This document shows, piece after piece, positions 1 through 64,000 of a DNA stretch of 64,000 bases; position 1 is the stretch's first letter; every line of letters begins with the position of its first letter. The stretch is from Geothrix sp. (GTDB lineage: Bacteria > Acidobacteriota > Holophagae > Holophagales > Holophagaceae). The position numbers and the translations under genes were made by a program. The notes under the pieces were generated by a model that did no database searches, was not told the origin of the DNA, and saw only the letters and a list, made by a program, of their open reading frames with translations. The stretch lies in assembly GCA_030824075.1 (NCBI GenBank), contig JAVBYJ010000005.1, positions 1-64,000 on the forward strand, written 5' to 3'.

Positions 1-743
1 AGGCGGGCGGTGTAGGGGTGGCGGGGTGCGGACAGCAGCCGGGTGGCAGGACCGGCCTCCAGGGGCTCGCCCCCGTACAACACCAGCAGGCGGTCGCACA
101 CAAGGGAGGCCACGGCCAGATCGTGGGTGATCCACAGAAAACCCAGGCCGCGCTCCTGCTGAAGCTCCAGCACCAGGTCCAGGAACGCTTTCTGCACCAC
201 CGGATCCAGGGCCGTGGTGGGCTCGTCCAGGACCAGCAGCTCGGGATCGCAGGACAGGGCCATGGCCAGACACACGCGCTGACGCTGGCCGCCGCTGACC
301 TGGTGGGGGAAGCGCTCCAGGAAGGCGTGCCCGGGGGGCAGGCGCAGACGCTCCAGTAGCGGGGCCAACCGGGTCAGGGCCGCGCGGCTGGATTCCTGCC
401 GATGGATGCCCGGCAGCAGGGCCAGGTGCTCACCCAAAGTGAGCAGGGGATTCAGGGCATGGAGGGGATCCTGGGGCACCCAGGCCAGCTGGGCCCCGCG
501 GATGCGGTCGCGTCCCGGGCCGGGGTGGTCCAGGCGGCTGCCGAAGGCGGTGAGGGCGCCCCCCGACTGAACCACGCCCGGGGGCAGCACACCGAATAGG
601 GCCTGGGCCAGCAGGCTCTTGCCCGAACCGCTTTCCCCCACCAGTCCAAGGCGATCCCCAGGGGCGAGGAACAGGTTCAGGGGGCCTAGCAGGCGAACGC
701 CGTCCGCCCGCTGAAGGACCAGTGCATCGATGATCAGGGACAT
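1..743 (-). CDS. ABC transporter ATP-binding protein, OppD/DppD type (C-terminus outside window)
   Basis: ATPase subunit that would power a dipeptide/oligopeptide/nickel-class ABC importer from the cytoplasmic side. Translated from the ATG at 743, it shows Walker A GESGSGKS (residues 36-43), Q-loop VPQDP, signature VSGGQRQR, Walker B LLVLDEP and switch WITHDLA. The window edge cuts it at HPYTARL, a segment typical of the Opp/Dpp subfamily just after the nucleotide-binding core. At least 247 residues are visible; full-length members usually have about 320. No permease or binding protein is in view, so the substrate is unknown. The family assignment is firm; opp, dpp and nik cannot be told apart. 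Confidence 0.9.
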   Translation of the reverse strand, partial: MSLIIDALVLQRADGVRLLGPLNLFLAPGDRLGLVGESGSGKSLLAQALFGVLPPGVVQSGGALTAFGSRLDHPGPGRDRIRGAQLAWVPQDPLHALNPLLTLGEHLALLPGIHRQESSRAALTRLAPLLERLRLPPGHAFLERFPHQVSGGQRQRVCLAMALSCDPELLVLDEPTTALDPVVQKAFLDLVLELQQERGLGFLWITHDLAVASLVCDRLLVLYGGEPLEAGPATRLLSAPRHPYTAR

Positions 744-853
744 GGGGACAGCTTGGCATGGAAGTCATGGACGTCAAATGAGTTCCAAGGCCACTCCGAA
801 TAGGCCTTGACGCCTTCCGGAGCGGTCCTACCCTTGGTCCACCCGATCACCCC

Positions 854-875
854 GCGGAACCAGAATCGGTTCCGC
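854..875 (+). promoter_or_regulatory. 8-bp inverted repeat before the DUF465 gene
   Basis: GCGGAACC and GGTTCCGC are perfect complements separated by 6 nt. The repeat ends about 10 nt before the strong GGAGGAG ribosome-binding site of the gene at 893. It could be an operator or a leader hairpin; nothing else supports a function. Confidence 0.3.
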
Positions 876-892
876 CATGGCATGGAGGAGTC

Positions 893-1126
893 ATGGATTT
901 CTTGCGCCCAGAACTTCAGGAGCGCCTGATGAAAGAGCATTTTGAATTCCGCAAGCTCATGGAAGAACACAAGGCCGCCGACTCGCGCCTGGGTGATCTC
1001 CAGAAGAAGCCCAGCCTCTCCGCCAAGGAATCTCTCGAAGAGGTGGAGCTGAAGAAAACCAAGCTGCGCGCAAAGGAACGGATCTACCACATCGTGCAGG
1101 AGGCCTCAAGGCACGCCGAACAGTAG
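893..1126 (+). CDS. DUF465 (YdcH-like) small helical protein
   Basis: A 77-residue, highly charged protein with no signal peptide and no cysteine, predicted to form a two-helix coiled coil. The layout (LxxEHFEFRKLMEEHKAAD in the first helix, then a KKxKLRAKERIYHIVQ second helix) fits the DUF465/YdcH family, whose members have 70-80 residues and no assigned biochemical role. The start is set by GGAGGAG 2 nt before the ATG at 893. It is a single-gene unit: an inverted repeat lies just upstream and a strong intrinsic terminator follows. The function is unknown; the family call rests on pattern and size only. Confidence 0.7.
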   Translation: MDFLRPELQERLMKEHFEFRKLMEEHKAADSRLGDLQKKPSLSAKESLEEVELKKTKLRAKERIYHIVQEASRHAEQ

Positions 1127-1145
1127 GCCACCCGCACTTGCAGGA

Positions 1146-1181
1146 GAAGCCCCGGGAATCGGCCCGGGGCTTCGTTTTTTT
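1146..1181 (+). terminator. Rho-independent terminator after the DUF465 gene
   Basis: The perfect 11-bp stem GAAGCCCCGGG/CCCGGGGCTTC has loop AATCGG and is followed by G and a run of seven T. It lies 20 nt after the stop codon at 1126. Confidence 0.92.
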
Positions 1182-1216
1182 ATTAATAATTCTTAACGAT
1201 TTCCAGGCCCTTTTGA

Positions 1217-1831
1217 GTGGTAAGAAAGGTCGGTCACTTCATCGAGTCGAGATGGCCAGACCTGGGAGCTACCGTGCCAGATGGGTTTCAGGAGCGGAGA
1301 CAGCAGCGGCACTTCCGGATCCTCTACACGCCCATGGATCGCTTTCTGAAGCGGTTCATCCTGCGAGAGGAGGGTGGTTCTCCTGCGCCATCGGACATCC
1401 ATCCGGTTCAAGTTCCGGCTCCCGCGCTGAGCCGCGAGCAAACCATCCCTTGGAGGTGCGGAGTCCCCCGGCTGGACGAGCAGAACGAGGCTTTCTTCAA
1501 GGCCATTCGGCAGTACCAGGCCGCCCTCAAGTCGGGCGCTGGGCCCGGTGCCATGGAGGAGGCGCTGGCCTTCCTGGAGGGACATGCGGAAGAACACCTC
1601 GCCTTGGAAGAGGCTTACCTGGAATACATTCACTTTCCGGGTCTGGTGGAGCACCGGCAGGGGCACCGGGCCTTCCAGCACCAGATCCATGCGTTCCGTA
1701 GCCGGATGGCGGCCGGTGACCCCAGCGCTGGGTTGGAACTATCCCAGCTTCTGTATGCCTGGATGAGGGAGCATGTCCTCAGGGCGGACACCGCCTGGAG
1801 TGGGTATGCCAAGTCGAGTCGTCGCGGCTGA
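1217..1831 (+). CDS. Hemerythrin-like protein with one substituted iron ligand
   Basis: The C-terminal ~125 residues follow the bacteriohemerythrin layout: IPWRCGVPRLDEQNEAFF, then EEHLALEEAYL, then HRQGHRAFQHQ, then REHVLRADTAW. This is the usual series of His/Glu/Asp ligands of the diiron O2-binding four-helix bundle, except that the His of the DxQH motif is Asn90 here, so iron binding may be altered or absent. The first ~70 residues are not recognisable. The GTG start at 1217 lacks a clear ribosome-binding site; ATG at 1334 (residue 40) is an alternative. The gene converges with hutI, 23 nt away. Family call likely; O2-binding activity uncertain. Confidence 0.65.
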   Translation: MVRKVGHFIESRWPDLGATVPDGFQERRQQRHFRILYTPMDRFLKRFILREEGGSPAPSDIHPVQVPAPALSREQTIPWRCGVPRLDEQNEAFFKAIRQYQAALKSGAGPGAMEEALAFLEGHAEEHLALEEAYLEYIHFPGLVEHRQGHRAFQHQIHAFRSRMAAGDPSAGLELSQLLYAWMREHVLRADTAWSGYAKSSRRG

Positions 1832-1854
1832 TCCAGGCCCGCGTCCAGGCTGAA

Positions 1855-3063
1855 TCAAGTGGACAGGAGCGTGGGCCTGTAGGGTTCGCCCACCCAGTAG
1901 ATCAGCTCCAGCATCTCATCCACGTCCCACAGCAGCACCTCCGCGCGGGCGCCGGGATGCAGGTGGCCCAGGTCGCCGTGATGCAGGCTGCGGGCGGCAT
2001 GGAGGGTCATGGCCGTGAAGGCCTCTTCAAAGGTCATGCGCAGCTGCAGGCAGCCCAGGCGCAAGATGGTAAGCGGATCCAGGCAGGGGCAGGAACCGGG
2101 ATTGAAGTCCGTGGCCAGGGCCACGCGACACCCGGTCTCGATCATTTTCCGGGCGGGGGCCCAATCACGCATCCCGAGGAAGAGCGTGGTCCCCGGCAGC
2201 AGCACGGGCGTGACATCAGCTGCCGCCATGGCCTTCATGCCCGCCTCACTGCAGAACATCAGATGGTCCGCGCTGGCGGCGCCCAGTTCCGCCGCCAGTT
2301 CGGCGCCCCCGGTCCAGGTGAGTTCGTCGGCGTGGACCCTGGGGGTGAGCCCCAGACGCTTCCCGGCCTCGAAGATGCGCCGACCCTGGTCGGCGCTGAA
2401 GACCCCAGTTTCCACGAACACGTCGCAGAACCGCGCCACGCCGGGGTGGCGGCGCACCAGCTCCGGCAGCCATTCCTCGGCCACCGCGCGGGCGTTGGTC
2501 TCGGCATCGCCGCCGAATTCAGGCGCCAGATCATGAGCGGGCAGGAGCGTCACATCGAGGCTCCAGCCTTTTCGCTTCAGTTCCGCGTAGGCGGCGGTGA
2601 GGCGGGATTCCGCTTCCAGTTCGAGGCCGTAGCCGGTTTTGCATTCGAGATGGACAACGCCGCGTTCACGGAAGGCCCTCAGACGGGTTTCCCCGGAGGC
2701 CACCAGCTCTTCGATGCTGGCGTTCCGAGTGGCGCGGACGGTCTCACGGATGCCGCCACCTTCCGATGCGATCTGCTGATAGCTGACGCCATGCAAGCGC
2801 CGGTTGAACTCGCCTGAACGGTTACCGCCAAACAGCAGGTGCGTGTGGGGATCCACGAAACCCGGCGTGGCCCAGGCACCGCCCCCGTCCACCTTGGGCG
2901 CTTCCGACCAGGCGACCGGCAAGTCGGCGGCCCGGCCCACCCAGGCCACCCGGTCCCCCTCCAGAGCCAGGGCCGCGTCTGGAATGCGGTCCACCACCCA
3001 GGTTCGGGCCGGGTCGGGGGTCAGCAGACCCCGGAGGTTCACGAGCACACGACGGTCCAACAT
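1855..3063 (-). CDS. hutI: Imidazolonepropionase
   Basis: Third enzyme of histidine degradation: hydrolyses 4-imidazolone-5-propanoate to N-formimidoyl-glutamate in the cytoplasm. The 402-residue protein is an amidohydrolase-fold enzyme with metal motif FVDPHTHLLFGGNRSGEF, later HADELTWTGGAELA and the conserved ATDFNPGSCP with the C-terminal TLHAARSL. The ATG at 3063 gives the usual HutI length (about 400) and start (MLDRRVLVNLRGLLTPD). The reading frame stays open upstream to 3267 but there overlaps the divergent gene at 3177. No other hut gene is in the window, so hutI stands alone here. The 113-nt gap to 3177 should hold divergent promoters. Confidence 0.93.
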   Translation of the reverse strand: MLDRRVLVNLRGLLTPDPARTWVVDRIPDAALALEGDRVAWVGRAADLPVAWSEAPKVDGGGAWATPGFVDPHTHLLFGGNRSGEFNRRLHGVSYQQIASEGGGIRETVRATRNASIEELVASGETRLRAFRERGVVHLECKTGYGLELEAESRLTAAYAELKRKGWSLDVTLLPAHDLAPEFGGDAETNARAVAEEWLPELVRRHPGVARFCDVFVETGVFSADQGRRIFEAGKRLGLTPRVHADELTWTGGAELAAELGAASADHLMFCSEAGMKAMAAADVTPVLLPGTTLFLGMRDWAPARKMIETGCRVALATDFNPGSCPCLDPLTILRLGCLQLRMTFEEAFTAMTLHAARSLHHGDLGHLHPGARAEVLLWDVDEMLELIYWVGEPYRPTLLST

Positions 3064-3176
3064 GGGTTCAGTTTGCCAGGGATGTAAAAAAACACGCGGG
3101 GGTCCGTCGCAGAGCGGGCGGAGCTTGATAGCATCGCTCGACACCGGAGGTTCCAGTGCGGGGCAGGGGGATTGGG

Positions 3177-5375
3177 ATGCGACACATCGCGCAGGGATGG
3201 TGCGTGCTTGCCCTGGCTTGCGCGGCCCTGCCAGCCGGGGCCCAAAGCGGGGCTCAAGGCGGGGCACAGGTTCCAGTCTGGGCGCAGGAGAAGGTCCGGC
3301 AGTGGACGATCTATCGCAACGACGCCCGAGGCCAGCGCATCTGGAAAGCCATCCCCTTTCCGCAGATGACGGCTCAAGAGCAGAAGGAGCTCCTGCAATC
3401 GAAGGCCAGCCCCCAATCCGATGCCGGAACCCGGCGGGCGGCGCTGATGGTCCTGGCCTCCTGGCCCCTGGATCAATGGGCCAAGGAAACGGTGGCCGCG
3501 GGGACGCCGGAAGCGGCCCAATTCGCCTACCGCCTGGGGTACCGAGAGGCGGGGCGGGATCCTTACGCCTACCTCGGTTCCGCCGATCGCGTGGACCGTC
3601 CCTGGACCCACGGCCTCGGCCTGCATCTGGACAAGGGCGGCTGGCGTTTCCAGTGGATCCCGAGCCCTGCCTTGTTCACGCAGTCCGGCCAGGCGACCCT
3701 TCCGAAGGGCCTGGAATTGGCCGCTCAGCCTGGGGTGCTCATCCACCTGAAGCAGTTGCGGCCCGGACTTGAAAAACTGGCGGCGCTGGCCGGGGGCACT
3801 GGATCCATTCCGAATGGCTCCAACAGCGGCATCGTGTCCGCCCTGGCCCAGGGCAGCCGCGCGGGCTTTGTCGTGCGGCATCTGGAGCCCTGGCTGAAAC
3901 AGGCCTCTCCGGCTCTGGAACCCCTGGCGAACCGCGAGGCCTGGGTGTTGCACTACGGCACGGACCGCGAGGGTGGTCGTCCCCTTCAAGGCACCCTGGT
4001 GTTAGTTCCCGGCGATCTGCCGACCCGCACGCAGCTGATGATGGCACTGCTCAAGCTGAACCCCCTGAGCGCGGGGGCACGTTCCCGGGTGGTGAAATGG
4101 ACGGCCTTTGGCGCATCCACGGATGTGCAGCAACTGCGCGGGTCCGGAGGGGTCTTCCACCTGATCCAGAGGGCCGAGGGCACCTGGATCAGCGACCGCG
4201 AGGCGCCCCTTCGCGCCCTGTTGTTTCCGGGTCCGGATCCCAGCCTGAGTGAACGTCACGAATGGGCCCGGGTGGCTCTCTCGGCCATGACACCTGAGAC
4301 AGACCTGTCCTTCTGGGTCGTGCCCCGCATCGGCGCGGACGCGGCCTTCGAGAATCAGGCGCTCCGCCGCCGTCTGGCCAGCGTCCAGCAGGGCATCTGG
4401 CCCAATCCCTTCGTGGCCAAGGCCGCGCCGCGCACAGGAGCGCTGACTGTGGCCCTCGGCGCCGGCCCCACCGAGAAGCTGGTCGGAGCCATCCTTCGCG
4501 TGGACGACGACCGTGATTTTCAATTGCCACAATTGCCCGAGTTCAGCAACGGCGGCCAGACGCTCAGCCCGACGCAGATGAAGGGCTACCAGGGGGCCCT
4601 GGCCAAGGCCCAGGAGCGCCAGCGTCAACGGACGGCCCTGCGTCAGGATGCGGCGACATTGCAGGGTTGCCTGGACCTCCGTGGGGCAGCGCTGTTCTGG
4701 AACGGATGGGTGAGCGCGCCACCACTGAGCCCTGCTGAAAAGGCGTCGCTGACGGAACTGGCGCGGTTGCGTCGGGAGGATCCTTGGCGGGCCATGCAGG
4801 CCCAGCGCGAGGGCAAGATCGCGGCCTTCGGCGGTTTCGGCGAACCTGGCATGACGCCTAGCCTGGCCTTGGCCTTGCCGGTGCAGGGCGCCAAGCGCAT
4901 CCAGGTGGAGAACCTCCTGAAGAAGGTGCTGCCGCGGCTCTTCAAGGGCCAGAACCAGAAGCAGGCCTTTGGGGCTTCGGAGCTGCACCGCGTGATGACG
5001 GCCCAGGCGTTCCGCCCCAGCTGGACCCTGGTGGCCGACACGCTGGTGCTGGGCACCGACGAGGCCGCTGTGAAGGCGGTGTCCGCCGGCCTCCAGGGCC
5101 AGGCGCCGACCCTGGCCGACAGCGACTCCAAGGCCTGGGCGCGCATGGAAATCGATGGCGCCCGCGCCTCGAAGGAACTGGAGAACCTGCTGCTGGCGTA
5201 CCTTCGCAGCCGCTCCGGCAGCGGCTGGTGGATCGGCGACACCACCAGCCAGGATGAGGCTGCGGCGGAACTGGCCTTCAGCCTCGGACCCTTCCTGGGG
5301 GCCGTGAAGAGCCTCGGTCCCATGCGCCTGGAGTGGAATTGGACGGCCGGTGGCCTGGAGGGACGACCGCGATGA
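3177..5375 (+). CDS. Secreted protein opening the macroglobulin operon (YfaA/DUF2138-like by position)
   Basis: A 732-residue exported protein with no motif I recognise. The N-terminus [20 protein letters not shown] is a signal peptide, with likely cleavage after AGA (about residue 23). The rest is rich in Ala, Leu, Gly and Arg, with no transmembrane segment and no lipobox. The ATG at 3177 is chosen over the in-frame GTG at 3156 because AGGGGG lies 6 nt before it. It overlaps the next gene by ATGA. E. coli yfaA (DUF2138) lies beside yfaT and yfaS in the same way, so this is probably the YfaA counterpart; that is inference from gene order, and E. coli YfaA is shorter. Function unknown. Confidence 0.6.
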
Positions 5376-6325
5376 AGCCGGTTCCGATCCTGGGGGCAGT
5401 TGCGGTGGTGATGGCAGGGGCCTTCCTGGCCTTGGCACCCATGCGCCACCGCGTGGCCGTGGAGTCTGATCCTGCCAATCCGGTCCACCGCATCCGCGTG
5501 GAGAGCCGCAGCCTGCTGGGGCTGAACCGCCCCGGATGGAACGTGGCCGTGGCCGGTATCCCGGCCTGGGGGAGCGCCGCAGACGGGTTCTTCCTGACGG
5601 TCCTTCGACCCGCAGAAGTCCTGGTCACGGCCTGGCCAGGATTCAGACAGTCATTGTCCATGATCCCTTCCATGGCCAGGGCGAACGTTTCGCTGCGCGA
5701 GGAAGGGGACCGCGAGGCCTTCCGAACCTGGTTTGTCGCCCTGCTGGAGCAGCAACTGGAAGCGCCCAGCCCCGCTTGGGAGCCCGCCCAGCGCGACTGC
5801 GCGGGCCTGTTGCGGTTCGCCTTCCGTGAAGCCCTGGCCGCCCACACGGCTGTCTGGCGCGAGCGGGTGGCCTTTGCGGTCGGGCCGCCGGGGCAGGATC
5901 CCTCACCTGCCTTCGCCCAGGCCTGGCGGGCGGGTTTCCCCACGCCCGAAGGCCTCCGGCCCTTCGCCAAAGGCGCCTATCTGCGCCGCCTCGCGTGTGT
6001 GCCTCTGGGCCGGGACCTTCAGCTGGCGCGGCCGGGCGATCTGATCTTCTTCGCCCGGGGTGGTGCGCGCTCCCAGCCGGATCATGCCATGGCCTTCGTA
6101 CGGCCCGACGTGGACGGCGCATCCATGCTGCTCTACCACACGGGCCCCGAGGGCAGCGGTGCCACCCGCCAGCCTGGGGAGATTCGCCGGGCTCGGCTCG
6201 ATGACCTGCTGCACCATCCGGATCCCGACTTCCGTCCCCTGCCTGAGAACCCCGCCTTCCTGGGCCTTTACCGCTGGCGTTTGCTGGCGGGTGAAGCCTT
6301 CGAGCCTTCCCTTCCAAGGTCCTGA
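5372..6325 (+). CDS. DUF1175 (YfaT-like) protein with NlpC/P60-type motifs
   Basis: Second gene of the macroglobulin operon, 317 residues, with an N-terminal hydrophobic segment (residues 7-23) as signal or anchor. The body carries [15 protein letters not shown] around Cys143, ARPGDLIFF at 220-227 and DHAMAFV with His238. This order matches the catalytic Cys, the GDL turn and the catalytic His of NlpC/P60 papain-like peptidases, so a periplasmic cell-wall or protein peptidase is likely. The family seen beside YfaS-type macroglobulins is DUF1175/YfaT. The start ATG 5372 overlaps the preceding stop (ATGA) and follows GGAGGG by 9 nt. The peptidase role is inferred from motifs. Confidence 0.78.
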
Positions 6326-6326
6326 T

Positions 6327-9300
6327 ATGCGCTGGTTCCGCCCCATCCTCACCCTGTTGCTGCCCGCGTTCCTGCTGCTGCCCACCACGGGCACGGCCCA
6401 GAAACGGGCCGCCGAAGCCCCCTGGCGCGAAGGTGGCTGGACCGGCGCCTTCGCCACCCTGCGGCCGACCCTGCCGGGGAAACCAGGACAGCTGGAAGCC
6501 GCGGGCCCCATCCCTGCCGAGGCCCGCATCCGCATCTACCGGGTGGAGGATCCGGACGCCTTCCTGAAAAAAGGGCTGCTGGACCGCGGCACGGCTGCTG
6601 CCGAGGGCGGGCGTGGCGCGCAGGATCCGCTCGACGTGCTGCGGGAGGCGGTGCTTTGGGGTGGGCGGCGTGCCTTCGTTACCGTCCACCGGACGGCCAC
6701 CCAGGGGCTGCGGGATACCGCCAAGCAGGCCGATCGTCTGACCTCGGCGAAGACGGCTCCGGCGCAGGTGAGGGAAGGCTCCGCGCTTCCCCTCGAAGGG
6801 CAGCCCGGCATCACCTTCATCACCGAGTTCGTACCCAAGGTGAATGAGAACATCGCCGGGAGGAAGGGGCATGAGGACGATGAATCCGGCGAGGATGGCT
6901 TCCTCAGCCGCGTGGAGCTGCCCGCCCAGGCAGCGGGTCTCTACCTGGTGGAGGTGCTGCGGGGCAGCGAGGCGGCCTACGTACCCTGGCTGGTTACGGA
7001 CCTGGCGCTGCTCTCCGAGCAGGATGGCTCGCGGATCCGCCTCCAGGCCGTGGACGGCCATGATGGCGCGCCGAAGGCCGGGGCCTCGGGCCAGATCATA
7101 GAGGGAACGAAATTCCAGTCCCTGGCCTTCGACGGCACCGGCCGGGCCGAAGCCCCCGTCACGCCCGGGGTGCGCCGGATGGTGCTGGCCCGCAGCGGCG
7201 CCAGCCTTGCCATCCTTGCCAGCGAAGGGCAGAGCACCGCCAGTGTGAGGCAGCGCCTGTATGCCTTCACGGAGCGGCCGCTCTATCGGCCCGGCCAGGA
7301 GGTCTTCGTCAAGGCCATCCTGCGGCGGGTGGACGAGGGCGAAAACCGTGTGGTCAGTGGCGCCCAGACCCTCGCCTTCACGGTGCTGGATCCCGAAGAC
7401 ACCAAGGTCACGGAGGGCCAGGCCAAGCTGCTGAATACCGAGACCGGCACTTATGCCGCGCAATTCAACCTGCCGGGCGCCGGGCGCCTGGGTCTCTACC
7501 GCATTGTCTTTGAGGGCCCCCAGGGACCCGGCCAGGCCGAATTCAAGGTCGAGCAGTTCGTGAAGCCTGCTTTCGAGGTGAAGGTCACTGCCGAAAAAAC
7601 CAAGGTGGGCCTGGGCGACACGTTGGCTTTCCACGCGAATGCCCGCTACTTCTACGGCGCGGCGGTACGCGGTGCCAAGGCGGACTGGTTCCTCTACAAG
7701 GTGGTGCCGCCCAAGATCCGCTGGATCTGGGACGACGAGGAGGCCGGTCCTGCGCCGGAGTTGATGGAAAGCGGCCAGCTGGAACTCGATGACGAGGGCA
7801 TGGCCGAGCTGCCCAGCTTCAAGGCCGAGAGCGATGGCCTCTGGCGCATGGTGGTGAAAGTGGCCGATGCCTCCGGGCAACGCAACAGCGGCCAGGCCCA
7901 GGTGCGCGCCGCCGCGGGCGACCTGGTACTGATGATCGCCGCGGACCGCCAGGTGGCTCTGCCCGGCAAGCCCTTCCAGGTGACGGCCCGGGCGCTGGAT
8001 CTGGATGGCAAGGAGGTGCCGGGCGTGGCCATCGCCCTGCGCGCTGCCCGCATCGTGGCGCAGAAGGACAGCGCCTACTGGTGGTCGCGGCCCAATGCGC
8101 TGAAGCCCGGCGAAACCGTGGCTTCTGCCCAGGGCCCCCAAGCCATGCTGAGCATTCCAGAGGGCGGCGCCTTCCTGCTGGTGGCCGAGGCGAAGGATGC
8201 CAAGGGCCGCCCCGTGGTGGCCCAGCGGCAGATCACCGTGGCCTCCGAAGGCACGCCCCTGCCTGCGGTGCCCGATCTCCGCGCCGCCGCGGACAAGCCC
8301 GAATACCAACCCGGCGATACGGCGCGCGTCCTTGTGCAGCTGCCCCGGCCCAAGCTCACCCTGCACTGGGCCCTGGAGCATGAAAGCCTCGGCCAGCGGC
8401 AGAGCCGTGCCGTGGCGGGAACCACCGCCCTGGTGGACATTCCCGTCACCGCCGCCATGCAGCCCAACGTCTGGGCCGTGTTCGAGATCGTGGTCGAGGG
8501 CCGCCGCCAGCTGGTGGAGGTTCCGATCCGCGTCCCGAAGCGCGACCGCCGCCTGCAGGTGGCCGTCACCACGGACAGGGAACGCTACCAGCCCGGCCAA
8601 CCCATGAAGGTCTCCGTGGAAGTGAAGGACGCCTCGGGGCGGCCCTCCGCTGCCGACCTCAGCGTGGGTGTCGTGGACGAGGCCATCTACGCGCTGAGCC
8701 AGGAACTGCACCCGGATCCAGTGCGTTTCTTCCATCCCACGCGTCGCCACGGCGTGTTGCGCTCGGGATCGACGGACTGGAGCTTCCATGATCTGTTGCG
8801 TCGCCAGCGGCCCGTGTGGACGCTCAAGCAGACCAGGCGCGGCGACTTCAAGGCCGATGACGACGACAAGGTGCGCCAGAACTTCAAGGACACGGCCCAC
8901 TGGACGCCCTTCGTGGCCACAGGTCGCGATGGCAAGGCCAGCGTGGACTTGGTGCTGCCGGACAACCTCACGGCCTGGCGGGCCACGGCCACAGCCATCA
9001 CCGCCGACACCAAGGTCGGCGTCGGCCGCAGTTCCAAGCCGGCCTCCAAGCCCCTCCAGGTGGCGCTCACATTGCCCCGCACCCTCAGTCTTGGTGAAGA
9101 GGCCCGTGCCATTGCGTTGGTGCGCAACCTCTCGGGCCAGCCCCTGCAGGGGAGGATCCGCCTTGAGGTGCAGAATGGCCGGTTCACGGGCACCCCCGAG
9201 GCCACCTTCAGCCTCCAGGATCAGGGCGAGTACCGTCTCTCTCTGCCGTTGTTCTCGGACAAGACGGGGCCGCTCATCGTCACGGCCCGCGTCGAGGGCG

Positions 9301-11072
9301 GTGGTCTGAAGGATGCCGAGCGCCAGCGCATCACTGTGCTGGACCAGCTGGTGCCGGCTTCGATATCCGGTTCCATCCTGCTCGACGGTGGCCCCCAGAC
9401 CTTCACCCTGCCCGTGCCTCCGGCCGCCAAGGGCGACGCAGCCCTGGTCCTCACGCCCGTGGGCAACCTGGAGCACCTCGTTGCACCCTCGCTGCCCTAC
9501 CTCATCGGTTATCCCTATGGCTGCGTGGAACAGACCCTGTCGAGCTTCGTGCCCAATCTGCTGGTGGCCGAGCTCGTGAAGCAGGGCGCCATGCCCGGTC
9601 TGGATTGGAAGAAACTCACGGATCTGGATCGCAACATCCGCGACGGCGTCTTCAAGGTCTATGCCTACCAGCTGCCCAACGGCGGCTGGGGTTGGTATGC
9701 GCCGGGGGATTTCGGTCTGGATGCCAATCCCCACACCACGGGCTACGCCATCCAGAGTTTCGCCACCATGAAGCGATTGGGCTACGCGGTGGACGAGGGT
9801 GTCTACCGGCGCGGCCGCATGGCTGCCCTGAATCTCTTCCAGCAGCTGGCGCGGCAGGCGGATCAGGATGCCGGGACCAAGGCCAAGGGCCGCAGCGCCG
9901 ATCCCCAGGCGGATGCCGCCTACCTGCTGCTCTCCCTCGCCCTGACCGGTGAACCCATCGCGGGTCTGGTGGACAGTTCTGCCGACAAAGTGCTGAGCGG
10001 AAAATGGAGTGGCCCGCACGTTCACGCCATGACGGCCCTGGCTGCGGCCGAATCGAGACACCCCAAGGCCGCCACCCTGGCCGAGCGTCTGGAGCAGAGG
10101 GCGGTGGTGAAGGGCGGTCTGGCCCGCTGGGAGGGCCGCCGGGAGGATTGGTGGAGCTACGCCTCAGGTGATGTGGTGCCGACGGTGATGGCGCTGAAGG
10201 CGCTTTGCCTCGCGCGTCCTCAGTCGCCATTGATCCCTCAGGGCGAAACCTTCCTGGCCTCCGAGTACCGCGGCTACGGCTGGTATTCCACCTGGAGCAC
10301 GTCGCAGATCGTCGACCTGCTGCCCTACCTCTTGAGGACTCGCAAGCTGGACTGGAGCCCGCTGGCCATCCAGGCCGCGGTGCAGGGGGGACCCTCCTTC
10401 GCGTTCAAAGAGCGCCCCGAGGCCCGCCGCTGGAACGCCCGTGAACCGCGGGCAGGCAGCTTCGCCATGGCCGAGCCGAAGGCGGTGACTGTTACTGCCA
10501 GTGGCAAGGGCCTGCTGGTATGGACCTATGCCTACCAGGTGCCAGGCAGCGCTGCCGGCGCGCCGAAAGGCGAGGCCTCCTCGGCCCTGCGGATGACCGT
10601 GACCCGGAATCTCTGGCGCCTCAAAACACCCCAGGAAACGGGAAATGCCCGCCAAGGCTGGATCCGCCAGCCCTGGACGGGACTGATGAAAGCCGGAGAA
10701 GAGGCCTGGATGCAGGTGTCCTTCCGCACGGACCGCGATGCGGACTACGTGATGCTGGAAGTCCCCATACCTGGCGGCCTCAACCCCACGGTGAAACTGG
10801 AGGGCTTCGTGCTAGAGGGCAAGGCCTTCACGGAGGAGGGTTCCTCGGACACCTGGACGAAACCCCGCATCGAGGTCCATTCGGACAAGGTGACGTTCCT
10901 CTTCCCTCGCACCTGGAGCTGGAACACACACACCGTGCGAATCCTCCTGCGCGCGGGCATGGCGGGCAACTATCGCATCCGGCCCGCGAAACTGAGCCTC
11001 ATGTCGAATGAAGGGCAGTGGGTCACCTGCGACGGTGCGGAGCTGAAGGTCCAGGATGGAGGCGCGCGATGA
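6327..11072 (+). CDS. Bacterial alpha-2-macroglobulin (YfaS-type operon) with CVEQ thioester motif
   Basis: A periplasmic protease trap: family members are cleaved in a bait region and then capture the attacking protease. The 1581-residue protein has a signal peptide (residues 1-24, ending TTGTAQ) and no lipobox. MG-type beta domains include RPLYRPGQEVFVKAILR (about 316-332). The helical thioester domain has GCVEQ, with Cys1066 and Gln1069 placed to form the internal thioester, then QLPNGGWGWY and HTTGYAIQSF. ATG 6327 lies 1 nt after the previous stop and gives a proper signal peptide; the frame is open further upstream only inside the previous gene. Operon relatives of the YfaS/MagD type are described as lacking this thioester, so its presence is notable. 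Confidence 0.93.
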   Translation: MRWFRPILTLLLPAFLLLPTTGTAQKRAAEAPWREGGWTGAFATLRPTLPGKPGQLEAAGPIPAEARIRIYRVEDPDAFLKKGLLDRGTAAAEGGRGAQDPLDVLREAVLWGGRRAFVTVHRTATQGLRDTAKQADRLTSAKTAPAQVREGSALPLEGQPGITFITEFVPKVNENIAGRKGHEDDESGEDGFLSRVELPAQAAGLYLVEVLRGSEAAYVPWLVTDLALLSEQDGSRIRLQAVDGHDGAPKAGASGQIIEGTKFQSLAFDGTGRAEAPVTPGVRRMVLARSGASLAILASEGQSTASVRQRLYAFTERPLYRPGQEVFVKAILRRVDEGENRVVSGAQTLAFTVLDPEDTKVTEGQAKLLNTETGTYAAQFNLPGAGRLGLYRIVFEGPQGPGQAEFKVEQFVKPAFEVKVTAEKTKVGLGDTLAFHANARYFYGAAVRGAKADWFLYKVVPPKIRWIWDDEEAGPAPELMESGQLELDDEGMAELPSFKAESDGLWRMVVKVADASGQRNSGQAQVRAAAGDLVLMIAADRQVALPGKPFQVTARALDLDGKEVPGVAIALRAARIVAQKDSAYWWSRPNALKPGETVASAQGPQAMLSIPEGGAFLLVAEAKDAKGRPVVAQRQITVASEGTPLPAVPDLRAAADKPEYQPGDTARVLVQLPRPKLTLHWALEHESLGQRQSRAVAGTTALVDIPVTAAMQPNVWAVFEIVVEGRRQLVEVPIRVPKRDRRLQVAVTTDRERYQPGQPMKVSVEVKDASGRPSAADLSVGVVDEAIYALSQELHPDPVRFFHPTRRHGVLRSGSTDWSFHDLLRRQRPVWTLKQTRRGDFKADDDDKVRQNFKDTAHWTPFVATGRDGKASVDLVLPDNLTAWRATATAITADTKVGVGRSSKPASKPLQVALTLPRTLSLGEEARAIALVRNLSGQPLQGRIRLEVQNGRFTGTPEATFSLQDQGEYRLSLPLFSDKTGPLIVTARVEGGGLKDAERQRITVLDQLVPASISGSILLDGGPQTFTLPVPPAAKGDAALVLTPVGNLEHLVAPSLPYLIGYPYGCVEQTLSSFVPNLLVAELVKQGAMPGLDWKKLTDLDRNIRDGVFKVYAYQLPNGGWGWYAPGDFGLDANPHTTGYAIQSFATMKRLGYAVDEGVYRRGRMAALNLFQQLARQADQDAGTKAKGRSADPQADAAYLLLSLALTGEPIAGLVDSSADKVLSGKWSGPHVHAMTALAAAESRHPKAATLAERLEQRAVVKGGLARWEGRREDWWSYASGDVVPTVMALKALCLARPQSPLIPQGETFLASEYRGYGWYSTWSTSQIVDLLPYLLRTRKLDWSPLAIQAAVQGGPSFAFKERPEARRWNAREPRAGSFAMAEPKAVTVTASGKGLLVWTYAYQVPGSAAGAPKGEASSALRMTVTRNLWRLKTPQETGNARQGWIRQPWTGLMKAGEEAWMQVSFRTDRDADYVMLEVPIPGGLNPTVKLEGFVLEGKAFTEEGSSDTWTKPRIEVHSDKVTFLFPRTWSWNTHTVRILLRAGMAGNYRIRPAKLSLMSNEGQWVTCDGAELKVQDGGAR

Positions 11073-11926
11073 GGCGGTTCAGGGTTCTGCCCCTGCTTCT
11101 GATGGGGTTCCTCCTGGGCGCCCAGCAGGTCCGTGCGCCCAGGGCCCCGGCGATCTACGCGCCCGACCTTAAGCAGTGGCGCCTGGAGCTGTCCCCGGCC
11201 CTGGGTGGCTGGTCCAGTGACCGCGCCGTGAACCTGCGGCTCAAGCTGGTGGATCCCAGGGATCCGAATCCCCCCAAGGATGAGCCGGGACCCCGGTACC
11301 GCGACGACGATGAGGATGGGGGCGACTACGATCCAGGCGCCGAGGACACCCGCACCGCCGAACAGCTGAAACAGGCTCGGTTGGAGCGGGAGGCCGAGGT
11401 TGCGCGGAATGCCTGGCGCCAGCGCGTCCTGAAGGTCTGGTTCAACGGCTCGACCCTGACCTGGTCCACGCGCGTCGGCACCACGTTGAACACGGAGCTC
11501 ACCGCCCAGAATGGGGAGAACCGCCTGGAGATCCTTGAACCGGATTCAGGCCTGAGGGTGGTGCGCAGCTGGTGGGTGTCCACGGCGCGGACACGCCTGC
11601 GGGTCGTATCCCTTCAGGCTGGCGATACCTACACCAGCGGCAGCCTCCAGGTGCTGGAACCCGATGGCGCGCTGGCGGAAGGCGGACGTCGCACGCCTTC
11701 CGGCGGCATGTTGCGCTGGTCTGGCGAGTACACCCACGACACGCCACCGCCAGGGATCTACACCCTGAAGTGGACGGGTGGATGGCGAGGCGGCAAGCCC
11801 GCCCGCCTCAAAGTGGAGGCCGTGCTGGACGGCGGCACCGACCAGGAACGTCGCTGGACCTGGGAACGCCTCATCCTTCCGGGCGCAGGGCCCGTCACTT
11901 TCGGGACCTTCGATGTCGAACCTTAG
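11069..11926 (+). CDS. DUF2135 (YfaP-like) secreted protein
   Basis: A 285-residue exported protein with signal peptide MRRFRVLPLLLMGFLLGA and a beta-rich body. An acidic, Asp/Glu-rich stretch (about residues 75-105) precedes a segment WFNGSTLTWSTRVGT and a C-terminal region ending LPGAGPVTFGTFDVEP. The C-terminal half fits the DUF2135/YfaP proteins encoded beside YfaS macroglobulins in E. coli. The start ATG 11069 overlaps the macroglobulin stop (ATGA), with ATGGAGG upstream; the 3' end overlaps the next gene by 14 nt, so translation is coupled. It may bind or position the macroglobulin; this is suggested only by conserved gene order. Confidence 0.72.
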   Translation: MRRFRVLPLLLMGFLLGAQQVRAPRAPAIYAPDLKQWRLELSPALGGWSSDRAVNLRLKLVDPRDPNPPKDEPGPRYRDDDEDGGDYDPGAEDTRTAEQLKQARLEREAEVARNAWRQRVLKVWFNGSTLTWSTRVGTTLNTELTAQNGENRLEILEPDSGLRVVRSWWVSTARTRLRVVSLQAGDTYTSGSLQVLEPDGALAEGGRRTPSGGMLRWSGEYTHDTPPPGIYTLKWTGGWRGGKPARLKVEAVLDGGTDQERRWTWERLILPGAGPVTFGTFDVEP

Positions 11927-12719
11927 ACTGACCCTTGGGTTCGCCCTCGCGCTGGGGATGCTGGCCGCCCAGCCCGCGCCCGCGACGATGCAGGCGCCGG
12001 CTTTGCGGCCCGGTGAGGGCTTCGCCATCACCCTGGGGGATGGGGAAGTGCGCGCCTACGGCGAGGCCGGGAAGGAGGCCCCCATGGGCAGCCTCGCCAA
12101 GCTGGTGTGGATGCGTCTGGAAGGGGCCGAATGGTCCGGCCGGGGGGTGCGGTACACGTGCAAGGGCACAGCGGGCACCTTCACCTGCTGGAACCGCGAG
12201 GGCCATGGCCGCGTGGATGTGGGCAAGGCCCTCCGGGAGAGCTGCAACCTGGCCTTCCTGGCCTGGATCCAGGACGCCCAGACGCACTGGCGGAAGGATT
12301 ATGGCGAGGCGGCCGCCCGCGCCCGCATGGAAGACGTGTTCGCACCATTCCTCGGCCGACGCCTGCCTCAGGGGGAAACCCTGCCGCCCCTGACCCCCGC
12401 CTGGGTAGGCGATGGCGATCTGCTGCGCACCAGCCCCGAAGCCTTCCTGCGTTGGCTCATGGAACCGGACAAGGCCGAAGTGGTGACCTTCGGAAAGCGG
12501 TTCCTCGCCAGTTTCTGGGTCGAGGTGCAGGATCTTTTCGGCAAGGAGGGCTGGTGGTTCAAGACGGGCACCGCACCCGTGCCCGGCGACCCCACGGCCA
12601 CCAGCGCCTGGGTGGCGGGTGGCCGCGGATCCGCGTTGGTGGTGCTGCACCTTCCCCGGGGGCGCGGCAAGCAGGAAGGAATGACCCGCATTCGAGAGAT
12701 CCTGGGGTTGAAGGATTGA
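11913..12719 (+). CDS. Penicillin-binding-fold serine enzyme of the macroglobulin operon
   Basis: A 268-residue exported protein with signal peptide MSNLRLTLGFALALGMLAAQ. It carries the three active-site motifs of penicillin-binding proteins and serine beta-lactamases in order: SLAK (Ser60, Lys63), SCN (110-112) and KTGT (217-220). The spacing resembles class D beta-lactamases and transpeptidases. It may act as a small transpeptidase, D,D-peptidase or beta-lactamase; sequence alone cannot decide. The start ATG 11913 lies inside the end of the DUF2135 gene, and its stop shares one base with the next ATG (TGATG). E. coli pairs its other macroglobulin, YfhM, with PbpC, so a penicillin-binding partner beside a macroglobulin has precedent. 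Confidence 0.8.
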   Translation: MSNLRLTLGFALALGMLAAQPAPATMQAPALRPGEGFAITLGDGEVRAYGEAGKEAPMGSLAKLVWMRLEGAEWSGRGVRYTCKGTAGTFTCWNREGHGRVDVGKALRESCNLAFLAWIQDAQTHWRKDYGEAAARARMEDVFAPFLGRRLPQGETLPPLTPAWVGDGDLLRTSPEAFLRWLMEPDKAEVVTFGKRFLASFWVEVQDLFGKEGWWFKTGTAPVPGDPTATSAWVAGGRGSALVVLHLPRGRGKQEGMTRIREILGLKD

Positions 12720-14191
12720 TGATCCTGCTCGCTGTGGCACCGGCGCCGCCCTTCTCCCCCCCGATCCTGGAGGGGGACGCTGGGGCTCAGGGCGTGCTTG
12801 AGGAAGCCCTGCGAGTGGCCTTCGCCATGACAACGGCGTACGGACCTTGGCCAGTGGGGCCCTGGCGGGTGCGGATCCACGTCGATGCCCTCGCCTTCGA
12901 GCGGGCCACGGGGGCTCCGACGGGGCGCAGCGGCCAGTGGGTGGGCGATACGCTCCATCTGCGGCCCTGGGAGCAGCTGCGGCGCCGGGACCTGGGCACC
13001 ATCCTCCGGCATGAACTGACCCATCGGCGGTTCTCTGAGAAAGGGCTTCGTCGCTGGACCGAGGAGGCCCGCTGCCTCTGGTCCGAATCCCGCCGGAGGC
13101 CCCCGAAGGCGTGGCCTGCCGATCCTGTCGCCGCGCTGCAGGGTCGGCTCGACCGGGCCCTGGCGGGCGGAACCACCCGCGAACAGGCCTGGGCCTATCG
13201 GTGGCTTCGGGCCTGGCTCAGGGAGGAACCCCTTCCCGAGCCGCCCAGAGGGCAGCCACCACTGCCGGAGGTCTGGACGAAGGAGGCGATGGCCTTGGCG
13301 GGAACGGTCACCGTGGTCTGGCCCGCGGAGCGGCTCCAGGGCCCGCTGACAGTGAATGGACAGCGCTTGTCGCATCGGGCCGGAAGGACCTGGCGTTTCC
13401 ATGGGCAGGTTCGCTTTCCGGATGATTTCCCGGTGCGGGAGCTTCGGGGCACCGTGAGGGTCCGGGCTGAAACCCGGGGCTGGCGCCTCGCCTGGACGAC
13501 TTCCAGAGCCGCTTGGATCGCTGCGGCGGCCGAGGGGGAGTCGGGAGCCGACGCCCCTTTCGAGGCCCGCCGGGCCCTGGCATCGGTCCTTGAACGCTGG
13601 CTCGAGGGCCATCCGCGGCAGCATCCGGGCGGTGACCTCTGTCCGCTGACCCACTGCGCCGTGGTGCGAGGATCGGCCTCAGCGGACACAGCCCGCGCCG
13701 CAGCCACGGCCCCCGGGCTGGACCTCGATCCCCGTTGGGCCTTCTTTACCGGTTCAGCCGGGGGACGGTCCCTCAGCCCGCGGGAGGTCTGGGGTGCCGG
13801 GCCTTCGGATACCGGTGCTGTCAGTGCGGTTCAGGGCGATCGTTGGCGGGTCTGGGAACGCACCCTCAGCGCTGCCCAGGTCGCCGCCTTGAAGCGGGAC
13901 GTAAAGCCGGGCCTGAAACCGGGGCAGCTCGGGATGAAGCTGGGGCAGTCCGGGCCCTACGCGATGGAAGCGCTGCGCCTGGCCGCAGGGCGCCGCTTCG
14001 GGTGGACCCTCTGGCCCAGCAATGCCTGCGAAGGGGACCTGCAACCGGAGGGTTCCCTGCGCCTGAAGGGGCGCGGCTGGGGCCACAACACCGGTCTCTG
14101 CCTGGCCACAGCCCGGTTCCGCGCCGCGAAGGGCGCCACCGCCGAACAGATCCTGGCCGAGGCCTTCCCGCTTTCATGGCGGACCCTATGA
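12719..14191 (+). CDS. HExxH peptidase-like plus SpoIID/DUF2300-like protein (YfaQ-like)
   Basis: A 490-residue protein with two recognisable halves. The N-terminal half has LRHELTHRRF (HELTH at 98-102) followed by RRWTEEARCLW, whose Glu116 would be the third zinc ligand, as in peptidase-MA/gluzincin families. The C-terminal half has CPLTHC (Cys308, Cys313) and GRGWGHNTGLCLATA near residue 450, the two signatures of SpoIID-like amidase enhancers and of DUF2300 proteins such as E. coli YfaQ. The first residues are weakly hydrophobic, so export is uncertain. The start ATG 12719 overlaps the previous stop. A cell-wall-acting role is inferred. Confidence 0.7.
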   Translation: MILLAVAPAPPFSPPILEGDAGAQGVLEEALRVAFAMTTAYGPWPVGPWRVRIHVDALAFERATGAPTGRSGQWVGDTLHLRPWEQLRRRDLGTILRHELTHRRFSEKGLRRWTEEARCLWSESRRRPPKAWPADPVAALQGRLDRALAGGTTREQAWAYRWLRAWLREEPLPEPPRGQPPLPEVWTKEAMALAGTVTVVWPAERLQGPLTVNGQRLSHRAGRTWRFHGQVRFPDDFPVRELRGTVRVRAETRGWRLAWTTSRAAWIAAAAEGESGADAPFEARRALASVLERWLEGHPRQHPGGDLCPLTHCAVVRGSASADTARAAATAPGLDLDPRWAFFTGSAGGRSLSPREVWGAGPSDTGAVSAVQGDRWRVWERTLSAAQVAALKRDVKPGLKPGQLGMKLGQSGPYAMEALRLAAGRRFGWTLWPSNACEGDLQPEGSLRLKGRGWGHNTGLCLATARFRAAKGATAEQILAEAFPLSWRTL

Positions 14192-14430
14192 CCTGGTGGG
14201 TGTACCTCCTGCGCTGTGGCGATGGCACGCTCTATTGCGGCATCGCCCTCGACGTGGAGGCGCGGTTGAAGCTGCACCAAGAAGGCAAGGGCGCCAAATA
14301 CACCCGGGGGCGGGGGCCGCTGGAACTGGTCCATCGCGAACCTGGCGCCACCAAGGCCGAGGCGCTCCGGCGGGAGCGGGAGATCAAGCGGATGGCTCGA
14401 CCAGCCAAGCTCAGGCTGTGCGGCCTTTGA
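14188..14430 (+). CDS. GIY-YIG nuclease-superfamily protein (UPF0213/YhbQ-like)
   Basis: An 80-residue single-domain protein. WWVYLLRCGDGTLYCGIA gives the GIY-YIG signature (VYLL...YCGI), followed by the conserved Arg in VEARLKLH, then KYTRGRGPLELVHRE and a final EALRREREIK helix, the layout of stand-alone YhbQ-type domains acting on nucleic acids. The ATG at 14188 overlaps the previous stop (ATGA); an in-frame ATG at 14176 would add four residues. It ends the macroglobulin gene string, although nothing in its family suggests an envelope role. Its last 20 nt overlap the converging rpe gene. Confidence 0.88.
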   Translation: MTWWVYLLRCGDGTLYCGIALDVEARLKLHQEGKGAKYTRGRGPLELVHREPGATKAEALRREREIKRMARPAKLRLCGL

Positions 14431-15115
14431 GCATTTCTTCAAGCAATCCGGCCACGGCCCGCTTGGGTTCCTCGGCCTTGAACACGGCGTTGCCTGCCAC
14501 CAGGCAGTCGGCGCCGGCACGGATGAGATCCGCGGCGTTCTTCATGCCCACGCCACCATCCACCTGAATGAAGAAGGGCACGCCCCGTTCGGTGCGCAGG
14601 GTGTCCAGGCGCTTCACCTTGTCGAGGACCCGGGGGATGAAGCTCTGGCCGCCGAAACCGGGGTTTACGCTCATGAGCAGCACGAAGTCGAAGTCGCCCA
14701 CCAGGTCCATCAGGGTTTCGACGGGGGTACCCGGATTCAGCACCACGCCGGCCTTGCCGCCCGCCTGGCGAATGGCCGCCAGGGTGCGGTGCAGGTGTGG
14801 GTCGGCCTCCTGGTGGATGCTCACCCAGTCGGCGCCCGCCTTCACGAACTCCGCGGCATAGCGCAGGGGCTCCACGATCATCAGATGGCAGTCCAGAGGC
14901 AGGGTCGTGGCCTTGCGCAGGCTCTCCACCACGGGCAGGCCGATGGTGATGTTCGGCACGAAGCGGCCATCCATGACGTCCACATGCACCACCTGGGCAC
15001 CGGCGGATTCGATCATCCGCAGATCTTCACCCAGTCGGCTGAAGTCGGCGGAGAGCAGGGATGGCGCGAGCAGGGGGGAGGCGGGTCGGAGGCTCAATGA
15101 GTGGCTCATGGGCAT
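14411..15115 (-). CDS. rpe: Ribulose-phosphate 3-epimerase
   Basis: Interconverts ribulose-5-phosphate and xylulose-5-phosphate in the pentose phosphate pathway. The 234-residue TIM barrel shows APSLLSADFSRL, VHVDVMDGRFVPNITIG, LDCHLMIVEP, LLMSVNPGFGGQSFIP and FIQVDGGVGMKNA, which supply the His/Asp metal ligands and phosphate site of the family. The ATG at 15115 overlaps the stop of the upstream amidohydrolase (ATGA), implying coupled translation; ATG 15109 would also work. The length is normal. It converges with the GIY-YIG gene and overlaps it by 20 nt. Confidence 0.96.
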   Translation of the reverse strand: MPMSHSLSLRPASPLLAPSLLSADFSRLGEDLRMIESAGAQVVHVDVMDGRFVPNITIGLPVVESLRKATTLPLDCHLMIVEPLRYAAEFVKAGADWVSIHQEADPHLHRTLAAIRQAGGKAGVVLNPGTPVETLMDLVGDFDFVLLMSVNPGFGGQSFIPRVLDKVKRLDTLRTERGVPFFIQVDGGVGMKNAADLIRAGADCLVAGNAVFKAEEPKRAVAGLLEEMLKGRTA

Positions 15116-16716
15116 CAGTGTGCCAGGGGCACTTCCACCCCGTTCACCCACAACCGCCCAGGCTTCACTTTCCGGAGCGCCTCGGGGGTGATCTCGCCGA
15201 GGGGGACTTGTACCCACAGCAAGTCGGCCATGGCGCCCTTTTGGATCACGCCTAGGTCCTTGGCGCGACCCAGCGCCGCGGCGTTCCCGCCGGTGTAGGC
15301 CCGGACGGCCTCGAGGCGGGTGAGGCGCTGGGCGGGCAGGAAGCCGCCGGGCGGATTCCCTTCAGGATCCTGTCGTGTTTCGGCGGCGGCGAGGGCGATG
15401 AAGGGGTTGGCCTCCTCCACGGGCGCATCGCTGCCGAAGGCGAGCAGGGCTCCGCCCTCGGCGAAGCTGCGCCAGGGGAAGGCCTCATTCAGGCGTTCGG
15501 GCCCCAGGCGGGCAGGGGTCCAGCTGTGGTCCGAGGTGCAGTGGACGGGCTGCACGCTGGCCACGACGCCCAGCTTCCCGAAGCGGGCGGCATCCTCGGC
15601 GGTGACGATCTGGGCGTGCTCGATGCGTGGTGGCAGGGCGCCTCGCCCCCGCTTCATGGCCTGGACCAGCAGGTCGAGTGCCGCCCGGTTGGCGGCGTCC
15701 CCGATGGCGTGGATGGCGGGCTGGTAGCCGGCCCGCATGGTGATGGAAGCGTCGAGAGCGACTTTGGCGGGATCCGTGACCCACAGGCCCGACGTGCCGG
15801 GCTCGTCCGAGTAGGGCGCCAGCAGGCGCGCGCCGCGGCTCCCCAGCGCGCCGTCCAGGTAGAACTTCACGCCCTGCACCTGGAAGAAGGCCACCTTTTT
15901 GGGGCGACCCTGCTTCAGCTCTCGCAGCATGAGGTCGTGGTCGTGGGCCAGGTAGGCGAAGACGCGGATGGGCAGGGTCCTTGCGGCGGCCATCCGGCGG
16001 TAGGCGGCGAGTTCCCGGGCCTCCACACCCATGTCGGCGACCGATGTGAAGCCTTCGGCCCGAAGGGAGGCGAGACCGGCCTTGAGCTGGGTTTCCAATT
16101 CGGCATCGGTGGGCTGGGGGATGTGCTTCGCGACGAGGTCCACGGCGGCGTCGAGCAGGATGCCGTTGGGCCGGCCATAGGCGTCCTTGAGGATGCGTCC
16201 GCCTTCGGGATCCGGCGTATCGGGGCCAATGCCCGCCACGGCGAGGGCAGCGGTATTCACCCAGGCGGCGTGGCCATCCACCCGCTGCAGAAAGGCGGGG
16301 CGCGACCCGGTGAAGGCGTCCAGATCCAGAGCGCGGGGGAAGGCCTTGGTGGGCCAGCGGTTCTGGTCCCAGCCCCGGCCAAGCAGCCAACCCTCGGGAT
16401 GAGCCGTGGTCCAGGATCGAAGGCGACCCAGGGTTTCCTGCAGGCTATGGAGGCCCACCAGATCGACTTTTTGGCTGAGTGCCCCCAGGCCGCCCACATG
16501 GGCGTGGCCTTCGATCAGGCCCGGCAGCAGGGTGCCGCCTGGAAGATCCACCCGCTGTGCCTTGGGGTGGGTCCTGGCGAGTGTCTCGATCGGACCCACG
16601 GCCAGGATTTTCCCCTTCCGGATGGCGAGGGCCTGTCCACGTTGCGGTCCCTGGGATGACCAGAGATCGGCACCGGTGATGAGCTGTACCACGGGAGGCG
16701 GAGGTGGCAGGGGCAT
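15115..16716 (-). CDS. YtcJ-like metal-dependent amidohydrolase
   Basis: A 533-residue amidohydrolase of the YtcJ/amidohydrolase-3 group. It has an N-terminal beta sandwich ([11 protein letters not shown]...[12 protein letters not shown]), metal motif [10 protein letters not shown], central [14 protein letters not shown], then [24 protein letters not shown] and [15 protein letters not shown]. The substrate is unknown; relatives act on varied amides and carbamates. The ATG at 16716 gives the expected start [19 protein letters not shown]; the frame is open further upstream only across the divergent mutase gene. No clear ribosome-binding site is seen. No signal peptide is evident. It is co-transcribed with rpe. 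Confidence 0.88.
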
Positions 16717-16794
16717 GGGCGTCTCACGGAAGGGAACGGCCAGTGTAGCGTCAGCCCCGGTTCGGGCGATAAGGTGGATCCCATCGGAGGCCCT

Positions 16795-18450
16795 ATGTAT
16801 CAGAAGGATTTCCTGGATCAGGTGCGAACGCAGCTTGCGGTCAAGGAGGATCCTTCCAAGCTGCGGGAGCGGACCTTCGAGACCAGTTCGGGCATCCCGC
16901 TGAAGAACAGCTACACCCCTGCAGATCTGGCGGACCATGATCCCCTGCGGGACCTCGGCGCCCCGGGGAAGTTCCCCTTCACCAGACACGTACAGCCCAC
17001 GGGATACCGGGGGCGGTTCTGGACCATGCGCCAGTACGCCGGCTTTGCCACAGCGGAAGAGAGCAATGCCCGCTACCGCTACCTGCTGGAGCAGGGCACC
17101 ACGGGGCTTTCGGTGGCCTTCGACCTGCCGACGCAGATCGGCATGGATCCGGATCATCCGATGGCGTTGGGCGAGGTCGGCAAGGTGGGCGTGAGCATCA
17201 GCTCCATCCACGATGTGCGCACCTTGTTCCGGGACATCCCCCTGGACAAGGTCAGCACCAGCATGACCATCAATGCGCCCGCCGCAGTGCTGCTGGCGAT
17301 GTACCTGGCCGTGGCGGAAGAGCAGGGCGTGCCCTGGGAGCAGGTGAGCGGCACCATCCAGAACGACCTGCTCAAGGAGTACATGGCCCGCGGCACCTAC
17401 ATCTTCCCGCCGCGCCAGAGTTTGCGCCTCATCACCGACATCTTCGCGTTCTGTGCGAACCAGGTGCCGAACTGGAACACCATCTCCATCTCGGGTTACC
17501 ACATCCGGGAGGCGGGTTGCACCGCGGCCCAGGAGATCGCCTTCACCCTGGGGGATGGCATCGCCTACGTGCAGGCGGCCCTGGACGCGGGTCTGAAGCT
17601 GGAGGCCTTCGCCCCGCGACTCAGTTTCTTCTTCAATGCCCACAACCAGTTCTTCGAGGAGGTCGCCAAGTTCCGTGCCGCCCGGCGCCTCTGGGCCCGA
17701 ATCATGAAGGAACGATTCAAGACGACCGATGCAAAAAGCCAGATGTTGCGTTTCCACACACAGACGGCGGGAAGTACCCTCACGGCCCAGCAACCTGACA
17801 ACAACATCGTGCGCACCACCGTGCAGGCCATGGCCGCCGTCTGCGGCGGCACCCAGAGCCTGCACACCAACAGCCGCGACGAGGCCCTGGCCCTGCCCAC
17901 CGAGGTGAGCGCCCGTATCGCCCTGAGAACCCAGCAGATACTCGCCTACGAATCCCGCGTGGCGGATGTGGTGGATCCCTTTGCGGGAAGTTATTTCATT
18001 GAATCCCTCACGGATGAATTGGAGGCCCGCGCGGCGGCGCTGCTCGCCAGGGTGGACGACCTGGGCGGCATGGTCAGCGCCATCGAGAAAGGTTTCCCCC
18101 AGCGGGAGATCCAGAACGCGGCCTACGCCTATCAGAAGGCCGTAGAGAAGGGTGAGCAGGTCGTGGTGGGGGTGAACCGGTTCACCGTGAGCGGCGAGCT
18201 GAAGCCGGACCTGCTGCGGGTGGATGAATCCCTGGGCGCGGCACGCCGGAGCCAGATCGCGGCGGTCCGGGCCGCCCGGAACCAGGCCCTCGTGGACGGG
18301 TGCCTCACCGACCTCCGCACGGCGGCGGCTGGTACGGAAAACCTGATGCCGCTTATCTTGAAGGCCGTCAAAGCCGAGGCGACCGTGGGAGAAATTTGCG
18401 ATGTCCTGCGCGCTGTGTTCGGGGAATACCAGGAGCGGCTGGTCGTCTAA
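16795..18450 (+). CDS. Methylmalonyl-CoA mutase large (catalytic) subunit, without B12-binding domain
   Basis: Catalytic subunit of the adenosylcobalamin-dependent interconversion of methylmalonyl-CoA and succinyl-CoA. The 551-residue barrel has [66 protein letters not shown] and [12 protein letters not shown], all mutase signatures. It stops where the C-terminal cobalamin-binding domain (DxHxxG) would begin in fused enzymes, so a separate small subunit must exist elsewhere; none is in the window. The start ATG 16795 follows CGGAGG by 6 nt. Isobutyryl- or ethylmalonyl-type mutases are alternatives. It is followed by the cytochrome island, not by other propionate genes. Confidence 0.9.
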
Positions 18451-18490
18451 TATTCAAAAAACCTGAATGTCTTGTAAGACGAGAAATTCC

Positions 18491-18506
18491 AGGTACCCTT
18501 GTTGCA
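18491..18506 (+). promoter_or_regulatory. Candidate sigma-54 promoter (-24/-12) before the first monoheme cytochrome
   Basis: AGGTACCCTTGTTGCA has the invariant GG and GC exactly 10 nt apart and a perfect TTGCA -12 half, against consensus TGGCAC-N5-TTGCA. The predicted start of transcription is near 18517, about 42 nt before the ATG at 18559. A palindrome GTCTTGTAAGAC lies just upstream at 18469-18480. rpoN is encoded in this window. Confidence 0.5.
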
Positions 18507-18558
18507 TTGCTGTGACTCACCCCGTCCCCCGACGCGGGACACCATCCCAGGAGGCACC

Positions 18559-18810
18559 ATGCGCATTGCCACCCTCATCGCCGCTGCGGCGCTGATTCTC
18601 GCCGTTCCCGCCCAGGCCAAGATGCCTTGGGTCAAGAAGTCCCAGGAACTGGGTTTCGCTGAAGTCAAAGACTGCAAGGCCTGCCATGTGGGCGCCGCCA
18701 AGAAGGGCGGAGACCTGTCCGAGCGCGGCAAGTTCCTGATGGACGCCAAGGCCAAGAAGAAGGCTGCCGAGGTCGACCTCAACTGGCTGAAGGAATACAA
18801 GGGCAAGTAA
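18559..18810 (+). CDS. Small periplasmic monoheme c-type cytochrome, copy 1
   Basis: An 83-residue precursor: signal peptide MRIATLIAAAALILAVPAQA, then a mature domain of about 63 residues starting KMPWVKKSQELG with one heme site, CKACH, and a Lys-rich tail ending WLKEYKGK. GGAGG lies 4-5 nt before the ATG at 18559. It is a close paralogue of the products at 18944 and 23671, with the shared frame K(M/L)PxVKKxxxxG, CxxCH and W(L/M)KEY. It is likely a soluble electron carrier between the inner-membrane cytochromes and periplasmic acceptors; that role is inferred from context. A long hairpin follows the gene. Confidence 0.88.
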   Translation: MRIATLIAAAALILAVPAQAKMPWVKKSQELGFAEVKDCKACHVGAAKKGGDLSERGKFLMDAKAKKKAAEVDLNWLKEYKGK

Positions 18811-18830
18811 CCTCATCAATCGGTTTGACA

Positions 18831-18864
18831 CAGACGCCGGGCGGATTCATCCGCCCGGCGTCTG
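18831..18864 (+). terminator. Strong hairpin between cytochromes 1 and 2
   Basis: The perfect 15-bp stem CAGACGCCGGGCGGA/TCCGCCCGGCGTCTG has a TTCA loop. It is followed by TCTGTA rather than a T run, so it could be a weak terminator or an mRNA-stabilising hairpin that lets copy 1 be made in excess of downstream genes. Confidence 0.6.
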
Positions 18865-18943
18865 TCTGTACAGCCCCGAAGGGATGACGACTCTGCGGGG
18901 CCATGCCATGCTGGGCGCCTCTTCATCCCGAACCGGAGGTCCT

Positions 18944-19198
18944 GTGATCCGAACACTGTCGGCCATTCTGATCCTGGCCCTTGCGGGCCTCCCGGCCCAG
19001 GCCAAGCTGCCCTTCGTGAAGAAGGCCCAGAGCATGGGCTTCACCGAGATCAAGACCTGCCAGGCCTGTCATGCGGCGGCCAAGCCCGCCAAGGACGGAC
19101 CCATGACTGAGCGCGGCCAGTTCCTGAAGGCCCAGAAGGCGGCGAGGAAGGCGGATCAGGTGGATCTGGCCTGGCTGAAGGAATACAAGGGAAAATAG
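18944..19198 (+). CDS. Small periplasmic monoheme c-type cytochrome, copy 2
   Basis: An 84-residue precursor with signal peptide (from VIRTLSAILILALAGLPAQA) and a mature domain KLPFVKKAQSMG with one heme site, CQACH, ending WLKEYKGK. The GTG at 18944 is chosen because GGAGG lies 5 nt before it and the signal peptide starts there; in-frame starts further upstream would add residues unlike a leader. Paralogue of the genes at 18559 and 23671. A weak GG-N10-GC pattern (18898-18911) lies before it, but its -24 half is poor. Role inferred as periplasmic electron shuttle to or from the multiheme fusion encoded 98 nt downstream. Confidence 0.87.
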   Translation: MIRTLSAILILALAGLPAQAKLPFVKKAQSMGFTEIKTCQACHAAAKPAKDGPMTERGQFLKAQKAARKADQVDLAWLKEYKGK

Positions 19199-19223
19199 GC
19201 AAGGGCGCCCGTTCCGAAGGGTC

Positions 19224-19237
19224 GTGATCCAGATCAC
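19224..19237 (+). promoter_or_regulatory. CRP/FNR-like palindrome GTGA-N6-TCAC before the first multiheme gene
   Basis: GTGATCCAGATCAC matches the CRP-type half-sites (TGTGA-N6-TCACA) at the inner eight positions. It lies 60 nt before the ATG at 19297. The same half-sites and spacing recur at 23554-23567 before the third monoheme gene, which makes a chance match less likely. Confidence 0.5.
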
Positions 19238-19296
19238 CAGCACCTCACACGTCCCTGGAATCTCAGGCAAAGTATTAGAGGACTGGTGAGGTAGTT

Positions 19297-21156
19297 ATGC
19301 GTCTCCTTTTAGCTGGATTGCTTTCTGTCGTGCTTGCCGCGGCCCCGCCGAGCGCGAAGGATTGCACCTCGTGCCATGAAGTGGACCTGGTGGTGTTCGA
19401 GGCTTCCAAGCACGGGAGCATGGGCTGCCTAGGATGTCACAGCAGCATCACGAGGCTGCCTCACGCCGACAAGCCCGCGCCCGTCAACTGCGCGGCCTGC
19501 CATGAAGACCAGGTCAAGGCCTACTCGAAGAGTGTCCATGGCCTCGCCAAGCAGAACGGGATGCCGGACTCGGCCACCTGCAAGTCCTGCCATGGACCGG
19601 CGCACCAGATCCTGCCCGGCAGCCACGCCGCCTCCCCGGTGAACAGCAAGAACCTCGCGGACACCTGTGGCGCCTGCCACTCCAATCCCGACTTCCTCGC
19701 CAAGCATAAGATCCCCTTCGCCAAGCCGGTGGAGGCCTACCGCCTGAGCGTGCACGGCCGCGAGGTGGCCAAGGGGAATTCCGCCGCGCCGTCCTGCTCC
19801 AGCTGCCACGGCAGCCATGACATTCTGGCCTCACGGGACCCCAAGGCTCGGGTGAATCGCGCCAACGTCGCCGAGACCTGCGGGATTTGCCATAACGAGG
19901 TCCAGGCGGTCTACGCCGACAGTGTGCACGGCTTGGCCGTCAAGCGGGGCTCCAACGACTCGCCCACCTGCACGGGGTGCCACGGTGAGCACAACATCCT
20001 GGCCCCCAAGGAAGCAGGCTCCTTGGTGAACCCAGCCCGCGTCTCCACCGTGACTTGTGGACGCTGCCACGGGGATGAGCGCCTCAATTCACGGTACAGC
20101 TTCGGCGACAAGGTGCCGGCCTTCCAGGACAGCTTCCACGGCCTCGCCATCCGCGGCGGCCAGAAGACGGCCGCCAACTGCGCCTCCTGCCACGGCGTGC
20201 ACAACATCCTGCGGTCGGAGGACATCCGCTCCACCGTCAATCCCGTCAACCTCCAGAAGACTTGCGGACAATGCCATCCCGGCCTGGGGGACAAGATCAC
20301 CCGAGGCAAGGTGCATGTGCGCACCGCCGGCGGGGCCGAGCACATCTCGGTGAAGTGGATCCGCTGGGCGTACTACGCGCTCATCCCCATGACCATCGGT
20401 TTCATGCTGTTCCACAACGGCCTGGACTACCTGGCGAAGCTTCGCCGGCACAAGCCCCACCATGGCACCGGCGAGCAGGTGCCCCGCATGAACAAGCTGT
20501 TCCGCATCACCCACGGCATGGTGATGGTCAGCTTCATCCTCCTGGTCATCACTGGGTTCGCACTGAAGTTCCCCGAGGCCGGTTGGGTGAAGGCCATCGG
20601 CCTGCATGGGGCCGGGGCTTTCCGCGCAATCCTGCATCGCATCGCAGCGGTGATCATCTCCGCCGCGACCGTCTTCCACCTCATCCATCTAGCCCTGGTC
20701 AAGCGCGATCGCGTCATCGTCTTCGAACTGCTGCCAGGCTGGCAGGACGCCAAGGACATCCTCAACACGATCCTCTATAACCTGGGCCTGACAGACAAGC
20801 GCCCCACCTTCGGGATGTTCAGCTACGCCGAAAAGATGGAGTACTGGGCCTTCATGTGGGGAACCGTCGTGATGGCCGTGACCGGCATCCTGCTCTGGGC
20901 CCAGAACTGGAGCCTGCGTCACTTCCCCACCTGGGTCCTGGATGCGGCCACGGCGGCCCACTGGTACGAGGCCATCCTCGCCACCCTCTCCATCCTTGTC
21001 TGGCACTGGTACCTGGTGATCTTCGATCCTGATGTCTACCCCATGGATCTGGCCTGGCTGACCGGCAAGGCGTCGGCCGATCACATGCGCGAAACCCGGC
21101 CCGAGTACTATCTGAAGACCATTGAGAAAACCGGGATTGATCCAGACAACCACTGA
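19297..21156 (+). CDS. 11-heme cytochrome c / cytochrome b fusion (CbcL-like), first copy
   Basis: Likely inner-membrane menaquinol oxidase passing electrons to periplasmic carriers. The 619-residue protein has a signal peptide (MRLLLAGLLSVVLAAAPPSA), then 11 CxxCH motifs (CTSCH, CLGCH, CAACH, CKSCH, CGACH, CSSCH, CGICH, CTGCH, CGRCH, CASCH, CGQCH) in the first ~330 residues. About five hydrophobic helices follow, with His pairs (RITHGM, HRIAAV, FHLIH, AHWYEA, VWHWYL) fit for b hemes, as in the HydC/FdnI-like cytochrome b family. This c-then-b architecture is that of Geobacter CbcL, which has nine c hemes. GGTGAGG precedes the ATG. The quinol role is inferred from architecture and context. 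Confidence 0.9.
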   Translation: MRLLLAGLLSVVLAAAPPSAKDCTSCHEVDLVVFEASKHGSMGCLGCHSSITRLPHADKPAPVNCAACHEDQVKAYSKSVHGLAKQNGMPDSATCKSCHGPAHQILPGSHAASPVNSKNLADTCGACHSNPDFLAKHKIPFAKPVEAYRLSVHGREVAKGNSAAPSCSSCHGSHDILASRDPKARVNRANVAETCGICHNEVQAVYADSVHGLAVKRGSNDSPTCTGCHGEHNILAPKEAGSLVNPARVSTVTCGRCHGDERLNSRYSFGDKVPAFQDSFHGLAIRGGQKTAANCASCHGVHNILRSEDIRSTVNPVNLQKTCGQCHPGLGDKITRGKVHVRTAGGAEHISVKWIRWAYYALIPMTIGFMLFHNGLDYLAKLRRHKPHHGTGEQVPRMNKLFRITHGMVMVSFILLVITGFALKFPEAGWVKAIGLHGAGAFRAILHRIAAVIISAATVFHLIHLALVKRDRVIVFELLPGWQDAKDILNTILYNLGLTDKRPTFGMFSYAEKMEYWAFMWGTVVMAVTGILLWAQNWSLRHFPTWVLDAATAAHWYEAILATLSILVWHWYLVIFDPDVYPMDLAWLTGKASADHMRETRPEYYLKTIEKTGIDPDNH

Positions 21157-21186
21157 TTGTTCCATTCAGCTCGGCCCCTCTATACT
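21157..21186 (+). promoter_or_regulatory. Candidate sigma-70-type promoter before the second multiheme gene
   Basis: TTGTTC (21157-21162) and TATACT (21181-21186) are separated by 18 nt, ending 24 nt before the ATG at 21211. It would allow the second fusion gene to be expressed apart from the first. Confidence 0.4.
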
Positions 21187-21210
21187 TGATCCATTCCCCA
21201 GGAACACCCC

Positions 21211-23382
21211 ATGATCCGACCCGTAGCCGCCATCGAGGTTCGCGCTAGCGCTAAGCGCCATCGTGCATACCTCCTCGCCTTTCTTGCCTGCATCTTCCTT
21301 GCTGCGACGCCGCTCCATGCTGCGCCTGCGAAGCAGGTGGTGAAGGAGAGTTGTCTCGAGTGCCACGGCGACAAGGATGCTGCCAAGGAAGGTCCGAACG
21401 GCACCAGTGTGTCCCTCTTCGTCGACGCGGACCGCTTCGGCAAGGCGGTTCACGGCTCGCTTTCCTGCAAGAGCTGCCACGCGGCCATCCACAAGGACCA
21501 TCCGGGCGATGGCAACCCCCCGCCCAAAGTGAATTGCGGCAGCTGCCACACAGAGGAAGACAAGGTCTACCAGGGCAGCATCCACGGCATGAGCAAGGCC
21601 ATGGGTGCTTCGGCGGCCGCCAATTGCACGGACTGCCATGGGAACCACTACATCGTTCCCACCAAGCAGACCGATTCGCCGGTCTACAAGATGAACCTTC
21701 CCAGGACCTGTGCGAAATGCCACGCCAACAAGAACATCACCGATGAATACAAGATGAAGTTCCCGAGCGTGGGCTCCCAGTACCAGGAGAGCATCCACGG
21801 GATGGCGCTGCTCCAGAAGGGGCTCATCGTGGCTCCCAGCTGCAACGACTGCCACGGCGTGCACGACATCAAGCGGAGTGTGGACCGCAGCTCTCCGATC
21901 AACCATGCCAATGTCGCCAAGACCTGCGGCAAGTGCCACGTTACGGTCGAGGAGATCTACAACAAAAGCGTCCACGGTCAGCTGCTCGCCAAGGGCGATT
22001 CCCGTGGGCCCGTGTGCATCCAGTGCCATACGGCCCACCAGATCGAAACGCCCGTCAGCGGGCACTTCAAAGCCAACAGCGACCTGGTGTGCGGCAAGTG
22101 TCACGCCGATCGGCTCGAACACTACCGCGACACCTATCACGGCAAGGCCATGGCCCTTGGGAAGGCGAATACCGCAAGTTCCGTGGCCGCCTGCTACGAC
22201 TGCCATGGCCATCACGACGTTCTGCGAACGGCGGACCCTGCTTCCCGCCTGTCACCCGCAAACATCGTCAATACCTGCCGCCAATGCCATCCCAACGCCT
22301 CGGCCAGCTTCGCCAAGTACGCACCCCATGCGAACCCCATGGATCGCAAGAACTACCCTGTTCTTCACTATGTCTTCCTGGTCATGACCACACTGCTGGT
22401 CTGCACCTTCGCGTTGTTCGGTGCGCACACCCTCCTGTGGCTGTTCCGTTCGGTCTGGCTCTACCGTCATGACTCCAAGCAGTTCCGTGAAGCCAAGGCG
22501 AAAATCGAGAAGGACGAGGAGCAGTACACCCGCTTCCAGCCCTTTGAACGCTTCCTGCACGTTTTGGTGGTTACCAGCTTCCTCCTGCTTGTGCTTACTG
22601 GCATGCCCTTGAAGTTCTATTATTCCGACTGGGCCAAGGCCATCTTCAGTTTCATGGGCGGCGCGGAAGTGGCTCGGACCCTGCACCACTTCGGTGCGGT
22701 CATCACCTTCGTCTACTTCACCCTGCACGTGACCGACACCCTGGCCAACTTCTGGAAGCACCGCGGCTTCCTGCGTGACCCCGAGACCGGGAAATACCGG
22801 CTGGCCCGCCTCTGGACGGCCATGTCTCATCCCGATTCCATGATTCCCACCAAACAGGATCTGCAGGATCTGGTGGAACACAACAAGTGGTTCTTCGGGA
22901 AGGGCGCTCGACCGCAGTTCGACCGCTGGACCTACTGGGAGAAGTTCGACTATCTGGCCGTGTTCTGGGGCGTGTTCGCCATCGGCCTCTCGGGCCTGAT
23001 CATGTGGTTCCCCGTCTTCTTCAGCCGTTTCATGCCGGGTTGGATGATCAACGTGGCGCTCATCATTCACTCGGACGAGGCCCTGCTGGCGGCGGGATTC
23101 ATCTTCACCGTCCACTTCTTCAACACGCATTTCCGGTTGGAGAAGTTCCCCATGGATACCGTGATCTTCTCTGGCCGCATCGCCAAATCGGAGATGATCC
23201 ACGAGCGCAAGCGGTGGTATGACCGCCTGCTGGCCGAAGGCCGCCTGGAAGACTTCCGCGTCAAGGATGAATGGGAAGCCTGGAAGGGCATCGCCAAGAC
23301 CTTCGGCTACATGTTCTTCGGCCTGGGCGTGGTGCTGCTCTTCCTCATGATCTATGCCATGGTGTCGCGCCTCGCCCATTGA
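21211..23382 (+). CDS. 11-heme cytochrome c / cytochrome b fusion (CbcL-like), second copy
   Basis: A 723-residue relative of the upstream gene with the same design. After an N-terminal membrane leader (hydrophobic at about 20-35, ending TPLHA) come 11 CxxCH motifs (CLECH, CKSCH, CGSCH, CTDCH, CAKCH, CNDCH, CGKCH, CIQCH, CGKCH, CYDCH, CRQCH) up to about residue 360. About six membrane helices follow, with His-containing segments FERFLHVLVV, RTLHHFGAV, IIHSDEALL and TVHFFNTHF for b hemes. The c part ends later and the last helix (FGYMFFGLGVVLLFLMIYAM) has no partner in the first copy, so the two are diverged paralogues. AGGAA precedes the ATG, and a strong terminator follows. Probably a second quinol-linked reductase tuned to another acceptor; inferred. 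Confidence 0.9.
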   Translation: MIRPVAAIEVRASAKRHRAYLLAFLACIFLAATPLHAAPAKQVVKESCLECHGDKDAAKEGPNGTSVSLFVDADRFGKAVHGSLSCKSCHAAIHKDHPGDGNPPPKVNCGSCHTEEDKVYQGSIHGMSKAMGASAAANCTDCHGNHYIVPTKQTDSPVYKMNLPRTCAKCHANKNITDEYKMKFPSVGSQYQESIHGMALLQKGLIVAPSCNDCHGVHDIKRSVDRSSPINHANVAKTCGKCHVTVEEIYNKSVHGQLLAKGDSRGPVCIQCHTAHQIETPVSGHFKANSDLVCGKCHADRLEHYRDTYHGKAMALGKANTASSVAACYDCHGHHDVLRTADPASRLSPANIVNTCRQCHPNASASFAKYAPHANPMDRKNYPVLHYVFLVMTTLLVCTFALFGAHTLLWLFRSVWLYRHDSKQFREAKAKIEKDEEQYTRFQPFERFLHVLVVTSFLLLVLTGMPLKFYYSDWAKAIFSFMGGAEVARTLHHFGAVITFVYFTLHVTDTLANFWKHRGFLRDPETGKYRLARLWTAMSHPDSMIPTKQDLQDLVEHNKWFFGKGARPQFDRWTYWEKFDYLAVFWGVFAIGLSGLIMWFPVFFSRFMPGWMINVALIIHSDEALLAAGFIFTVHFFNTHFRLEKFPMDTVIFSGRIAKSEMIHERKRWYDRLLAEGRLEDFRVKDEWEAWKGIAKTFGYMFFGLGVVLLFLMIYAMVSRLAH

Positions 23383-23394
23383 TCGGTGCTGACC

Positions 23395-23433
23395 AAAAGA
23401 AGGGTGCCGGCCTCGCCGGCACCCTTCTTTTTT
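23395..23433 (+). terminator. Rho-independent terminator after the second multiheme gene
   Basis: The 17-bp stem AAAAGAAGGGTGCCGGC/GCCGGCACCCTTCTTTT has loop CTC and a T-rich end. It ends the two-gene fusion-cytochrome unit and insulates the third monoheme gene. Confidence 0.93.
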
Positions 23434-23553
23434 GAGGCGAATGACACCCGGGATCGAAAAAACGAAGGCGAACAAGGAAGCCGATCCGCGCTGAGAACAT
23501 GACTCTGTGTCATCTAAAAGCATGAAAATGATTTAGTTGGAATTTGAGTCCCT

Positions 23554-23567
23554 GTGATCGTGGTCAC
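23554..23567 (+). promoter_or_regulatory. CRP/FNR-like palindrome GTGA-N6-TCAC before the third monoheme gene
   Basis: The full context TGTGATCGTGGTCACT is a near-match to TGTGA-N6-TCACA. It lies 34 nt before the sigma-54-like element at 23601 and 104 nt before the ATG at 23671. It recurs at 19224-19237 in the same island. Confidence 0.55.
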
Positions 23568-23600
23568 TGACCCTCATTCGATCACCCCTCACACTCCCTA

Positions 23601-23616
23601 TGGAATGCCGCTTGCA
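23601..23616 (+). promoter_or_regulatory. Candidate sigma-54 promoter before the third monoheme cytochrome
   Basis: TGGAATGCCGCTTGCA has TGG at -24, exactly 10 nt between GG and GC, and a perfect TTGCA at -12. The predicted transcription start is near 23627, giving a leader of about 44 nt, almost the same geometry as the element at 18491. Confidence 0.55.
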
Positions 23617-23670
23617 CACCACCCCTGACTCGACCCTGAACTCGAGTCCCCCACCCTAAGAGGAGCTACC

Positions 23671-23928
23671 ATGCGCCGCATCACCCTGCTCACCGCCGCC
23701 CTCGCCCTGGTCGTGGCACCCGCCGCCAGCGCCAAGATGCCCATGGTCAAGAAGGCCAAGGACCTCGGCATCACCCAGATCGAGAACTGCAAGTCCTGCC
23801 ACGCCGACAAGAACACCAAGGACAGCCTGAACGACGCCGGCAAGTGGATGATGGCCCAGAAGGCCGCCAAGAAGGCCACCGAGTGCGATGTGGCCTGGAT
23901 GAAGGAATACTACGCCAAGAAGAAGTAG
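23671..23928 (+). CDS. Small periplasmic monoheme c-type cytochrome, copy 3
   Basis: An 85-residue precursor with signal peptide MRRITLLTAALALVVAPAAS (cleavage after ASA) and mature domain KMPMVKKAKDLG, heme site CKSCH, and end WMKEYYAKKK. It is a paralogue of the products at 18559 and 18944 but has one extra Cys (ATECDVAW) and more Asn/Asp around the heme. GAGGAG precedes the ATG. It has its own upstream region of 288 nt with a CRP-like palindrome and a sigma-54-like promoter and ends at a strong terminator, so it forms a separate, probably highly expressed, unit. Confidence 0.88.
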   Translation: MRRITLLTAALALVVAPAASAKMPMVKKAKDLGITQIENCKSCHADKNTKDSLNDAGKWMMAQKAAKKATECDVAWMKEYYAKKK

Positions 23929-23939
23929 TTTCTTTGCGT

Positions 23940-23981
23940 CACAAAAAGGGCGGTGCCGGAAACGGCACCGCCCTTTTTGTG
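23940..23981. terminator. Bidirectional terminator between cytochrome 3 and phosphoglucomutase
   Basis: The perfect 19-bp stem CACAAAAAGGGCGGTGCCG/CGGCACCGCCCTTTTTGTG has a GAAA loop. It has T runs on both strands and sits between two converging genes (stops at 23928 and 23989), so it can serve both. Confidence 0.94.
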
Positions 23982-23988
23982 GGGTGAG

Positions 23989-25689
23989 CTACAGGCCAAG
24001 CAGGGAGCGGGCTTCGGCTTCCAGGCGATCCAGCAGCGCCGCGTCAGTGCGGCTCTGAAGGTAGACCTTCAGCTTGGGTTCGGTGCCGCTGGGACGGAAC
24101 GCGGCGAAGGCGCCGCTCTTCAGGCGGAACTTCAAGGCATTGCTGCGGGGGATGGGCAGGGCGGCTGCCGTTTGGTCGGGCCGGTCGAGGATGGTTTCGG
24201 TGCGACCCTCGCCATGCCAGAGGCCCGTCTGGAAGTCTTCCCAGCTGACGACCCTCTCTCCGCCAAAGGAGGCGAGGCCGGCGGCGCGAATGCGGCCCAT
24301 GGCCTCGGCGAAGCGCTTGGCGCCACCGGGCCGGGGGTCCTCCAGGTTCACCAGGCGGTTGTAGAAGGTGCCAACCCTGGCCATCAAGGCGTCCACGGCC
24401 TCATAGAGATTCTGGCCTTTCGCCTTGTAGTGCCCTGCCATTTCCGCCACCACAAGGGCCGCCGTGACGCCGTCCTTGTCCCGCAGGCTGGGGGGAATCA
24501 GCATCCCGTAGCTCTCTTCGGCACTGAAGGCATAGGCTTCCCCCAGTGCGTCGAGGCGATCCATGCACACCGCGATGTTCTTGAAGCCGGTGAGGGTCCA
24601 GACGACGGGCAGTCCATAATGCCGGGCCACCTCGGCCATGAAATCGGAGGTGACGACAGTGCTCACCACGGCGCCCTTCCGTCCCTTTTGGGAGCAGAGG
24701 TAGTCGAGGGTGAGGGCCGCGAGATCGTTGCCGGACATGAGCTCCCAGGTCCCGTTGCGTTTGGCGACGACGCCGATGCGATCCGCATCGGGATCGTTGG
24801 CCAGGATGACCTCTGCATCCATGGCTTCGGCCTCCTTGAGGGGCGCCGCGTAGGCCGCCAGTTCCTCGGGGTTGGGCCGGGGCGCCGTGGGGAAGGTGCC
24901 GTCCTGGATGCCCTGGCTGGGGCTGACCGCAAGGGGAATGCCAGCCAGTTTGAACAGGGCCGGTACGAAGGCGATGCCGGTGCCGTGGAAGGGCGTGTAG
25001 AGAATCCGGGCGGGGGTGAATGGTTTGGGGTTCTGGAGAAGGTCCTGGCCGAGGGCGAGGTAGGCGTCCTCCACGGCGACGGGAATGGGGCTGATGCGAC
25101 CCGCCGGGGCGACCGGAGGCTCCGGCACCATGGGCAGCGAGGCCATGTGTGCCTCGATCTCGGCATCCCAGGGCTCCACCACCTGTCCGCCGAGGTCGTT
25201 GTAGGCCTTGTAGCCGTTGTACTCCTTCGGATTGTGGCTGGCGGTGATGATCACTCCGCAGGCGGAGCCCAGGGCCTTCATGGCGAAGCAGAGAAAGGGC
25301 GTGGGCAGGGGGCGCGTGCCGATGAATACCTGATAGCCCGCGGCCGCAAGAACGGCGGCGCTCTCAGCGGCGAAGACATCGGAATTGAGGCGGGTGTCAT
25401 AGCCCACCACGGCAATCTTTTTTTCGGGCGCGTGGCGCGTGGCGACGGCTGCCAGGGCCAGTGTGGTCCGCCGCACATTCGGCTGGTTCATGCGTCGCAA
25501 ACCGGCGGCCATGAAGCCGCGAAGACCGCCAGTGCCGAAGGCGAGGGGCTCGAAGAACCGGTCCTCGAGTTCCGCCGCAGCCTTGGCGTCACCGCCCTCG
25601 GCAGCCTTGACGAGAGGTTCCAGTTCCGAACGGAGGTCGGGTTCGAGATGGGGGAAGGAGAGGTACTGCTTGGCGGCATTCATGGACAT
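23989..25689 (-). CDS. Phosphoglucomutase/phosphomannomutase family enzyme (PGM2-like)
   Basis: Moves a phosphate between positions of a hexose or pentose phosphate. The 566-residue protein has all four alpha-D-phosphohexomutase signatures: FGTGGLRG (51-58), catalytic phosphoserine loop ITASHNPKEYNGYK (Ser151), metal loop NDPDADRIG (Asp299, 301, 303), sugar loop EESYGM and phosphate-binding RPSGTEPKLKVY near the C-terminus. Length and the N-terminal LAFGTGGLRG segment match the PGM2/phosphopentomutase branch, so glucose-1-phosphate and ribose-1-phosphate are the likely substrates. ATG 25689 follows GAGG; ATG 25683 is possible. A terminator lies beyond its stop. Confidence 0.93.
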   Translation of the reverse strand: MSMNAAKQYLSFPHLEPDLRSELEPLVKAAEGGDAKAAAELEDRFFEPLAFGTGGLRGFMAAGLRRMNQPNVRRTTLALAAVATRHAPEKKIAVVGYDTRLNSDVFAAESAAVLAAAGYQVFIGTRPLPTPFLCFAMKALGSACGVIITASHNPKEYNGYKAYNDLGGQVVEPWDAEIEAHMASLPMVPEPPVAPAGRISPIPVAVEDAYLALGQDLLQNPKPFTPARILYTPFHGTGIAFVPALFKLAGIPLAVSPSQGIQDGTFPTAPRPNPEELAAYAAPLKEAEAMDAEVILANDPDADRIGVVAKRNGTWELMSGNDLAALTLDYLCSQKGRKGAVVSTVVTSDFMAEVARHYGLPVVWTLTGFKNIAVCMDRLDALGEAYAFSAEESYGMLIPPSLRDKDGVTAALVVAEMAGHYKAKGQNLYEAVDALMARVGTFYNRLVNLEDPRPGGAKRFAEAMGRIRAAGLASFGGERVVSWEDFQTGLWHGEGRTETILDRPDQTAAALPIPRSNALKFRLKSGAFAAFRPSGTEPKLKVYLQSRTDAALLDRLEAEARSLLGL

Positions 25690-25736
25690 GGGGACCTCGC
25701 AGAAACGATGCTACGGGAAATGGAACGCGTGGGTGG

Positions 25737-27122
25737 TCACGCGCCGCCCAGGGCGATGTCCTCCAGAAGGAGGCTCAGGCCAGCGCTGCTGCCATACCAG
25801 CGGAGGTCGCTGCCCACGGCCACGATGCGGGTGAGGAAGTCCCGCAGATTGCCGGCAAAAGTGATCTGATCCACGGGCTCTGCCAGGATTCCGTCGCGGA
25901 TGCGAAGGCCACTGGCACCGACGCTGAGGTCGCCGCTGACGGGGTCCACCGTATGCAGGCCCATGATCTCGGTGATGAGCACGCCGTTCCCGGCCATGCG
26001 AAAGAGGGCTTCCGGTGCGGTATCCCCTGCCACCGGAAACAGGTTGAAGGTGGTGGCTCCCGGTTGGCTGCCGAAACCGCGTCCAGCACTGGCGGTGGGG
26101 GTCAGGCCCATCTCGGCGGCGGTCTTGAGGGTGTGCAGATAGGTCTTGAGTACGCCGCCCTCGATCAGCACATTCCGGCGTGTGGGCAGGCCTTCGGCGT
26201 CCCAGGGTTCGGTACCGAGGGCCGGGCGGCCTGGGGCCTCGGTGAGGCGGCCATCATCCACCAGCGTGAGCAGGGGCGAGGCGATGCGCTCTCCCAGCTT
26301 TCCCGCGAAGAGGCTGCGCTGCTTGAGCACGGATTCGGCATCCAGCATGCCCGCGACGATGCCCAGCAGATCCACCGCCACCTCCGGGTGAAGGACCACG
26401 GAGTATCTCCCGGCCGGCAGCCGTTGAGGGTTCAGTTTCCGCTCACCCTTGAGTGCGGCCTCGGCACCGATGGCGGCGAGGTCGAGCCCTGGGCGCCGCG
26501 AGACATCCCAATGCCACGCTGCCTGGCGCTCCTCCCCATCCGCCACCGCCAGTTCGATGGAAGCCGAGCAGCTCGACCAGAGATCCGCGGCCCGCACGCC
26601 CTTCTGGGTGAGCAACAGGCTGGCACCGGAGCCGTCGCTCCAGGCAGATTCCCGGACGGCAGCAACCTTGGTGGAAGCCCGCCGAGCCTGAGCTTCCAGG
26701 TCGAGGGCCCAGGTGATGCGCTGCTCGGGTGTGATGGCTTCGACCGTGCCATCGAAGCGGCTGGGAAGGTCATCGATGCCGGAGGGGTCGGCTTGCCGGA
26801 GCCAGGGATCCTCATCCCCGAGGGCGCTGAGTTCCCAGGCCTGGGTGAAGAGGTCGCGGAAATCCGGTGCGGCGAGATCCGTGGTGGTCGCGAGTCCTGT
26901 GCGGGAGCCCTTGTCTCCGCCGCGGATGACGCGGACCCCGAGCCCTCCGCGCTTGCTGGTCGTGAGGTCCTCGAGCGCTCCGTTCTGAACCTTGGCCTTG
27001 CGGGAACGGGATACGGAGATGAAGATTTCGGCCCCGTCCGCGCCCAACTTCAACGCGTGCTGGATGCCGTCCTGAAGGCGGGCTTCGAGGGCTTCGGGGA
27101 TGAAGGATGAGAAGGGCGTCAT
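25737..27122 (-). CDS. pmbA: TldE/PmbA-type subunit of the TldD/TldE protease
   Basis: Non-catalytic partner of TldD in a heterodimeric metalloprotease that trims peptides (microcin and RiPP maturation and CcdA degradation in E. coli). The 461-residue protein has GADGAEIFISVSRSRKAKVQNG near the start (within 27-48), GGLGVRVIRGG, then the C-terminal TMHT-like FRMAGNGVLITEIMG and LRIRDGILAEPVDQITFAGN. It lacks the HExxxH of TldD, as expected. ATG 27122 lies 2 nt after the stop of the coaE-tldD gene, so both subunits are made from one transcript. Confidence 0.93.
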   Translation of the reverse strand: MTPFSSFIPEALEARLQDGIQHALKLGADGAEIFISVSRSRKAKVQNGALEDLTTSKRGGLGVRVIRGGDKGSRTGLATTTDLAAPDFRDLFTQAWELSALGDEDPWLRQADPSGIDDLPSRFDGTVEAITPEQRITWALDLEAQARRASTKVAAVRESAWSDGSGASLLLTQKGVRAADLWSSCSASIELAVADGEERQAAWHWDVSRRPGLDLAAIGAEAALKGERKLNPQRLPAGRYSVVLHPEVAVDLLGIVAGMLDAESVLKQRSLFAGKLGERIASPLLTLVDDGRLTEAPGRPALGTEPWDAEGLPTRRNVLIEGGVLKTYLHTLKTAAEMGLTPTASAGRGFGSQPGATTFNLFPVAGDTAPEALFRMAGNGVLITEIMGLHTVDPVSGDLSVGASGLRIRDGILAEPVDQITFAGNLRDFLTRIVAVGSDLRWYGSSAGLSLLLEDIALGGA

Positions 27123-27124
27123 GG

Positions 27125-29209
27125 TCAGATCACACTCGGGAGGGGTTCGGCGGTGCCGCCGACGACGAGGGCAGGGCAAAGAATGGTGGGGAGAGCGTCG
27201 CTGACGGGCACGCCCTGGCCATCCTTGCCGCAGGTGCCGATATCGAAGTGATGAAGGTCGCTGCCGATGCGGGTGAGGTCCCTCAATACCTCGGGGCCGC
27301 AGCCACTGAGGGTGGCGTTCTTCACCGGGTATTGGGGCACGCCCTTCTCCACCCAGTAGCCCTCGGTCACCTGGAACACGAAATTGCCGGTGACCGTGTC
27401 CACCTGCCCGCCGCCCATGCGCTTCACGAGCAGGCCCCGGTCGAGATCCCGGAGGATGGCCTCCGGGGCCTCGCTGCCGGCCGCCAGAAAGGTGTTGCGC
27501 ATTCGGGGAATGGGCAGGTGACGGTAGCTTTCCCGGCGACCATTTCCGGTGGGTTCCGTGCCCATCTTCCGCGAGGTCTTCCGTGATTGCAGGTAGGCCT
27601 TCAGCACGCCGTTCTCGATGAGCACCACCCGGCTCGCGGGATGGCCCTCGTCATCAATGGCTTGGCTGCCCCGCTTATGGGGCAGGGTGCCGTCGTCGAT
27701 GATCGTGACGCCGTCGGCGGCGACCTTCTGCCCCAGCTTGCCGGAGAAGGCGCTCATGCCAGCCAGGGCGAGGTCCGCCTCGAGGCCGTGACCGCAGGCC
27801 TCATGGATCATGGTGCCGCCGGCGCTGCTGCTCAACACCACCGGGAACGTCCCGGCTGGGGCGGGCTGGGCATCGAGGGCCTGTATGGCGAGGCGGACGG
27901 CCTCATGCACCGTTTCCCTCACCGCTGCTTCCGTGAACAGCTCGAAACCGCGGGTTTCGCCCAGGGCCTGGTAGCCAGTCTGCAATTGCGCGCCGTCCCC
28001 AGCCGTGGCGTTCACCCGCAGCACCACCTGGGTGCGGTGGTCCTCGGTGATCCGGCTGGTCCAGGCGCCATTGACCTGTTCCGCTGCGGCGATCCAGACC
28101 CGCTGGGTGCTGTCGCCATAACCCACGGACACCTGCTTCAGGGCGCCGGGGCGAAGGGATTCCGCGTGGTCCCGGGCGAGGGTCTCGGTGCGCCGGACCA
28201 GGGCGACCTTGTCCGCCAGGCTGATCTGACCGGGATCCTGGGCCACCGGGCTGGGCGTGGGGAAGGTCCGGGCTTCCAGCGATGGAATGGCGGCAGGCGA
28301 GCCCTGTCCCGGAGCTGCCAGGGTGCGGGCGGAGGCCATCAGCTCGTCGAAGGCGGGGGCGATGAGATCGGCAAAGCGGGTCGTATCCCCATCCATCAGG
28401 CGCAGGCTGGCACCGAAGGTTTCCGAGGCGAGCACATCTTCCATCCGGCCGTCGTCCATGCCCAGGGCATGCGCCCGTCGGCGTTCCACAAACACTTCGC
28501 CGTAGTCGCCACCCCGGCTGAGGAGGGCGTCGAGGACATCACGGAACTGTTCAGGGCTGAATGGAGCGGGCATGGGCGGTCTCCAGCTGCGCGCGCGGCG
28601 GACCCTCCAGTCTGCCAGAAGGGCCGATTCCGCTCCCGCGAGGATTCCAGACAGATCCCTCCCGTCGTTGGGGATCACCAGATCCGCATGCAGGGCCCGT
28701 TCGGAGGCCGAGGCCTGGGCGTGCAACCGTGAAAGGGCCGCGTCCCGGGACAGCCCGTCGCGGGCCATCAGGCGCTTCACGCGCAGGTCCTCCGGTGCGT
28801 CCACGGTCCAGAAGGCATCGAAATGATGGGCTTTCCCCCGTTCCACCCAAAGCGCCGCATCCAGCACCGCGCCGCGCGTGTTGATCGGAAGGTTCCGCAG
28901 ACGGGTTTCCAGCAGGGCTTCGATGCGGGGATGGAGGATCGCGTTGAGCCGGGTCCGCGCGGCCCCATCCGAGAACACGTGGGAGGCCACCCATGCGCGA
29001 TCCAGAGTTCCGTCAGCCCGGAGGCAGGCTGGGCCGAAGGTGGCGATCACGTCGCTCAGTCCCTCACTGCCCGGTGCCACCACCTCTCGGGCCAATGCGT
29101 CCGCATCGATCAGGGACCAGCCCATGGAGGCGAGCAGGGTCGCCACGTGGCTCTTCCCAGCCGCGATGCCACCGCTGAGGCCTAGAAGAGGGAAGAGAGC
29201 AGCGTGCAC
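27125..29209 (-). CDS. Dephospho-CoA kinase fused in frame to TldD metalloprotease subunit
   Basis: One open frame of 694 codons holds two complete enzymes. Residues 1-205 are CoaE, the last step of CoA synthesis: Walker A GLSGGIAAGKS, SLIDADALAREVV, HPRIEALLE and FDAFWTVDAPEDLRVKRL. Residues ~213-694 are TldD: GRMEDVLASETFGASLRL, zinc motif HEACGHGLEADLA, PIPRMRNTFL, ending SGCGPEVLRD and IGTCGKDGQG. The GTG start at 29209 has GAGG 8 nt upstream. The natural TldD start would be the in-frame ATG at 28573, which has GGAG 7 nt before it, so TldD may also be made separately. No stop codon lies between. The gene symbols would be coaE and tldD. Confidence 0.9.
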   Translation of the reverse strand: MHAALFPLLGLSGGIAAGKSHVATLLASMGWSLIDADALAREVVAPGSEGLSDVIATFGPACLRADGTLDRAWVASHVFSDGAARTRLNAILHPRIEALLETRLRNLPINTRGAVLDAALWVERGKAHHFDAFWTVDAPEDLRVKRLMARDGLSRDAALSRLHAQASASERALHADLVIPNDGRDLSGILAGAESALLADWRVRRARSWRPPMPAPFSPEQFRDVLDALLSRGGDYGEVFVERRRAHALGMDDGRMEDVLASETFGASLRLMDGDTTRFADLIAPAFDELMASARTLAAPGQGSPAAIPSLEARTFPTPSPVAQDPGQISLADKVALVRRTETLARDHAESLRPGALKQVSVGYGDSTQRVWIAAAEQVNGAWTSRITEDHRTQVVLRVNATAGDGAQLQTGYQALGETRGFELFTEAAVRETVHEAVRLAIQALDAQPAPAGTFPVVLSSSAGGTMIHEACGHGLEADLALAGMSAFSGKLGQKVAADGVTIIDDGTLPHKRGSQAIDDEGHPASRVVLIENGVLKAYLQSRKTSRKMGTEPTGNGRRESYRHLPIPRMRNTFLAAGSEAPEAILRDLDRGLLVKRMGGGQVDTVTGNFVFQVTEGYWVEKGVPQYPVKNATLSGCGPEVLRDLTRIGSDLHHFDIGTCGKDGQGVPVSDALPTILCPALVVGGTAEPLPSVI

Positions 29210-29311
29210 GGATCGGACCTCGTTGGAAAGGGTGCCTGCGGACCAGACGGCATGGAACCATGTTCGGGCCTGATCTGGACAGGACAGGGCCTACCTTAGG
29301 TCAGCCTGCCC

Positions 29312-29340
29312 TGTTCAATCCTACCTGGCCCCTCTACACT
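29312..29340 (+). promoter_or_regulatory. Candidate promoter of the accA operon
   Basis: TGTTCA and TACACT are separated by 17 nt and end 30 nt before the accA ATG. The -10 context CCCCTCTACACTGA resembles that before the second multiheme gene (CCCCTCTATACTTGA at 21175-21189). Confidence 0.4.
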
Positions 29341-29370
29341 GAACCGTTGGACTTCCCGCCTCGAGGTTTC

Positions 29371-30330
29371 ATGAAAGACAACGCTCCCGAACAGGCCATG
29401 GACCTGTCCCAGCTGGAAAAGCCGGTGCTTGAGCTGGAAGCCCAGATCCGGGCGATGGAGATGGACCCTTCGCAGTCCAAGGAGCGGGAGAAGCTGCAGA
29501 AGAAGCTCGACAAGCTGAAGGCCGACCTGTTCACCAACCTGTCGGACTGGCAGCGGGCCCAGCTGGCGCGGCACCCCAAGCGGCCCTACACGCTGGACTA
29601 CCTGGAACGCATTTGCGAGCGCTTCGAGGAGCTGCATGGCGACCGCCGCTTCGGCGATGATGCGGCCATCGTGGCCGGGATGGGCTGGATCGAGGGCAAT
29701 CCCGTCATGATCATCGGCCAGCAGAAGGGCCGCGACACCAAGCAGAAGATCCTGCGCAATTTCGGCATGCCCAAGCCTGAGGGCTACCGCAAGGCCCTGC
29801 GCCTCATGAAGCTGGCCGAGAAGTTCCAGCGGCCCATCCTATGCCTTATCGACACGCCGGGAGCCTATCCAGGCGTGGATGCCGAAGAGCGCGGTCAGGC
29901 CGAGGCCATCGCCCGGAACCTGCTGGAGATGGCCAAACTCGAGGTGCCGGTGGTGGCCGTGGTGATCGGCGAAGGTGGCAGCGGCGGGGCCCTGGCTCTG
30001 GGGGTGGCCGACCGCGTCCTGATGATGGAGAACGCCATCTATTCCGTGATCTCGCCCGAGGGGTGTGCGTCCATCCTGTGGAAGGACGCGAGCCAGGCCC
30101 CTAAAGCGGCTGCGGCGCTCAAGCTCACGGCCCCCCACCTGCTGGAGCTGGGCGTCATCGACGGCATCGTGAAGGAGCCCCTGGGTGGGGCCCACTCGGA
30201 CTTTGACGCGGCGGCCACGGCCCTGAAGGAGGCCATCGTGGAGGCCTTCTCCGAGCTCTCTGAGCTCTCCGCGGAGCAACTCGTCGAGGAGCGGTACCAG
30301 AAGTTCGCCCACATGGGCAGCGTGGGCTGA
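29371..30330 (+). CDS. accA: Acetyl-CoA carboxylase carboxyltransferase subunit alpha
   Basis: Half of the carboxyltransferase that makes malonyl-CoA for fatty acid synthesis; it works with AccD, which is not in the window. The 319-residue protein has the N-terminal coiled-coil region (LEKPVLELEAQIRAMEMD), RHPKRPYTLDYLE, GDRRFGDDAAIVAG, MIIGQQKGRDTK, NFGMPKPEGYRKALRLM, PGAYPGVDAEERGQ and GEGGSGGALALGVAD, the crotonase-like active region. ATG 29371 follows CGAGG by 5 nt and gives the normal length. It heads a plus-strand string running into recJ 1 nt after its stop. Confidence 0.97.
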   Translation: MKDNAPEQAMDLSQLEKPVLELEAQIRAMEMDPSQSKEREKLQKKLDKLKADLFTNLSDWQRAQLARHPKRPYTLDYLERICERFEELHGDRRFGDDAAIVAGMGWIEGNPVMIIGQQKGRDTKQKILRNFGMPKPEGYRKALRLMKLAEKFQRPILCLIDTPGAYPGVDAEERGQAEAIARNLLEMAKLEVPVVAVVIGEGGSGGALALGVADRVLMMENAIYSVISPEGCASILWKDASQAPKAAAALKLTAPHLLELGVIDGIVKEPLGGAHSDFDAAATALKEAIVEAFSELSELSAEQLVEERYQKFAHMGSVG

Positions 30331-30331
30331 G

Positions 30332-31999
30332 ATGGAACCGAAGGCTTGGCGCATCCGTCGGGAGAGCCCGGCGGGGTTGGCGCCCTGGAAGGGCATGGCC
30401 GGGGCCTGGGACCTGGACCCCCGCCTAACGCGGCTGGCCTGGATGCGGGGCGTGGATCAACCCGAGTCACTGGCCTGGCGACTGGATCCAGCCTGGACGC
30501 GCACCACGGATCCCCACCTGCTTCCGGGTGTGGATGGGGCCGTGGCCCGCATCCGCAAGGCCATCGAGGCCCAAGAGCGCATCGTGATCTACGGCGACTA
30601 CGACGTCGACGGCGTCACCGCCACGGCCCTGATGGTGCGGGCCTTGGAGAAGCTCGGCGCCAATGTGTCCTTCTTCATTCCCAACCGGTTCTCGGATGGC
30701 TACGGTCTGCATCTGGACTGCATCCAGGAGCTGAAAGCGACCCGCGATCCGGGCCTGATCGTGTCCGTGGACTGCGGCGTTCGCAGCGTGGATGAAGTGA
30801 AGGCCAGCACTGATCTTGGTCTGGACTGGGTGATCACGGACCACCACGCCCTGGGCCCGGATCTGCCGCCCGCCTGCGCCGTGGTGCATCCCCATCTGGA
30901 GGGCTATTCGAACCGCTTTCTGGCCGGCGTGGGCGTGGCCTTCAAGCTGGCCCAGGCCCTCCTCGGTGCCGTGCCCCACCCCTCGGGAGCCGATGCGGGT
31001 TTCCTCGACGGCCTTCTCAAGCTCGTGGCCATTGGCACCGTGGCGGACATGATGCCGCTGGTTGACGAGAACGCGCTCCTGGTGCGCCGGGGACTGGATT
31101 CCCTCGCGGGTAAGAACGGCCCCGGTTTGGCAGCCCTGCTGCGGGCCGCGAAGAAGGAAGGCTCCCTGGGCGCCCAGGACATCGCCTTCGGCCTGGCCCC
31201 ACGCCTCAACGCCGTGGGCCGGATGGGCGGCGCGGAGGATGCTGTCCGCCTGTTGCTCACCCGGGATGTGGCCGAGGCGGAGTCTCTGATGGTGCGGGTG
31301 GAAGCCCTCAACCAGGAGCGTCGGACCATCCAGCAGGACCTGGCGGCCCGCCTGCCGAGGCCAGATGGCGGGGCCTTCGACCTGGTGATGGATCCCTCGT
31401 CCCACAAGGGCGTCATCGGCATCGTGGCAGGCCACCGCATGCGCACCAGCGGCCGTCCCTCGGGTGTATGCACGGTGATCGACGGAGTGGCCCACTGCAG
31501 CCTGAGGGCGCCGGAGGGCTACGATCTGGGCGAGTTGCTGGCCCTGGCCCAGCCATTCATCCTGGGCGGCGGCGGGCACCGTGCCGCAGCCGGGCTCAGC
31601 TTCGAGGCCTCCCGTCTCGCCTTTGTTCGCCAGGCGTTCCAGCGCGGTGCGGAGGCCCAATGCCTTGGCCGCGAAGCCTCGCCCCTGCTGCTGGACGGTG
31701 GCCCGGGCGACCTGCCGGAGGACGCGGACCTGGCCCGACTGGAGCCCTTCGGGCAGGGGTTTGCGCCGCCCTTGGCGCGGTTGGAGGGCAGCGTCGCCTC
31801 CTCGGCCGTATTCGGAGCGGACCACTGGAAGCTGCGGCTGACAGGCCTTTCCGATCCCCTCACCTGGTTCTCCAACCACGACCGTCCCGCGCAGCCTCGC
31901 GCCGGGGACCGCCTCTGTGTGGCCGCCGCGCCCCAGGGCAGCGCCCGCTGGGGCCGGTCCTGGCTCGTGGACGCCGTACTGGCAGAGGTGGTCCCGTGA
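30332..31999 (+). CDS. recJ: Single-stranded-DNA-specific exonuclease RecJ
   Basis: 5'-3' single-strand exonuclease for recombination and mismatch/base-excision repair. The 555-residue protein has the DHH phosphoesterase motifs IVIYGDYDVDGVTATAL (84-100), IVSVDCGV, VITDHHALGP (DHH 170-172) and HPHLEG with LAGVGVAFKLAQAL, then the DHHA1 part SSHKGVIGIVAGHRM and FILGGGGHRAAAGLSFE, and a C-terminal OB-like region. It starts 1 nt after the accA stop and overlaps the next gene by GTGA. All catalytic Asp/His motifs are intact. Confidence 0.95.
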   Translation: MEPKAWRIRRESPAGLAPWKGMAGAWDLDPRLTRLAWMRGVDQPESLAWRLDPAWTRTTDPHLLPGVDGAVARIRKAIEAQERIVIYGDYDVDGVTATALMVRALEKLGANVSFFIPNRFSDGYGLHLDCIQELKATRDPGLIVSVDCGVRSVDEVKASTDLGLDWVITDHHALGPDLPPACAVVHPHLEGYSNRFLAGVGVAFKLAQALLGAVPHPSGADAGFLDGLLKLVAIGTVADMMPLVDENALLVRRGLDSLAGKNGPGLAALLRAAKKEGSLGAQDIAFGLAPRLNAVGRMGGAEDAVRLLLTRDVAEAESLMVRVEALNQERRTIQQDLAARLPRPDGGAFDLVMDPSSHKGVIGIVAGHRMRTSGRPSGVCTVIDGVAHCSLRAPEGYDLGELLALAQPFILGGGGHRAAAGLSFEASRLAFVRQAFQRGAEAQCLGREASPLLLDGGPGDLPEDADLARLEPFGQGFAPPLARLEGSVASSAVFGADHWKLRLTGLSDPLTWFSNHDRPAQPRAGDRLCVAAAPQGSARWGRSWLVDAVLAEVVP

Positions 32000-33744
32000 G
32001 GGTGGCCGCTCTGCTTCAGAAGCTACCACCTGCGCGCGATCCGCTCTGGCGGAGGCTGGGTTGGGTCCTGGTGGCGGGAACCCTTGGATTGACGCTGCGC
32101 TTCACGATGAACGGAAGCGAAGGCATGCCGAGCCGGACGGCGGGGGGAGATCCGCTTTTTGGGGAAGGCAACCGAGGCAGCGTGGGGACCCTCACCGAGC
32201 AGTTGGGACCCAATCGCATGGTGCTGTCCTACAAGACCATCGAAGGCTCGGAAGAGGATCTGCGCCTGGAGCATGTGACTGGGCGCCTGGATGAGGAGGC
32301 CGGGCAGTGGCGCCTGCTTTCCCCCAAGGCCCGGCGCCAGTCCGGGGTCTGGACCCTGCAGGGCCCGATGGATCTGGGAGTGGCGAAGCCCGGGACCAAG
32401 ATCCTGCTGGGCAAGGGACGCATTGAGGGGGAAGTTCCTGCCATCCGCTGGACCGCCGGGGAATGGGAGGGCCTGGCTCCCCTGCGCTGGGAGGCCATGG
32501 AGGGATCCTCCCGGGGCGTGTGGGATCTGCCCGCGGGTTGGCGACGTGAAGCCGACGGGCGCCTGCGTGTGGAACGAGGTCCCGTGCGCTGGAAGGCTCC
32601 GACGGACGGCACTGCGCCCACCACGCTTCAGTCCATGGAGGCAGAGCGCCTCTGGGCCACACCTGGTTTTCTGACGGGGCATCTGGAGGGTGTGAAGGCC
32701 CGCCTCGTCGAGGGCTCCCTCCAGGCTTCAGTGGCCGACCTGTCGCCGGACACCATCACCTGGCCGGGACCGCTGACCTTCGAGCGGACGGACGGATGGC
32801 ACGGCGAGGCCCAGGGTGGGGTGGCCCCAAGACCGCTGCCCGGCGAGCGTTTCCAGGAGGTGGAGTTCCGGAAATTCCGAGCCCGCAGGACCTTAGCTCT
32901 GGGAGAGGAACAACTCTCCACGGACGGGGCCCGGTGGACGCCGGCGGGCTTGCGCCTCGAAGGCAGCGTGGTGTGGGATCAACCCCTGGATGGCCAGCGC
33001 CTCACCCTGAAGGCGCCCCGAGTGCTCATGCGGGAGGCCCCGGGCCGGGACCTGCCCGAATCCCTGGCCGTGGGCCATGCCGTGGCAGAGGGTCAGGCTC
33101 TGTTGACATGGGGTCGGCGCACCCTGTCGTCCCCACGCATCCAAGTGGAACGAGCCACCCGGCGCTGGAAACTCCAGAGTCCCGTTCTGGGTCGTGGGGA
33201 GGATGGCACCTTCACGGGAGGTGCGGGTCACGGGGATCCGCACGCCTGGACCATCGAGGGCCCGGTGCAGGTGAACCTGTTCTCTGGGGGCAGCCTGCGG
33301 GGTGCCAGGCTGGTCTGGGAAGAGGCCCTTTGGACCCTCACAGGCCGCCCGGCCGCCTGGAGCCGCCTACGGGAGCGGCTCTCCGGCCCGCGCATCGTGC
33401 GGAAGGGGGAGGTGGTGAGTTTCCCCGAGGGGCTGAGCGGCACCTTGGCCGCCGCCGATGGAGACCTGTTTCTGCGGGCTGAGCGAGGCCAAAGCGAGAC
33501 CCAGAAGATCACCCTGAGCGGAGGGGTGGAATGCCAGGGCCAGGGCTGGCGGCTGGCGGCGGATACCGTGACCGTCACGGTGGGGACGGATCGTACGGTG
33601 AAACTCATCCAGGCCCAAGGGGCAGTTAGCCTTCGGGGCCGCCTTGGGGAGGGCCAGGGGGAAGCGCTGGAATTGGAGCCCGGACCCCAGACGGTCAAGT
33701 GGCAGGGTCGTGTGCGCGGCAAGGGTGCCGGCCCCGGCTGGTGA
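31996..33744 (+). CDS. LptC/LptA-like lipopolysaccharide-transport protein
   Basis: A 582-residue protein with a single N-terminal membrane helix (residues ~21-38, LGWVLVAGTLGLTLRF) and a long periplasmic beta-rich part. The early segment MVLSYKTIEGSEEDLRLEHV resembles LptC; the last ~200 residues, with GTLAAADGDLFLRAE, KITLSGGVECQGQGWRLAAD and VKLIQAQGAVSLRG, resemble the OstA/LptA repeat. It may therefore combine LptC and LptA roles in the periplasmic LPS bridge. The GTG at 31996 overlaps the recJ stop (GTGA). lptB lies downstream after one interposed gene. The assignment is from fold-like pattern and gene order. Confidence 0.72.
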   Translation: MRVAALLQKLPPARDPLWRRLGWVLVAGTLGLTLRFTMNGSEGMPSRTAGGDPLFGEGNRGSVGTLTEQLGPNRMVLSYKTIEGSEEDLRLEHVTGRLDEEAGQWRLLSPKARRQSGVWTLQGPMDLGVAKPGTKILLGKGRIEGEVPAIRWTAGEWEGLAPLRWEAMEGSSRGVWDLPAGWRREADGRLRVERGPVRWKAPTDGTAPTTLQSMEAERLWATPGFLTGHLEGVKARLVEGSLQASVADLSPDTITWPGPLTFERTDGWHGEAQGGVAPRPLPGERFQEVEFRKFRARRTLALGEEQLSTDGARWTPAGLRLEGSVVWDQPLDGQRLTLKAPRVLMREAPGRDLPESLAVGHAVAEGQALLTWGRRTLSSPRIQVERATRRWKLQSPVLGRGEDGTFTGGAGHGDPHAWTIEGPVQVNLFSGGSLRGARLVWEEALWTLTGRPAAWSRLRERLSGPRIVRKGEVVSFPEGLSGTLAAADGDLFLRAERGQSETQKITLSGGVECQGQGWRLAADTVTVTVGTDRTVKLIQAQGAVSLRGRLGEGQGEALELEPGPQTVKWQGRVRGKGAGPGW

Positions 33745-33797
33745 GGCAACGGCCTTTTTCGGGCATGATGGGGGAAACCCTCGTATTAGGAGGCAAC

Positions 33798-36700
33798 ATG
33801 CCCCGATTCCGTTCTCTTTCGCCCTTGGCGCTGCTCTTGGCCGCCGCACCGGTCCTGGCGGCTCCTCCCGTGAAGGCCAAGGCCGCGGAGGTTCAGGCCT
33901 CCCCCCTGGGCGCGCTGCCTTTCCGGAACCTCGGCCCTGCGGTCACCTCCGGACGGGTGGGGGACATCGCCGTCGACGCCCGGAAACCGGACACCTGGTA
34001 CGTCGCGGCGGCCTCGGGGGGCGTCTGGAAGACCGTGAACGGCGGCACCACCTGGACGCCCATCTTCGATAAGGAGGCCTCCTTTTCGATCGGCTGCGTC
34101 ACGATCGATCCCCGCGACGCCAACACGGTCTGGGTGGGCACCGGCGAGAACAACTCCCAGCGGTCCGTGGCCTACGGTGATGGCGTCTACCGCAGCCTGG
34201 ATGGCGGGAAGCACTGGGAGAACATGGGCCTGAAGGCCAGCGAGCACATCGCCAAGATCCTAGTGGATCCGCGGAACAGCCAGGTCGTGTTCGCGGCCTC
34301 GCAGGGTCCCCTCTGGAAGGAGGGCGGCGATCGGGGCCTGTACAAGTCGGTGGACGGTGGAAAGACCTGGAAGCCTGTGCTCACCGTGGATGTTCATACG
34401 GGCGTCACGGACGTGCTCATGGATCCCCGCAATCCCGACGTGCTGTATGCGGCCACGTATCAGCGCCGCCGGCATGTGTGGGGCATGGTGAACGGCGGCC
34501 CCGGAAGCGGGATCCACAAGAGCACGGATGGGGGCCAGACCTGGACCCGGCTGAAAGAGGGCCTGCCCAAAGAGGATATGGGTCGCATCGGTCTGGCCAT
34601 CTCCGAGGGAGAGCCGGACACGGTCTATGCCACCGTCGAGGCGGCGAACAAGGCGGGCGGTTTCTTCCGCAGCCTGGACGGCGGCCAGACCTGGGAGCGC
34701 CGCAACGAACAGGTGTCGGGCAGCGCGCAGTACTACCAGGAGCTGTTCTGCGATCCCAAGGACCCCCGGCGCGTCTATTCCCTGGATACCTGGATGCAGG
34801 TCACCGAGGATGGCGGCAAAACCTGGCGCCGCGTAGGGGAGACGTTCAAGCACGTAGACAACCATGCGCTCTGGATCGATCCGGCCAACACTGACCACCT
34901 CATTTCGGGTTGCGACGGAGGGGTCTACGAAAGCCGGGACCGTGGCGCCACCTGGGAGTTCAAGGCCAATCTGCCGATCATCCAGTACTACCGTGTGGCC
35001 GTGGACAACGCGCATCCCTTCTACACGGTATACGGCGGCACCCAGGACAACTTTTCCATGGGCGGCCCCAGCCGCACCCGAAACCTGCACGGATCCACGA
35101 ATTTCGACTGGTTCGTGACCCAGGGTGGCGACGGCTTCTACACCCAGGTGGATCCCGGCGATCCCAATACGGTGTATTCGGAAAGCCAGTACGGGGGCCT
35201 GGCCCGCTTCGACCGGCGCACGGGCGAGCGGGTGGAAATCCAGCCTCAGCCGGCCCCTGGCGAGGAGCCCTACCGCTGGAACTGGGACGCGCCGATGATG
35301 CTCAGCCCCCACAACGGCAAGCGGCTCTACTTCGCCGCGCAGAAGCTCTTCCGGAGCGACGACCGTGGCGACAGCTGGACTGCGGTGAGCCCGGACCTCA
35401 CCCGCAAGATCGACCGCAGCCGCCTGAAGATCATGGACAAGGTCTGGAGTGTGGATGCCGTGGCCCGCAACACTTCCACCAGTTTCTTCGGGAACATTGT
35501 CGCCTTTAACGAGAGCCCCAAAGCCGAAGGCCTGCTCTATGTCGGCACCGACGACGGCCTCATCCAGGTCAGCGACGATGGCGGCAAGGCTTGGCGCAAG
35601 CTGGACCGCTTCCCAGGCGTGCCCGACCTGACCTACGTTTCCTGCCTTGCCGCCAGTCCCCACCAGGCGGGCACGGTGTACGCCGCCTTTGACAACCACA
35701 AAAGCGGAGACTTCCGACCCTACCTGTTGCGTTCCCGGGACCGCGGGCGGACCTGGGAGTCTCTCGCCGCGGGCCTGCCCGAGCGGGGCAGCGTCTACAC
35801 GGTGCGCGAAGATCCTGCCAAGGAAGGGTTGCTCTACTGCGGCACGGAATTCGGCCTCTTCTTCAGCCTGGACGCCGGAAAGTCCTGGTCCCGGTTCAGC
35901 GAATTGCCCACCATCGCCGTGAAGGATCTGGTCATCCAGGCCCGCGAAGGCGATCTGGTGATCGCGACTTTCGGCCGCGGGTTCTACATCCTGGATGACC
36001 TCACGCCGCTGCGTGAAGCCCGGGCTGAGCTGCTGGATCAGGAAGCTCATCTCTTTGGTGTGCGTCCCGCGCTCGCCTACGTGCCGGCCGTGCCCTTTGG
36101 CGGGCCCGGGAAGTCCTTCCAGGGTGATTCGCTCTTTCTGTCACCCAACCCTCCCTTCGGGGCCGTGTTCACCTATCACATCAAGGTGGAACCGCAGACG
36201 CTGAAGAAGCAGCGGCAGGCGAAGGAGAAGGAGGTCATCAAGGCGGGTCAGGATCCGGTCATTCCGTCCTGGGACGCTCTGCGCGCCGAGGATCGTGAGC
36301 TGGCCCCGGTCGCGGTGCTGACCATCAGCGCGGCCGATGGACAGGTGGTGCGACGCATCATGGGCAAGGCCGGGAAGGGTCTCCACCGCCTGGCCTGGGA
36401 TCTCCGATTCCAGAACCCCGCTCCGATCCGAGTCAAGGTCGCGGGTGAGCGCGATCCCTGGGATTACGGCGCCCACGGAGCGCTGGCGGCGCCGGGCCGC
36501 TATCAGGCCAGCCTGGCCTTCCAGGTGGACGGGGTGATGAGGCCCGTGGCAGGGCCGGTCCCCTTCGATGTGAAACCGCTCGACGCCGACCGCCTCACCC
36601 CCACCCAGTGGACCGAGTTCAGCGCCTTCTGCACCCGCATGGGTGAGGCGCAGCGCACGGCCATGGGCGCCTCCGAGCGCGTGACGGAGGCGCAGAACCG

Positions 36701-37067
36701 GCTCGATCATGTGCGGAAGGCACTCCTGGAGACTCCGGCGGCGGATGCGGCGCTGCTGCCGCGGGCCCGGGCGCTTCATGGCGACCTGAAGGACCTGCGT
36801 GGCCTCCTCAGCGGAGACTCCACCATCGCCGCTCGTCAGGAGCCCACTGCTCCAGGCATCCTGGGCCGCATCGGGGATGTCACGGGCAGCGTCTGGGGCA
36901 CCACCCAGCTGCCCACCGCCTCCCAGCGGCAGAACCTGGCCTGGGCGGAGGAAGGCTTGAGGGCCGTGAAGGAAAAGCTGGCTTCCGCCCTGGCTGGTAT
37001 CAAGGGTCTGGAGGACGCTCTGGAGGTGGCTAAGGCCCCTTACACGCCCGGGCGAGCCGCACTGTAG
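33798..37067 (+). CDS. Secreted VPS10/sortilin-like BNR-repeat protein
   Basis: A 1089-residue exported protein with signal peptide [20 protein letters not shown]. The body (about 35-780) is a beta-propeller array with at least ten Asp-box/BNR copies of the form S-x-D-x-G-x-x-W, for example [54 protein letters not shown] and SRDRGRTWE. The C-terminal ~300 residues contain a charged helical part. Relatives are annotated as sortilin/glycosyl-hydrolase-like repeat proteins; no catalytic residues are evident, so ligand binding is more likely than hydrolysis. AGGAGG lies 4 nt before the ATG at 33798. It interrupts the usual lptC/A-lptB order. Confidence 0.88.
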
Positions 37068-37078
37068 AACGCTCTTTT

Positions 37079-37104
37079 GCCGCGCGCCTGATGTGGCGCG
37101 CGGC
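37079..37104 (+). terminator. GC-rich hairpin after the VPS10-like gene
   Basis: The perfect stem GCCGCGCGCC/GGCGCGCGGC has loop TGATGT and begins 11 nt after the stop. There is no T run after it, so termination may be partial, leaving read-through into lptB 40 nt further on. Confidence 0.5.
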
Positions 37105-37143
37105 ACTTGCGCAATCGGACAGGCAGTATGTTCTGATAGAACC

Positions 37144-37881
37144 ATGACAGAGCCCACCCGCTGCCTTGAGGCTGTGAACCTCCAGAAACGATATGGCGAC
37201 CGCACGGTCGTCCGGGACGTGAGCCTTTGTGTGGGCATGGGTGAAGTGGTGGGCCTCCTGGGGCCCAACGGCGCAGGCAAGACCACGACCTTCTACATGG
37301 TGGTGGGCGTGGAGGCCCCGGACCGGGGGCTCATCCGCTGGCTGGATCAGGACGTGACAGCCCTGCCGATGCACCGCCGGGCGCGACTGGGCATCGGCTA
37401 CCTGGCCCAGGAATCCAGCGTATTCCGGGGCCTAACCGTGTGGGAGAACCTCATGGCCCTGGGGGAGTTGCAGCCCATCCCCAAGGCGCAGCAGCAGGAA
37501 CGCTGCGAGCGTCTCCTGGCGGATTTCCACTTGGAAAAGGTGCGCGACACGCTGGGCATGAGCCTATCAGGTGGTGAGCGGCGGCGCTGCGAACTGGCCC
37601 GGGCCCTGGTGACCGAACCGCGCATCATGCTGCTGGACGAGCCCTTCGCCGGCGTGGATCCCAAGTCCGTGCTGGAGATCCAAGGTCTCATCGCCGACCT
37701 CAAGGCGCGAGGCATCGGTGTGCTTATCACCGACCACAATGTCCGGGAGACCTTGCAGATCGCCGATCGGGCCTATATCTTGGCGGACGGGATGATCATG
37801 AAACACGGCTTGCCCAGTGAAATCGCAGAGGACCCGGATATCCGCCGGGTTTACCTGGGCGACCGGTTCAGGTTGGATTGA
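37144..37881 (+). CDS. lptB: LPS export ABC transporter ATP-binding protein
   Basis: ATPase that drives extraction of lipopolysaccharide from the inner membrane with LptFGC. The 245-residue protein has [16 protein letters not shown], Walker [17 protein letters not shown]-loop [14 protein letters not shown], signature [10 protein letters not shown], Walker [14 protein letters not shown] and [10 protein letters not shown], all typical of LptB rather than general ABC ATPases. ATG 37144 gives the standard N-terminus and length. Its stop shares a base with the rpoN start (TGATG), the classic lptB-rpoN order. Confidence 0.95.
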
Positions 37882-39449
37882 TGGCAGCCGGCCCGTTCCT
37901 CTCCCAACGCCTCGCCCAGAGCCAGACCCTGGCGCTTACGCCCGCCATGCAGCTCAAGCTCAAGCTGTGGCAGATGAATCTGCAGGAACTGTCGCAGACC
38001 ATCGAGCGTGAGCTCGAAGACAATCCCTTGCTCGAACTGGCGGAGGATGCCGACGAGGTGCCAACCCTTGAGGCCATCGAGGAGGGCCGCGATTCCGATG
38101 TCACAGAGGGATCCGCCGATCAGATGGCGGATGGCACAGACCCCTCCGAAGGGGTGGACACCGTCGATTTGGGGCCCATGCTTGATGCGGCGGGGGAAAT
38201 GAATCCCGACGGCGATCTTGAAAAATTCACCGAGGAAGGCGTGGCCCAGGTTCAGGAGACCGAGCTGGGCGCCGAGAACAGCTGGGATCAAGATCTTCCC
38301 CGCACCAGCAACCTTCCCGAGGAAGACCGGCTCTCCTGGGAAGACCGCCTCAGCGCCTTCGAATCGCTGCAGGACCACCTGGTGGGACAGCTCTACGAAA
38401 CCCTGGAGAACGAGGATCCTCGGGCCGCCCTGGTGGAACGGCTCATCGATCGGATGGACCCCAAGGGCTTCCTGCGCATGGACCCCGATCAGCCGTCCTT
38501 AGAAGTCACGCGTGCCTCGCTGGCGGCGGACCTTGGCGTGTCTGAAGAGGCGCTGTGTGCGGCCGTGGATGTGCTCCAGGAGTTCGATCCCTCGGGGGTG
38601 GGCTGCTTCACCGTGAAGGAATGCCTGCTGTTGCAGCTCCGCCATGCAGGGGCAGAGCCCGATGACCTGGCGGTGCGCATCATCCAGGATCACTCAGAGC
38701 TGTTGTCCCAGCGCGACAGCGCCAAGCTGCGCCGGGCGTTGGGTTGCTCCGATGAGGAACTCTGCCTGGCCATGGAACAGCTCAAGCACCTCAACCCTTC
38801 GCCGGGGCGTGCCTTCGATCCCGAGGGTGAGCGGGTGGTGAAACCCGACGTGGTGGTGCTCAAGGGCGAGGATGGCAACTGGAAGGTGTACCTCAACGAT
38901 GAAGGTCTGCCGCGCCTGCGCGTGAACGGCGACTATCAGCGGTTCATGGCCTCCAGCGAAGCCAAGTCTGACAAGGACTTCATCCGTGAGCGATTCCGCA
39001 GCGCCCGGGATTTCATCCGGGGCGTGGAGGACCGCAACCGCACCGTGCTTCGTGTTTCGGCGCAGATCGTGGACCTGCAGAAGGAATTCATCGAACATGG
39101 AATCGAACGTCTGCGGCCGATGGTGCTGCGCGACGTCGCCGAGGCGACGGGATTCCACGAGAGCACGATCAGCCGGGTGGTGAAAGCGAAGACCATCCAC
39201 ACGCCTCAGGGTCTCTATGATTTGAATTATTTCTTCTCGGCGCGTCCCAAGGATTCCGACGTGTCCGCCACCGTGGTAAAGCACAGGATCAAGGCCTTCG
39301 TGCAGGCCGAGGACCCCGCCAAGCCTCTATCCGACGAGGCCATTGCAGGGCTGCTTGAGCGGGATGGCATCAAGGTCGCCCGCCGCACGGTGAACAAGTA
39401 CCGGGAGGAGTTGAAGATTCCCCCCGCCTCCCAGCGCCGGCGCCGATAA
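37881..39449 (+). CDS. rpoN: RNA polymerase sigma-54 factor
   Basis: Alternative sigma factor reading -24/-12 promoters with AAA+ activators. The 522-residue protein has the N-terminal region I (LSQRLAQSQTLALTPAMQ, then LQELSQTIERELEDNPLLEL), an acidic linker (about 55-130), a core-binding domain, the helix-turn-helix RDVAEATGFHESTISRVV and the C-terminal RpoN box ARRTVNKYREELKIP followed by a basic tail. The start ATG overlaps the lptB stop. Two candidate target promoters are seen in this window, both before monoheme cytochrome genes (18491 and 23601). Confidence 0.97.
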   Translation: MAAGPFLSQRLAQSQTLALTPAMQLKLKLWQMNLQELSQTIERELEDNPLLELAEDADEVPTLEAIEEGRDSDVTEGSADQMADGTDPSEGVDTVDLGPMLDAAGEMNPDGDLEKFTEEGVAQVQETELGAENSWDQDLPRTSNLPEEDRLSWEDRLSAFESLQDHLVGQLYETLENEDPRAALVERLIDRMDPKGFLRMDPDQPSLEVTRASLAADLGVSEEALCAAVDVLQEFDPSGVGCFTVKECLLLQLRHAGAEPDDLAVRIIQDHSELLSQRDSAKLRRALGCSDEELCLAMEQLKHLNPSPGRAFDPEGERVVKPDVVVLKGEDGNWKVYLNDEGLPRLRVNGDYQRFMASSEAKSDKDFIRERFRSARDFIRGVEDRNRTVLRVSAQIVDLQKEFIEHGIERLRPMVLRDVAEATGFHESTISRVVKAKTIHTPQGLYDLNYFFSARPKDSDVSATVVKHRIKAFVQAEDPAKPLSDEAIAGLLERDGIKVARRTVNKYREELKIPPASQRRRR

Positions 39450-39500
39450 CAGGGCCGGAACCACCCATCCGGGCCACCCGGCCCCTTTCAGGAGTACCCC

Positions 39501-39824
39501 ATGAAGGTCAACTACACCGGCCGCCACATGGAGCTCACCGAGCCCCTGAAGCAGTTCACGAAAGAGCGGCTGGACAAGATGGCCACCTACCTGGACGACA
39601 TCATCGATGTCCATGTGATTCTGAGCGTGGAGAAGCACCGCCATGCGGCCGAAATCACGCTGAAGACCCGCGCAAGCGCCTTCGTGGCCTCCTCCACCAC
39701 GGATGACATGTACGCGAGCATCACCCAGGCCGTGGACAAGCTGGAGGTTCAGGCTCACAAGCAGCAGGGCAAGCGCAACACTCACCCGCACGAAAGCGCC
39801 AAGGCTGGGGCGACGGAAGAGTAG
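39501..39824 (+). CDS. hpf: Ribosome hibernation promoting factor, short form
   Basis: Binds the 30S decoding region in slow growth and inactivates ribosomes. The 107-residue protein has VNYTGRHMELTEPLKQF, then DVHVILSVEKHRHAAEITL and DMYASITQAVDKLEVQAHK, the YfiA/HPF fold. It lacks the ~70-residue C-terminal dimer domain of long HPF, so 100S formation would need another factor. CAGGAG precedes the ATG. Location directly after rpoN is the usual arrangement. Confidence 0.94.
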   Translation: MKVNYTGRHMELTEPLKQFTKERLDKMATYLDDIIDVHVILSVEKHRHAAEITLKTRASAFVASSTTDDMYASITQAVDKLEVQAHKQQGKRNTHPHESAKAGATEE

Positions 39825-39846
39825 TCATTCAGTCATTTCCAGGGCA

Positions 39847-39870
39847 ACGGCGGCTTTCGGGCCGCCTTTG
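39847..39870 (+). terminator. Weak terminator after hpf
   Basis: GGCGGC and GCCGCC are paired across TTTCGG, flanked by ACG/TTTGCTTT. The stem is short and the T run broken, so termination may be partial. Confidence 0.45.
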
Positions 39871-39934
39871 CTTTGGATGAGGGAGGTCCGGGATCAGCCC
39901 CATCCACGCTATCCTTGATCGTCCGGAGTCCACC

Positions 39935-40099
39935 ATGCCTGATCCCACGCATCTCTACGCCCCCAAGACCTCCACCGAGCCCACCCAGGTTTGCGAAAAG
40001 TGCCGTAGCCCATACACCCTGGACCATTTCCAGCATGGCGTGGAAGGCCAGGAATGTGTGTGCCGCCGCTGTCTCCAGGTGATGGGGTACAAGGTCTAG
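39935..40099 (+). CDS. 54-residue Cys-rich (zinc-ribbon-like) protein
   Basis: A small gene starting ATG at 39935 with GGAG 5 nt upstream and ending TAG at 40099. The product is MPDPTHLYAPKTSTEPTQ, then a CEKC pair near residue 20, and a second pair CRRC near residue 44 (CVCRRCLQ), ending MGYKV. The CxxC-x20-CxxC layout suggests one structural zinc. No signal peptide. It lies between hpf and mqnC and stops 2 nt before the mqnC ATG, so the two are probably co-translated. Family and function unknown. Confidence 0.75.
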   Translation: MPDPTHLYAPKTSTEPTQVCEKCRSPYTLDHFQHGVEGQECVCRRCLQVMGYKV

Positions 40100-40101
40100 G
40101 C

Positions 40102-41202
40102 ATGACGACGACCCTCGCCACACCGGAGGCGATCCTGGACGGCGTCCTCCAAGGGCATCGGATATCTGCTTCCGAAGGCCTGCTGCTCCTGGAGCAGGCG
40201 GAACTGCCGGATCTCGCCGTGGCCGCTACCGCGGTCCGGGATCGTCACAACGACCCCAGCCGCGTGAGCTACGTCATCGATCGCAACGTCAATTACACGG
40301 ATATCTGCAACGTCTACTGCACCTTTTGCGCCTTCTATCACAAGCCTGGTGATAGCCGCGGCTACGTGCTCACCAAGGAGCAGCTCAAACAGAAGGCCGA
40401 CGAGACGAAAGCCATCGGTGGGACAGGCTTCCTTCTGCAGGGTGGCGTGAATCCTGACCTGCCCTGGGGCTACTACCTGGACCTGGTGCGTTTTCTCCGT
40501 GAGGACCTGGGCATTTGGGTCCACGGCTTCTCGCCGGTGGAGATCCAGATGATGGCGAAGCTGAGTGGCCAAACGCTGGGCAAGACCATCGCGGATCTGC
40601 GCGAGGCGGGCCTCGGATCCATCCCCGGCGGGGGCGCGGAAATCCTGGTGGATCGCATCCGCAAGAAGATCGCCCCCTTGAAGGGCGGCCGGGAGAAGTG
40701 GCTCGAAGTCATGGAAGCCGCTCACGAGGAGGGTGTGAAGACCACAGGTACCATGATGTTCGGCATCACGGAGACTCTGGCCGAGCGCATCGAGCACTTC
40801 GAGGTCCTGCGCGATCAGCAGGACCGGGCCCAGGCTCGGGCCAACGGCGGCGGTTACACGGCCTTTGCCGCCTGGCCCTTCCAGAGCGGCCACACGCCCT
40901 GGGAAGGCAAGGTGCCCAAGCCCACAGATGTCGAGTACCTCCGCACCATTGCCGTCGCGCGCATCTTCCTCGACAACTTCGCGCACATCCAGAGCTCTTG
41001 GGTCACCATGGGCCGAAAGACCGGCCAGCTGGCCCTGCACTACGGTTGCGACGACATGGGCAGCCTCATGCTGGAAGAGAACGTCGTCAGTGCTGCGGGC
41101 ACCTGCTACAGCGTGAACAAGGACGAGATGACGCGCATGATCCGCGCCGCCGGGTATGAACCCTGGCAGCGGGACAACATCTACGGCGAAGTGACTGGCT
41201 GA
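40102..41202 (+). CDS. mqnC: Cyclic dehypoxanthinyl futalosine synthase
   Basis: Radical-SAM enzyme of the futalosine route to menaquinone; closes the ring of dehypoxanthine futalosine. The 366-residue protein has YVIDRNVNYTDICNVYCTFC with the cluster cysteines C69, C73 and C76 (CxxxCxxC), then FLLQGGVNPDLPWGYY, VHGFSPVEI, LGSIPGGGAEILVDRIR and TGTMMFGITET, typical for MqnC/MqnE; the length and the VID-N-NYTDICN start favour MqnC. The start ATG 40102 follows the small zinc-ribbon gene by 2 nt. It implies menaquinone as the respiratory quinone, consistent with the cytochrome island. Confidence 0.93.
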   Translation: MTTTLATPEAILDGVLQGHRISASEGLLLLEQAELPDLAVAATAVRDRHNDPSRVSYVIDRNVNYTDICNVYCTFCAFYHKPGDSRGYVLTKEQLKQKADETKAIGGTGFLLQGGVNPDLPWGYYLDLVRFLREDLGIWVHGFSPVEIQMMAKLSGQTLGKTIADLREAGLGSIPGGGAEILVDRIRKKIAPLKGGREKWLEVMEAAHEEGVKTTGTMMFGITETLAERIEHFEVLRDQQDRAQARANGGGYTAFAAWPFQSGHTPWEGKVPKPTDVEYLRTIAVARIFLDNFAHIQSSWVTMGRKTGQLALHYGCDDMGSLMLEENVVSAAGTCYSVNKDEMTRMIRAAGYEPWQRDNIYGEVTG

Positions 41203-41209
41203 TTCACGA

Positions 41210-42154
41210 TCAGGCCCTGTCGGCGGCCTCGGGACCTGCCACCTCATCAAGGTCCCGCACGTCCAGCTCGGTCACCCCGTCGGGCCCGACGGCGTGCATG
41301 GGTTTGAACCGCGTGCCCCAATGCACTTCCTCGGCGGTGTAGGACGTCCGGGCATAGATGGTCTGCGAGAAGGTGTCATCGAAGGCCTTGATGAGCACGA
41401 TGAACTCCGCCTTGGCCCGGCGCAGATCCGCTTCGGTCATGCCTAGCAGGGGGCTCGTCTCGTCGATGGGATGCACCACCGTCCAGCTGGAGGGGAACAG
41501 GTGGATCTTCGAGCGCTCCAAGGGCAGCAGCATGAAGCGGCGGGTGTTGGACGCCAGATCCTGGAACGAGAGGCTCACCGTGGCCTCTACCTCGATGAGC
41601 TGGTTGCTGCGCATGTTCACGAGGCGGAACATGAACCCCTCGATCTGCTGGTAGGGCGCCACCACGGCCCGGCTGCTGAAGCGCAGGCAGGCCTGGGGCC
41701 TGGAGAAGCGCCCGTACAGCAGGCCGGTGGCCAAGGCGAAGCTGAGGAGCCCCAGCAGGGATTCCAGGGCCGCGGCGGCGCTGGCGAGAGGGCCCTTGGG
41801 GCTGATGTGGCCGTAGCCCACGGTGGTGAGGGTCTGGGCACTGAAGAAGAAGGCGTCTAGCAGCCGGTCCTGGAGCGATCCACCGCCGGCCCGGACGAAG
41901 TGGTCCATGCCGATGCCCAGGTAGAGCAGGGCGAAGAGGGCATTGGTGCCGAGGAAGGCCAGGAACAGCAAGCTCAGGAAGGGCACCCAGCCCATGGTGA
42001 TGAGGTGGTGGTAGAACTCGTAGGGGCGGAAGCGGGGCAGGCCCACGCGGCGCACATTGAAGGTGCCGTCCTTGTTGACCCCCCGGTTGGGGCCAGCCTG
42101 GAGGCCCAGGCCGAGGTCGTCGTTGAGGGGCGTTCTGGGCGATCGAGGGGCCAT
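41210..42154 (-). CDS. Inward-rectifier (KirBac-type) potassium channel
   Basis: A 314-residue membrane protein: two helices (about 54-80 and 120-150) flank a pore loop with selectivity filter TLTTVGYGHISP (TVGYG 111-115), and a C-terminal cytoplasmic beta domain includes EGFMFRLVNMRSNQLIEVEA, the Kir immunoglobulin-like fold. It conducts K+ in the inner membrane. The start ATG 42154 lies 13 nt after the hisG stop on the same strand, so it is the last gene of the histidine operon, without any obvious metabolic link. It converges with mqnC, 7 nt away. Confidence 0.92.
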   Translation of the reverse strand: MAPRSPRTPLNDDLGLGLQAGPNRGVNKDGTFNVRRVGLPRFRPYEFYHHLITMGWVPFLSLLFLAFLGTNALFALLYLGIGMDHFVRAGGGSLQDRLLDAFFFSAQTLTTVGYGHISPKGPLASAAAALESLLGLLSFALATGLLYGRFSRPQACLRFSSRAVVAPYQQIEGFMFRLVNMRSNQLIEVEATVSLSFQDLASNTRRFMLLPLERSKIHLFPSSWTVVHPIDETSPLLGMTEADLRRAKAEFIVLIKAFDDTFSQTIYARTSYTAEEVHWGTRFKPMHAVGPDGVTELDVRDLDEVAGPEAADRA

Positions 42155-42167
42155 GGCGTCCTGCTGT

Positions 42168-42812
42168 CTATTCAGCGTGCAATGCGGCGATGAGGGATTC
42201 TGCCAGAGGGCGGATCCTTCCAGGCTCACTGAGGTAGGCGCCACGGGCGGCGATGAGGCGGGCGGAGGACCGGCCCAGCACGACGGTCTCCACCAGACCG
42301 TGGGCCTTGAGGGTACTGCCGGTCTGCACCAAGTCCACAATGGCATCCGCCAGGCCCAGCAAGGGCGCGAGTTCCGCGCTGCTGCTGAGGGGCACCAGCT
42401 CGGCGGTGAGGCCTTCCCGGGTGAGCCAGGCTTCGGTGGCCTTGGGAAACTTGGTGGCCAGACGCAGGTGGGACTTGGCGCGGAGGGAGTCCAGCGTAAC
42501 TCCGGTCAGGGCGCAAAGGGACAGACGGCAGGCACCGAAGCCCAGATCCGCCAACTCCAGCAGATCCATGTCCATTTCGTCAAGGGTGTCGGAGCCCACG
42601 ATGCCCAGCGACGCCACGCCCGCCGCCACGTAGCGGGGCAGGTCTGCGCCCTTGAGCAGCAGCGCCGCCACCCCCGGCGTGGCGGTGGGGATGCGCAGCA
42701 CGCGGGACTTCAGAGCTTCGGCGTCCAATGCCAGGGGCGTGCCGACGAGCTTCGGCACCAGGTCGTCGCCGAGGCGCCCCTTGGGGAAGGCGATGAGAAG
42801 GGTCTGCTTCAT
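42168..42812 (-). CDS. hisG: ATP phosphoribosyltransferase catalytic subunit, short form
   Basis: First step of histidine synthesis: joins ATP and PRPP. The 214-residue protein starts KQTLLIAFPKGRLGDDL, has LGIVGSDTLDEMDMDLLELADLGFGACRLS and DAIVDLVQTGSTLKAHGL (PRPP-binding loop). It lacks the C-terminal regulatory domain of long HisG, so it depends on HisZ, encoded just upstream with an ATGA overlap. Feedback by histidine would act through HisZ. Confidence 0.95.
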   Translation of the reverse strand: MKQTLLIAFPKGRLGDDLVPKLVGTPLALDAEALKSRVLRIPTATPGVAALLLKGADLPRYVAAGVASLGIVGSDTLDEMDMDLLELADLGFGACRLSLCALTGVTLDSLRAKSHLRLATKFPKATEAWLTREGLTAELVPLSSSAELAPLLGLADAIVDLVQTGSTLKAHGLVETVVLGRSSARLIAARGAYLSEPGRIRPLAESLIAALHAE

Positions 42813-43777
42813 AGGGGCTGCTCGAAAAGGTCAGGGCGGGTTTCGGCCAGGTCGAGGAGGCGCGACAGGCGCACACAGAACCCCGCTGCCTGCCAGGGAC
42901 GACCGAGGCCCGGGAAGAGCTGATCGTAGCGGCCGCCCGCAGCCAGCTCCTGCTGGGCGCCGGGGGCCCAGAGGCGCAGGGTGGGGCCTGTATAGAACCC
43001 GAGGCCCGCCACATCGGCGAGGTCCACGCGCAGGTCCAGGTTGGGCGGCAGGATGGGCAGCAGCGCCTTCAGGGTCCGGTCCATGTGATCCCGTTCGTCC
43101 TTCAGCAGCTCCGCGTAGGGGCTCGCCGAGAGGGCATCCAGGGTGCTGGGGCCATCGAGTTCCGACAGCAATGCCTCGGCGTGGGCCGCCAGTCGCTGGG
43201 CGGAGGGATGGCCGTCCAGGGCCTCCCGCACCCGGTGCGGTGCGCGCCTTGAAAGGGCCGCCACCACGGCGTTCGCAAGCTCTCCGAACAGGCCTTCTGC
43301 TTCGAGGGGACGGCGCACCAGGGCCGCGTTGCCCAGGTGGAGGATGGCACTCTTCAGGCCGATGGTGCCAGGAATGGCCATGAGCAGCCTAGCCAGCTCC
43401 ACGTCGGCCTCGGTGGAGGACTCTCCCTCCGGCTGGATGCGCTCACAACCCACCTCGAAGCGCTCCACCGCCTCCCAGGGTTGCACGGGGCGGCGGAACA
43501 CGGCGCCCGCATAGGCCACGCGGGGCGGTGGCAAGGGAAACCTTCGGGCCAATAGGCCAGCCAGAGCCACCGTGAAATCCCAGCGCAGGGCGACCAGATC
43601 GTCGCCGTCAAAAAAACGCAAAGCGCCGTCGGGCACGGCTTCGCGCAGGACCAGCGAGGGATGCAGTTCACGGTAGCCGTGGGTTTCGAGAAGCCCCATG
43701 AGGGCGTCCTCCCAGCGGCGGAGCCTCGAGGCGGCCCCGAAGAGCAGGTCAGGAAAATGGGGCGTGCGGACAGGCAT
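42809..43777 (-). CDS. hisZ: ATP phosphoribosyltransferase regulatory subunit
   Basis: A class II aminoacyl-tRNA-synthetase-like protein that activates short HisG. The 322-residue protein has LRRWEDALMGLLETHGY, RFFDGDDLVALRWDFTVALA (motif 2-like), RVAYAGAVFRRP and GLGFYTGPTLRLW with GGRYDQLFPGLG. It is shorter than histidyl-tRNA synthetase and lacks the anticodon-binding domain, which separates it from HisS. ATG 43777 overlaps the hisIE stop and its own stop overlaps hisG. Confidence 0.92.
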   Translation of the reverse strand: MPVRTPHFPDLLFGAASRLRRWEDALMGLLETHGYRELHPSLVLREAVPDGALRFFDGDDLVALRWDFTVALAGLLARRFPLPPPRVAYAGAVFRRPVQPWEAVERFEVGCERIQPEGESSTEADVELARLLMAIPGTIGLKSAILHLGNAALVRRPLEAEGLFGELANAVVAALSRRAPHRVREALDGHPSAQRLAAHAEALLSELDGPSTLDALSASPYAELLKDERDHMDRTLKALLPILPPNLDLRVDLADVAGLGFYTGPTLRLWAPGAQQELAAGGRYDQLFPGLGRPWQAAGFCVRLSRLLDLAETRPDLFEQPL

Positions 43778-44424
43778 CAGACAGGCCCTCCCGAGCGATC
43801 CGCGTGCCGATGATGGAGTACCTCCACCACGTCGAGCAGGCTCGCGCCCCGCTCGAGCAGCAGCAGCTCCAGATGGAAGAGCAGATCGGCGGCTTCGCCC
43901 ACGAAGGCTTCCCGGTCGTCGTTCTTGGCCGCGATGACGACTTCGCCCGCTTCCTCCACGACCTTCTTCGCGATGCGGTCCACCCCCTGGGCGAAAAGCC
44001 TCTGGGTATAGCTGCCTGCAGGATCCGCGGTGGTCTGGCGGGCGCGCAGCAGGGTCTCCAACTGGCCCAGCCACGGCAGGGTGGCAGGCCAGGGAGTCGC
44101 GGCAAGCTTGTCCTCAGGGACAGGGTCGAAGCAGCTTTCGGTGCCGCGATGGCAGCTGGGACCTTCCGGATCGGCCAGGATAAGCAAGGTGTCGGCGTCG
44201 CAGTCCGGGCGGATCTGGATAAGCTTCAACCGGTTTCCGCTGCTTTCGCCCTTCACCCACAGCGCCTGGCGGGAGCGGCTCCAGAAGGTGACGAAACCCG
44301 TGTCGAGGGTGAGCTGGAGGGCCTCGCGGTTGAGCCAGGCCACCATCCGGATGTCGCCTGTGCGGCTCTGCACGATGCCGGGGATGAGGCCGTCTGAATC
44401 GAATCGGAGGGTGTCGAGGTTCAT
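43777..44424 (-). CDS. hisIE: Bifunctional phosphoribosyl-AMP cyclohydrolase / phosphoribosyl-ATP pyrophosphohydrolase
   Basis: Steps 2 and 3 of histidine synthesis in one 215-residue protein. The N-terminal HisI domain has VAWLNREALQLTLDTGFVTF, the zinc-binding SRSRQALWVKGESSGN, DCDADTLLILA and PSCHRGTESCF. The C-terminal HisE domain has SYTQRLFAQGVDRIAKKVVE and EAGEVVIAAKN with EAADLLFHLELLL. ATG 44424 lies 1 nt after the hisF stop. Confidence 0.95.
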   Translation of the reverse strand: MNLDTLRFDSDGLIPGIVQSRTGDIRMVAWLNREALQLTLDTGFVTFWSRSRQALWVKGESSGNRLKLIQIRPDCDADTLLILADPEGPSCHRGTESCFDPVPEDKLAATPWPATLPWLGQLETLLRARQTTADPAGSYTQRLFAQGVDRIAKKVVEEAGEVVIAAKNDDREAFVGEAADLLFHLELLLLERGASLLDVVEVLHHRHADRSGGPV

Positions 44425-44425
44425 G

Positions 44426-45178
44426 TCAGATCCGTACGGAGAAGTCGTTCTGAGCCAGGTAGGCCTTGAGCCGGGGGATGGGGAGGATGCCTTCGTGGAA
44501 GAGCGTGGCGGCCAGCACGGCGTCCGCGCCGTGCTCCAGGGCCTCCAGGAAGTGGATTTCGAGGCCCGCGCCACCAGAGGCGATGAGGGGAATGGGCAGT
44601 TGCGAAGCCAGATCAAGCAGCTGCACATCGAAGCCATCGCCGGTGCCGTCTCGGTCCATGGAGGTGAGCAGGATCTCCCCGGCGCCCAGGTCGTTCAGCT
44701 CCCAGAGCCAATCCAGGGCGGAGCGGTTTGTGGGCTCACTGCCGCCCTTGAGGAACACGCGCCAGCCCAGATCGAGGTCGCGTTTCACGTCCACCGCCGC
44801 CACCACGCACTGGCGTCCAAAGGCGTCCGCCAGCTCGGTGACCAGGGCGGGCCGCAGGGCCGCAGCGGTGTTGACTGCCACCTTGTCGGCCCCGGCCCGC
44901 AGCAGGCTGCGTGCGTCCTCCACTCGGGAGACGCCCCCACCCACGGTGAAGGGAATGCTCAGCTCGTGGGCCACCCCGCGCACCCAGGATTCCCGCGTCC
45001 CGCGGTTCTCCAGCGAAGCCGCGATATCGAGGAAGACGAGCTCATCGGCGCCCTCGGCGTCGTAGCGGCGGGCCAGGTCCACGGGGTGGCCGAGGTCGCG
45101 GAGATCCTTGAACTGCACGCCCTTCACGACGCGTCCCTGCTTCACGTCCAGGCAGGGGATGATGCGCTTGGCGGGCAT
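44426..45178 (-). CDS. hisF: Imidazole glycerol phosphate synthase cyclase subunit
   Basis: Barrel subunit that uses ammonia from HisH to make imidazole glycerol phosphate and AICAR. The 250-residue protein has AKRIIPCLDVKQGRVVKGV with catalytic Asp11, FLDIAAS, PFTVGGGVSRVEDA, ADKVAVNTAA, VAAVDVKRD (second catalytic Asp) and ILLTSMDRDGTGDGFD. ATG 45178 overlaps the hisA stop (ATGA). Confidence 0.96.
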   Translation of the reverse strand: MPAKRIIPCLDVKQGRVVKGVQFKDLRDLGHPVDLARRYDAEGADELVFLDIAASLENRGTRESWVRGVAHELSIPFTVGGGVSRVEDARSLLRAGADKVAVNTAAALRPALVTELADAFGRQCVVAAVDVKRDLDLGWRVFLKGGSEPTNRSALDWLWELNDLGAGEILLTSMDRDGTGDGFDVQLLDLASQLPIPLIASGGAGLEIHFLEALEHGADAVLAATLFHEGILPIPRLKAYLAQNDFSVRI

Positions 45179-45891
45179 CAGGCGCCAACCATCAGCGCGG
45201 TGCGGGTACGCGGATCGTCCAGAGGGATGAAACCTTCCATGAGGGCCTTGCCGCTGATGGCACCCACCACCCCTGGAACCTCGGCCAGAAGGGCCAAGTC
45301 GGAGAGCGCCTTGACGCCGCCGGAGGCTTGCACGCGGAAGCCTTCCTTCGCCACCCAGGCGGTGGCCCCGATCCCTGGGCCCTCCAGCGTCCCATCGCGG
45401 CTGATATCGGTGACCAGGGCCCGATTGAAGCCGAGGCTGCGCAGGGCCTCGAAGACATCCGTAGAAGCACAGGCGCTGGGGGCCTGCCACCCGCGGGTGA
45501 CGATGCGGTCGCCCTTGAGATCAAGGGCCGCGACGATGTGATCGCCCGGCAGGCCTCGGAGGGCCGAGGGTTGTTCCACAGCCAGGGTGCCCACCACCGC
45601 ATCGAAGCCCATGTTCAAAACCTCGTCGATGGTCCTGCGATCGCGCAGCCCGCCTCCGAGCTGGAAGCGAATCTCCGGAAAGCGCGCGGGGAAGGTCGCG
45701 AACCCGCCCTGGCGGGGCCTTCCGAAGGCACCATCAAGGTCCACGAGGTGGATGCGCCGCGCCCCAGCCTCGGCCAGACGCCCGATCCAGTCCTCCGGCG
45801 TCAGGTCGTAGAAGGTGGCCTGCCGAGGATCCCCATGGCGGAGCCGCACCAAACGGCCCTGCATCAGATCGAGGCTCGGGATCAGTTGCAT
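45178..45891 (-). CDS. hisA: Phosphoribosylformimino-AICAR ribotide isomerase
   Basis: Amadori isomerase of histidine synthesis. The 237-residue barrel has MQLIPSLDLMQGRLVRLRHG with Asp8, IHLVDLDGAFG, FQLGGGLRDRRTIDE, VAALDLKGDRIVTRGWQ and LVTDISRDGTLEGPG. The final LDLKGD and DISRDGT motifs separate it from HisF. It overlaps hisH by 10 nt at its start and hisF at its end. Confidence 0.95.
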   Translation of the reverse strand: MQLIPSLDLMQGRLVRLRHGDPRQATFYDLTPEDWIGRLAEAGARRIHLVDLDGAFGRPRQGGFATFPARFPEIRFQLGGGLRDRRTIDEVLNMGFDAVVGTLAVEQPSALRGLPGDHIVAALDLKGDRIVTRGWQAPSACASTDVFEALRSLGFNRALVTDISRDGTLEGPGIGATAWVAKEGFRVQASGGVKALSDLALLAEVPGVVGAISGKALMEGFIPLDDPRTRTALMVGA

Positions 45892-46523
45892 GGTGCCTCC
45901 GGCGCCGGGGCGGAAGCCCCCATCCAGGAGAGGGCCGCCTGGAGCAGGAGCAGACCGGGGCGTCCGGATTTCTCGGGGTGGGGCTGGAAGCCCATGACGG
46001 TTCCCCGGGCCTGGATGGCGGCGAAGGGGCGGCCGTGATCCGCCACATAGATGGTTTCCACCGAGGGCTCCAGGGCATAGCTGTGGACGAAGTAGAGCCA
46101 GGCTCCGTGCGGATCGGGCAATGCCGGATGCGGGTTGTACTGGCGCACCTGGCTCCAGCCCATGTGGGGTACCTTCACGCCGGGCCCAAGGCGCCGCACG
46201 ATGCCGGGGATGAGCCCCAAACCGGAGGCGCGGGGAGCCTCTTCACTGCCTTCGGCGAGCAGTTGAAGGCCCAGGCAGATGCCCAGGAGGGGCCGGCCTT
46301 CGGCCACCAGGCTCGGCAGCACACGCCACCAGCCGCGTTCGCGCAGGGACTTCTGCGCGGCTTCGAAATGTCCCACGCCCGGCAGCACGATGGGGCCACT
46401 GGGAGCGGCCTGATCCGGCGTCGCTGCGCGCTGGTAGGACAGGCCCAGCCGTTCCAGGGCTCCTTCCAGGGAGGCGAGGTTGCCGGCGTCGTAGTCAATG
46501 AGGGTGATGGGATCGGAACTCAT
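45882..46523 (-). CDS. hisH: Imidazole glycerol phosphate synthase glutamine amidotransferase subunit
   Basis: Class I glutaminase feeding ammonia to HisF. The 213-residue protein has ITLIDYDAGNLASLEGALERLG, IVLPGVGHFEAA, nucleophile elbow LLGICLGLQLLAEGSE with Cys83, HMGWSQV, and catalytic GFQPHPEKSG (His182, Glu184). It overlaps the hisB stop and the hisA start, as in other compact his operons. Confidence 0.95.
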   Translation of the reverse strand: MSSDPITLIDYDAGNLASLEGALERLGLSYQRAATPDQAAPSGPIVLPGVGHFEAAQKSLRERGWWRVLPSLVAEGRPLLGICLGLQLLAEGSEEAPRASGLGLIPGIVRRLGPGVKVPHMGWSQVRQYNPHPALPDPHGAWLYFVHSYALEPSVETIYVADHGRPFAAIQARGTVMGFQPHPEKSGRPGLLLLQAALSWMGASAPAPEAPCN

Positions 46524-47104
46524 GTCGAGAGGGTCCCCTTGGTGGAGGGCACCCCGCCGCCCTCGATCCGGGTGGCCTGGCGCAGCGCGCGGGCCAGGGC
46601 CTTGAACAGGGCTTCGACCTTGTGGTGGGTGTTCACGCCCCGCAGCAGATCGGCGTGGATGGACAGTCCGCCGCGCATGGCGAGAGCGATGAAAAATTCA
46701 CGAACCATCTCCACCTGGAACCCGTCGCCGAACACAATGGGGGGAAGGTCGGCGTGGAACTCGCACCAGGGGCGCCCCGAGAGATCGACCACCACCCGGG
46801 CCAGCGCCTCGTCGAGCGGCACGTAGGCGTGGGCGAAACGGGCCAGGCCAGCCCGGTCACCCAGGGCCTCCTTCAGGGCATCGCCGAGGCAAAGACCCAC
46901 GTCCTCCACCAGGTGGTGGCTGTCGATGGGCAGGTCGCCGCGGGCCTCAACCTTCAGGCCGAACCCCCCGTGTTTCGCCAGCTGCATCAGCATGTGGTCG
47001 AAATAGCCGAGGCCGGTTTGGATGCTCGTTTCGCCACCATCCAGATGGAGGGTCAGCTTCACGTTCGTTTCGGCGGTGGTTCGGTGCAGCGTCGCCATCC
47101 TCAT
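46520..47104 (-). CDS. hisB: Imidazoleglycerol-phosphate dehydratase
   Basis: Mn-dependent dehydratase making imidazole acetol phosphate. The 194-residue monofunctional form has LHRTTAETNVKL, GLGYFDHMLMQLAKHGGFGL, PIDSHHLVEDVGLCLGDAL and the C-terminal GVNTHHKVEALFKALARAL, whose His/Glu clusters bind the metals. It lacks the N-terminal histidinol phosphatase of enterobacterial HisB; that activity may be the HAD domain fused to HisC upstream. ATG 47104 overlaps the hisC stop. Confidence 0.96.
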   Translation of the reverse strand: MRMATLHRTTAETNVKLTLHLDGGETSIQTGLGYFDHMLMQLAKHGGFGLKVEARGDLPIDSHHLVEDVGLCLGDALKEALGDRAGLARFAHAYVPLDEALARVVVDLSGRPWCEFHADLPPIVFGDGFQVEMVREFFIALAMRGGLSIHADLLRGVNTHHKVEALFKALARALRQATRIEGGGVPSTKGTLST

Positions 47105-48864
47105 GGCAGCTCCTCATTCAGCATCGGTAGAAGGTCATGCAAGGTCGCGGATTGGACATCCCCTGACGCAGCGAAGCGGCTGCGGTCAGGCCCCAGGGCC
47201 GCGAAACGCCAGCTGAGCTCGGGGCGCAGGGCAGCGGCCGCCCGAAGGCATCCGGCATCGTCCACGGTATCCCCGGCGAAAAGGATGTCCTCGGCGCGGA
47301 AGGCGTCCGCCAATTGCAGCAGGCCCGCAGGCTCGGGCTTGCGAAGGTGGGGAGCGGCGTCGCAGACGGCGGGCAGCTGGAAGCCAAGCACCCGCCATGC
47401 GAGTTCCAGTTCTTCAGGTGGACGTCCGGTCAACACTGCCAGCTCCCAGCCCGTGGTCTGGAGTTCGTCGAGGGTCGCCAGCGGCCGCTCCAGCCGGATG
47501 GTGTCGGCGTAGTGTTTCTGGACGACAATCTGCGCCGAGGGTTCGAGCGCCTGGATGCGAGTTTCGAGTTCCGGAAATCCCCGGCCCATGGCTCGCTCGA
47601 CCAGGGGTTGAAGGTCCACGTTGCCGTGGGCTTCTGCCAGGGCCAGGGCACCGGCCGTGAGCCTGAAATCATTGTTGAAGCCACCCAGACGCTTGAAGGC
47701 GCGGAAAGCCCCGTCCGACCAGGGCAGGGCGGGGCGCAGGTCCACCAAGGCGCGGGTCACGGCCTCCATGAAGCTGCGGTCGGCGTCGATAAGGACGCCA
47801 TCAATATCCAGCACCAGCAGGCGCCGCCGCAGCCGGGGCGTGGGGACGGGCAGCGATGCGCCCAGGGCCGCGGCCACGCGGGAGGTGTCCGCCTCCGTGC
47901 CGAGGGTGATCCGCGCGGCGTCGGCTTTCGGCAGGCGGCGCGCCTTCATGCCCGCCGCTTCCAGCACATCTGAGGGATCCGGCGATAGGTACAGGAAGTT
48001 GCCGGCACTGGGCGCGGCGTGATGCGAGGGCAGAGCGGCAGCGAGGCGGTCCCGACGCCCGGGCACGGCGCGTACGCCAGCCTCGAACTCGGCGGCGAAA
48101 TCCAGGGCCACGTCGAGCGCCTCCAGGCTGGCTGCAGGCAGAGAATAGGGCAGCTGCAGCGTGGCGAGCTTCGCGATCAGGGCCGGGTCACCCACCAGGT
48201 AGCCGATGCGCCATGCGGCGGAGGCCAGGGCTTTGCTGAAGGTGCGCAGCAGCACCAGGTTCGGATAGCGGTCCACGGCGAGGCGATGGGTGGCCGGTGC
48301 GAACTCCGCATAGGCTTCGTCCAGCACCACCAGCGGTGGGTCCGGCCGGGCTGCGGCCGCGGTGAGCAGGGGCTCCAGTTCCTCCGGTGGGATCCAGGCG
48401 CCGGTGGGATTGTTTGGGAGGGTGAGCCAGATCTGGCGGCAGTCCAGGGCGTGGAACCAGGGCTCCAGCGGGAATCCGGCGCCCTGCGGAACCAGCCTTA
48501 CACGGCCGCCATGGCGCCGCACCAGCAGGGGGTAAAGGCTGAAGCCGGGGTCTGGAATTGCTACGGTGTCGTTCGCGGAAAGCCCCGCCATGGCCACCAG
48601 ATCCAGCAATGCCCCGCTGGAAGGCCCAAGCAGCAGGCCCCCTTCCGGTGCGCCCAGGCGCTTTCGCAGCCGTTCCGTGAGGTCGCCCTGGCGCTCGGGG
48701 TACCGGTGAAAGGGCAGGTCGCGAAGCCGCGTCAGCAGGGTCTTCCGAGCGGCTTCGGGCCAGTCAGAAGCCGCCTCATTCATGTGCAGACGCAGGCCTC
48801 CAGGCGGCTCGGGAGGCCGCTGATAGGCGGGCAGGTCGATCAGGTCGGGGCGGAGGAGAGACAT
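47101..48864 (-). CDS. hisC: Histidinol-phosphate aminotransferase fused to a HAD phosphatase domain
   Basis: A 587-residue fusion. Residues 1-~340 are HisC (class I/II PLP fold): LHMNEAASDWPE, LPNNPTGAWIPPEE (NNPTG 151-155), LDEAYAEFA and the PLP lysine in LLRTFSKALASAAWRIGYL (Lys211). Residues ~345-587 are a HAD hydrolase: LLVLDIDGVLIDADRSF (353-360), VLTGRPPEE and ILFAGDTVDDAGCLRAAAAL. No other histidinol phosphatase is in this otherwise complete operon, so the HAD part is the best candidate for that step; this is inference. ATG 48864 lacks a clear ribosome-binding site and lies 30 nt from the end of the repeat element. Confidence 0.92.
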   Translation of the reverse strand: MSLLRPDLIDLPAYQRPPEPPGGLRLHMNEAASDWPEAARKTLLTRLRDLPFHRYPERQGDLTERLRKRLGAPEGGLLLGPSSGALLDLVAMAGLSANDTVAIPDPGFSLYPLLVRRHGGRVRLVPQGAGFPLEPWFHALDCRQIWLTLPNNPTGAWIPPEELEPLLTAAAARPDPPLVVLDEAYAEFAPATHRLAVDRYPNLVLLRTFSKALASAAWRIGYLVGDPALIAKLATLQLPYSLPAASLEALDVALDFAAEFEAGVRAVPGRRDRLAAALPSHHAAPSAGNFLYLSPDPSDVLEAAGMKARRLPKADAARITLGTEADTSRVAAALGASLPVPTPRLRRRLLVLDIDGVLIDADRSFMEAVTRALVDLRPALPWSDGAFRAFKRLGGFNNDFRLTAGALALAEAHGNVDLQPLVERAMGRGFPELETRIQALEPSAQIVVQKHYADTIRLERPLATLDELQTTGWELAVLTGRPPEELELAWRVLGFQLPAVCDAAPHLRKPEPAGLLQLADAFRAEDILFAGDTVDDAGCLRAAAALRPELSWRFAALGPDRSRFAASGDVQSATLHDLLPMLNEELP

Positions 48865-48893
48865 GGGTGGGCTCGAGATGAGGGTAGGAGGAA

Positions 48894-49206
48894 AGAGCGT
48901 CTAACAAAACCCCGCACGGTTACGCGAGGGGTGCCGGGCGAGCGAGGCGAGGAACGCGAGTCGAAGCGTAGCGGGTACTACGCGCGACGAGCGTGACGCT
49001 GTATCGCGACGCCCGCCACCCCTCGCCCGGAGGGATGAAGCCAGGCAGGCGCCCCGCGGCGTCAGGGCCCTTGAACAACGAACCACGTTGCCCTGCGGGC
49101 CCTTCCTTCTCGGTATCGCCTGCGGCGATACGCGAGACGAACTGATATCTGCGGTGCATCCAGCCTGGTTTCATCGTGACCTCGTGGGGTTTTGTTAGAC
49201 GCTCTG
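48894..49206. mobile_element. 313-bp MITE-like element with 20-bp perfect terminal inverted repeats
   Basis: AGAGCGTCTAACAAAACCCC at 48894-48913 is the exact reverse complement of 49187-49206, and similarity continues imperfectly inward (GCACGGTTACG against ACGAGGTCACG). The interior is rich in palindromes, including GTATCGCC/GGCGATAC at 49116-49135 and a pair GAGGGGTGCCGGGCGAG / CCACCCCTCGCCCGG. It carries no transposase; the only frame is an 84-codon minus-strand one (49174-48920), rich in Arg and of no known family. No clear target-site duplication is seen. It sits between hisD and hisC in an otherwise gap-free operon, which suggests insertion. It could instead be a structured repeat of another kind. 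Confidence 0.7.
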
Positions 49207-49261
49207 CACCAGGCTTCCTGGGAGGAGAAGCGATGCGGAGCGCTTGGAAAGGAGGCGCTCC

Positions 49262-50647
49262 CTAGGGGCGATGATGGGCCCGGAGGGCGGCGCTGCGGCC
49301 GTGGTGCACGAGACCTTCTGCTTCAGCCAGCTGTTCCACCCAGGGAGCCATGGTCGCCGCGTCGTCGGGAGACAGCCGAAGCAGGCTTTGGCGCTTGAGG
49401 AAGGTGGCTACGCCCAGGGGGCTGGTGTAGCGGGCGCTGCGGCCCGTCGGCAGCACGTGGTTCGGCCCCGCGCCGTAGTCCCCGAAGGCCTCGGCGCTGG
49501 CGTTCCCGATAAAGACCGCCCCCGCGGTGGTGAGTGAGGGCAACCAGTTTTCAGGGTCGCTCACGCAGAGCTCGAGGTGTTCCGGGGCCCAGGCCTGGGC
49601 CAAGGCGATGGCTCCTTCTCGATCCATACAGACCAGCCGCCCGTGGGCACCCAGGCTTTGCTCGAGGATCTCCCGGCGGGGGGACGCGGCCACGCGAACA
49701 TGCAGCTCTGCGGACACGGCCTCAAGTACGCCGTGGTCGGCGCTCACCAGCACAGCCGCAGCATCCGGATCGTGCTCGGCCTGGGCCAGCAAATCCTCGG
49801 CGAGCCAGGCGGGGTCGGCGCTGCCATCCGCGATCACCAGCAGCTCCGTGGGGCCTGCCAGGGCGTCGATGCCGCAGGTGCCGATCAGTTGGCGCTTGGC
49901 CTCCGCCACGAAGCGGTTACCGGGGCCGGCGATCAGATCCACCCTGGGTTCGCCGTAGGCCAGCCAGCCCAGGGCCTGGGCACCGCCGAAGGGGTAGAGC
50001 TCCGTGAGGCCCAGCTCTGCTGCGCAAGCCAGCACCAGGGGATCCACTCCCCAGGCGCCGGGCAGGGTGGGTGAAGGCTTCGGCGGAGTGACCCCCACAA
50101 TGCGTGCCACACCTGCGACTTGGGCGGGGATCACCGTCATGGCCAGCGTCGAAGGATAGAAGGCCCGGCCACCGGGGATGTAGACCCCCGCCGTCTTCAG
50201 GGCGCACCAACGCTCGCCCACGGTCCCGCCGCCCGGAAGGGGCAGGGTCAGATCGTGCAGGCAACCGCGCTGACCCTCGGCGAAGCGGCGCACGTTGGCA
50301 ATCATCTCCCGAAGGGCGGCCATGAGGTCTGGTTGATGGCGGTCCAGGTCCGCGCGGGCGGCCTCGAGGGCGGATTCCGGAATCCGCAGGGCTGCGGGAT
50401 CCAGGCGAACGCCGTCCAGGCGTTCCGTCCACGCCAGCACGGCCGATAGGCCATCCCGCTGCACGTCCGTCAGGATGGCCACCACGGCCCTCTGGGTGTC
50501 CTCCTCTGTCTCCCCGCTCCTGGCCAGTGCAGCCACCCACCCGGGCAGATCAGCCCGGTTCGTCAGGTCAGTGATGGGGATGAAGTAACACCTGTGAACC
50601 TCATGGGTGAAGGGACCAGCCTGCCAGCTAAGGCCGGAGGATGACAA
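49262..50647 (-). CDS. hisD: Histidinol dehydrogenase
   Basis: Last two oxidations of histidine synthesis, histidinol to histidine with 2 NAD. The 461-residue protein has GGTVGERWCALKTAGVYIPG, FYPSTLAMTVIPAQVAGV, PFGGAQALGWLAYG, LIAGPGNRFVAEAKRQL, IDALAGPTELLVIAD, AQAEHDPDAAAVLVSAD, AWAPEHLEL (catalytic Glu-His) and GAGPNHVLPTG. The start is unsure: TTG 50647 is the only in-frame start codon near the usual N-terminus (YFIPITDLTNRADLPGW) and has no clear ribosome-binding site. lpxC ends 24 nt upstream. The MITE-like element follows its stop by 55 nt. Confidence 0.95.
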   Translation of the reverse strand: MSSSGLSWQAGPFTHEVHRCYFIPITDLTNRADLPGWVAALARSGETEEDTQRAVVAILTDVQRDGLSAVLAWTERLDGVRLDPAALRIPESALEAARADLDRHQPDLMAALREMIANVRRFAEGQRGCLHDLTLPLPGGGTVGERWCALKTAGVYIPGGRAFYPSTLAMTVIPAQVAGVARIVGVTPPKPSPTLPGAWGVDPLVLACAAELGLTELYPFGGAQALGWLAYGEPRVDLIAGPGNRFVAEAKRQLIGTCGIDALAGPTELLVIADGSADPAWLAEDLLAQAEHDPDAAAVLVSADHGVLEAVSAELHVRVAASPRREILEQSLGAHGRLVCMDREGAIALAQAWAPEHLELCVSDPENWLPSLTTAGAVFIGNASAEAFGDYGAGPNHVLPTGRSARYTSPLGVATFLKRQSLLRLSPDDAATMAPWVEQLAEAEGLVHHGRSAALRAHHRP

Positions 50648-50671
50648 CTGGAAATGCGGCTCAAGGCGGGA

Positions 50672-51580
50672 TCAGGCGGGCTGGGCCACCAGAGGCTGGA
50701 AGATGGAGCGCACATTCGCGGGTTCGGCGTCTTCGGTCCACTCCCAGCAGCTGGGATCCGCCAGGATGGCCTTGGCGAGCGCGACATGCATGGCATGACC
50801 GGCGGCATGGGCTTCCACGAGTCCAAGCAGGGGCGCACCCAGCAGGGCCAGGTCGCCCACCAGGTCGAGCATCTTGTGACGCACGGCCTCGTCTTCGTAG
50901 CGGAGGGATTCATTCAAGGGGCCGTCCGCGCCAAAGACCACGGCGTTGTCCAGGCTGCCGCCGAGGGCGAGACCGCGGGAACGCATCTGGTCGATTTCCT
51001 GGGCCAGGCAGAAGGTGCGGGCAGAACCCAGTTCGCGGCGGTACTTCTCTGGTGTGAGGCTCAGTTCGCGGCTCTGGCGACCCAGGGCGGGAAGGGGGAA
51101 ATCGATGACGTAGCGCAGGCGCAGACCATCGAAGGGAATGGCGCGGATCCAGCGGTCGCCGTTCCGGATTTCCACGGTCCGGGTGATCTTCATGAAGCGG
51201 CGCCGACCCTCGAGGGAATGGATGCCGGCCTGCAGGATGGCGTCCACCCAAGGGGCGGCACTGCCATCGAGAATGGGCAGTTCCTCTGCGTCCACTTCGA
51301 TGCGGAGGTGCTCGACTTCCAGGCCAGCCAGGGCGGAGAGCAGATGTTCGATGGTCTGGAGACGCACGCCGTCCTTCACCAGGGTGGTGGCCAGGACGAG
51401 GTCGCCTGCCAGGTCCGCGTGGGCTGGGATCACAGTGCCGGTGGGTGTATGGACGAAGACCAGACCGGTCGGGGCGCTCACGGGCACCAACCGCACGGAA
51501 CAGGGGTGGTTGCCGTGCAGGCCACGGCCCGAGATCGTGATCTCGCGGCTCAGGGTCTGGGGCGTGGTGCTGCGGGGCAT
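50672..51580 (-). CDS. lpxC: UDP-3-O-acyl-N-acetylglucosamine deacetylase
   Basis: Zn-dependent committed step of lipid A synthesis. The 302-residue protein starts PRSTTPQTLSREITISGRGL and has DGVRLQTIEHLLSALAGLEV (zinc His), LPILDGSAAPWVD, RTFCLAQEIDQMRSRGLALG, SLRYEDEAVRHKMLDLVGDL (second His and Asp) and the final AHAAGHAMHVALAKAI. ATG 51580 has GAGG 8 nt upstream and gives the usual length. It precedes the his genes; hisD begins 24 nt after its stop, so lipid A and histidine synthesis may share one transcript. Confidence 0.95.
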   Translation of the reverse strand: MPRSTTPQTLSREITISGRGLHGNHPCSVRLVPVSAPTGLVFVHTPTGTVIPAHADLAGDLVLATTLVKDGVRLQTIEHLLSALAGLEVEHLRIEVDAEELPILDGSAAPWVDAILQAGIHSLEGRRRFMKITRTVEIRNGDRWIRAIPFDGLRLRYVIDFPLPALGRQSRELSLTPEKYRRELGSARTFCLAQEIDQMRSRGLALGGSLDNAVVFGADGPLNESLRYEDEAVRHKMLDLVGDLALLGAPLLGLVEAHAAGHAMHVALAKAILADPSCWEWTEDAEPANVRSIFQPLVAQPA

Positions 51581-51619
51581 AGGTGGGCCTCGCAGGGGTA
51601 TAAGCCAGTTTTGAGCCAC

Positions 51620-51652
51620 ATTATAAAACTAATTATTTAAACAATTAGTTTT
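51620..51652 (-). promoter_or_regulatory. AT-rich promoter with inverted repeat before lpxC-his
   Basis: On the minus strand a perfect TATAAT (51625-51620) lies about 33 nt upstream of the lpxC start after allowing for the transcript start. It abuts a 10-bp inverted repeat AAAACTAATT / AATTAGTTTT (51625-51634 and 51643-51652) with an 8-nt spacer. A good -35 box is not evident, so an activator or an UP-like element may be involved. The same hairpin could end ispD transcription. Confidence 0.55.
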
Positions 51653-51697
51653 AATTCGACGGAAATCAAATGTGGGTGCATCAACCACAGACTGTGG

Positions 51698-52405
51698 TCA
51701 GCGCGGTCGAGCGCGATCCCAGTCCTCGGGGGTGGTGACTTTCAAATTGGAACCGGGGCTGGGGATCAGTTTCACCGCCAGGCCCAGGCGTTCCAGCAGG
51801 GCCACATCATCGGTCCCCGTGAACCCGGCCTCCTCCGCGGACCTGAAGGCCTTGAGCCAGGTGCCCAGGCGGGCGACCTGGGGTGTCTGCGCCCGGAAGA
51901 ACTCCTCCCGGGGTTCGGTTCCCAGCACTCGTCCAAAGGGATCCACCCGTTTGAGGGTGTCCGTGGAGGGTTCGCCCAGCAGGGCGCCATCGAAGCGGTT
52001 GAGCGCTTCCAGGGCTTCCCAGAGGGGGGCGGCCGGGGGAAAGGGCCGAACGGCATCGTGAATCATCACTGGGGCGAACGGTTGATCGGGCAGGGCGCGA
52101 AGGGCCGCCCACACGGATTGCTGCCGGGTGTCCCCGCCCGGGACGACCATGCAGGGCACGCTGAACGACCAACTGCGGGCTTCTTCCAGATGGGTTTCGG
52201 GAACGGCCAGCGCAATGCCCGCAAGGTGAGGCATACCCGAACCGAGAAAGGCCTCCACCGTCACTTGCAGCAGGGGGCGTCCATCCCAGTTTCGGAATTG
52301 TTTGGGCAAACCGCCACCCATTCGCAGGCCTCGCCCCCCGGCCGGAATGACCAAGTAGGGGCGCAGTGGATCAGCGCTGGCGGGTGATGAAGGGTTCGAC
52401 ACCAC
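51698..52405 (-). CDS. ispD: 2-C-methyl-D-erythritol 4-phosphate cytidylyltransferase
   Basis: Third step of the MEP isoprenoid pathway. The 235-residue protein has LVIPAGGRGLRMGGGLPKQF (CTP loop), VVPGGDTRQQSVWAAL, VMIHDAVRPFPP, GEPSTDTLKRV, AQTPQVARLGTWLKAF and TDDVALLERLG with VTTPEDWDRAR. The GTG at 52405 lies inside the end of rlpA (35-nt overlap); GTG 52402 is equally possible. IspF, often adjacent, is not here. Confidence 0.94.
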   Translation of the reverse strand: MVSNPSSPASADPLRPYLVIPAGGRGLRMGGGLPKQFRNWDGRPLLQVTVEAFLGSGMPHLAGIALAVPETHLEEARSWSFSVPCMVVPGGDTRQQSVWAALRALPDQPFAPVMIHDAVRPFPPAAPLWEALEALNRFDGALLGEPSTDTLKRVDPFGRVLGTEPREEFFRAQTPQVARLGTWLKAFRSAEEAGFTGTDDVALLERLGLAVKLIPSPGSNLKVTTPEDWDRARPR

Positions 52406-53093
52406 GATCCTTCAGGAGCTTGGCAATCTGTTCGGCGGCCTGTTCGGCATCCTGCCGGGTCGTGTAGGTGCCTACCCTGACCCGTTTCACGGACCGTCCA
52501 TTCCGGGTGATCGCATTTTGAAGGGTCACCACGCCGAAGGTGTTCTCAAGTTCTCGCGTAAGTGCTTCGATATTCTTGGGATCTGAAAGCGAAGCCACCT
52601 GTACAACAAAGGGATCGGCCTGGTTTCCCGCAGGATCCAAGGCCGTGGGGAGCCCCATGGCATCCACAGAGCGGAGCCGGATTCGGGAGGTGCCCTGACC
52701 GAGGAAACCCAAATCCTGGGCACCTCGCTTGGAGAGATCCAGGATCCTGCCCTTAATAAAGGGGCCCCGATCGTTGACCCGCAGGACGGTACGCTTGTGG
52801 TTCTCCAGGTTCTCGACTTCCACGAAGCTGCCCAGAGGGAGGGTCCGATGGGCACAGGTATTCTGCTCGGGGTCGAATATTTCCCCGCTGGCGGTAGGCC
52901 GACCAGCAAATCCATCGTCATTGCCACCGTACCAACTGGCCACGCCCTCCTCCACGTAAGCCTGGGCCTCGGGAGCCATCGCTCCGTTCCGGGAGCCGGT
53001 ACGTGAGGATGGAAGGGAGGTCGGAGGACGGGTGCAGTGGATGGTGAAGCTGAGGATGACCAGGGTGGCCACCCTCGGGGTGCTCCAGCGCAT
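52371..53093 (-). CDS. rlpA: RlpA-like septal lytic transglycosylase with SPOR domain
   Basis: Envelope protein acting on denuded peptidoglycan at the septum. From ATG 53093 it has 240 residues: hydrophobic leader TPRVATLVILSFTIHC (a Cys that could be a weak lipobox), then the double-psi beta-barrel EEGVASWYGG, FAGRPTASGEIFDP, CAHRTLPLGSFVEVENLE and RVNDRGPFIKGRILDLSKRGA, which contain the family's catalytic Asp. A C-terminal SPOR domain (DPFVVQVASLSDPKN to the end) binds naked glycan. An upstream in-frame start is possible; the ribosome-binding site is weak. Confidence 0.88.
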   Translation of the reverse strand: MRWSTPRVATLVILSFTIHCTRPPTSLPSSRTGSRNGAMAPEAQAYVEEGVASWYGGNDDGFAGRPTASGEIFDPEQNTCAHRTLPLGSFVEVENLENHKRTVLRVNDRGPFIKGRILDLSKRGAQDLGFLGQGTSRIRLRSVDAMGLPTALDPAGNQADPFVVQVASLSDPKNIEALTRELENTFGVVTLQNAITRNGRSVKRVRVGTYTTRQDAEQAAEQIAKLLKDRGVEPFITRQR

Positions 53094-53354
53094 GAGCCGA
53101 AGCAGGCCACCACTCCCTAGATCCACCGGGGTTGGAGGGTCGAAGGCGATGTGGATCTCATGGATCCACGACGCACAGGCTTTGCTCCAATTGGTGGGAT
53201 GGAAGGGGGACGGCATCGGACTCCACAAAGATCAAAAGGTCGCGTTTAATGGACCAGCTCGTATACATATAAAGTATGGTCGAGTTTAGATCGTTTGTAA
53301 AGGAGCCGTCATTCAAATAAGGGTATACCCTGCGATTGTTGTGTTTAGAAAGGG
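53094..53354 (-). promoter_or_regulatory. Upstream region of rlpA with a 12-bp palindrome
   Basis: A gene-free stretch on the minus-strand path from the DUF4388-SPOR gene to rlpA, clearly richer in A+T than its surroundings at 53230-53345. It holds the perfect palindrome AGGGTATACCCT (53320-53331), a likely regulator site, and on the minus strand TTTACA about 17 nt before CATACT, a weak promoter match for rlpA. No conserved protein frame is visible. Confidence 0.4.
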
Positions 53355-54965
53355 CTATTGCCGGTCGGGAATCTGAGCCACCCGGAAGGGTTTCGGCCGG
53401 TTCCCTTCGGCCAGGAAGGGAGGGGGCAGCTTCTTGGCGGCAGCCTTGGCGGCGGCCTCGGAGCCAAAGGAGCCCATGAAGACCTGGTAGCAGGTCCGGC
53501 CGTCCCGCATGGCCATGGGTAGGAGAAAGAGATCTGGATCTTGGTTCTTCAGGAGGTCGGCCGCATGTTGGACCGTGCTGCCATTGCAGGCGATTTCGAG
53601 GCGGAGGGTCCACCGGCCCTGGAGGGCTTTCTTTTGGCTGCCGCCCTGGGACAACGCCCGCTTCCAGTCGCCCTGGATGATCGTCTGAAGGCGCTCGGCC
53701 CTGGAAGGAACCGTGACGGCTTCCGGCTTCTGGATGGGGGGCGTCGGTTGGGTGGACTTGGGTGGCTCAGGTTCGGGCTTCCGTTCTGGTTCCTTGACTG
53801 GAGTGGGCTTCACGTCTTCTGGCGGTGGGGTGGGGGGCCTGGTCGCTAGGGGAAGCGCGGCGGCTGCCTTGGGAGAGGCTGGAGAGGCGGTTCGGAGCCG
53901 GCGGTACAGAAGGCTTCCTGCCCACAGGCCCCCGAGGAGGACCAGGACGGCAAGGAGGACGAAGGGACGGCGTCGGGTCTGCGCCGTGGCTTCCACCGGG
54001 GGGGGAAGCTCCGGACGTTCGGTTCTGCCCTCGGCTTCATGGTGGATGGTCAAGGCCAGTTCAGATGGCACAGGTGTTTCCAGATCCGGCGGGAAAGGAT
54101 CGTCCAGCTCGTCCTCCGCGCCCAGCTGATCCAGAGCCTCGGAGAGGTGCTCCAGATTGGTGGTGGGGCGCTGGCTGGCGTGAATCTCTGCGAAAAGGGA
54201 GGGCTGCGGTGCCGGGGAGGGTTCGGGCAGCGATGGGGTGATGGTGGATTCGGGAGGATCCAGGGCGAGTTCCAGGGCCCGGCGATCCAGGGGAGGCAAT
54301 TCGTGGAGCCGCGCCCAGCCCATCTCGCGGAGAAAGAGGATAAAGGCCCCTAGCCGGAAGGGTTCGACGCCGGATTCCCGGCTCAATTCCATCAGGGTGC
54401 GGCTGCCGTCGAGCAGGCCTGGCAGCCTGGTCAGGTCCTGGGGAAGAGGCAATTCCTGATGGCGCCGGCCTTCCATGACCACGACCTGATTCAAGGGACC
54501 GAGTTCTTCCAGCACGCGCTCACGGTCTCTCAGGTTCAGGACCCCAGCCAGCAGCATGGCGGCCGTGTCGAAGGGCAGCCGCACGGTGGTGGCATCCAGC
54601 TCTTTGGCCTCAAAAACCGGGGTGTCCTCTGTGGCCGCGATCCCCGCCCAGACCACTCGTTCCACCTGGGCCCGGGCGACATCCAGCAGGTCTCTCTGAG
54701 TGATGAAGCCCATTTCGATGAGATTCTTGCCGATGGACATGCCTGGATTGAGGTTGGCCATGGCGTAGTCGAGCTGGGCCTGGGTGATCTTGCCCCGCTC
54801 CACCAGCAGATGGGTCAGGCGGTCCAGCGGATGGGTGCTGGAGGCAAAGACGATGTCTCCGGCCTCGATGAACACCGTTCGGGTGGGTTCCTGCCCCAGG
54901 CGCCACAGGCCGGTGGCACGCGCCCGGTGCCGGGCGAACAGATCCTTGAGGGCCGGAAGGCTCAT
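53355..54965 (-). CDS. DUF4388 protein with transmembrane helix and C-terminal SPOR domain
   Basis: A 536-residue protein. Residues ~1-110 ([53 protein letters not shown]) fit a DUF4388/PatA-type N-terminal sensor-like domain. A Pro/Glu-rich linker follows, then one membrane helix [20 protein letters not shown] (about 348-367), a second Pro/Lys/Glu-rich linker and a final SPOR-like domain ([20 protein letters not shown]). The layout puts the first part in the cytoplasm and the peptidoglycan-binding part in the periplasm. ATG 54965 overlaps the tyrS stop. It probably links a cytoplasmic signal to the division-site wall; inferred. Confidence 0.75.
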
Positions 54966-56161
54966 GTAACCACCCATCGCTCGAGCTTGAGTTTGCCTAC
55001 CTTCACCAGAACCGACTGGCCGGAATGCAGAGCGAGGCGCAGGGCGGGATCGGAGGCTTTCTGGCCGTCCAGGCTCACCGCACCCTGGCCGATGAGGCGC
55101 TCGGCCTCCTTGCGGCTGGTGGCGAGGCCACGGTCCACCAGCAGGCGGGAAAGGTGAACCTCCGCCTCGGTGGAGGCCATGGCGATGTCGGGTGCCTCAT
55201 CCGGGCTCCGCTCGGAGAAGCGGCGTATCCAACGATCCTCGGCTTCCCGGCCAGCGGCGGCACCGTGGAAGTCCGACACGATCTGTCGAGCCAAGGCCTT
55301 CTTGGCGTCCATGGGGTGGCCCTGTTTGAGTGCTTCGATCTCGGCGGGCAGCTTGTCGGTGAGCAGCAGGTACCACGTCCACATGAGGGTGTCACTGACG
55401 CTCATGGCCTTGCCGAATTGGGTGTCGGGATCCTCCATGAACCCGATGTAGTTGCCCAGGGACTTGGACATCTTCTCGACACCATCAAGCCCCAGCAGCA
55501 GGGGCACCGTGAGCACCACCTGGGGCTTCTGCCCCGAGGCCTCCTGGAGGGTGCGGCCCTGCATGAGGTTGAAGAGCTGGTCGTTGCCGCCGAGTTCTAC
55601 GTCCGCCTGAAGCGCCACGGAATCATAGGCCTGGACCAGGGGGTAGAGCAGTTCATGGAGGGCGATGGGTTCGCGGGCGTCCATGCGTTTGGCGAAGTCA
55701 TTGCGCTCCAGCATCTGAGCCACGGTGAACCGGGAGGCCAGGCGGATCCAGCCCTCCCCGGCCAGGTTGCCGAACCATTCGCTGTTGAAGCGGATCCTTG
55801 TCTTCTCAGGATCCAGGATCTTGAAGACCTGGGTTTTGTACGTTTCAGCGTTGGCCAGGACTTCGTCCCGGGAAAGGGGGGGGCGAGTGGCCTTTTTGCC
55901 CGTGGGATCGCCGATGAGGCCGGTGAAATCGCCAATGAGGAAGGTGACTTCGTGACCCAGCTTCTGGAACTGAGCCATCTTGCGGATGAGCACCCCGTGG
56001 CCGAGATGCAGGTCCGGCGCGGTGGGATCAAAGCCGGCCTTGATGCGCAAAGGCCGGCCTTCCTTCAGTTTCGCCTCAAGCTGTTCCACCTTGTGACAGG
56101 TCACCGTGCCCTTCGTGAGCAGGGTGAGGGCATCAGATACGGATTCGGAAGCTGCGGTCAT
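54962..56161 (-). CDS. tyrS: Tyrosyl-tRNA synthetase
   Basis: Charges tRNA-Tyr. The 399-residue class I enzyme has [20 protein letters not shown] (HLGH 52-55), [37 protein letters not shown], the KMSKS loop [17 protein letters not shown] (about 240) and a C-terminal S4 RNA-binding domain ([20 protein letters not shown]). The HLGH form and the [11 protein letters not shown] start match the TyrZ-like bacterial branch. ATG 56161 gives a normal length. Confidence 0.96.
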
Positions 56162-56215
56162 GCCTGCATCTTGGCGGAAAAAGCCTGCAGGCTCAATGCG
56201 GAAGGGCCTGACCGC

Positions 56216-56767
56216 CTAGCGGACATCCAGCTCGACGACGCGACGGGGGCCCTTGTCGCCTGGTTTTCTCGTGCCCGCGAAGGTGACGTAGATCGCACGG
56301 CCCGTCTTTGGGCTCCAGCCCACCTCGACCTTTCCGCCGAGATCGTGATTGATGCGGAGCCCCTGATGTTCCATGAGGTCCGGGGTCAGGTCGGGGGTGG
56401 GAGCCAGATCCTGTTGCCACTTGGCAGCGGCAGCGAGGAACTCTGGTTCGGTGGGCCAGGTCTTGGCTAGGTCGGGATTCGAGGCATAGAGGACACGGCA
56501 GCCCTCCGGGGTGCGCAGCTGGTCCACCACCGCCCGGAAGTCCTCCCAATCGGGACGGATCTTTTCCAGGGCGAAGCCCATGACCTTGTTCTTGAAGCCT
56601 TGAGGATCCTTCTTGGCCTTTGTGGCCACGTAGGCGACCCCACCCACACAGGTCACCAGGACGATCAGAAAGGCGATGCCGCAGCCAAGGGCGATCTTGC
56701 CCCAGAGAGGCATGCCGACCTTGGTCGGGACGCCATGGCCGCCGTTGTCCCAGGATGAATCAGCCAT
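56216..56767 (-). CDS. Hypothetical membrane-anchored protein
   Basis: A 183-residue protein with one membrane helix (WGKIALGCGIAFLIVLVTCV, about 22-41) near the N-terminus, followed by a mostly hydrophilic domain of about 135 residues containing PEGCRVLYASNPDLAKTWP and RAIYVTFAGTRKPGDKGPR. No known motif. ATG 56767 lies 9 nt after the phoH stop on the same strand, and tyrS follows 54 nt beyond its end, so the three are probably one transcript. Topology suggests a periplasmic C-terminal domain. Confidence 0.6.
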   Translation of the reverse strand: MADSSWDNGGHGVPTKVGMPLWGKIALGCGIAFLIVLVTCVGGVAYVATKAKKDPQGFKNKVMGFALEKIRPDWEDFRAVVDQLRTPEGCRVLYASNPDLAKTWPTEPEFLAAAAKWQQDLAPTPDLTPDLMEHQGLRINHDLGGKVEVGWSPKTGRAIYVTFAGTRKPGDKGPRRVVELDVR

Positions 56768-56776
56768 CGGTGACTC

Positions 56777-58108
56777 CTAGAGGAGATTGCTGGCCAGCTC
56801 GGCCAGCTTGCTGCGTTCGCCCTTCTGGAGCGTGACGTGGCCGGAGATATCGAGCTGCTTGAAATGCTCGGCCAGGAAACTGAGGCCATTGGTGCTGGCG
56901 TCCACATAGGGATTGTCAATCTGGTGGGGATCGCCCGTGAAGATCACCTTGGTGCCCTCGCCCGCCCGGGTGAGGATGGTCTTGACCTCATGCGGGGTCA
57001 GGTTCTGGGCTTCGTCCACCACCAGGTACTGCCTGGGGATGCTGCGGCCACGGATGTAGGTGAGGGGCTCGACGCTGAGGTAGCCGGCCTCCTCCAGCTG
57101 GCCTGCCGTCATGGTGGTGCGCTTCCTGGCCTCGGTGTTGGCGCCCACGATGAATTCCAGGTTGTCGTAGATGGGCTGCATGTAGGGCCGCAGCTTTTCG
57201 CTGATGTCGCCCGGCAGATAACCGAGGTCGCGACCCATGGGCATCACCGGCCGGCTCACGAGGATCTTGTCATAGGCCTCATCGTCCACCACCAGCTGCA
57301 GGCCCGCCGCGATGGCCAGCAGGGTCTTGCCGGTGCCAGCCTTTCCCAGCAGGGTGACTACCTGGACGGCGGGATCCAATAGCAGCTCCAGAGCGAACTG
57401 CTGCTCACGGTTCCGGGGTTTGATGCCCCAGGGGTAGGCGTCCATGCGCTTCAGTGGCCGCAGGAGGCCCTCGCCGACCATGAAACGGGCCAGGGCCGTG
57501 TGGCTGGGATTGGCCTGATCCACCAGGGTGAGGAACTGATTGGGCTGAAGATTCAATTCGGGATCGGGTGACAAGCCGCCGTCATAGAGCAGGTCCACCT
57601 TCGCGGCATCCACCTCCCAGGACTTGTGGCCGGTGTAGAGCTCGTCCATCTCCACCCGGTCCGTGGTGTAGTCCTCGGCCTGCACACCGATGGCATCGGC
57701 CTTGATGCGCAGATTCGTGTCCTTCGTCACGAGGACCACGCGGTCCTTGCAGGTGTGCAGGAGTTCGCGGGCGCAGGCCAGGATCTGGTTGTCGGCCTTG
57801 TGCTTGTCCGCGGACAGGATGCCAATGTCCAGGTTGTGGGCCGCCACATCCACCTTGAGGGTGCCGCCGCCGCCCAGGGGCACGCCCCGGCTGAGGGTGC
57901 CGCTGGCCCGCAGCTTGTCCAGCAGGCGGGAGACACTGCGGGCGTTGCGGCCGATTTCGGTCTGGTCCTTCTTGAAGTGGTCCACCTCCTCGATCACCAC
58001 GATGGGCAGCACCACATCGTGTTCCTGGAAGTGGAGAATGGAGTTCGGGTCATGCAGGAGGACGTTCGTATCCAGGACGAAGACTTTCTTGCTGGATGGT
58101 GGGACCAA
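56777..58108 (-). CDS. PIN-PhoH protein (PhoH2-type RNA helicase/nuclease)
   Basis: A 443-residue protein joining an N-terminal PIN ribonuclease domain (KKVFVLDTNVLLHDPNSILH, IEEVDHFKKD, VTKDTNLRIKADA; acidic residues for metal) to a C-terminal PhoH ATPase (VTLLGKAGTGKTLLAIAAGL Walker A, SRPVMPMGRDLGYLPGDI, RQYLVVDEAQNLTPHEVK Walker B, FTGDPHQIDNPYVD). Such PhoH2 proteins unwind and cut RNA. The TTG at 58108 is preferred because GGAGG lies 5 nt before it; a GTG at 58129 is an alternative. It is divergent from the peptidase gene at 58218. Confidence 0.92.
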   Translation of the reverse strand: MVPPSSKKVFVLDTNVLLHDPNSILHFQEHDVVLPIVVIEEVDHFKKDQTEIGRNARSVSRLLDKLRASGTLSRGVPLGGGGTLKVDVAAHNLDIGILSADKHKADNQILACARELLHTCKDRVVLVTKDTNLRIKADAIGVQAEDYTTDRVEMDELYTGHKSWEVDAAKVDLLYDGGLSPDPELNLQPNQFLTLVDQANPSHTALARFMVGEGLLRPLKRMDAYPWGIKPRNREQQFALELLLDPAVQVVTLLGKAGTGKTLLAIAAGLQLVVDDEAYDKILVSRPVMPMGRDLGYLPGDISEKLRPYMQPIYDNLEFIVGANTEARKRTTMTAGQLEEAGYLSVEPLTYIRGRSIPRQYLVVDEAQNLTPHEVKTILTRAGEGTKVIFTGDPHQIDNPYVDASTNGLSFLAEHFKQLDISGHVTLQKGERSKLAELASNLL

Positions 58109-58217
58109 TGAGACCTCCAGGGATGCCCGCACCCTACCACCAAGCGGCCGCCCTTGCACGGCTGGGATTCGATCTTGGATTGGTGTGAGAATGGCTGCCT
58201 GTTTGGAGGCCCACCAC

Positions 58218-60329
58218 ATGAGGATCCTTCCCATGGCCCTCGCTATCACCACCGCCCTCGTCGCCCAGTCGCCCCTGAGCTATCCAACGACCCGGAAGGG
58301 CGAGGTCGTGGAGGACTTCTTCGGCACCAAGGTGGCCGACCCCTACCGCTGGCTGGAGGATGACAACAGCGCGGAAACCAAGGCTTGGGTCGAGGCTCAG
58401 AACAAGGTCACCTATGGCTACCTGGAGCAGATCCCCGAGCGGGCCAGGATCCAGGAACGCATCACCAGGCTCTGGGATTTCGAGAAGTACAGTGCCCCCT
58501 TCAAGCGCGGCAAGCGCTATTTCTACTCCTACAACACCGGGCTCCAGAACCAGTCCGTCCTGTTTGTCACAGAGGATCCCAAGGCCAAGGGCCGCGTGCT
58601 CCTCGACCCCAATACGCTGAGCAAGGATGGAACGGTGGCCCTCAGCGGGATCAGCCTCACGGAGGACGGGCGCCTCATGGCCTATTCCGTCTCCGTGGCT
58701 GGATCCGACTGGCAAACCTGGAAGGTGCGGGAGGTCGCCACAGGCAAGGATTTGGCTGATGAAATCCGCTGGTCCAAGGCCAGTGGCGCTTCCTGGCTGA
58801 AGGATGGCAGCGGCTTCTACTACAGCCGTTATGAGGCCCCCAAGGAGGGGGGCGCGCTCACGGGCGTGAACAACAATCACCAGCTCTGCTTCCACAAGCT
58901 GGGCACACCCCAGACCCAGGATGTGCTCGTCTACCAGCGCCCTGATCAACCCGAATGGTACTTGGGCGGGACGGTGACCGAAGACGGGCGCTGGCTGGTC
59001 ATCTACGGCAGCAAGGGCACCAACCCTGAAACGAGCGTGTTCCTCCAGGATCTGAGCAAGCCCGGTAGCCCCGTGGAGCCTTTCCTCGACCGCATGGACG
59101 CCAGCTACGGCGTGGTGGACAACCTGGGCGACCGCTTCTTCGTCAGCACCAACCAGGGCGCGCCCCGCAACCGCCTGGTGGCCATCCGCAAGGGCCAGAC
59201 CGATCCCGCTCAGTGGACCGAGATCATCCCCCAGGCCAAGGGCAAGGATGTGCTCGAAGCCGTTTCCATGGTGGGCGGGCGCTTCGTCGCCACCTGGATG
59301 CGGGATGCCCACTCGGCCATCGAGTTCTTCGATCTGAAAGGCAAGAAGACGGGTTCGCTGGCCCTGCCGGCCCTGGGCACCGCCGGAGGATTCGGCGGAC
59401 GGCGCGAAGACACCGAGACCTTCTACACCTTCGGCAGCTTCACCTACCCCGGCACCATCTACCGTCTGGACCTGAAGACCGGCAAGAGCAGCGTTTTCCG
59501 CACGCCGAAGGTGGCCTTCAAATCGGCCGACTACGACGTGAAACAGGTCTTCTACCCCAGCAAGGACGGCACGAAGGTCCCCATGTTCCTGGTGCACAAG
59601 AAGGGCCTCAAGCTCGATGGCCAGAACCCGACCCTGCTGTATGGGTACGGAGGCTTCAATGTGTCCTTGACGCCCGGATTCTCGGTGTCGCGCATGGTCT
59701 GGCTGGAGATGGGGGGGGTCTACGCCATGCCCAACCTCCGTGGCGGCGGCGAGTACGGCCTCGAGTGGTACGACGCAGGCCGGAAGAACAAGAAGCAGAA
59801 TGTCTTCGACGATTTCATCGCGGCCGCTGAGTGGCTCATCGCCCACAAGATCACCTCGACCCCGAAGCTGGCCATCAACGGCGGCAGCAACGGAGGCCTG
59901 CTGGTAGGGGCCTGCCTAACCCAGCGGCCCGACCTCTTCGGTGCCGCCGTGCCCGAAGTCGGCGTCATGGACATGCTGCGCTTCCACAAGTTCACCCTGG
60001 GCTGGGGGTGGAAGAGTGACTACGGCAGCAGCGAAACCAAGGAGGGTTTCGAGACCCTCATGACGTACTCGCCCCTGCACACCATCAAGCCCGGCGTGAA
60101 GTACCCGCCGACCCTCGTCACCACCGGGGATCACGACGACCGTGTGGTGCCCGCCCACAGCCACAAGTTCACGGCCACGCTGCAGGCCGCGCAGGCCGGT
60201 CCCGCGCCCATCCTCACCCGCATCGAGACAAGCGCGGGACACGGCGCGGGCAAGCCCACGGCCAAAGCGATCGCGGAGCGTGCGGATGTCTTCGCTTTCC
60301 TGGTGAAGAACCTGGGAATGAAACCCTGA
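58218..60329 (+). CDS. Exported prolyl oligopeptidase (S9A), first copy
   Basis: Serine peptidase cutting short peptides after proline, probably periplasmic. The 703-residue protein has signal peptide MRILPMALAITTALVAQ, then PYRWLEDDNSAETKAWVEAQN typical of the S9A N-terminus, a beta-propeller (about 70-400), and the alpha/beta-hydrolase domain with INGGSNGGLLVG (Ser557), TTGDHDDRVVPAHSHKF (Asp) and SAGHGAGKPTAK (His). ATG 58218 follows GGAGG by 9 nt; the frame is open upstream only against phoH. It is followed closely by a second copy. Confidence 0.95.
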   Translation: MRILPMALAITTALVAQSPLSYPTTRKGEVVEDFFGTKVADPYRWLEDDNSAETKAWVEAQNKVTYGYLEQIPERARIQERITRLWDFEKYSAPFKRGKRYFYSYNTGLQNQSVLFVTEDPKAKGRVLLDPNTLSKDGTVALSGISLTEDGRLMAYSVSVAGSDWQTWKVREVATGKDLADEIRWSKASGASWLKDGSGFYYSRYEAPKEGGALTGVNNNHQLCFHKLGTPQTQDVLVYQRPDQPEWYLGGTVTEDGRWLVIYGSKGTNPETSVFLQDLSKPGSPVEPFLDRMDASYGVVDNLGDRFFVSTNQGAPRNRLVAIRKGQTDPAQWTEIIPQAKGKDVLEAVSMVGGRFVATWMRDAHSAIEFFDLKGKKTGSLALPALGTAGGFGGRREDTETFYTFGSFTYPGTIYRLDLKTGKSSVFRTPKVAFKSADYDVKQVFYPSKDGTKVPMFLVHKKGLKLDGQNPTLLYGYGGFNVSLTPGFSVSRMVWLEMGGVYAMPNLRGGGEYGLEWYDAGRKNKKQNVFDDFIAAAEWLIAHKITSTPKLAINGGSNGGLLVGACLTQRPDLFGAAVPEVGVMDMLRFHKFTLGWGWKSDYGSSETKEGFETLMTYSPLHTIKPGVKYPPTLVTTGDHDDRVVPAHSHKFTATLQAAQAGPAPILTRIETSAGHGAGKPTAKAIAERADVFAFLVKNLGMKP

Positions 60330-60360
60330 CGATTGGCTAAACCTTGTGTTACGAGGTATC

Positions 60361-60390
60361 CTGAAGGACATCACCCCACGTGTCCTTCAG
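60361..60390 (+). promoter_or_regulatory. Leader hairpin next to the ribosome-binding site of the second S9A gene
   Basis: CTGAAGGACA (60361-60370) and TGTCCTTCAG (60381-60390) are perfect complements with a 10-nt loop. The 3' arm runs directly into AGGAGG, the ribosome-binding site of the ATG at 60401, so pairing could limit access to it; it may also be a terminator-like hairpin for the first copy. Confidence 0.45.
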
Positions 60391-60400
60391 GAGGCTCTTC

Positions 60401-62557
60401 ATGTCGCTTTCCCTGTCCCGAACCTGCTTGCTGGCCCTGGCGGCCACGGCCCTGGTGGCCACGGCCCTGGTGGCCCAGACACCGCTGAAGTACCCCGTGA
60501 CCCGCAAGGGCGACGTGGTGGACAACTACCACGGCACCAAGGTGGCTGATCCCTATCGCTGGTTGGAAGATGACCACGCCGTCGAGACGGCCGCCTGGGT
60601 GGAGGCCCAGAACAAGGTGACCCAGGCCTACCTGGGGCAGGTCCCCGAGCGGAAGGCCATCGAGACGCGGATGACGCGCCTCTGGAACTACGAGAAGTAC
60701 GGGACGCCCAGCAAACACGGGAAGTACTACATCTACTCCCACAACTCAGGGCTCCAGAATCAGGCCGTGGTCTACCTCACCGAGCGCCTGGATGAAAAGG
60801 GCCGTGTGTTCTTCGACCCGAACGCCTTGAGCAAGGATGGGACGGTCTCTCTAGGAGGCATGCGGTTCAGCGAGGACGGCGCCTTCGTGGCCTACAGCCT
60901 GTCCAAGGGCGGGTCCGACGTGAGCACCTGGAAGGTCCGCAATGTGGCCACGGGCGTGGATCTGCCCGACGCCTTCCCGGCTGGCCGACTGGGCGTGAAT
61001 GCCTGGGCGAAGGATGGCAGCGGCTTCTACTACACCGACTACCCCAAGGTGGAGGCCGGGAAGGCCCTTACGGCGGTCTACAAGAAACAGAAGCTGTTCT
61101 TCCATAAGCTGGGCGACCCCGTGGAGAAGGACGCCGTGGTCTACGAGCGGCCCGATCAGCCCGATTGGGGCTTCGGCGCTGGCGTGACCGATGACGGCCA
61201 CTGGCTGGTCATCTCTCAGCGCCAGGGTACCGAACGGAAGAACCGGGTCTTTCTGAAGGACCTCCGTCAGCCCGGCAGTCCCGTGGTGCCCCTGTTCGAC
61301 CAGTACGATGGCTCCTACGCCATTCTCGGCAATGACGGCGACACCTTCTACGTGCACACCGATGCCGGCGCACCGCGCCATCGGATCGTGGCCGTGGATC
61401 TGAAGGATCCGAGCCCCAAGGCCTGGAAGGACCTCGTCCCCGAAGGGAAGGGGCGTGATGTCCTCGCCGCGGCGGATCTCTTCGGCGACACCTTCGCCGT
61501 CACCTGGAAGATCGACGCCCTCAACATCGTGAAGCTCTATGACCTGAAGGGCCGCTTCCTCAGGGAAATCAAGCCCCAGGGCCTGGGCAACCTCAGCGGC
61601 TTCAACGGCCGCCGCGAGGACACCGAGACCTTCTACACGTTCACCTCGTACAACCAGCCGCCCACCCTCTACCGCTACGACCTGAAGACCGGCACCAGCT
61701 CCGTGTTCCGCCAGCCCAAGGTGGATATCAAGCCCACCGAATTCGAGGTCAAGGAAGTCTTCTACCCCAGCAAGGACGGCACGAAGGTCCCCATGTTCCT
61801 GGCCTATCGCAAAGGGCTGAAGCTGGATGGCGCCAACCCCACACTGCTCTACGCCTACGGGGGCTTCAACATCCCCCAGTCCCCCAACTACTCGCCCGTG
61901 GCCCAGGTCTGGATGGAGATGGGCGGCGTCTACGCCGTGGCCTGCCTGCGGGGCGGAAGTGAATATGGGAAGACGTGGTGGGAGGCCGGCAAGCGGGAAA
62001 CCAAGCAGAACGTCTTCGACGATTTCATCGCCGCCGCGGAATGGCTCATCAAGGAGAAATACACCAGCACGCCCAAGCTCGCCATCCACGGCGGGTCGAA
62101 CGGCGGCCTGCTGGTGGGTGCCTGCATGACCCAGCGGCCCGACCTCTTCGGCGCCTGCCTGCCCGCCGTGGGCGTGATGGACATGCTGCGCTACCACACC
62201 TTCACCATCGGGTGGATGTGGAAGAGCGACTACATGTCCAGCGACACCCCAGAGGGTTTCGCGAACCTCATCCAGTACTCGCCACTGCACAACCTGAAGC
62301 CCGGCGTGAAATATCCGCCCACGCTCGTGACCACCGGCGACCACGACGACCGCGTGGTGCCCGCCCACAGCCACAAGTTCATCGCGACCCTGCAGGCCGA
62401 TCAGGCCGGTCCCGCCCCCGTGCTTACCCGCATCGAGACCAACGCGGGCCACGGCGCCGGCAAACCCACCGCCAAGCAGATCGCCGAACGCGCCGATATG
62501 TGGGCCTTCCTCGTCAAGAACCTCGGGATGAAGCTGCCCGCCACCTTCGGCCAATAG
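60401..62557 (+). CDS. Exported prolyl oligopeptidase (S9A), second copy
   Basis: A 718-residue paralogue of the upstream gene: signal peptide from MSLSLSRTCLLALAATALVA, N-terminal PYRWLEDDHAVETAAWVEAQN, propeller, and catalytic IHGGSNGGLLVG (Ser566), GDHDDRVVPAHSHKF and NAGHGAGKPTAK. The leader contains a short in-frame repeat (ATALVATALVAQ, from a repeated CCCTGGTGGCCACGG), which lengthens it. A 46-nt block is identical between the copies (59548-59593 and 61757-61802). ATG 60401 follows AGGAGG. Different loops suggest distinct peptide substrates; that is inference. Confidence 0.95.
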   Translation: MSLSLSRTCLLALAATALVATALVAQTPLKYPVTRKGDVVDNYHGTKVADPYRWLEDDHAVETAAWVEAQNKVTQAYLGQVPERKAIETRMTRLWNYEKYGTPSKHGKYYIYSHNSGLQNQAVVYLTERLDEKGRVFFDPNALSKDGTVSLGGMRFSEDGAFVAYSLSKGGSDVSTWKVRNVATGVDLPDAFPAGRLGVNAWAKDGSGFYYTDYPKVEAGKALTAVYKKQKLFFHKLGDPVEKDAVVYERPDQPDWGFGAGVTDDGHWLVISQRQGTERKNRVFLKDLRQPGSPVVPLFDQYDGSYAILGNDGDTFYVHTDAGAPRHRIVAVDLKDPSPKAWKDLVPEGKGRDVLAAADLFGDTFAVTWKIDALNIVKLYDLKGRFLREIKPQGLGNLSGFNGRREDTETFYTFTSYNQPPTLYRYDLKTGTSSVFRQPKVDIKPTEFEVKEVFYPSKDGTKVPMFLAYRKGLKLDGANPTLLYAYGGFNIPQSPNYSPVAQVWMEMGGVYAVACLRGGSEYGKTWWEAGKRETKQNVFDDFIAAAEWLIKEKYTSTPKLAIHGGSNGGLLVGACMTQRPDLFGACLPAVGVMDMLRYHTFTIGWMWKSDYMSSDTPEGFANLIQYSPLHNLKPGVKYPPTLVTTGDHDDRVVPAHSHKFIATLQADQAGPAPVLTRIETNAGHGAGKPTAKQIAERADMWAFLVKNLGMKLPATFGQ

Positions 62558-62597
62558 TTGATTCCAGAGGCCTCCCAGGGCAAACTGAGAGGCCAGC

Positions 62598-62673
62598 GCC
62601 AACTTAGCTCAGCTGGTAGAGCAGCTGATTCGTAATCAGCAGGTCGCAGGTTCGAATCCTGTAGTTGGCTCCA
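62598..62673 (+). tRNA. tRNA-Thr (anticodon CGU)
   Basis: A complete cloverleaf of 76 nt: acceptor stem GCCAACT/AGTTGGC, D-arm with GCTCAGCTGGTAGAGC, anticodon stem GCTGATT-CGT-AATCAGC (anticodon 62631-62633), T-arm with GGTTCGAATCC and encoded CCA at 62671-62673. Anticodon CGU reads ACG threonine codons; the sequence is close to the E. coli threonine CGU isoacceptor. Confidence 0.97.
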
Positions 62674-62677
62674 GAAA

Positions 62678-62716
62678 AGAAGACCCCCTGAAACCTAGTG
62701 TTGACGGGGGTTTTCC
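62678..62716 (+). terminator. Terminator after tRNA-Thr
   Basis: ACCCCC (62683-62688) pairs with GGGGGT (62706-62711), with a 17-nt loop and TTTTCCTT after. The stem extends with A/T pairs. It lies 5 nt after the tRNA end. The stretch from here to 62930 has no supported gene. Confidence 0.65.
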
Positions 62717-62930
62717 TTATGTCCGAGTGGCTTGTCGAAGAGCATTTCCGACCCCTGCTCGGGTGGATTTGATGCCTGTATTTTACTGCAAATCGAGGTG
62801 CAAAGAGGTGCAACGGGAGGAGGGAGAGGAGCCTTGGAATCGGTAACCCTGGCGCTGCTGCCTGGGGCTGCGCCCGCTTCGCAGGCCGCAGCCCGGAACA
62901 CCAGCCATGCGGTGCTTCAGGGGCCCTGAT

Positions 62931-63515
62931 TCAGTCCGCGCGCGCGATTTCGATGATTTTAAGGGCGATGTTTTCAGGTGAAAGAACAAAATCGATGCAC
63001 CCACTCGCTATGGCGCTTGCAGGCATTTCTGGTTGCGCGGCGGTGTCGAGCTTCTGCGCAATGGTGATTCCCCCGACTTCCTTGATACCGCACAGCGCTG
63101 CGGATCCATCGCCGTCATAGCCGGAGACAATGACAGAGATCAGTTTGCCCTCCCAGTTCTCCGTGAGGGACCGCATGAAGACTGTGATCACATCGGGCCA
63201 TCCCCTGGGTTTTGAGATCGGCCTCAGGTGGAACTCTCCATCAACCACATGCAAATCACGCTGGGGCGGAATGATGAACACATGATTGGGTACGATATCC
63301 AGACCATCGGTGATCAGTTCTACCGGCATCTTTGTGTAGGTCGGGAGAATTTCGTGAAGCATGGTGTCGACGGTCCTCAGGTGATTGACGATGACGATCG
63401 CAACACCCATATCGGCGGGCAGATTCCGTAACAACCGGATGTAGGCGTCGAGACCACCGGCGGAACCTCCCACGCAAACGACAGGAAACGTTTTGGAATC
63501 AGGTTTGGCATCCAT
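62931..63515 (-). CDS. Stand-alone CheB-type methylesterase domain protein
   Basis: A 194-residue protein corresponding to the catalytic half of chemotaxis methylesterase CheB, without the receiver domain. It has VVCVGGSAGGLDAYIRLL (Ser18), IVIVNHLRTVD (His45), LELITDG-like VELITDGLDIVPNHVFIIPP and ISVIVSGYDGDGSAAL (Asp136), the Ser-His-Asp triad. It demethylates glutamate methyl esters on receptors or on a sensor kinase. ATG 63515 is preferred to the TTG at 63521. No chemotaxis genes are in view; single CheB domains often accompany CheR/hybrid-kinase genes, which may lie beyond the window. Confidence 0.85.
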   Translation of the reverse strand: MDAKPDSKTFPVVCVGGSAGGLDAYIRLLRNLPADMGVAIVIVNHLRTVDTMLHEILPTYTKMPVELITDGLDIVPNHVFIIPPQRDLHVVDGEFHLRPISKPRGWPDVITVFMRSLTENWEGKLISVIVSGYDGDGSAALCGIKEVGGITIAQKLDTAAQPEMPASAIASGCIDFVLSPENIALKIIEIARAD

Positions 63516-63941
63516 GGACAATCACCGGCTCCCTTGGGTGTTGGGCTTTCTCGTAACGGGTGATCTACTCCGTCGTTGTCCCGTTGAAATGTTCATTGTC
63601 GGCCTCGGCCTCGGCATCGGCACGGGTATGGTGGCGCCCTGTCCAGAGTGGTGTTTGGGCTGTTGGCTCTGGAAATCATGTAGAAGAATCGGGGATTGAC
63701 CCATCATTTCGAACGCTCCGCAAACCTTGGTTCCGTGTGGAAGGGCTGCAATCTTGGGGTCGGGATCGAATGGCAATGTCTCGGTCTGCTGTGAAAACGG
63801 ATGCAGGCGTGGCGTAGCGAATCGATTGAAAGCCGGGTTCTCATGGGTTTTGACCCTATCCCTGGGTCCCCTCGGCACATTTCATACCGAGTAATAACTA
63901 TTTTATTTTTATGATTTTATATAAACCAATTTTCAGATTCT
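63516..63941. other. Gene-poor stretch with falling G+C
   Basis: No frame here on either strand resembles a known protein; the longest (minus, 63522-63878, 118 codons) has no leader, no ribosome-binding site and no motif. From 63890 the sequence becomes strongly A+T rich (TTTTATTTTTATGATTTTAT), unlike the rest of the window. It could hold promoters for cheB and for the frame beginning at 63942. Confidence 0.5.
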
Positions 63942-64000
63942 ATGAATGATTTCAATCAATTTGATGCGTCATCTCCTTCACTTCGAAAGATAGAAACATC
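63942..64000 (+). CDS. Possible start of a gene running out of the window
   Basis: An ATG at 63942 opens a frame with no stop to the window end (MNDFNQFDASSPSLRKIETS). It follows an A+T-rich, promoter-like region, but there is no clear ribosome-binding site and only about 19 codons are visible. Base composition is lower in G+C than the other genes, which may indicate acquired DNA. No family can be given. Confidence 0.25.
   Translation, partial: MNDFNQFDASSPSLRKIET

Follow-up and report, generated by a model that had tools for sequence, protein, structure and literature searches.

The coaE-tldD locus

The window analysed here is a stretch of 64,000 nucleotides of Geothrix sp. DNA. On its minus strand, a single open frame of 694 codons runs without a stop from 29209 to 27125 and joins a dephospho-CoA kinase (CoaE) to TldD, as the first-pass annotation had claimed. 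Since CoaE lacks its own stop codon, full-length CoaE is, as read from the sequence, always CoaE-TldD. Within the frame lies an ATG (28573-28571, Met213) with GGAG 7 bases 5' of it. The features of the locus are the following:

27125..29209, minus strand: coaE-tldD fusion gene, a 694-codon open frame with a GTG start and a TGA stop, the frame being common to 69 distinct sequences
29217..29221, minus strand: GAGGT, the Shine-Dalgarno of the CoaE start, 7 bases 5' of the GTG at 29209
28586..29209, minus strand: CoaE domain, residues 1-208, matched by Pfam at 9-183; the final helix (187-208) enters the linker
28574..28621, minus strand: junction block, codons 197-212 (CTTCTGKCANACTGGARGRTCCGC...TGGAGA), with near-zero synonymous variation in Geothrix
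28580..28585, minus strand: putative internal Shine-Dalgarno TGGAGA, Trp209-Arg210, with an AGA/AGG codon bias at Arg210
28571..28573, minus strand: putative internal start ATG, Met213, start of the proposed free TldD; ATG in 63/63 distinct sequences outside genus g23
27125..28573, minus strand: TldD part, residues 213-694, a zinc protease with HEACGH (469-474) and Cys660
25737..27122, minus strand: tldE (pmbA), partner subunit without HExxxH, beginning 2 bases past the tldD stop

The upstream neighbour of the fusion gene in the window is a divergent accA-like gene (29260, plus strand).

The N-terminal part matches the CoaE profile PF01121 over residues 9-183 (163.6 bits against a Pfam cut-off of 27) and passes TIGR00152 (127 bits against 65.6). 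The P-loop GGIAAGKS (13-20) and the DAD motif (35-37) are both present, with the key P-loop Gly and Lys and the second Asp of DAD invariant in 69 sequences. We assign it to the CoaE family on the profile score and these motifs, and its kinase activity is predicted. The C-terminal part carries the TldD/PmbA domains PF01523, PF19290 and PF19289 (residues 238-277, 325-445 and 453-685), which score 23.2, 34.1 and 236.9 bits against Pfam cut-offs of 20.9, 20.9 and 22. It scores 309.5 bits against the E. coli-type NCBIfam equivalog NF008006, below the cut-off of 513, and is TldD in the broad sense, outside that equivalog. HEACGH and Cys660, which is the third zinc ligand, are both intact and invariant among relatives, as are the HExxxH and GTCGKDGQ blocks as a whole. 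His469, His474 and Cys660 align to H262, H267 and C454 of Escherichia coli TldD, where these residues are the zinc ligands (PMC5810440). The earlier observation that both catalytic motif sets are intact therefore holds. In E. coli, protease activity requires both TldD and TldE (PMC5810440); here a tldE lacking HExxxH, the gene of the catalytically silent partner, lies directly downstream. An AlphaFold2 model of the fusion is confident (pLDDT 89, pTM 0.86) and places the end of the last CoaE helix (187-208) a few residues short of the start of TldD.

Spread of the fusion

The fused frame recurs in 69 distinct sequences, a count that includes the window's own (the main set is 64-86% identical to it), all from Holophagaceae, that is Geothrix and its neighbours, with isolates and complete genomes among them. 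At the junction, every one of them is free of stops and indels. The genome of the window holds a single CoaE and a single TldD, every complete match in 36 same-genus relatives is fused, and public genomes contain dozens of fused loci, including that of Geothrix fermentans DSM 14018. A search of the family placed CoaE within a frame of at least 676 codons in 69 of the 73 genomes with a CoaE match. Of the 4 exceptions, two are 1.2-Mb genomes with a lone CoaE and two (G010, G031) contain broken pieces.

Chance or artefact is excluded because 69 distinct sequences share the same open frame and a clean junction. A sequencing or assembly error that merged two normal genes by erasing the stop or frameshift between them might be suspected in a window drawn from an 85-contig draft assembly, but isolates and complete genomes have the same fused frame, which refutes this reading and leaves its probability negligible. 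Hence the lost stop or frameshift that the first-pass annotation had named as a possible refutation is ruled out, and the gene is a true in-frame fusion that relatives share.

Some database entries call for separate comment. L089 (UBA8503), which is the gene also seen in G010, is a fused gene split by several frame changes; this is probably an assembly problem, because the neighbouring pieces stay 79-98% identical. Three public contigs labelled Proteobacteria, Bacillota and Deltaproteobacteria (L074, L081 and L091) carry a Holophagaceae-type copy of the gene and are probably mis-assigned metagenome bins.

Origin of the fusion

Among the best matches listed from 396 genomes of the phylum (even sampling covered Acidobacteriota only), unbroken matches over both parts come from Holophagaceae only. 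In f48, a more distant family of the phylum, coaE adjoins tldD unfused: two genomes have coaE, a TGA or TAA, nine bases and the tldD ATG in the same frame, and two more genomes show a 4-base overlap of the genes. The f48 stop sits at the codon equal to Trp209 (TGG) of the fusion, so a single TGA to TGG substitution could have joined the genes. Given this unfused, same-frame arrangement, the fusion probably arose through loss of the stop between coaE and tldD. In other families of the phylum (L113, L114, L117) the order is folD-coaE-tldD, with coaE and tldD separate but touching, and tldE comes next in L113 and L114.

A reduced-genome genus of Holophagaceae (L128 and L129, from genomes G060 and G061, ~1.2 Mb) has a divergent standalone CoaE that ends at the linker, and a search of this genus for TldD and TldE gave zero matches. 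CoaE can therefore function without its partner.

Conservation of the putative internal start

In a first set of sequences the Met213 codon is ATG in 62 of 63 and GTG in the remaining one, and the residues flanking it on either side are variable. Outside g23, with duplicates taken out by hand, codon 213 is ATG in all 63 distinct sequences. The codon for Arg210 is AGA in 44/51 and AGG in 5/51; elsewhere in the same genes, which serve as the baseline, only 1.5% of Arg codons are AGA and 4.8% are AGG (~6% together). The rare codon yields TGGAGA-6-ATG, a good Shine-Dalgarno. Sequences with another residue at 210 mostly have Ser (AGT) or Lys (AAG) there, codons that preserve a comparable stretch of purines. 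The gene thus has a conserved internal start codon with a putative ribosome binding site, as in known genes within genes. Two findings speak against an internal start: 19 other codon positions have a Shine-Dalgarno-like energy as good as that of codon 213, and two sequences outside g23 (L070, L090) keep the ATG with no clear Shine-Dalgarno. A third (L069) is without the upstream block.

Silent sites upstream are under strong constraint. On the Geothrix tree, codons 197-207 show 17 third-position changes, where 11-codon windows average 79.5; this is the smallest number in any of the 674 windows, and in the family without g23 they rank 2 for fewest such changes. Pairwise synonymous variation in Geothrix falls to zero near codon 201, the lowest synonymous window of the gene. 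The constraint lies mainly 5' of the Shine-Dalgarno, at codons 197-204. Within the constrained block the first and second positions vary more than the third (GCA/TCA, AAC/GAC/CAC, AAG/AGG, GTC/ATC), and therefore selection acts on the nucleotide sequence, not on the residues. Because silent sites are also constrained here, the linker's dN/dS is no guide to selection on protein.

The junction is less folded than synonymous shuffles, as is usual for start regions, and the fold of the window's own junction has a z of 0.49. A conserved RNA hairpin was considered and rejected: the structure that RNAalifold predicts is weak in Geothrix (-5.5 kcal/mol) and absent family-wide. No known RNA family matched the junction.

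A second stretch with few silent changes lies inside TldD at codons 507-517 (27659-27691, minus strand). Over the family, third positions changed 56 times in these 11 codons, where the mean is 148; it is the lowest window when g23 is left out.

Loss of the putative internal start in genus g23

The genus g23 is monophyletic and comprises six sequences, some from complete genomes (the tree does not include one of them, L112, whose reading stopped at residue 217). Here the block is replaced (CTC CTG GCC CAC), the Shine-Dalgarno is replaced (TGG CGC), and codon 213 is GTG in one species and GGC, which is not a start, in another (L109). The fused frame is still open, and silent-site change at the junction is unremarkable (rank 496 of 674). 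Joint decay in one clade, here a single event, argues that block, Shine-Dalgarno and ATG form one device that serves to make free TldD. A confounder is mutation bias, which may have contributed to wiping out the silent-site signals in g23: this genus has the highest third-position GC (0.95-0.99), although relatives at 0.94 keep the signals. Since g23 keeps the fusion after losing the internal start, the fusion alone is viable and tethered TldD is tolerated.

Two probable products from one gene

We consider it likely that the locus is an ancient fusion gene of the Holophagaceae, a family of soil and sediment bacteria, that yields two proteins, CoaE-TldD and free TldD. Initiation at the GTG (29209) would give CoaE-TldD, of 694 residues and ~75 kDa. 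Other ribosomes, their 30S subunits binding at TGGAGA, would start at the ATG (28573) and give a free TldD of 482 residues and ~52 kDa, and conservation of the site suggests that such initiation very probably occurs. The first-pass annotation had proposed that the internal ATG may also give free TldD; the conserved ATG, the rare AGA, the constrained silent sites and the joint decay in g23 all back this proposal. TldE would be translated after either product ends and could pair with both free and CoaE-tethered TldD. Judging from the unfused family, the stop between neighbouring operon genes would have been lost and tldD's own start retained. The internal start would allow more TldD/E than CoaE to be made, and g23 would later have given it up to rely on the fusion alone. 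The analysis yielded no evidence of mutual regulation between the kinase and the protease.

Could the cell instead make the fusion protein only, the internal ATG being a relic of a formerly separate tldD? The g23 genomes, which retain the fusion without the internal start, speak for such a reading, but a relic would decay, and outside g23 the ATG is universal, a rare AGA holds the Shine-Dalgarno and the silent sites upstream are near-static. We regard a fusion-only gene as improbable. A stronger competitor, in our estimation still unlikely, has free TldD made from a separate shorter mRNA: the block would act on tldD-tldE as an internal promoter or as the site of a regulator, and this transcript would use the Shine-Dalgarno. 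It would account for a constraint that falls chiefly at codons 197-204 and on nucleotides rather than residues. However, a search of the locus for a sigma-70 promoter and a terminator found none, with no sigma-70-like site between 28400 and 29500 (the search covered the sigma-70 type). Moreover, Geothrix genomes with the motif have it only once each, and therefore no regulon is seen; a repeated element or regulon site was rejected on this single-copy count. Silent-site constraint is likewise found at frameshift sites, and a programmed frameshift near codon 197 could free CoaE from TldD, but in the other two frames the first stop falls anywhere between codon 204 and positions past 600, without conservation, which makes this reading most improbable.

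Returning to internal initiation from a two-product gene, what might the role of the upstream block be? Codons 197-204 may act as a ribosome standby or enhancer site, as an internal promoter, or as a binding site. More tentatively, and at somewhat less than even probability, we suggest that the block CTTCTGKCANACTGG, located 25-48 bases 5' of the internal ATG, represents a new type of cis-acting element, one to which ribosomes (or RNA polymerase) are recruited within a coding frame, having evolved with the fusion so that TldD is made without CoaE and having been discarded in the fusion-only genus.

Our findings also bear on how genes fuse and how they are annotated. The family and its relatives provide a natural record of fusion by stop-codon loss, with the unfused pair in a distant family, the fusion with its old start under selection in most of one family, the fusion without that start in one genus, and CoaE alone in the reduced-genome genus. 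Gene callers would list one fused gene, while silent-site selection says that a second product matters, so annotation likely misses a protein. This raises the question of whether the tether between CoaE and the protease is functional, or tolerated because the protease is still made alone.

Comparison with known systems

A literature search found nothing that combines dephospho-CoA kinase with TldD, or Geothrix with dephospho-CoA kinase. Relative to the literature searched, what is new is the CoaE-TldD pairing, its family-wide conservation and the silent-site element guarding the internal start; both domains belong to known families.

Residues 213-694 have the same fold as E. coli TldD (5NJ5) of the heterodimeric TldD/TldE (PmbA) metalloprotease (target TM 0.89-0.90, 36% identity), and share with it HExxxH, the third Cys ligand and an adjoining tldE (PMC5810440), but the Holophagaceae protein has a complete CoaE at its N terminus. 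The CoaE fold of the fusion resembles known CoaE structures (4I1U and E. coli 6ARI), with a TM of up to 0.88 to 4I1U and the P-loop intact; unlike a standalone CoaE, it has no stop of its own and its last helix reaches almost to the start of TldD. Actinobacterial CoaE (6N39, of the PRK03333 type) and animal CoA synthase (2F6R), two-domain proteins that were also among the matches to the fusion, likewise combine CoaE and a second domain in one chain. To our knowledge, the partners of CoaE in these proteins are not proteases.

Internal in-frame starts in bacterial genes are already known, as in rpn, where one frame likewise gives a full-length product and a C-terminal product from an internal ribosome site (PMC10327210). 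The short product of rpn is the antitoxin of the long one, whereas the internal product of the Holophagaceae gene would be a whole, once-separate enzyme.
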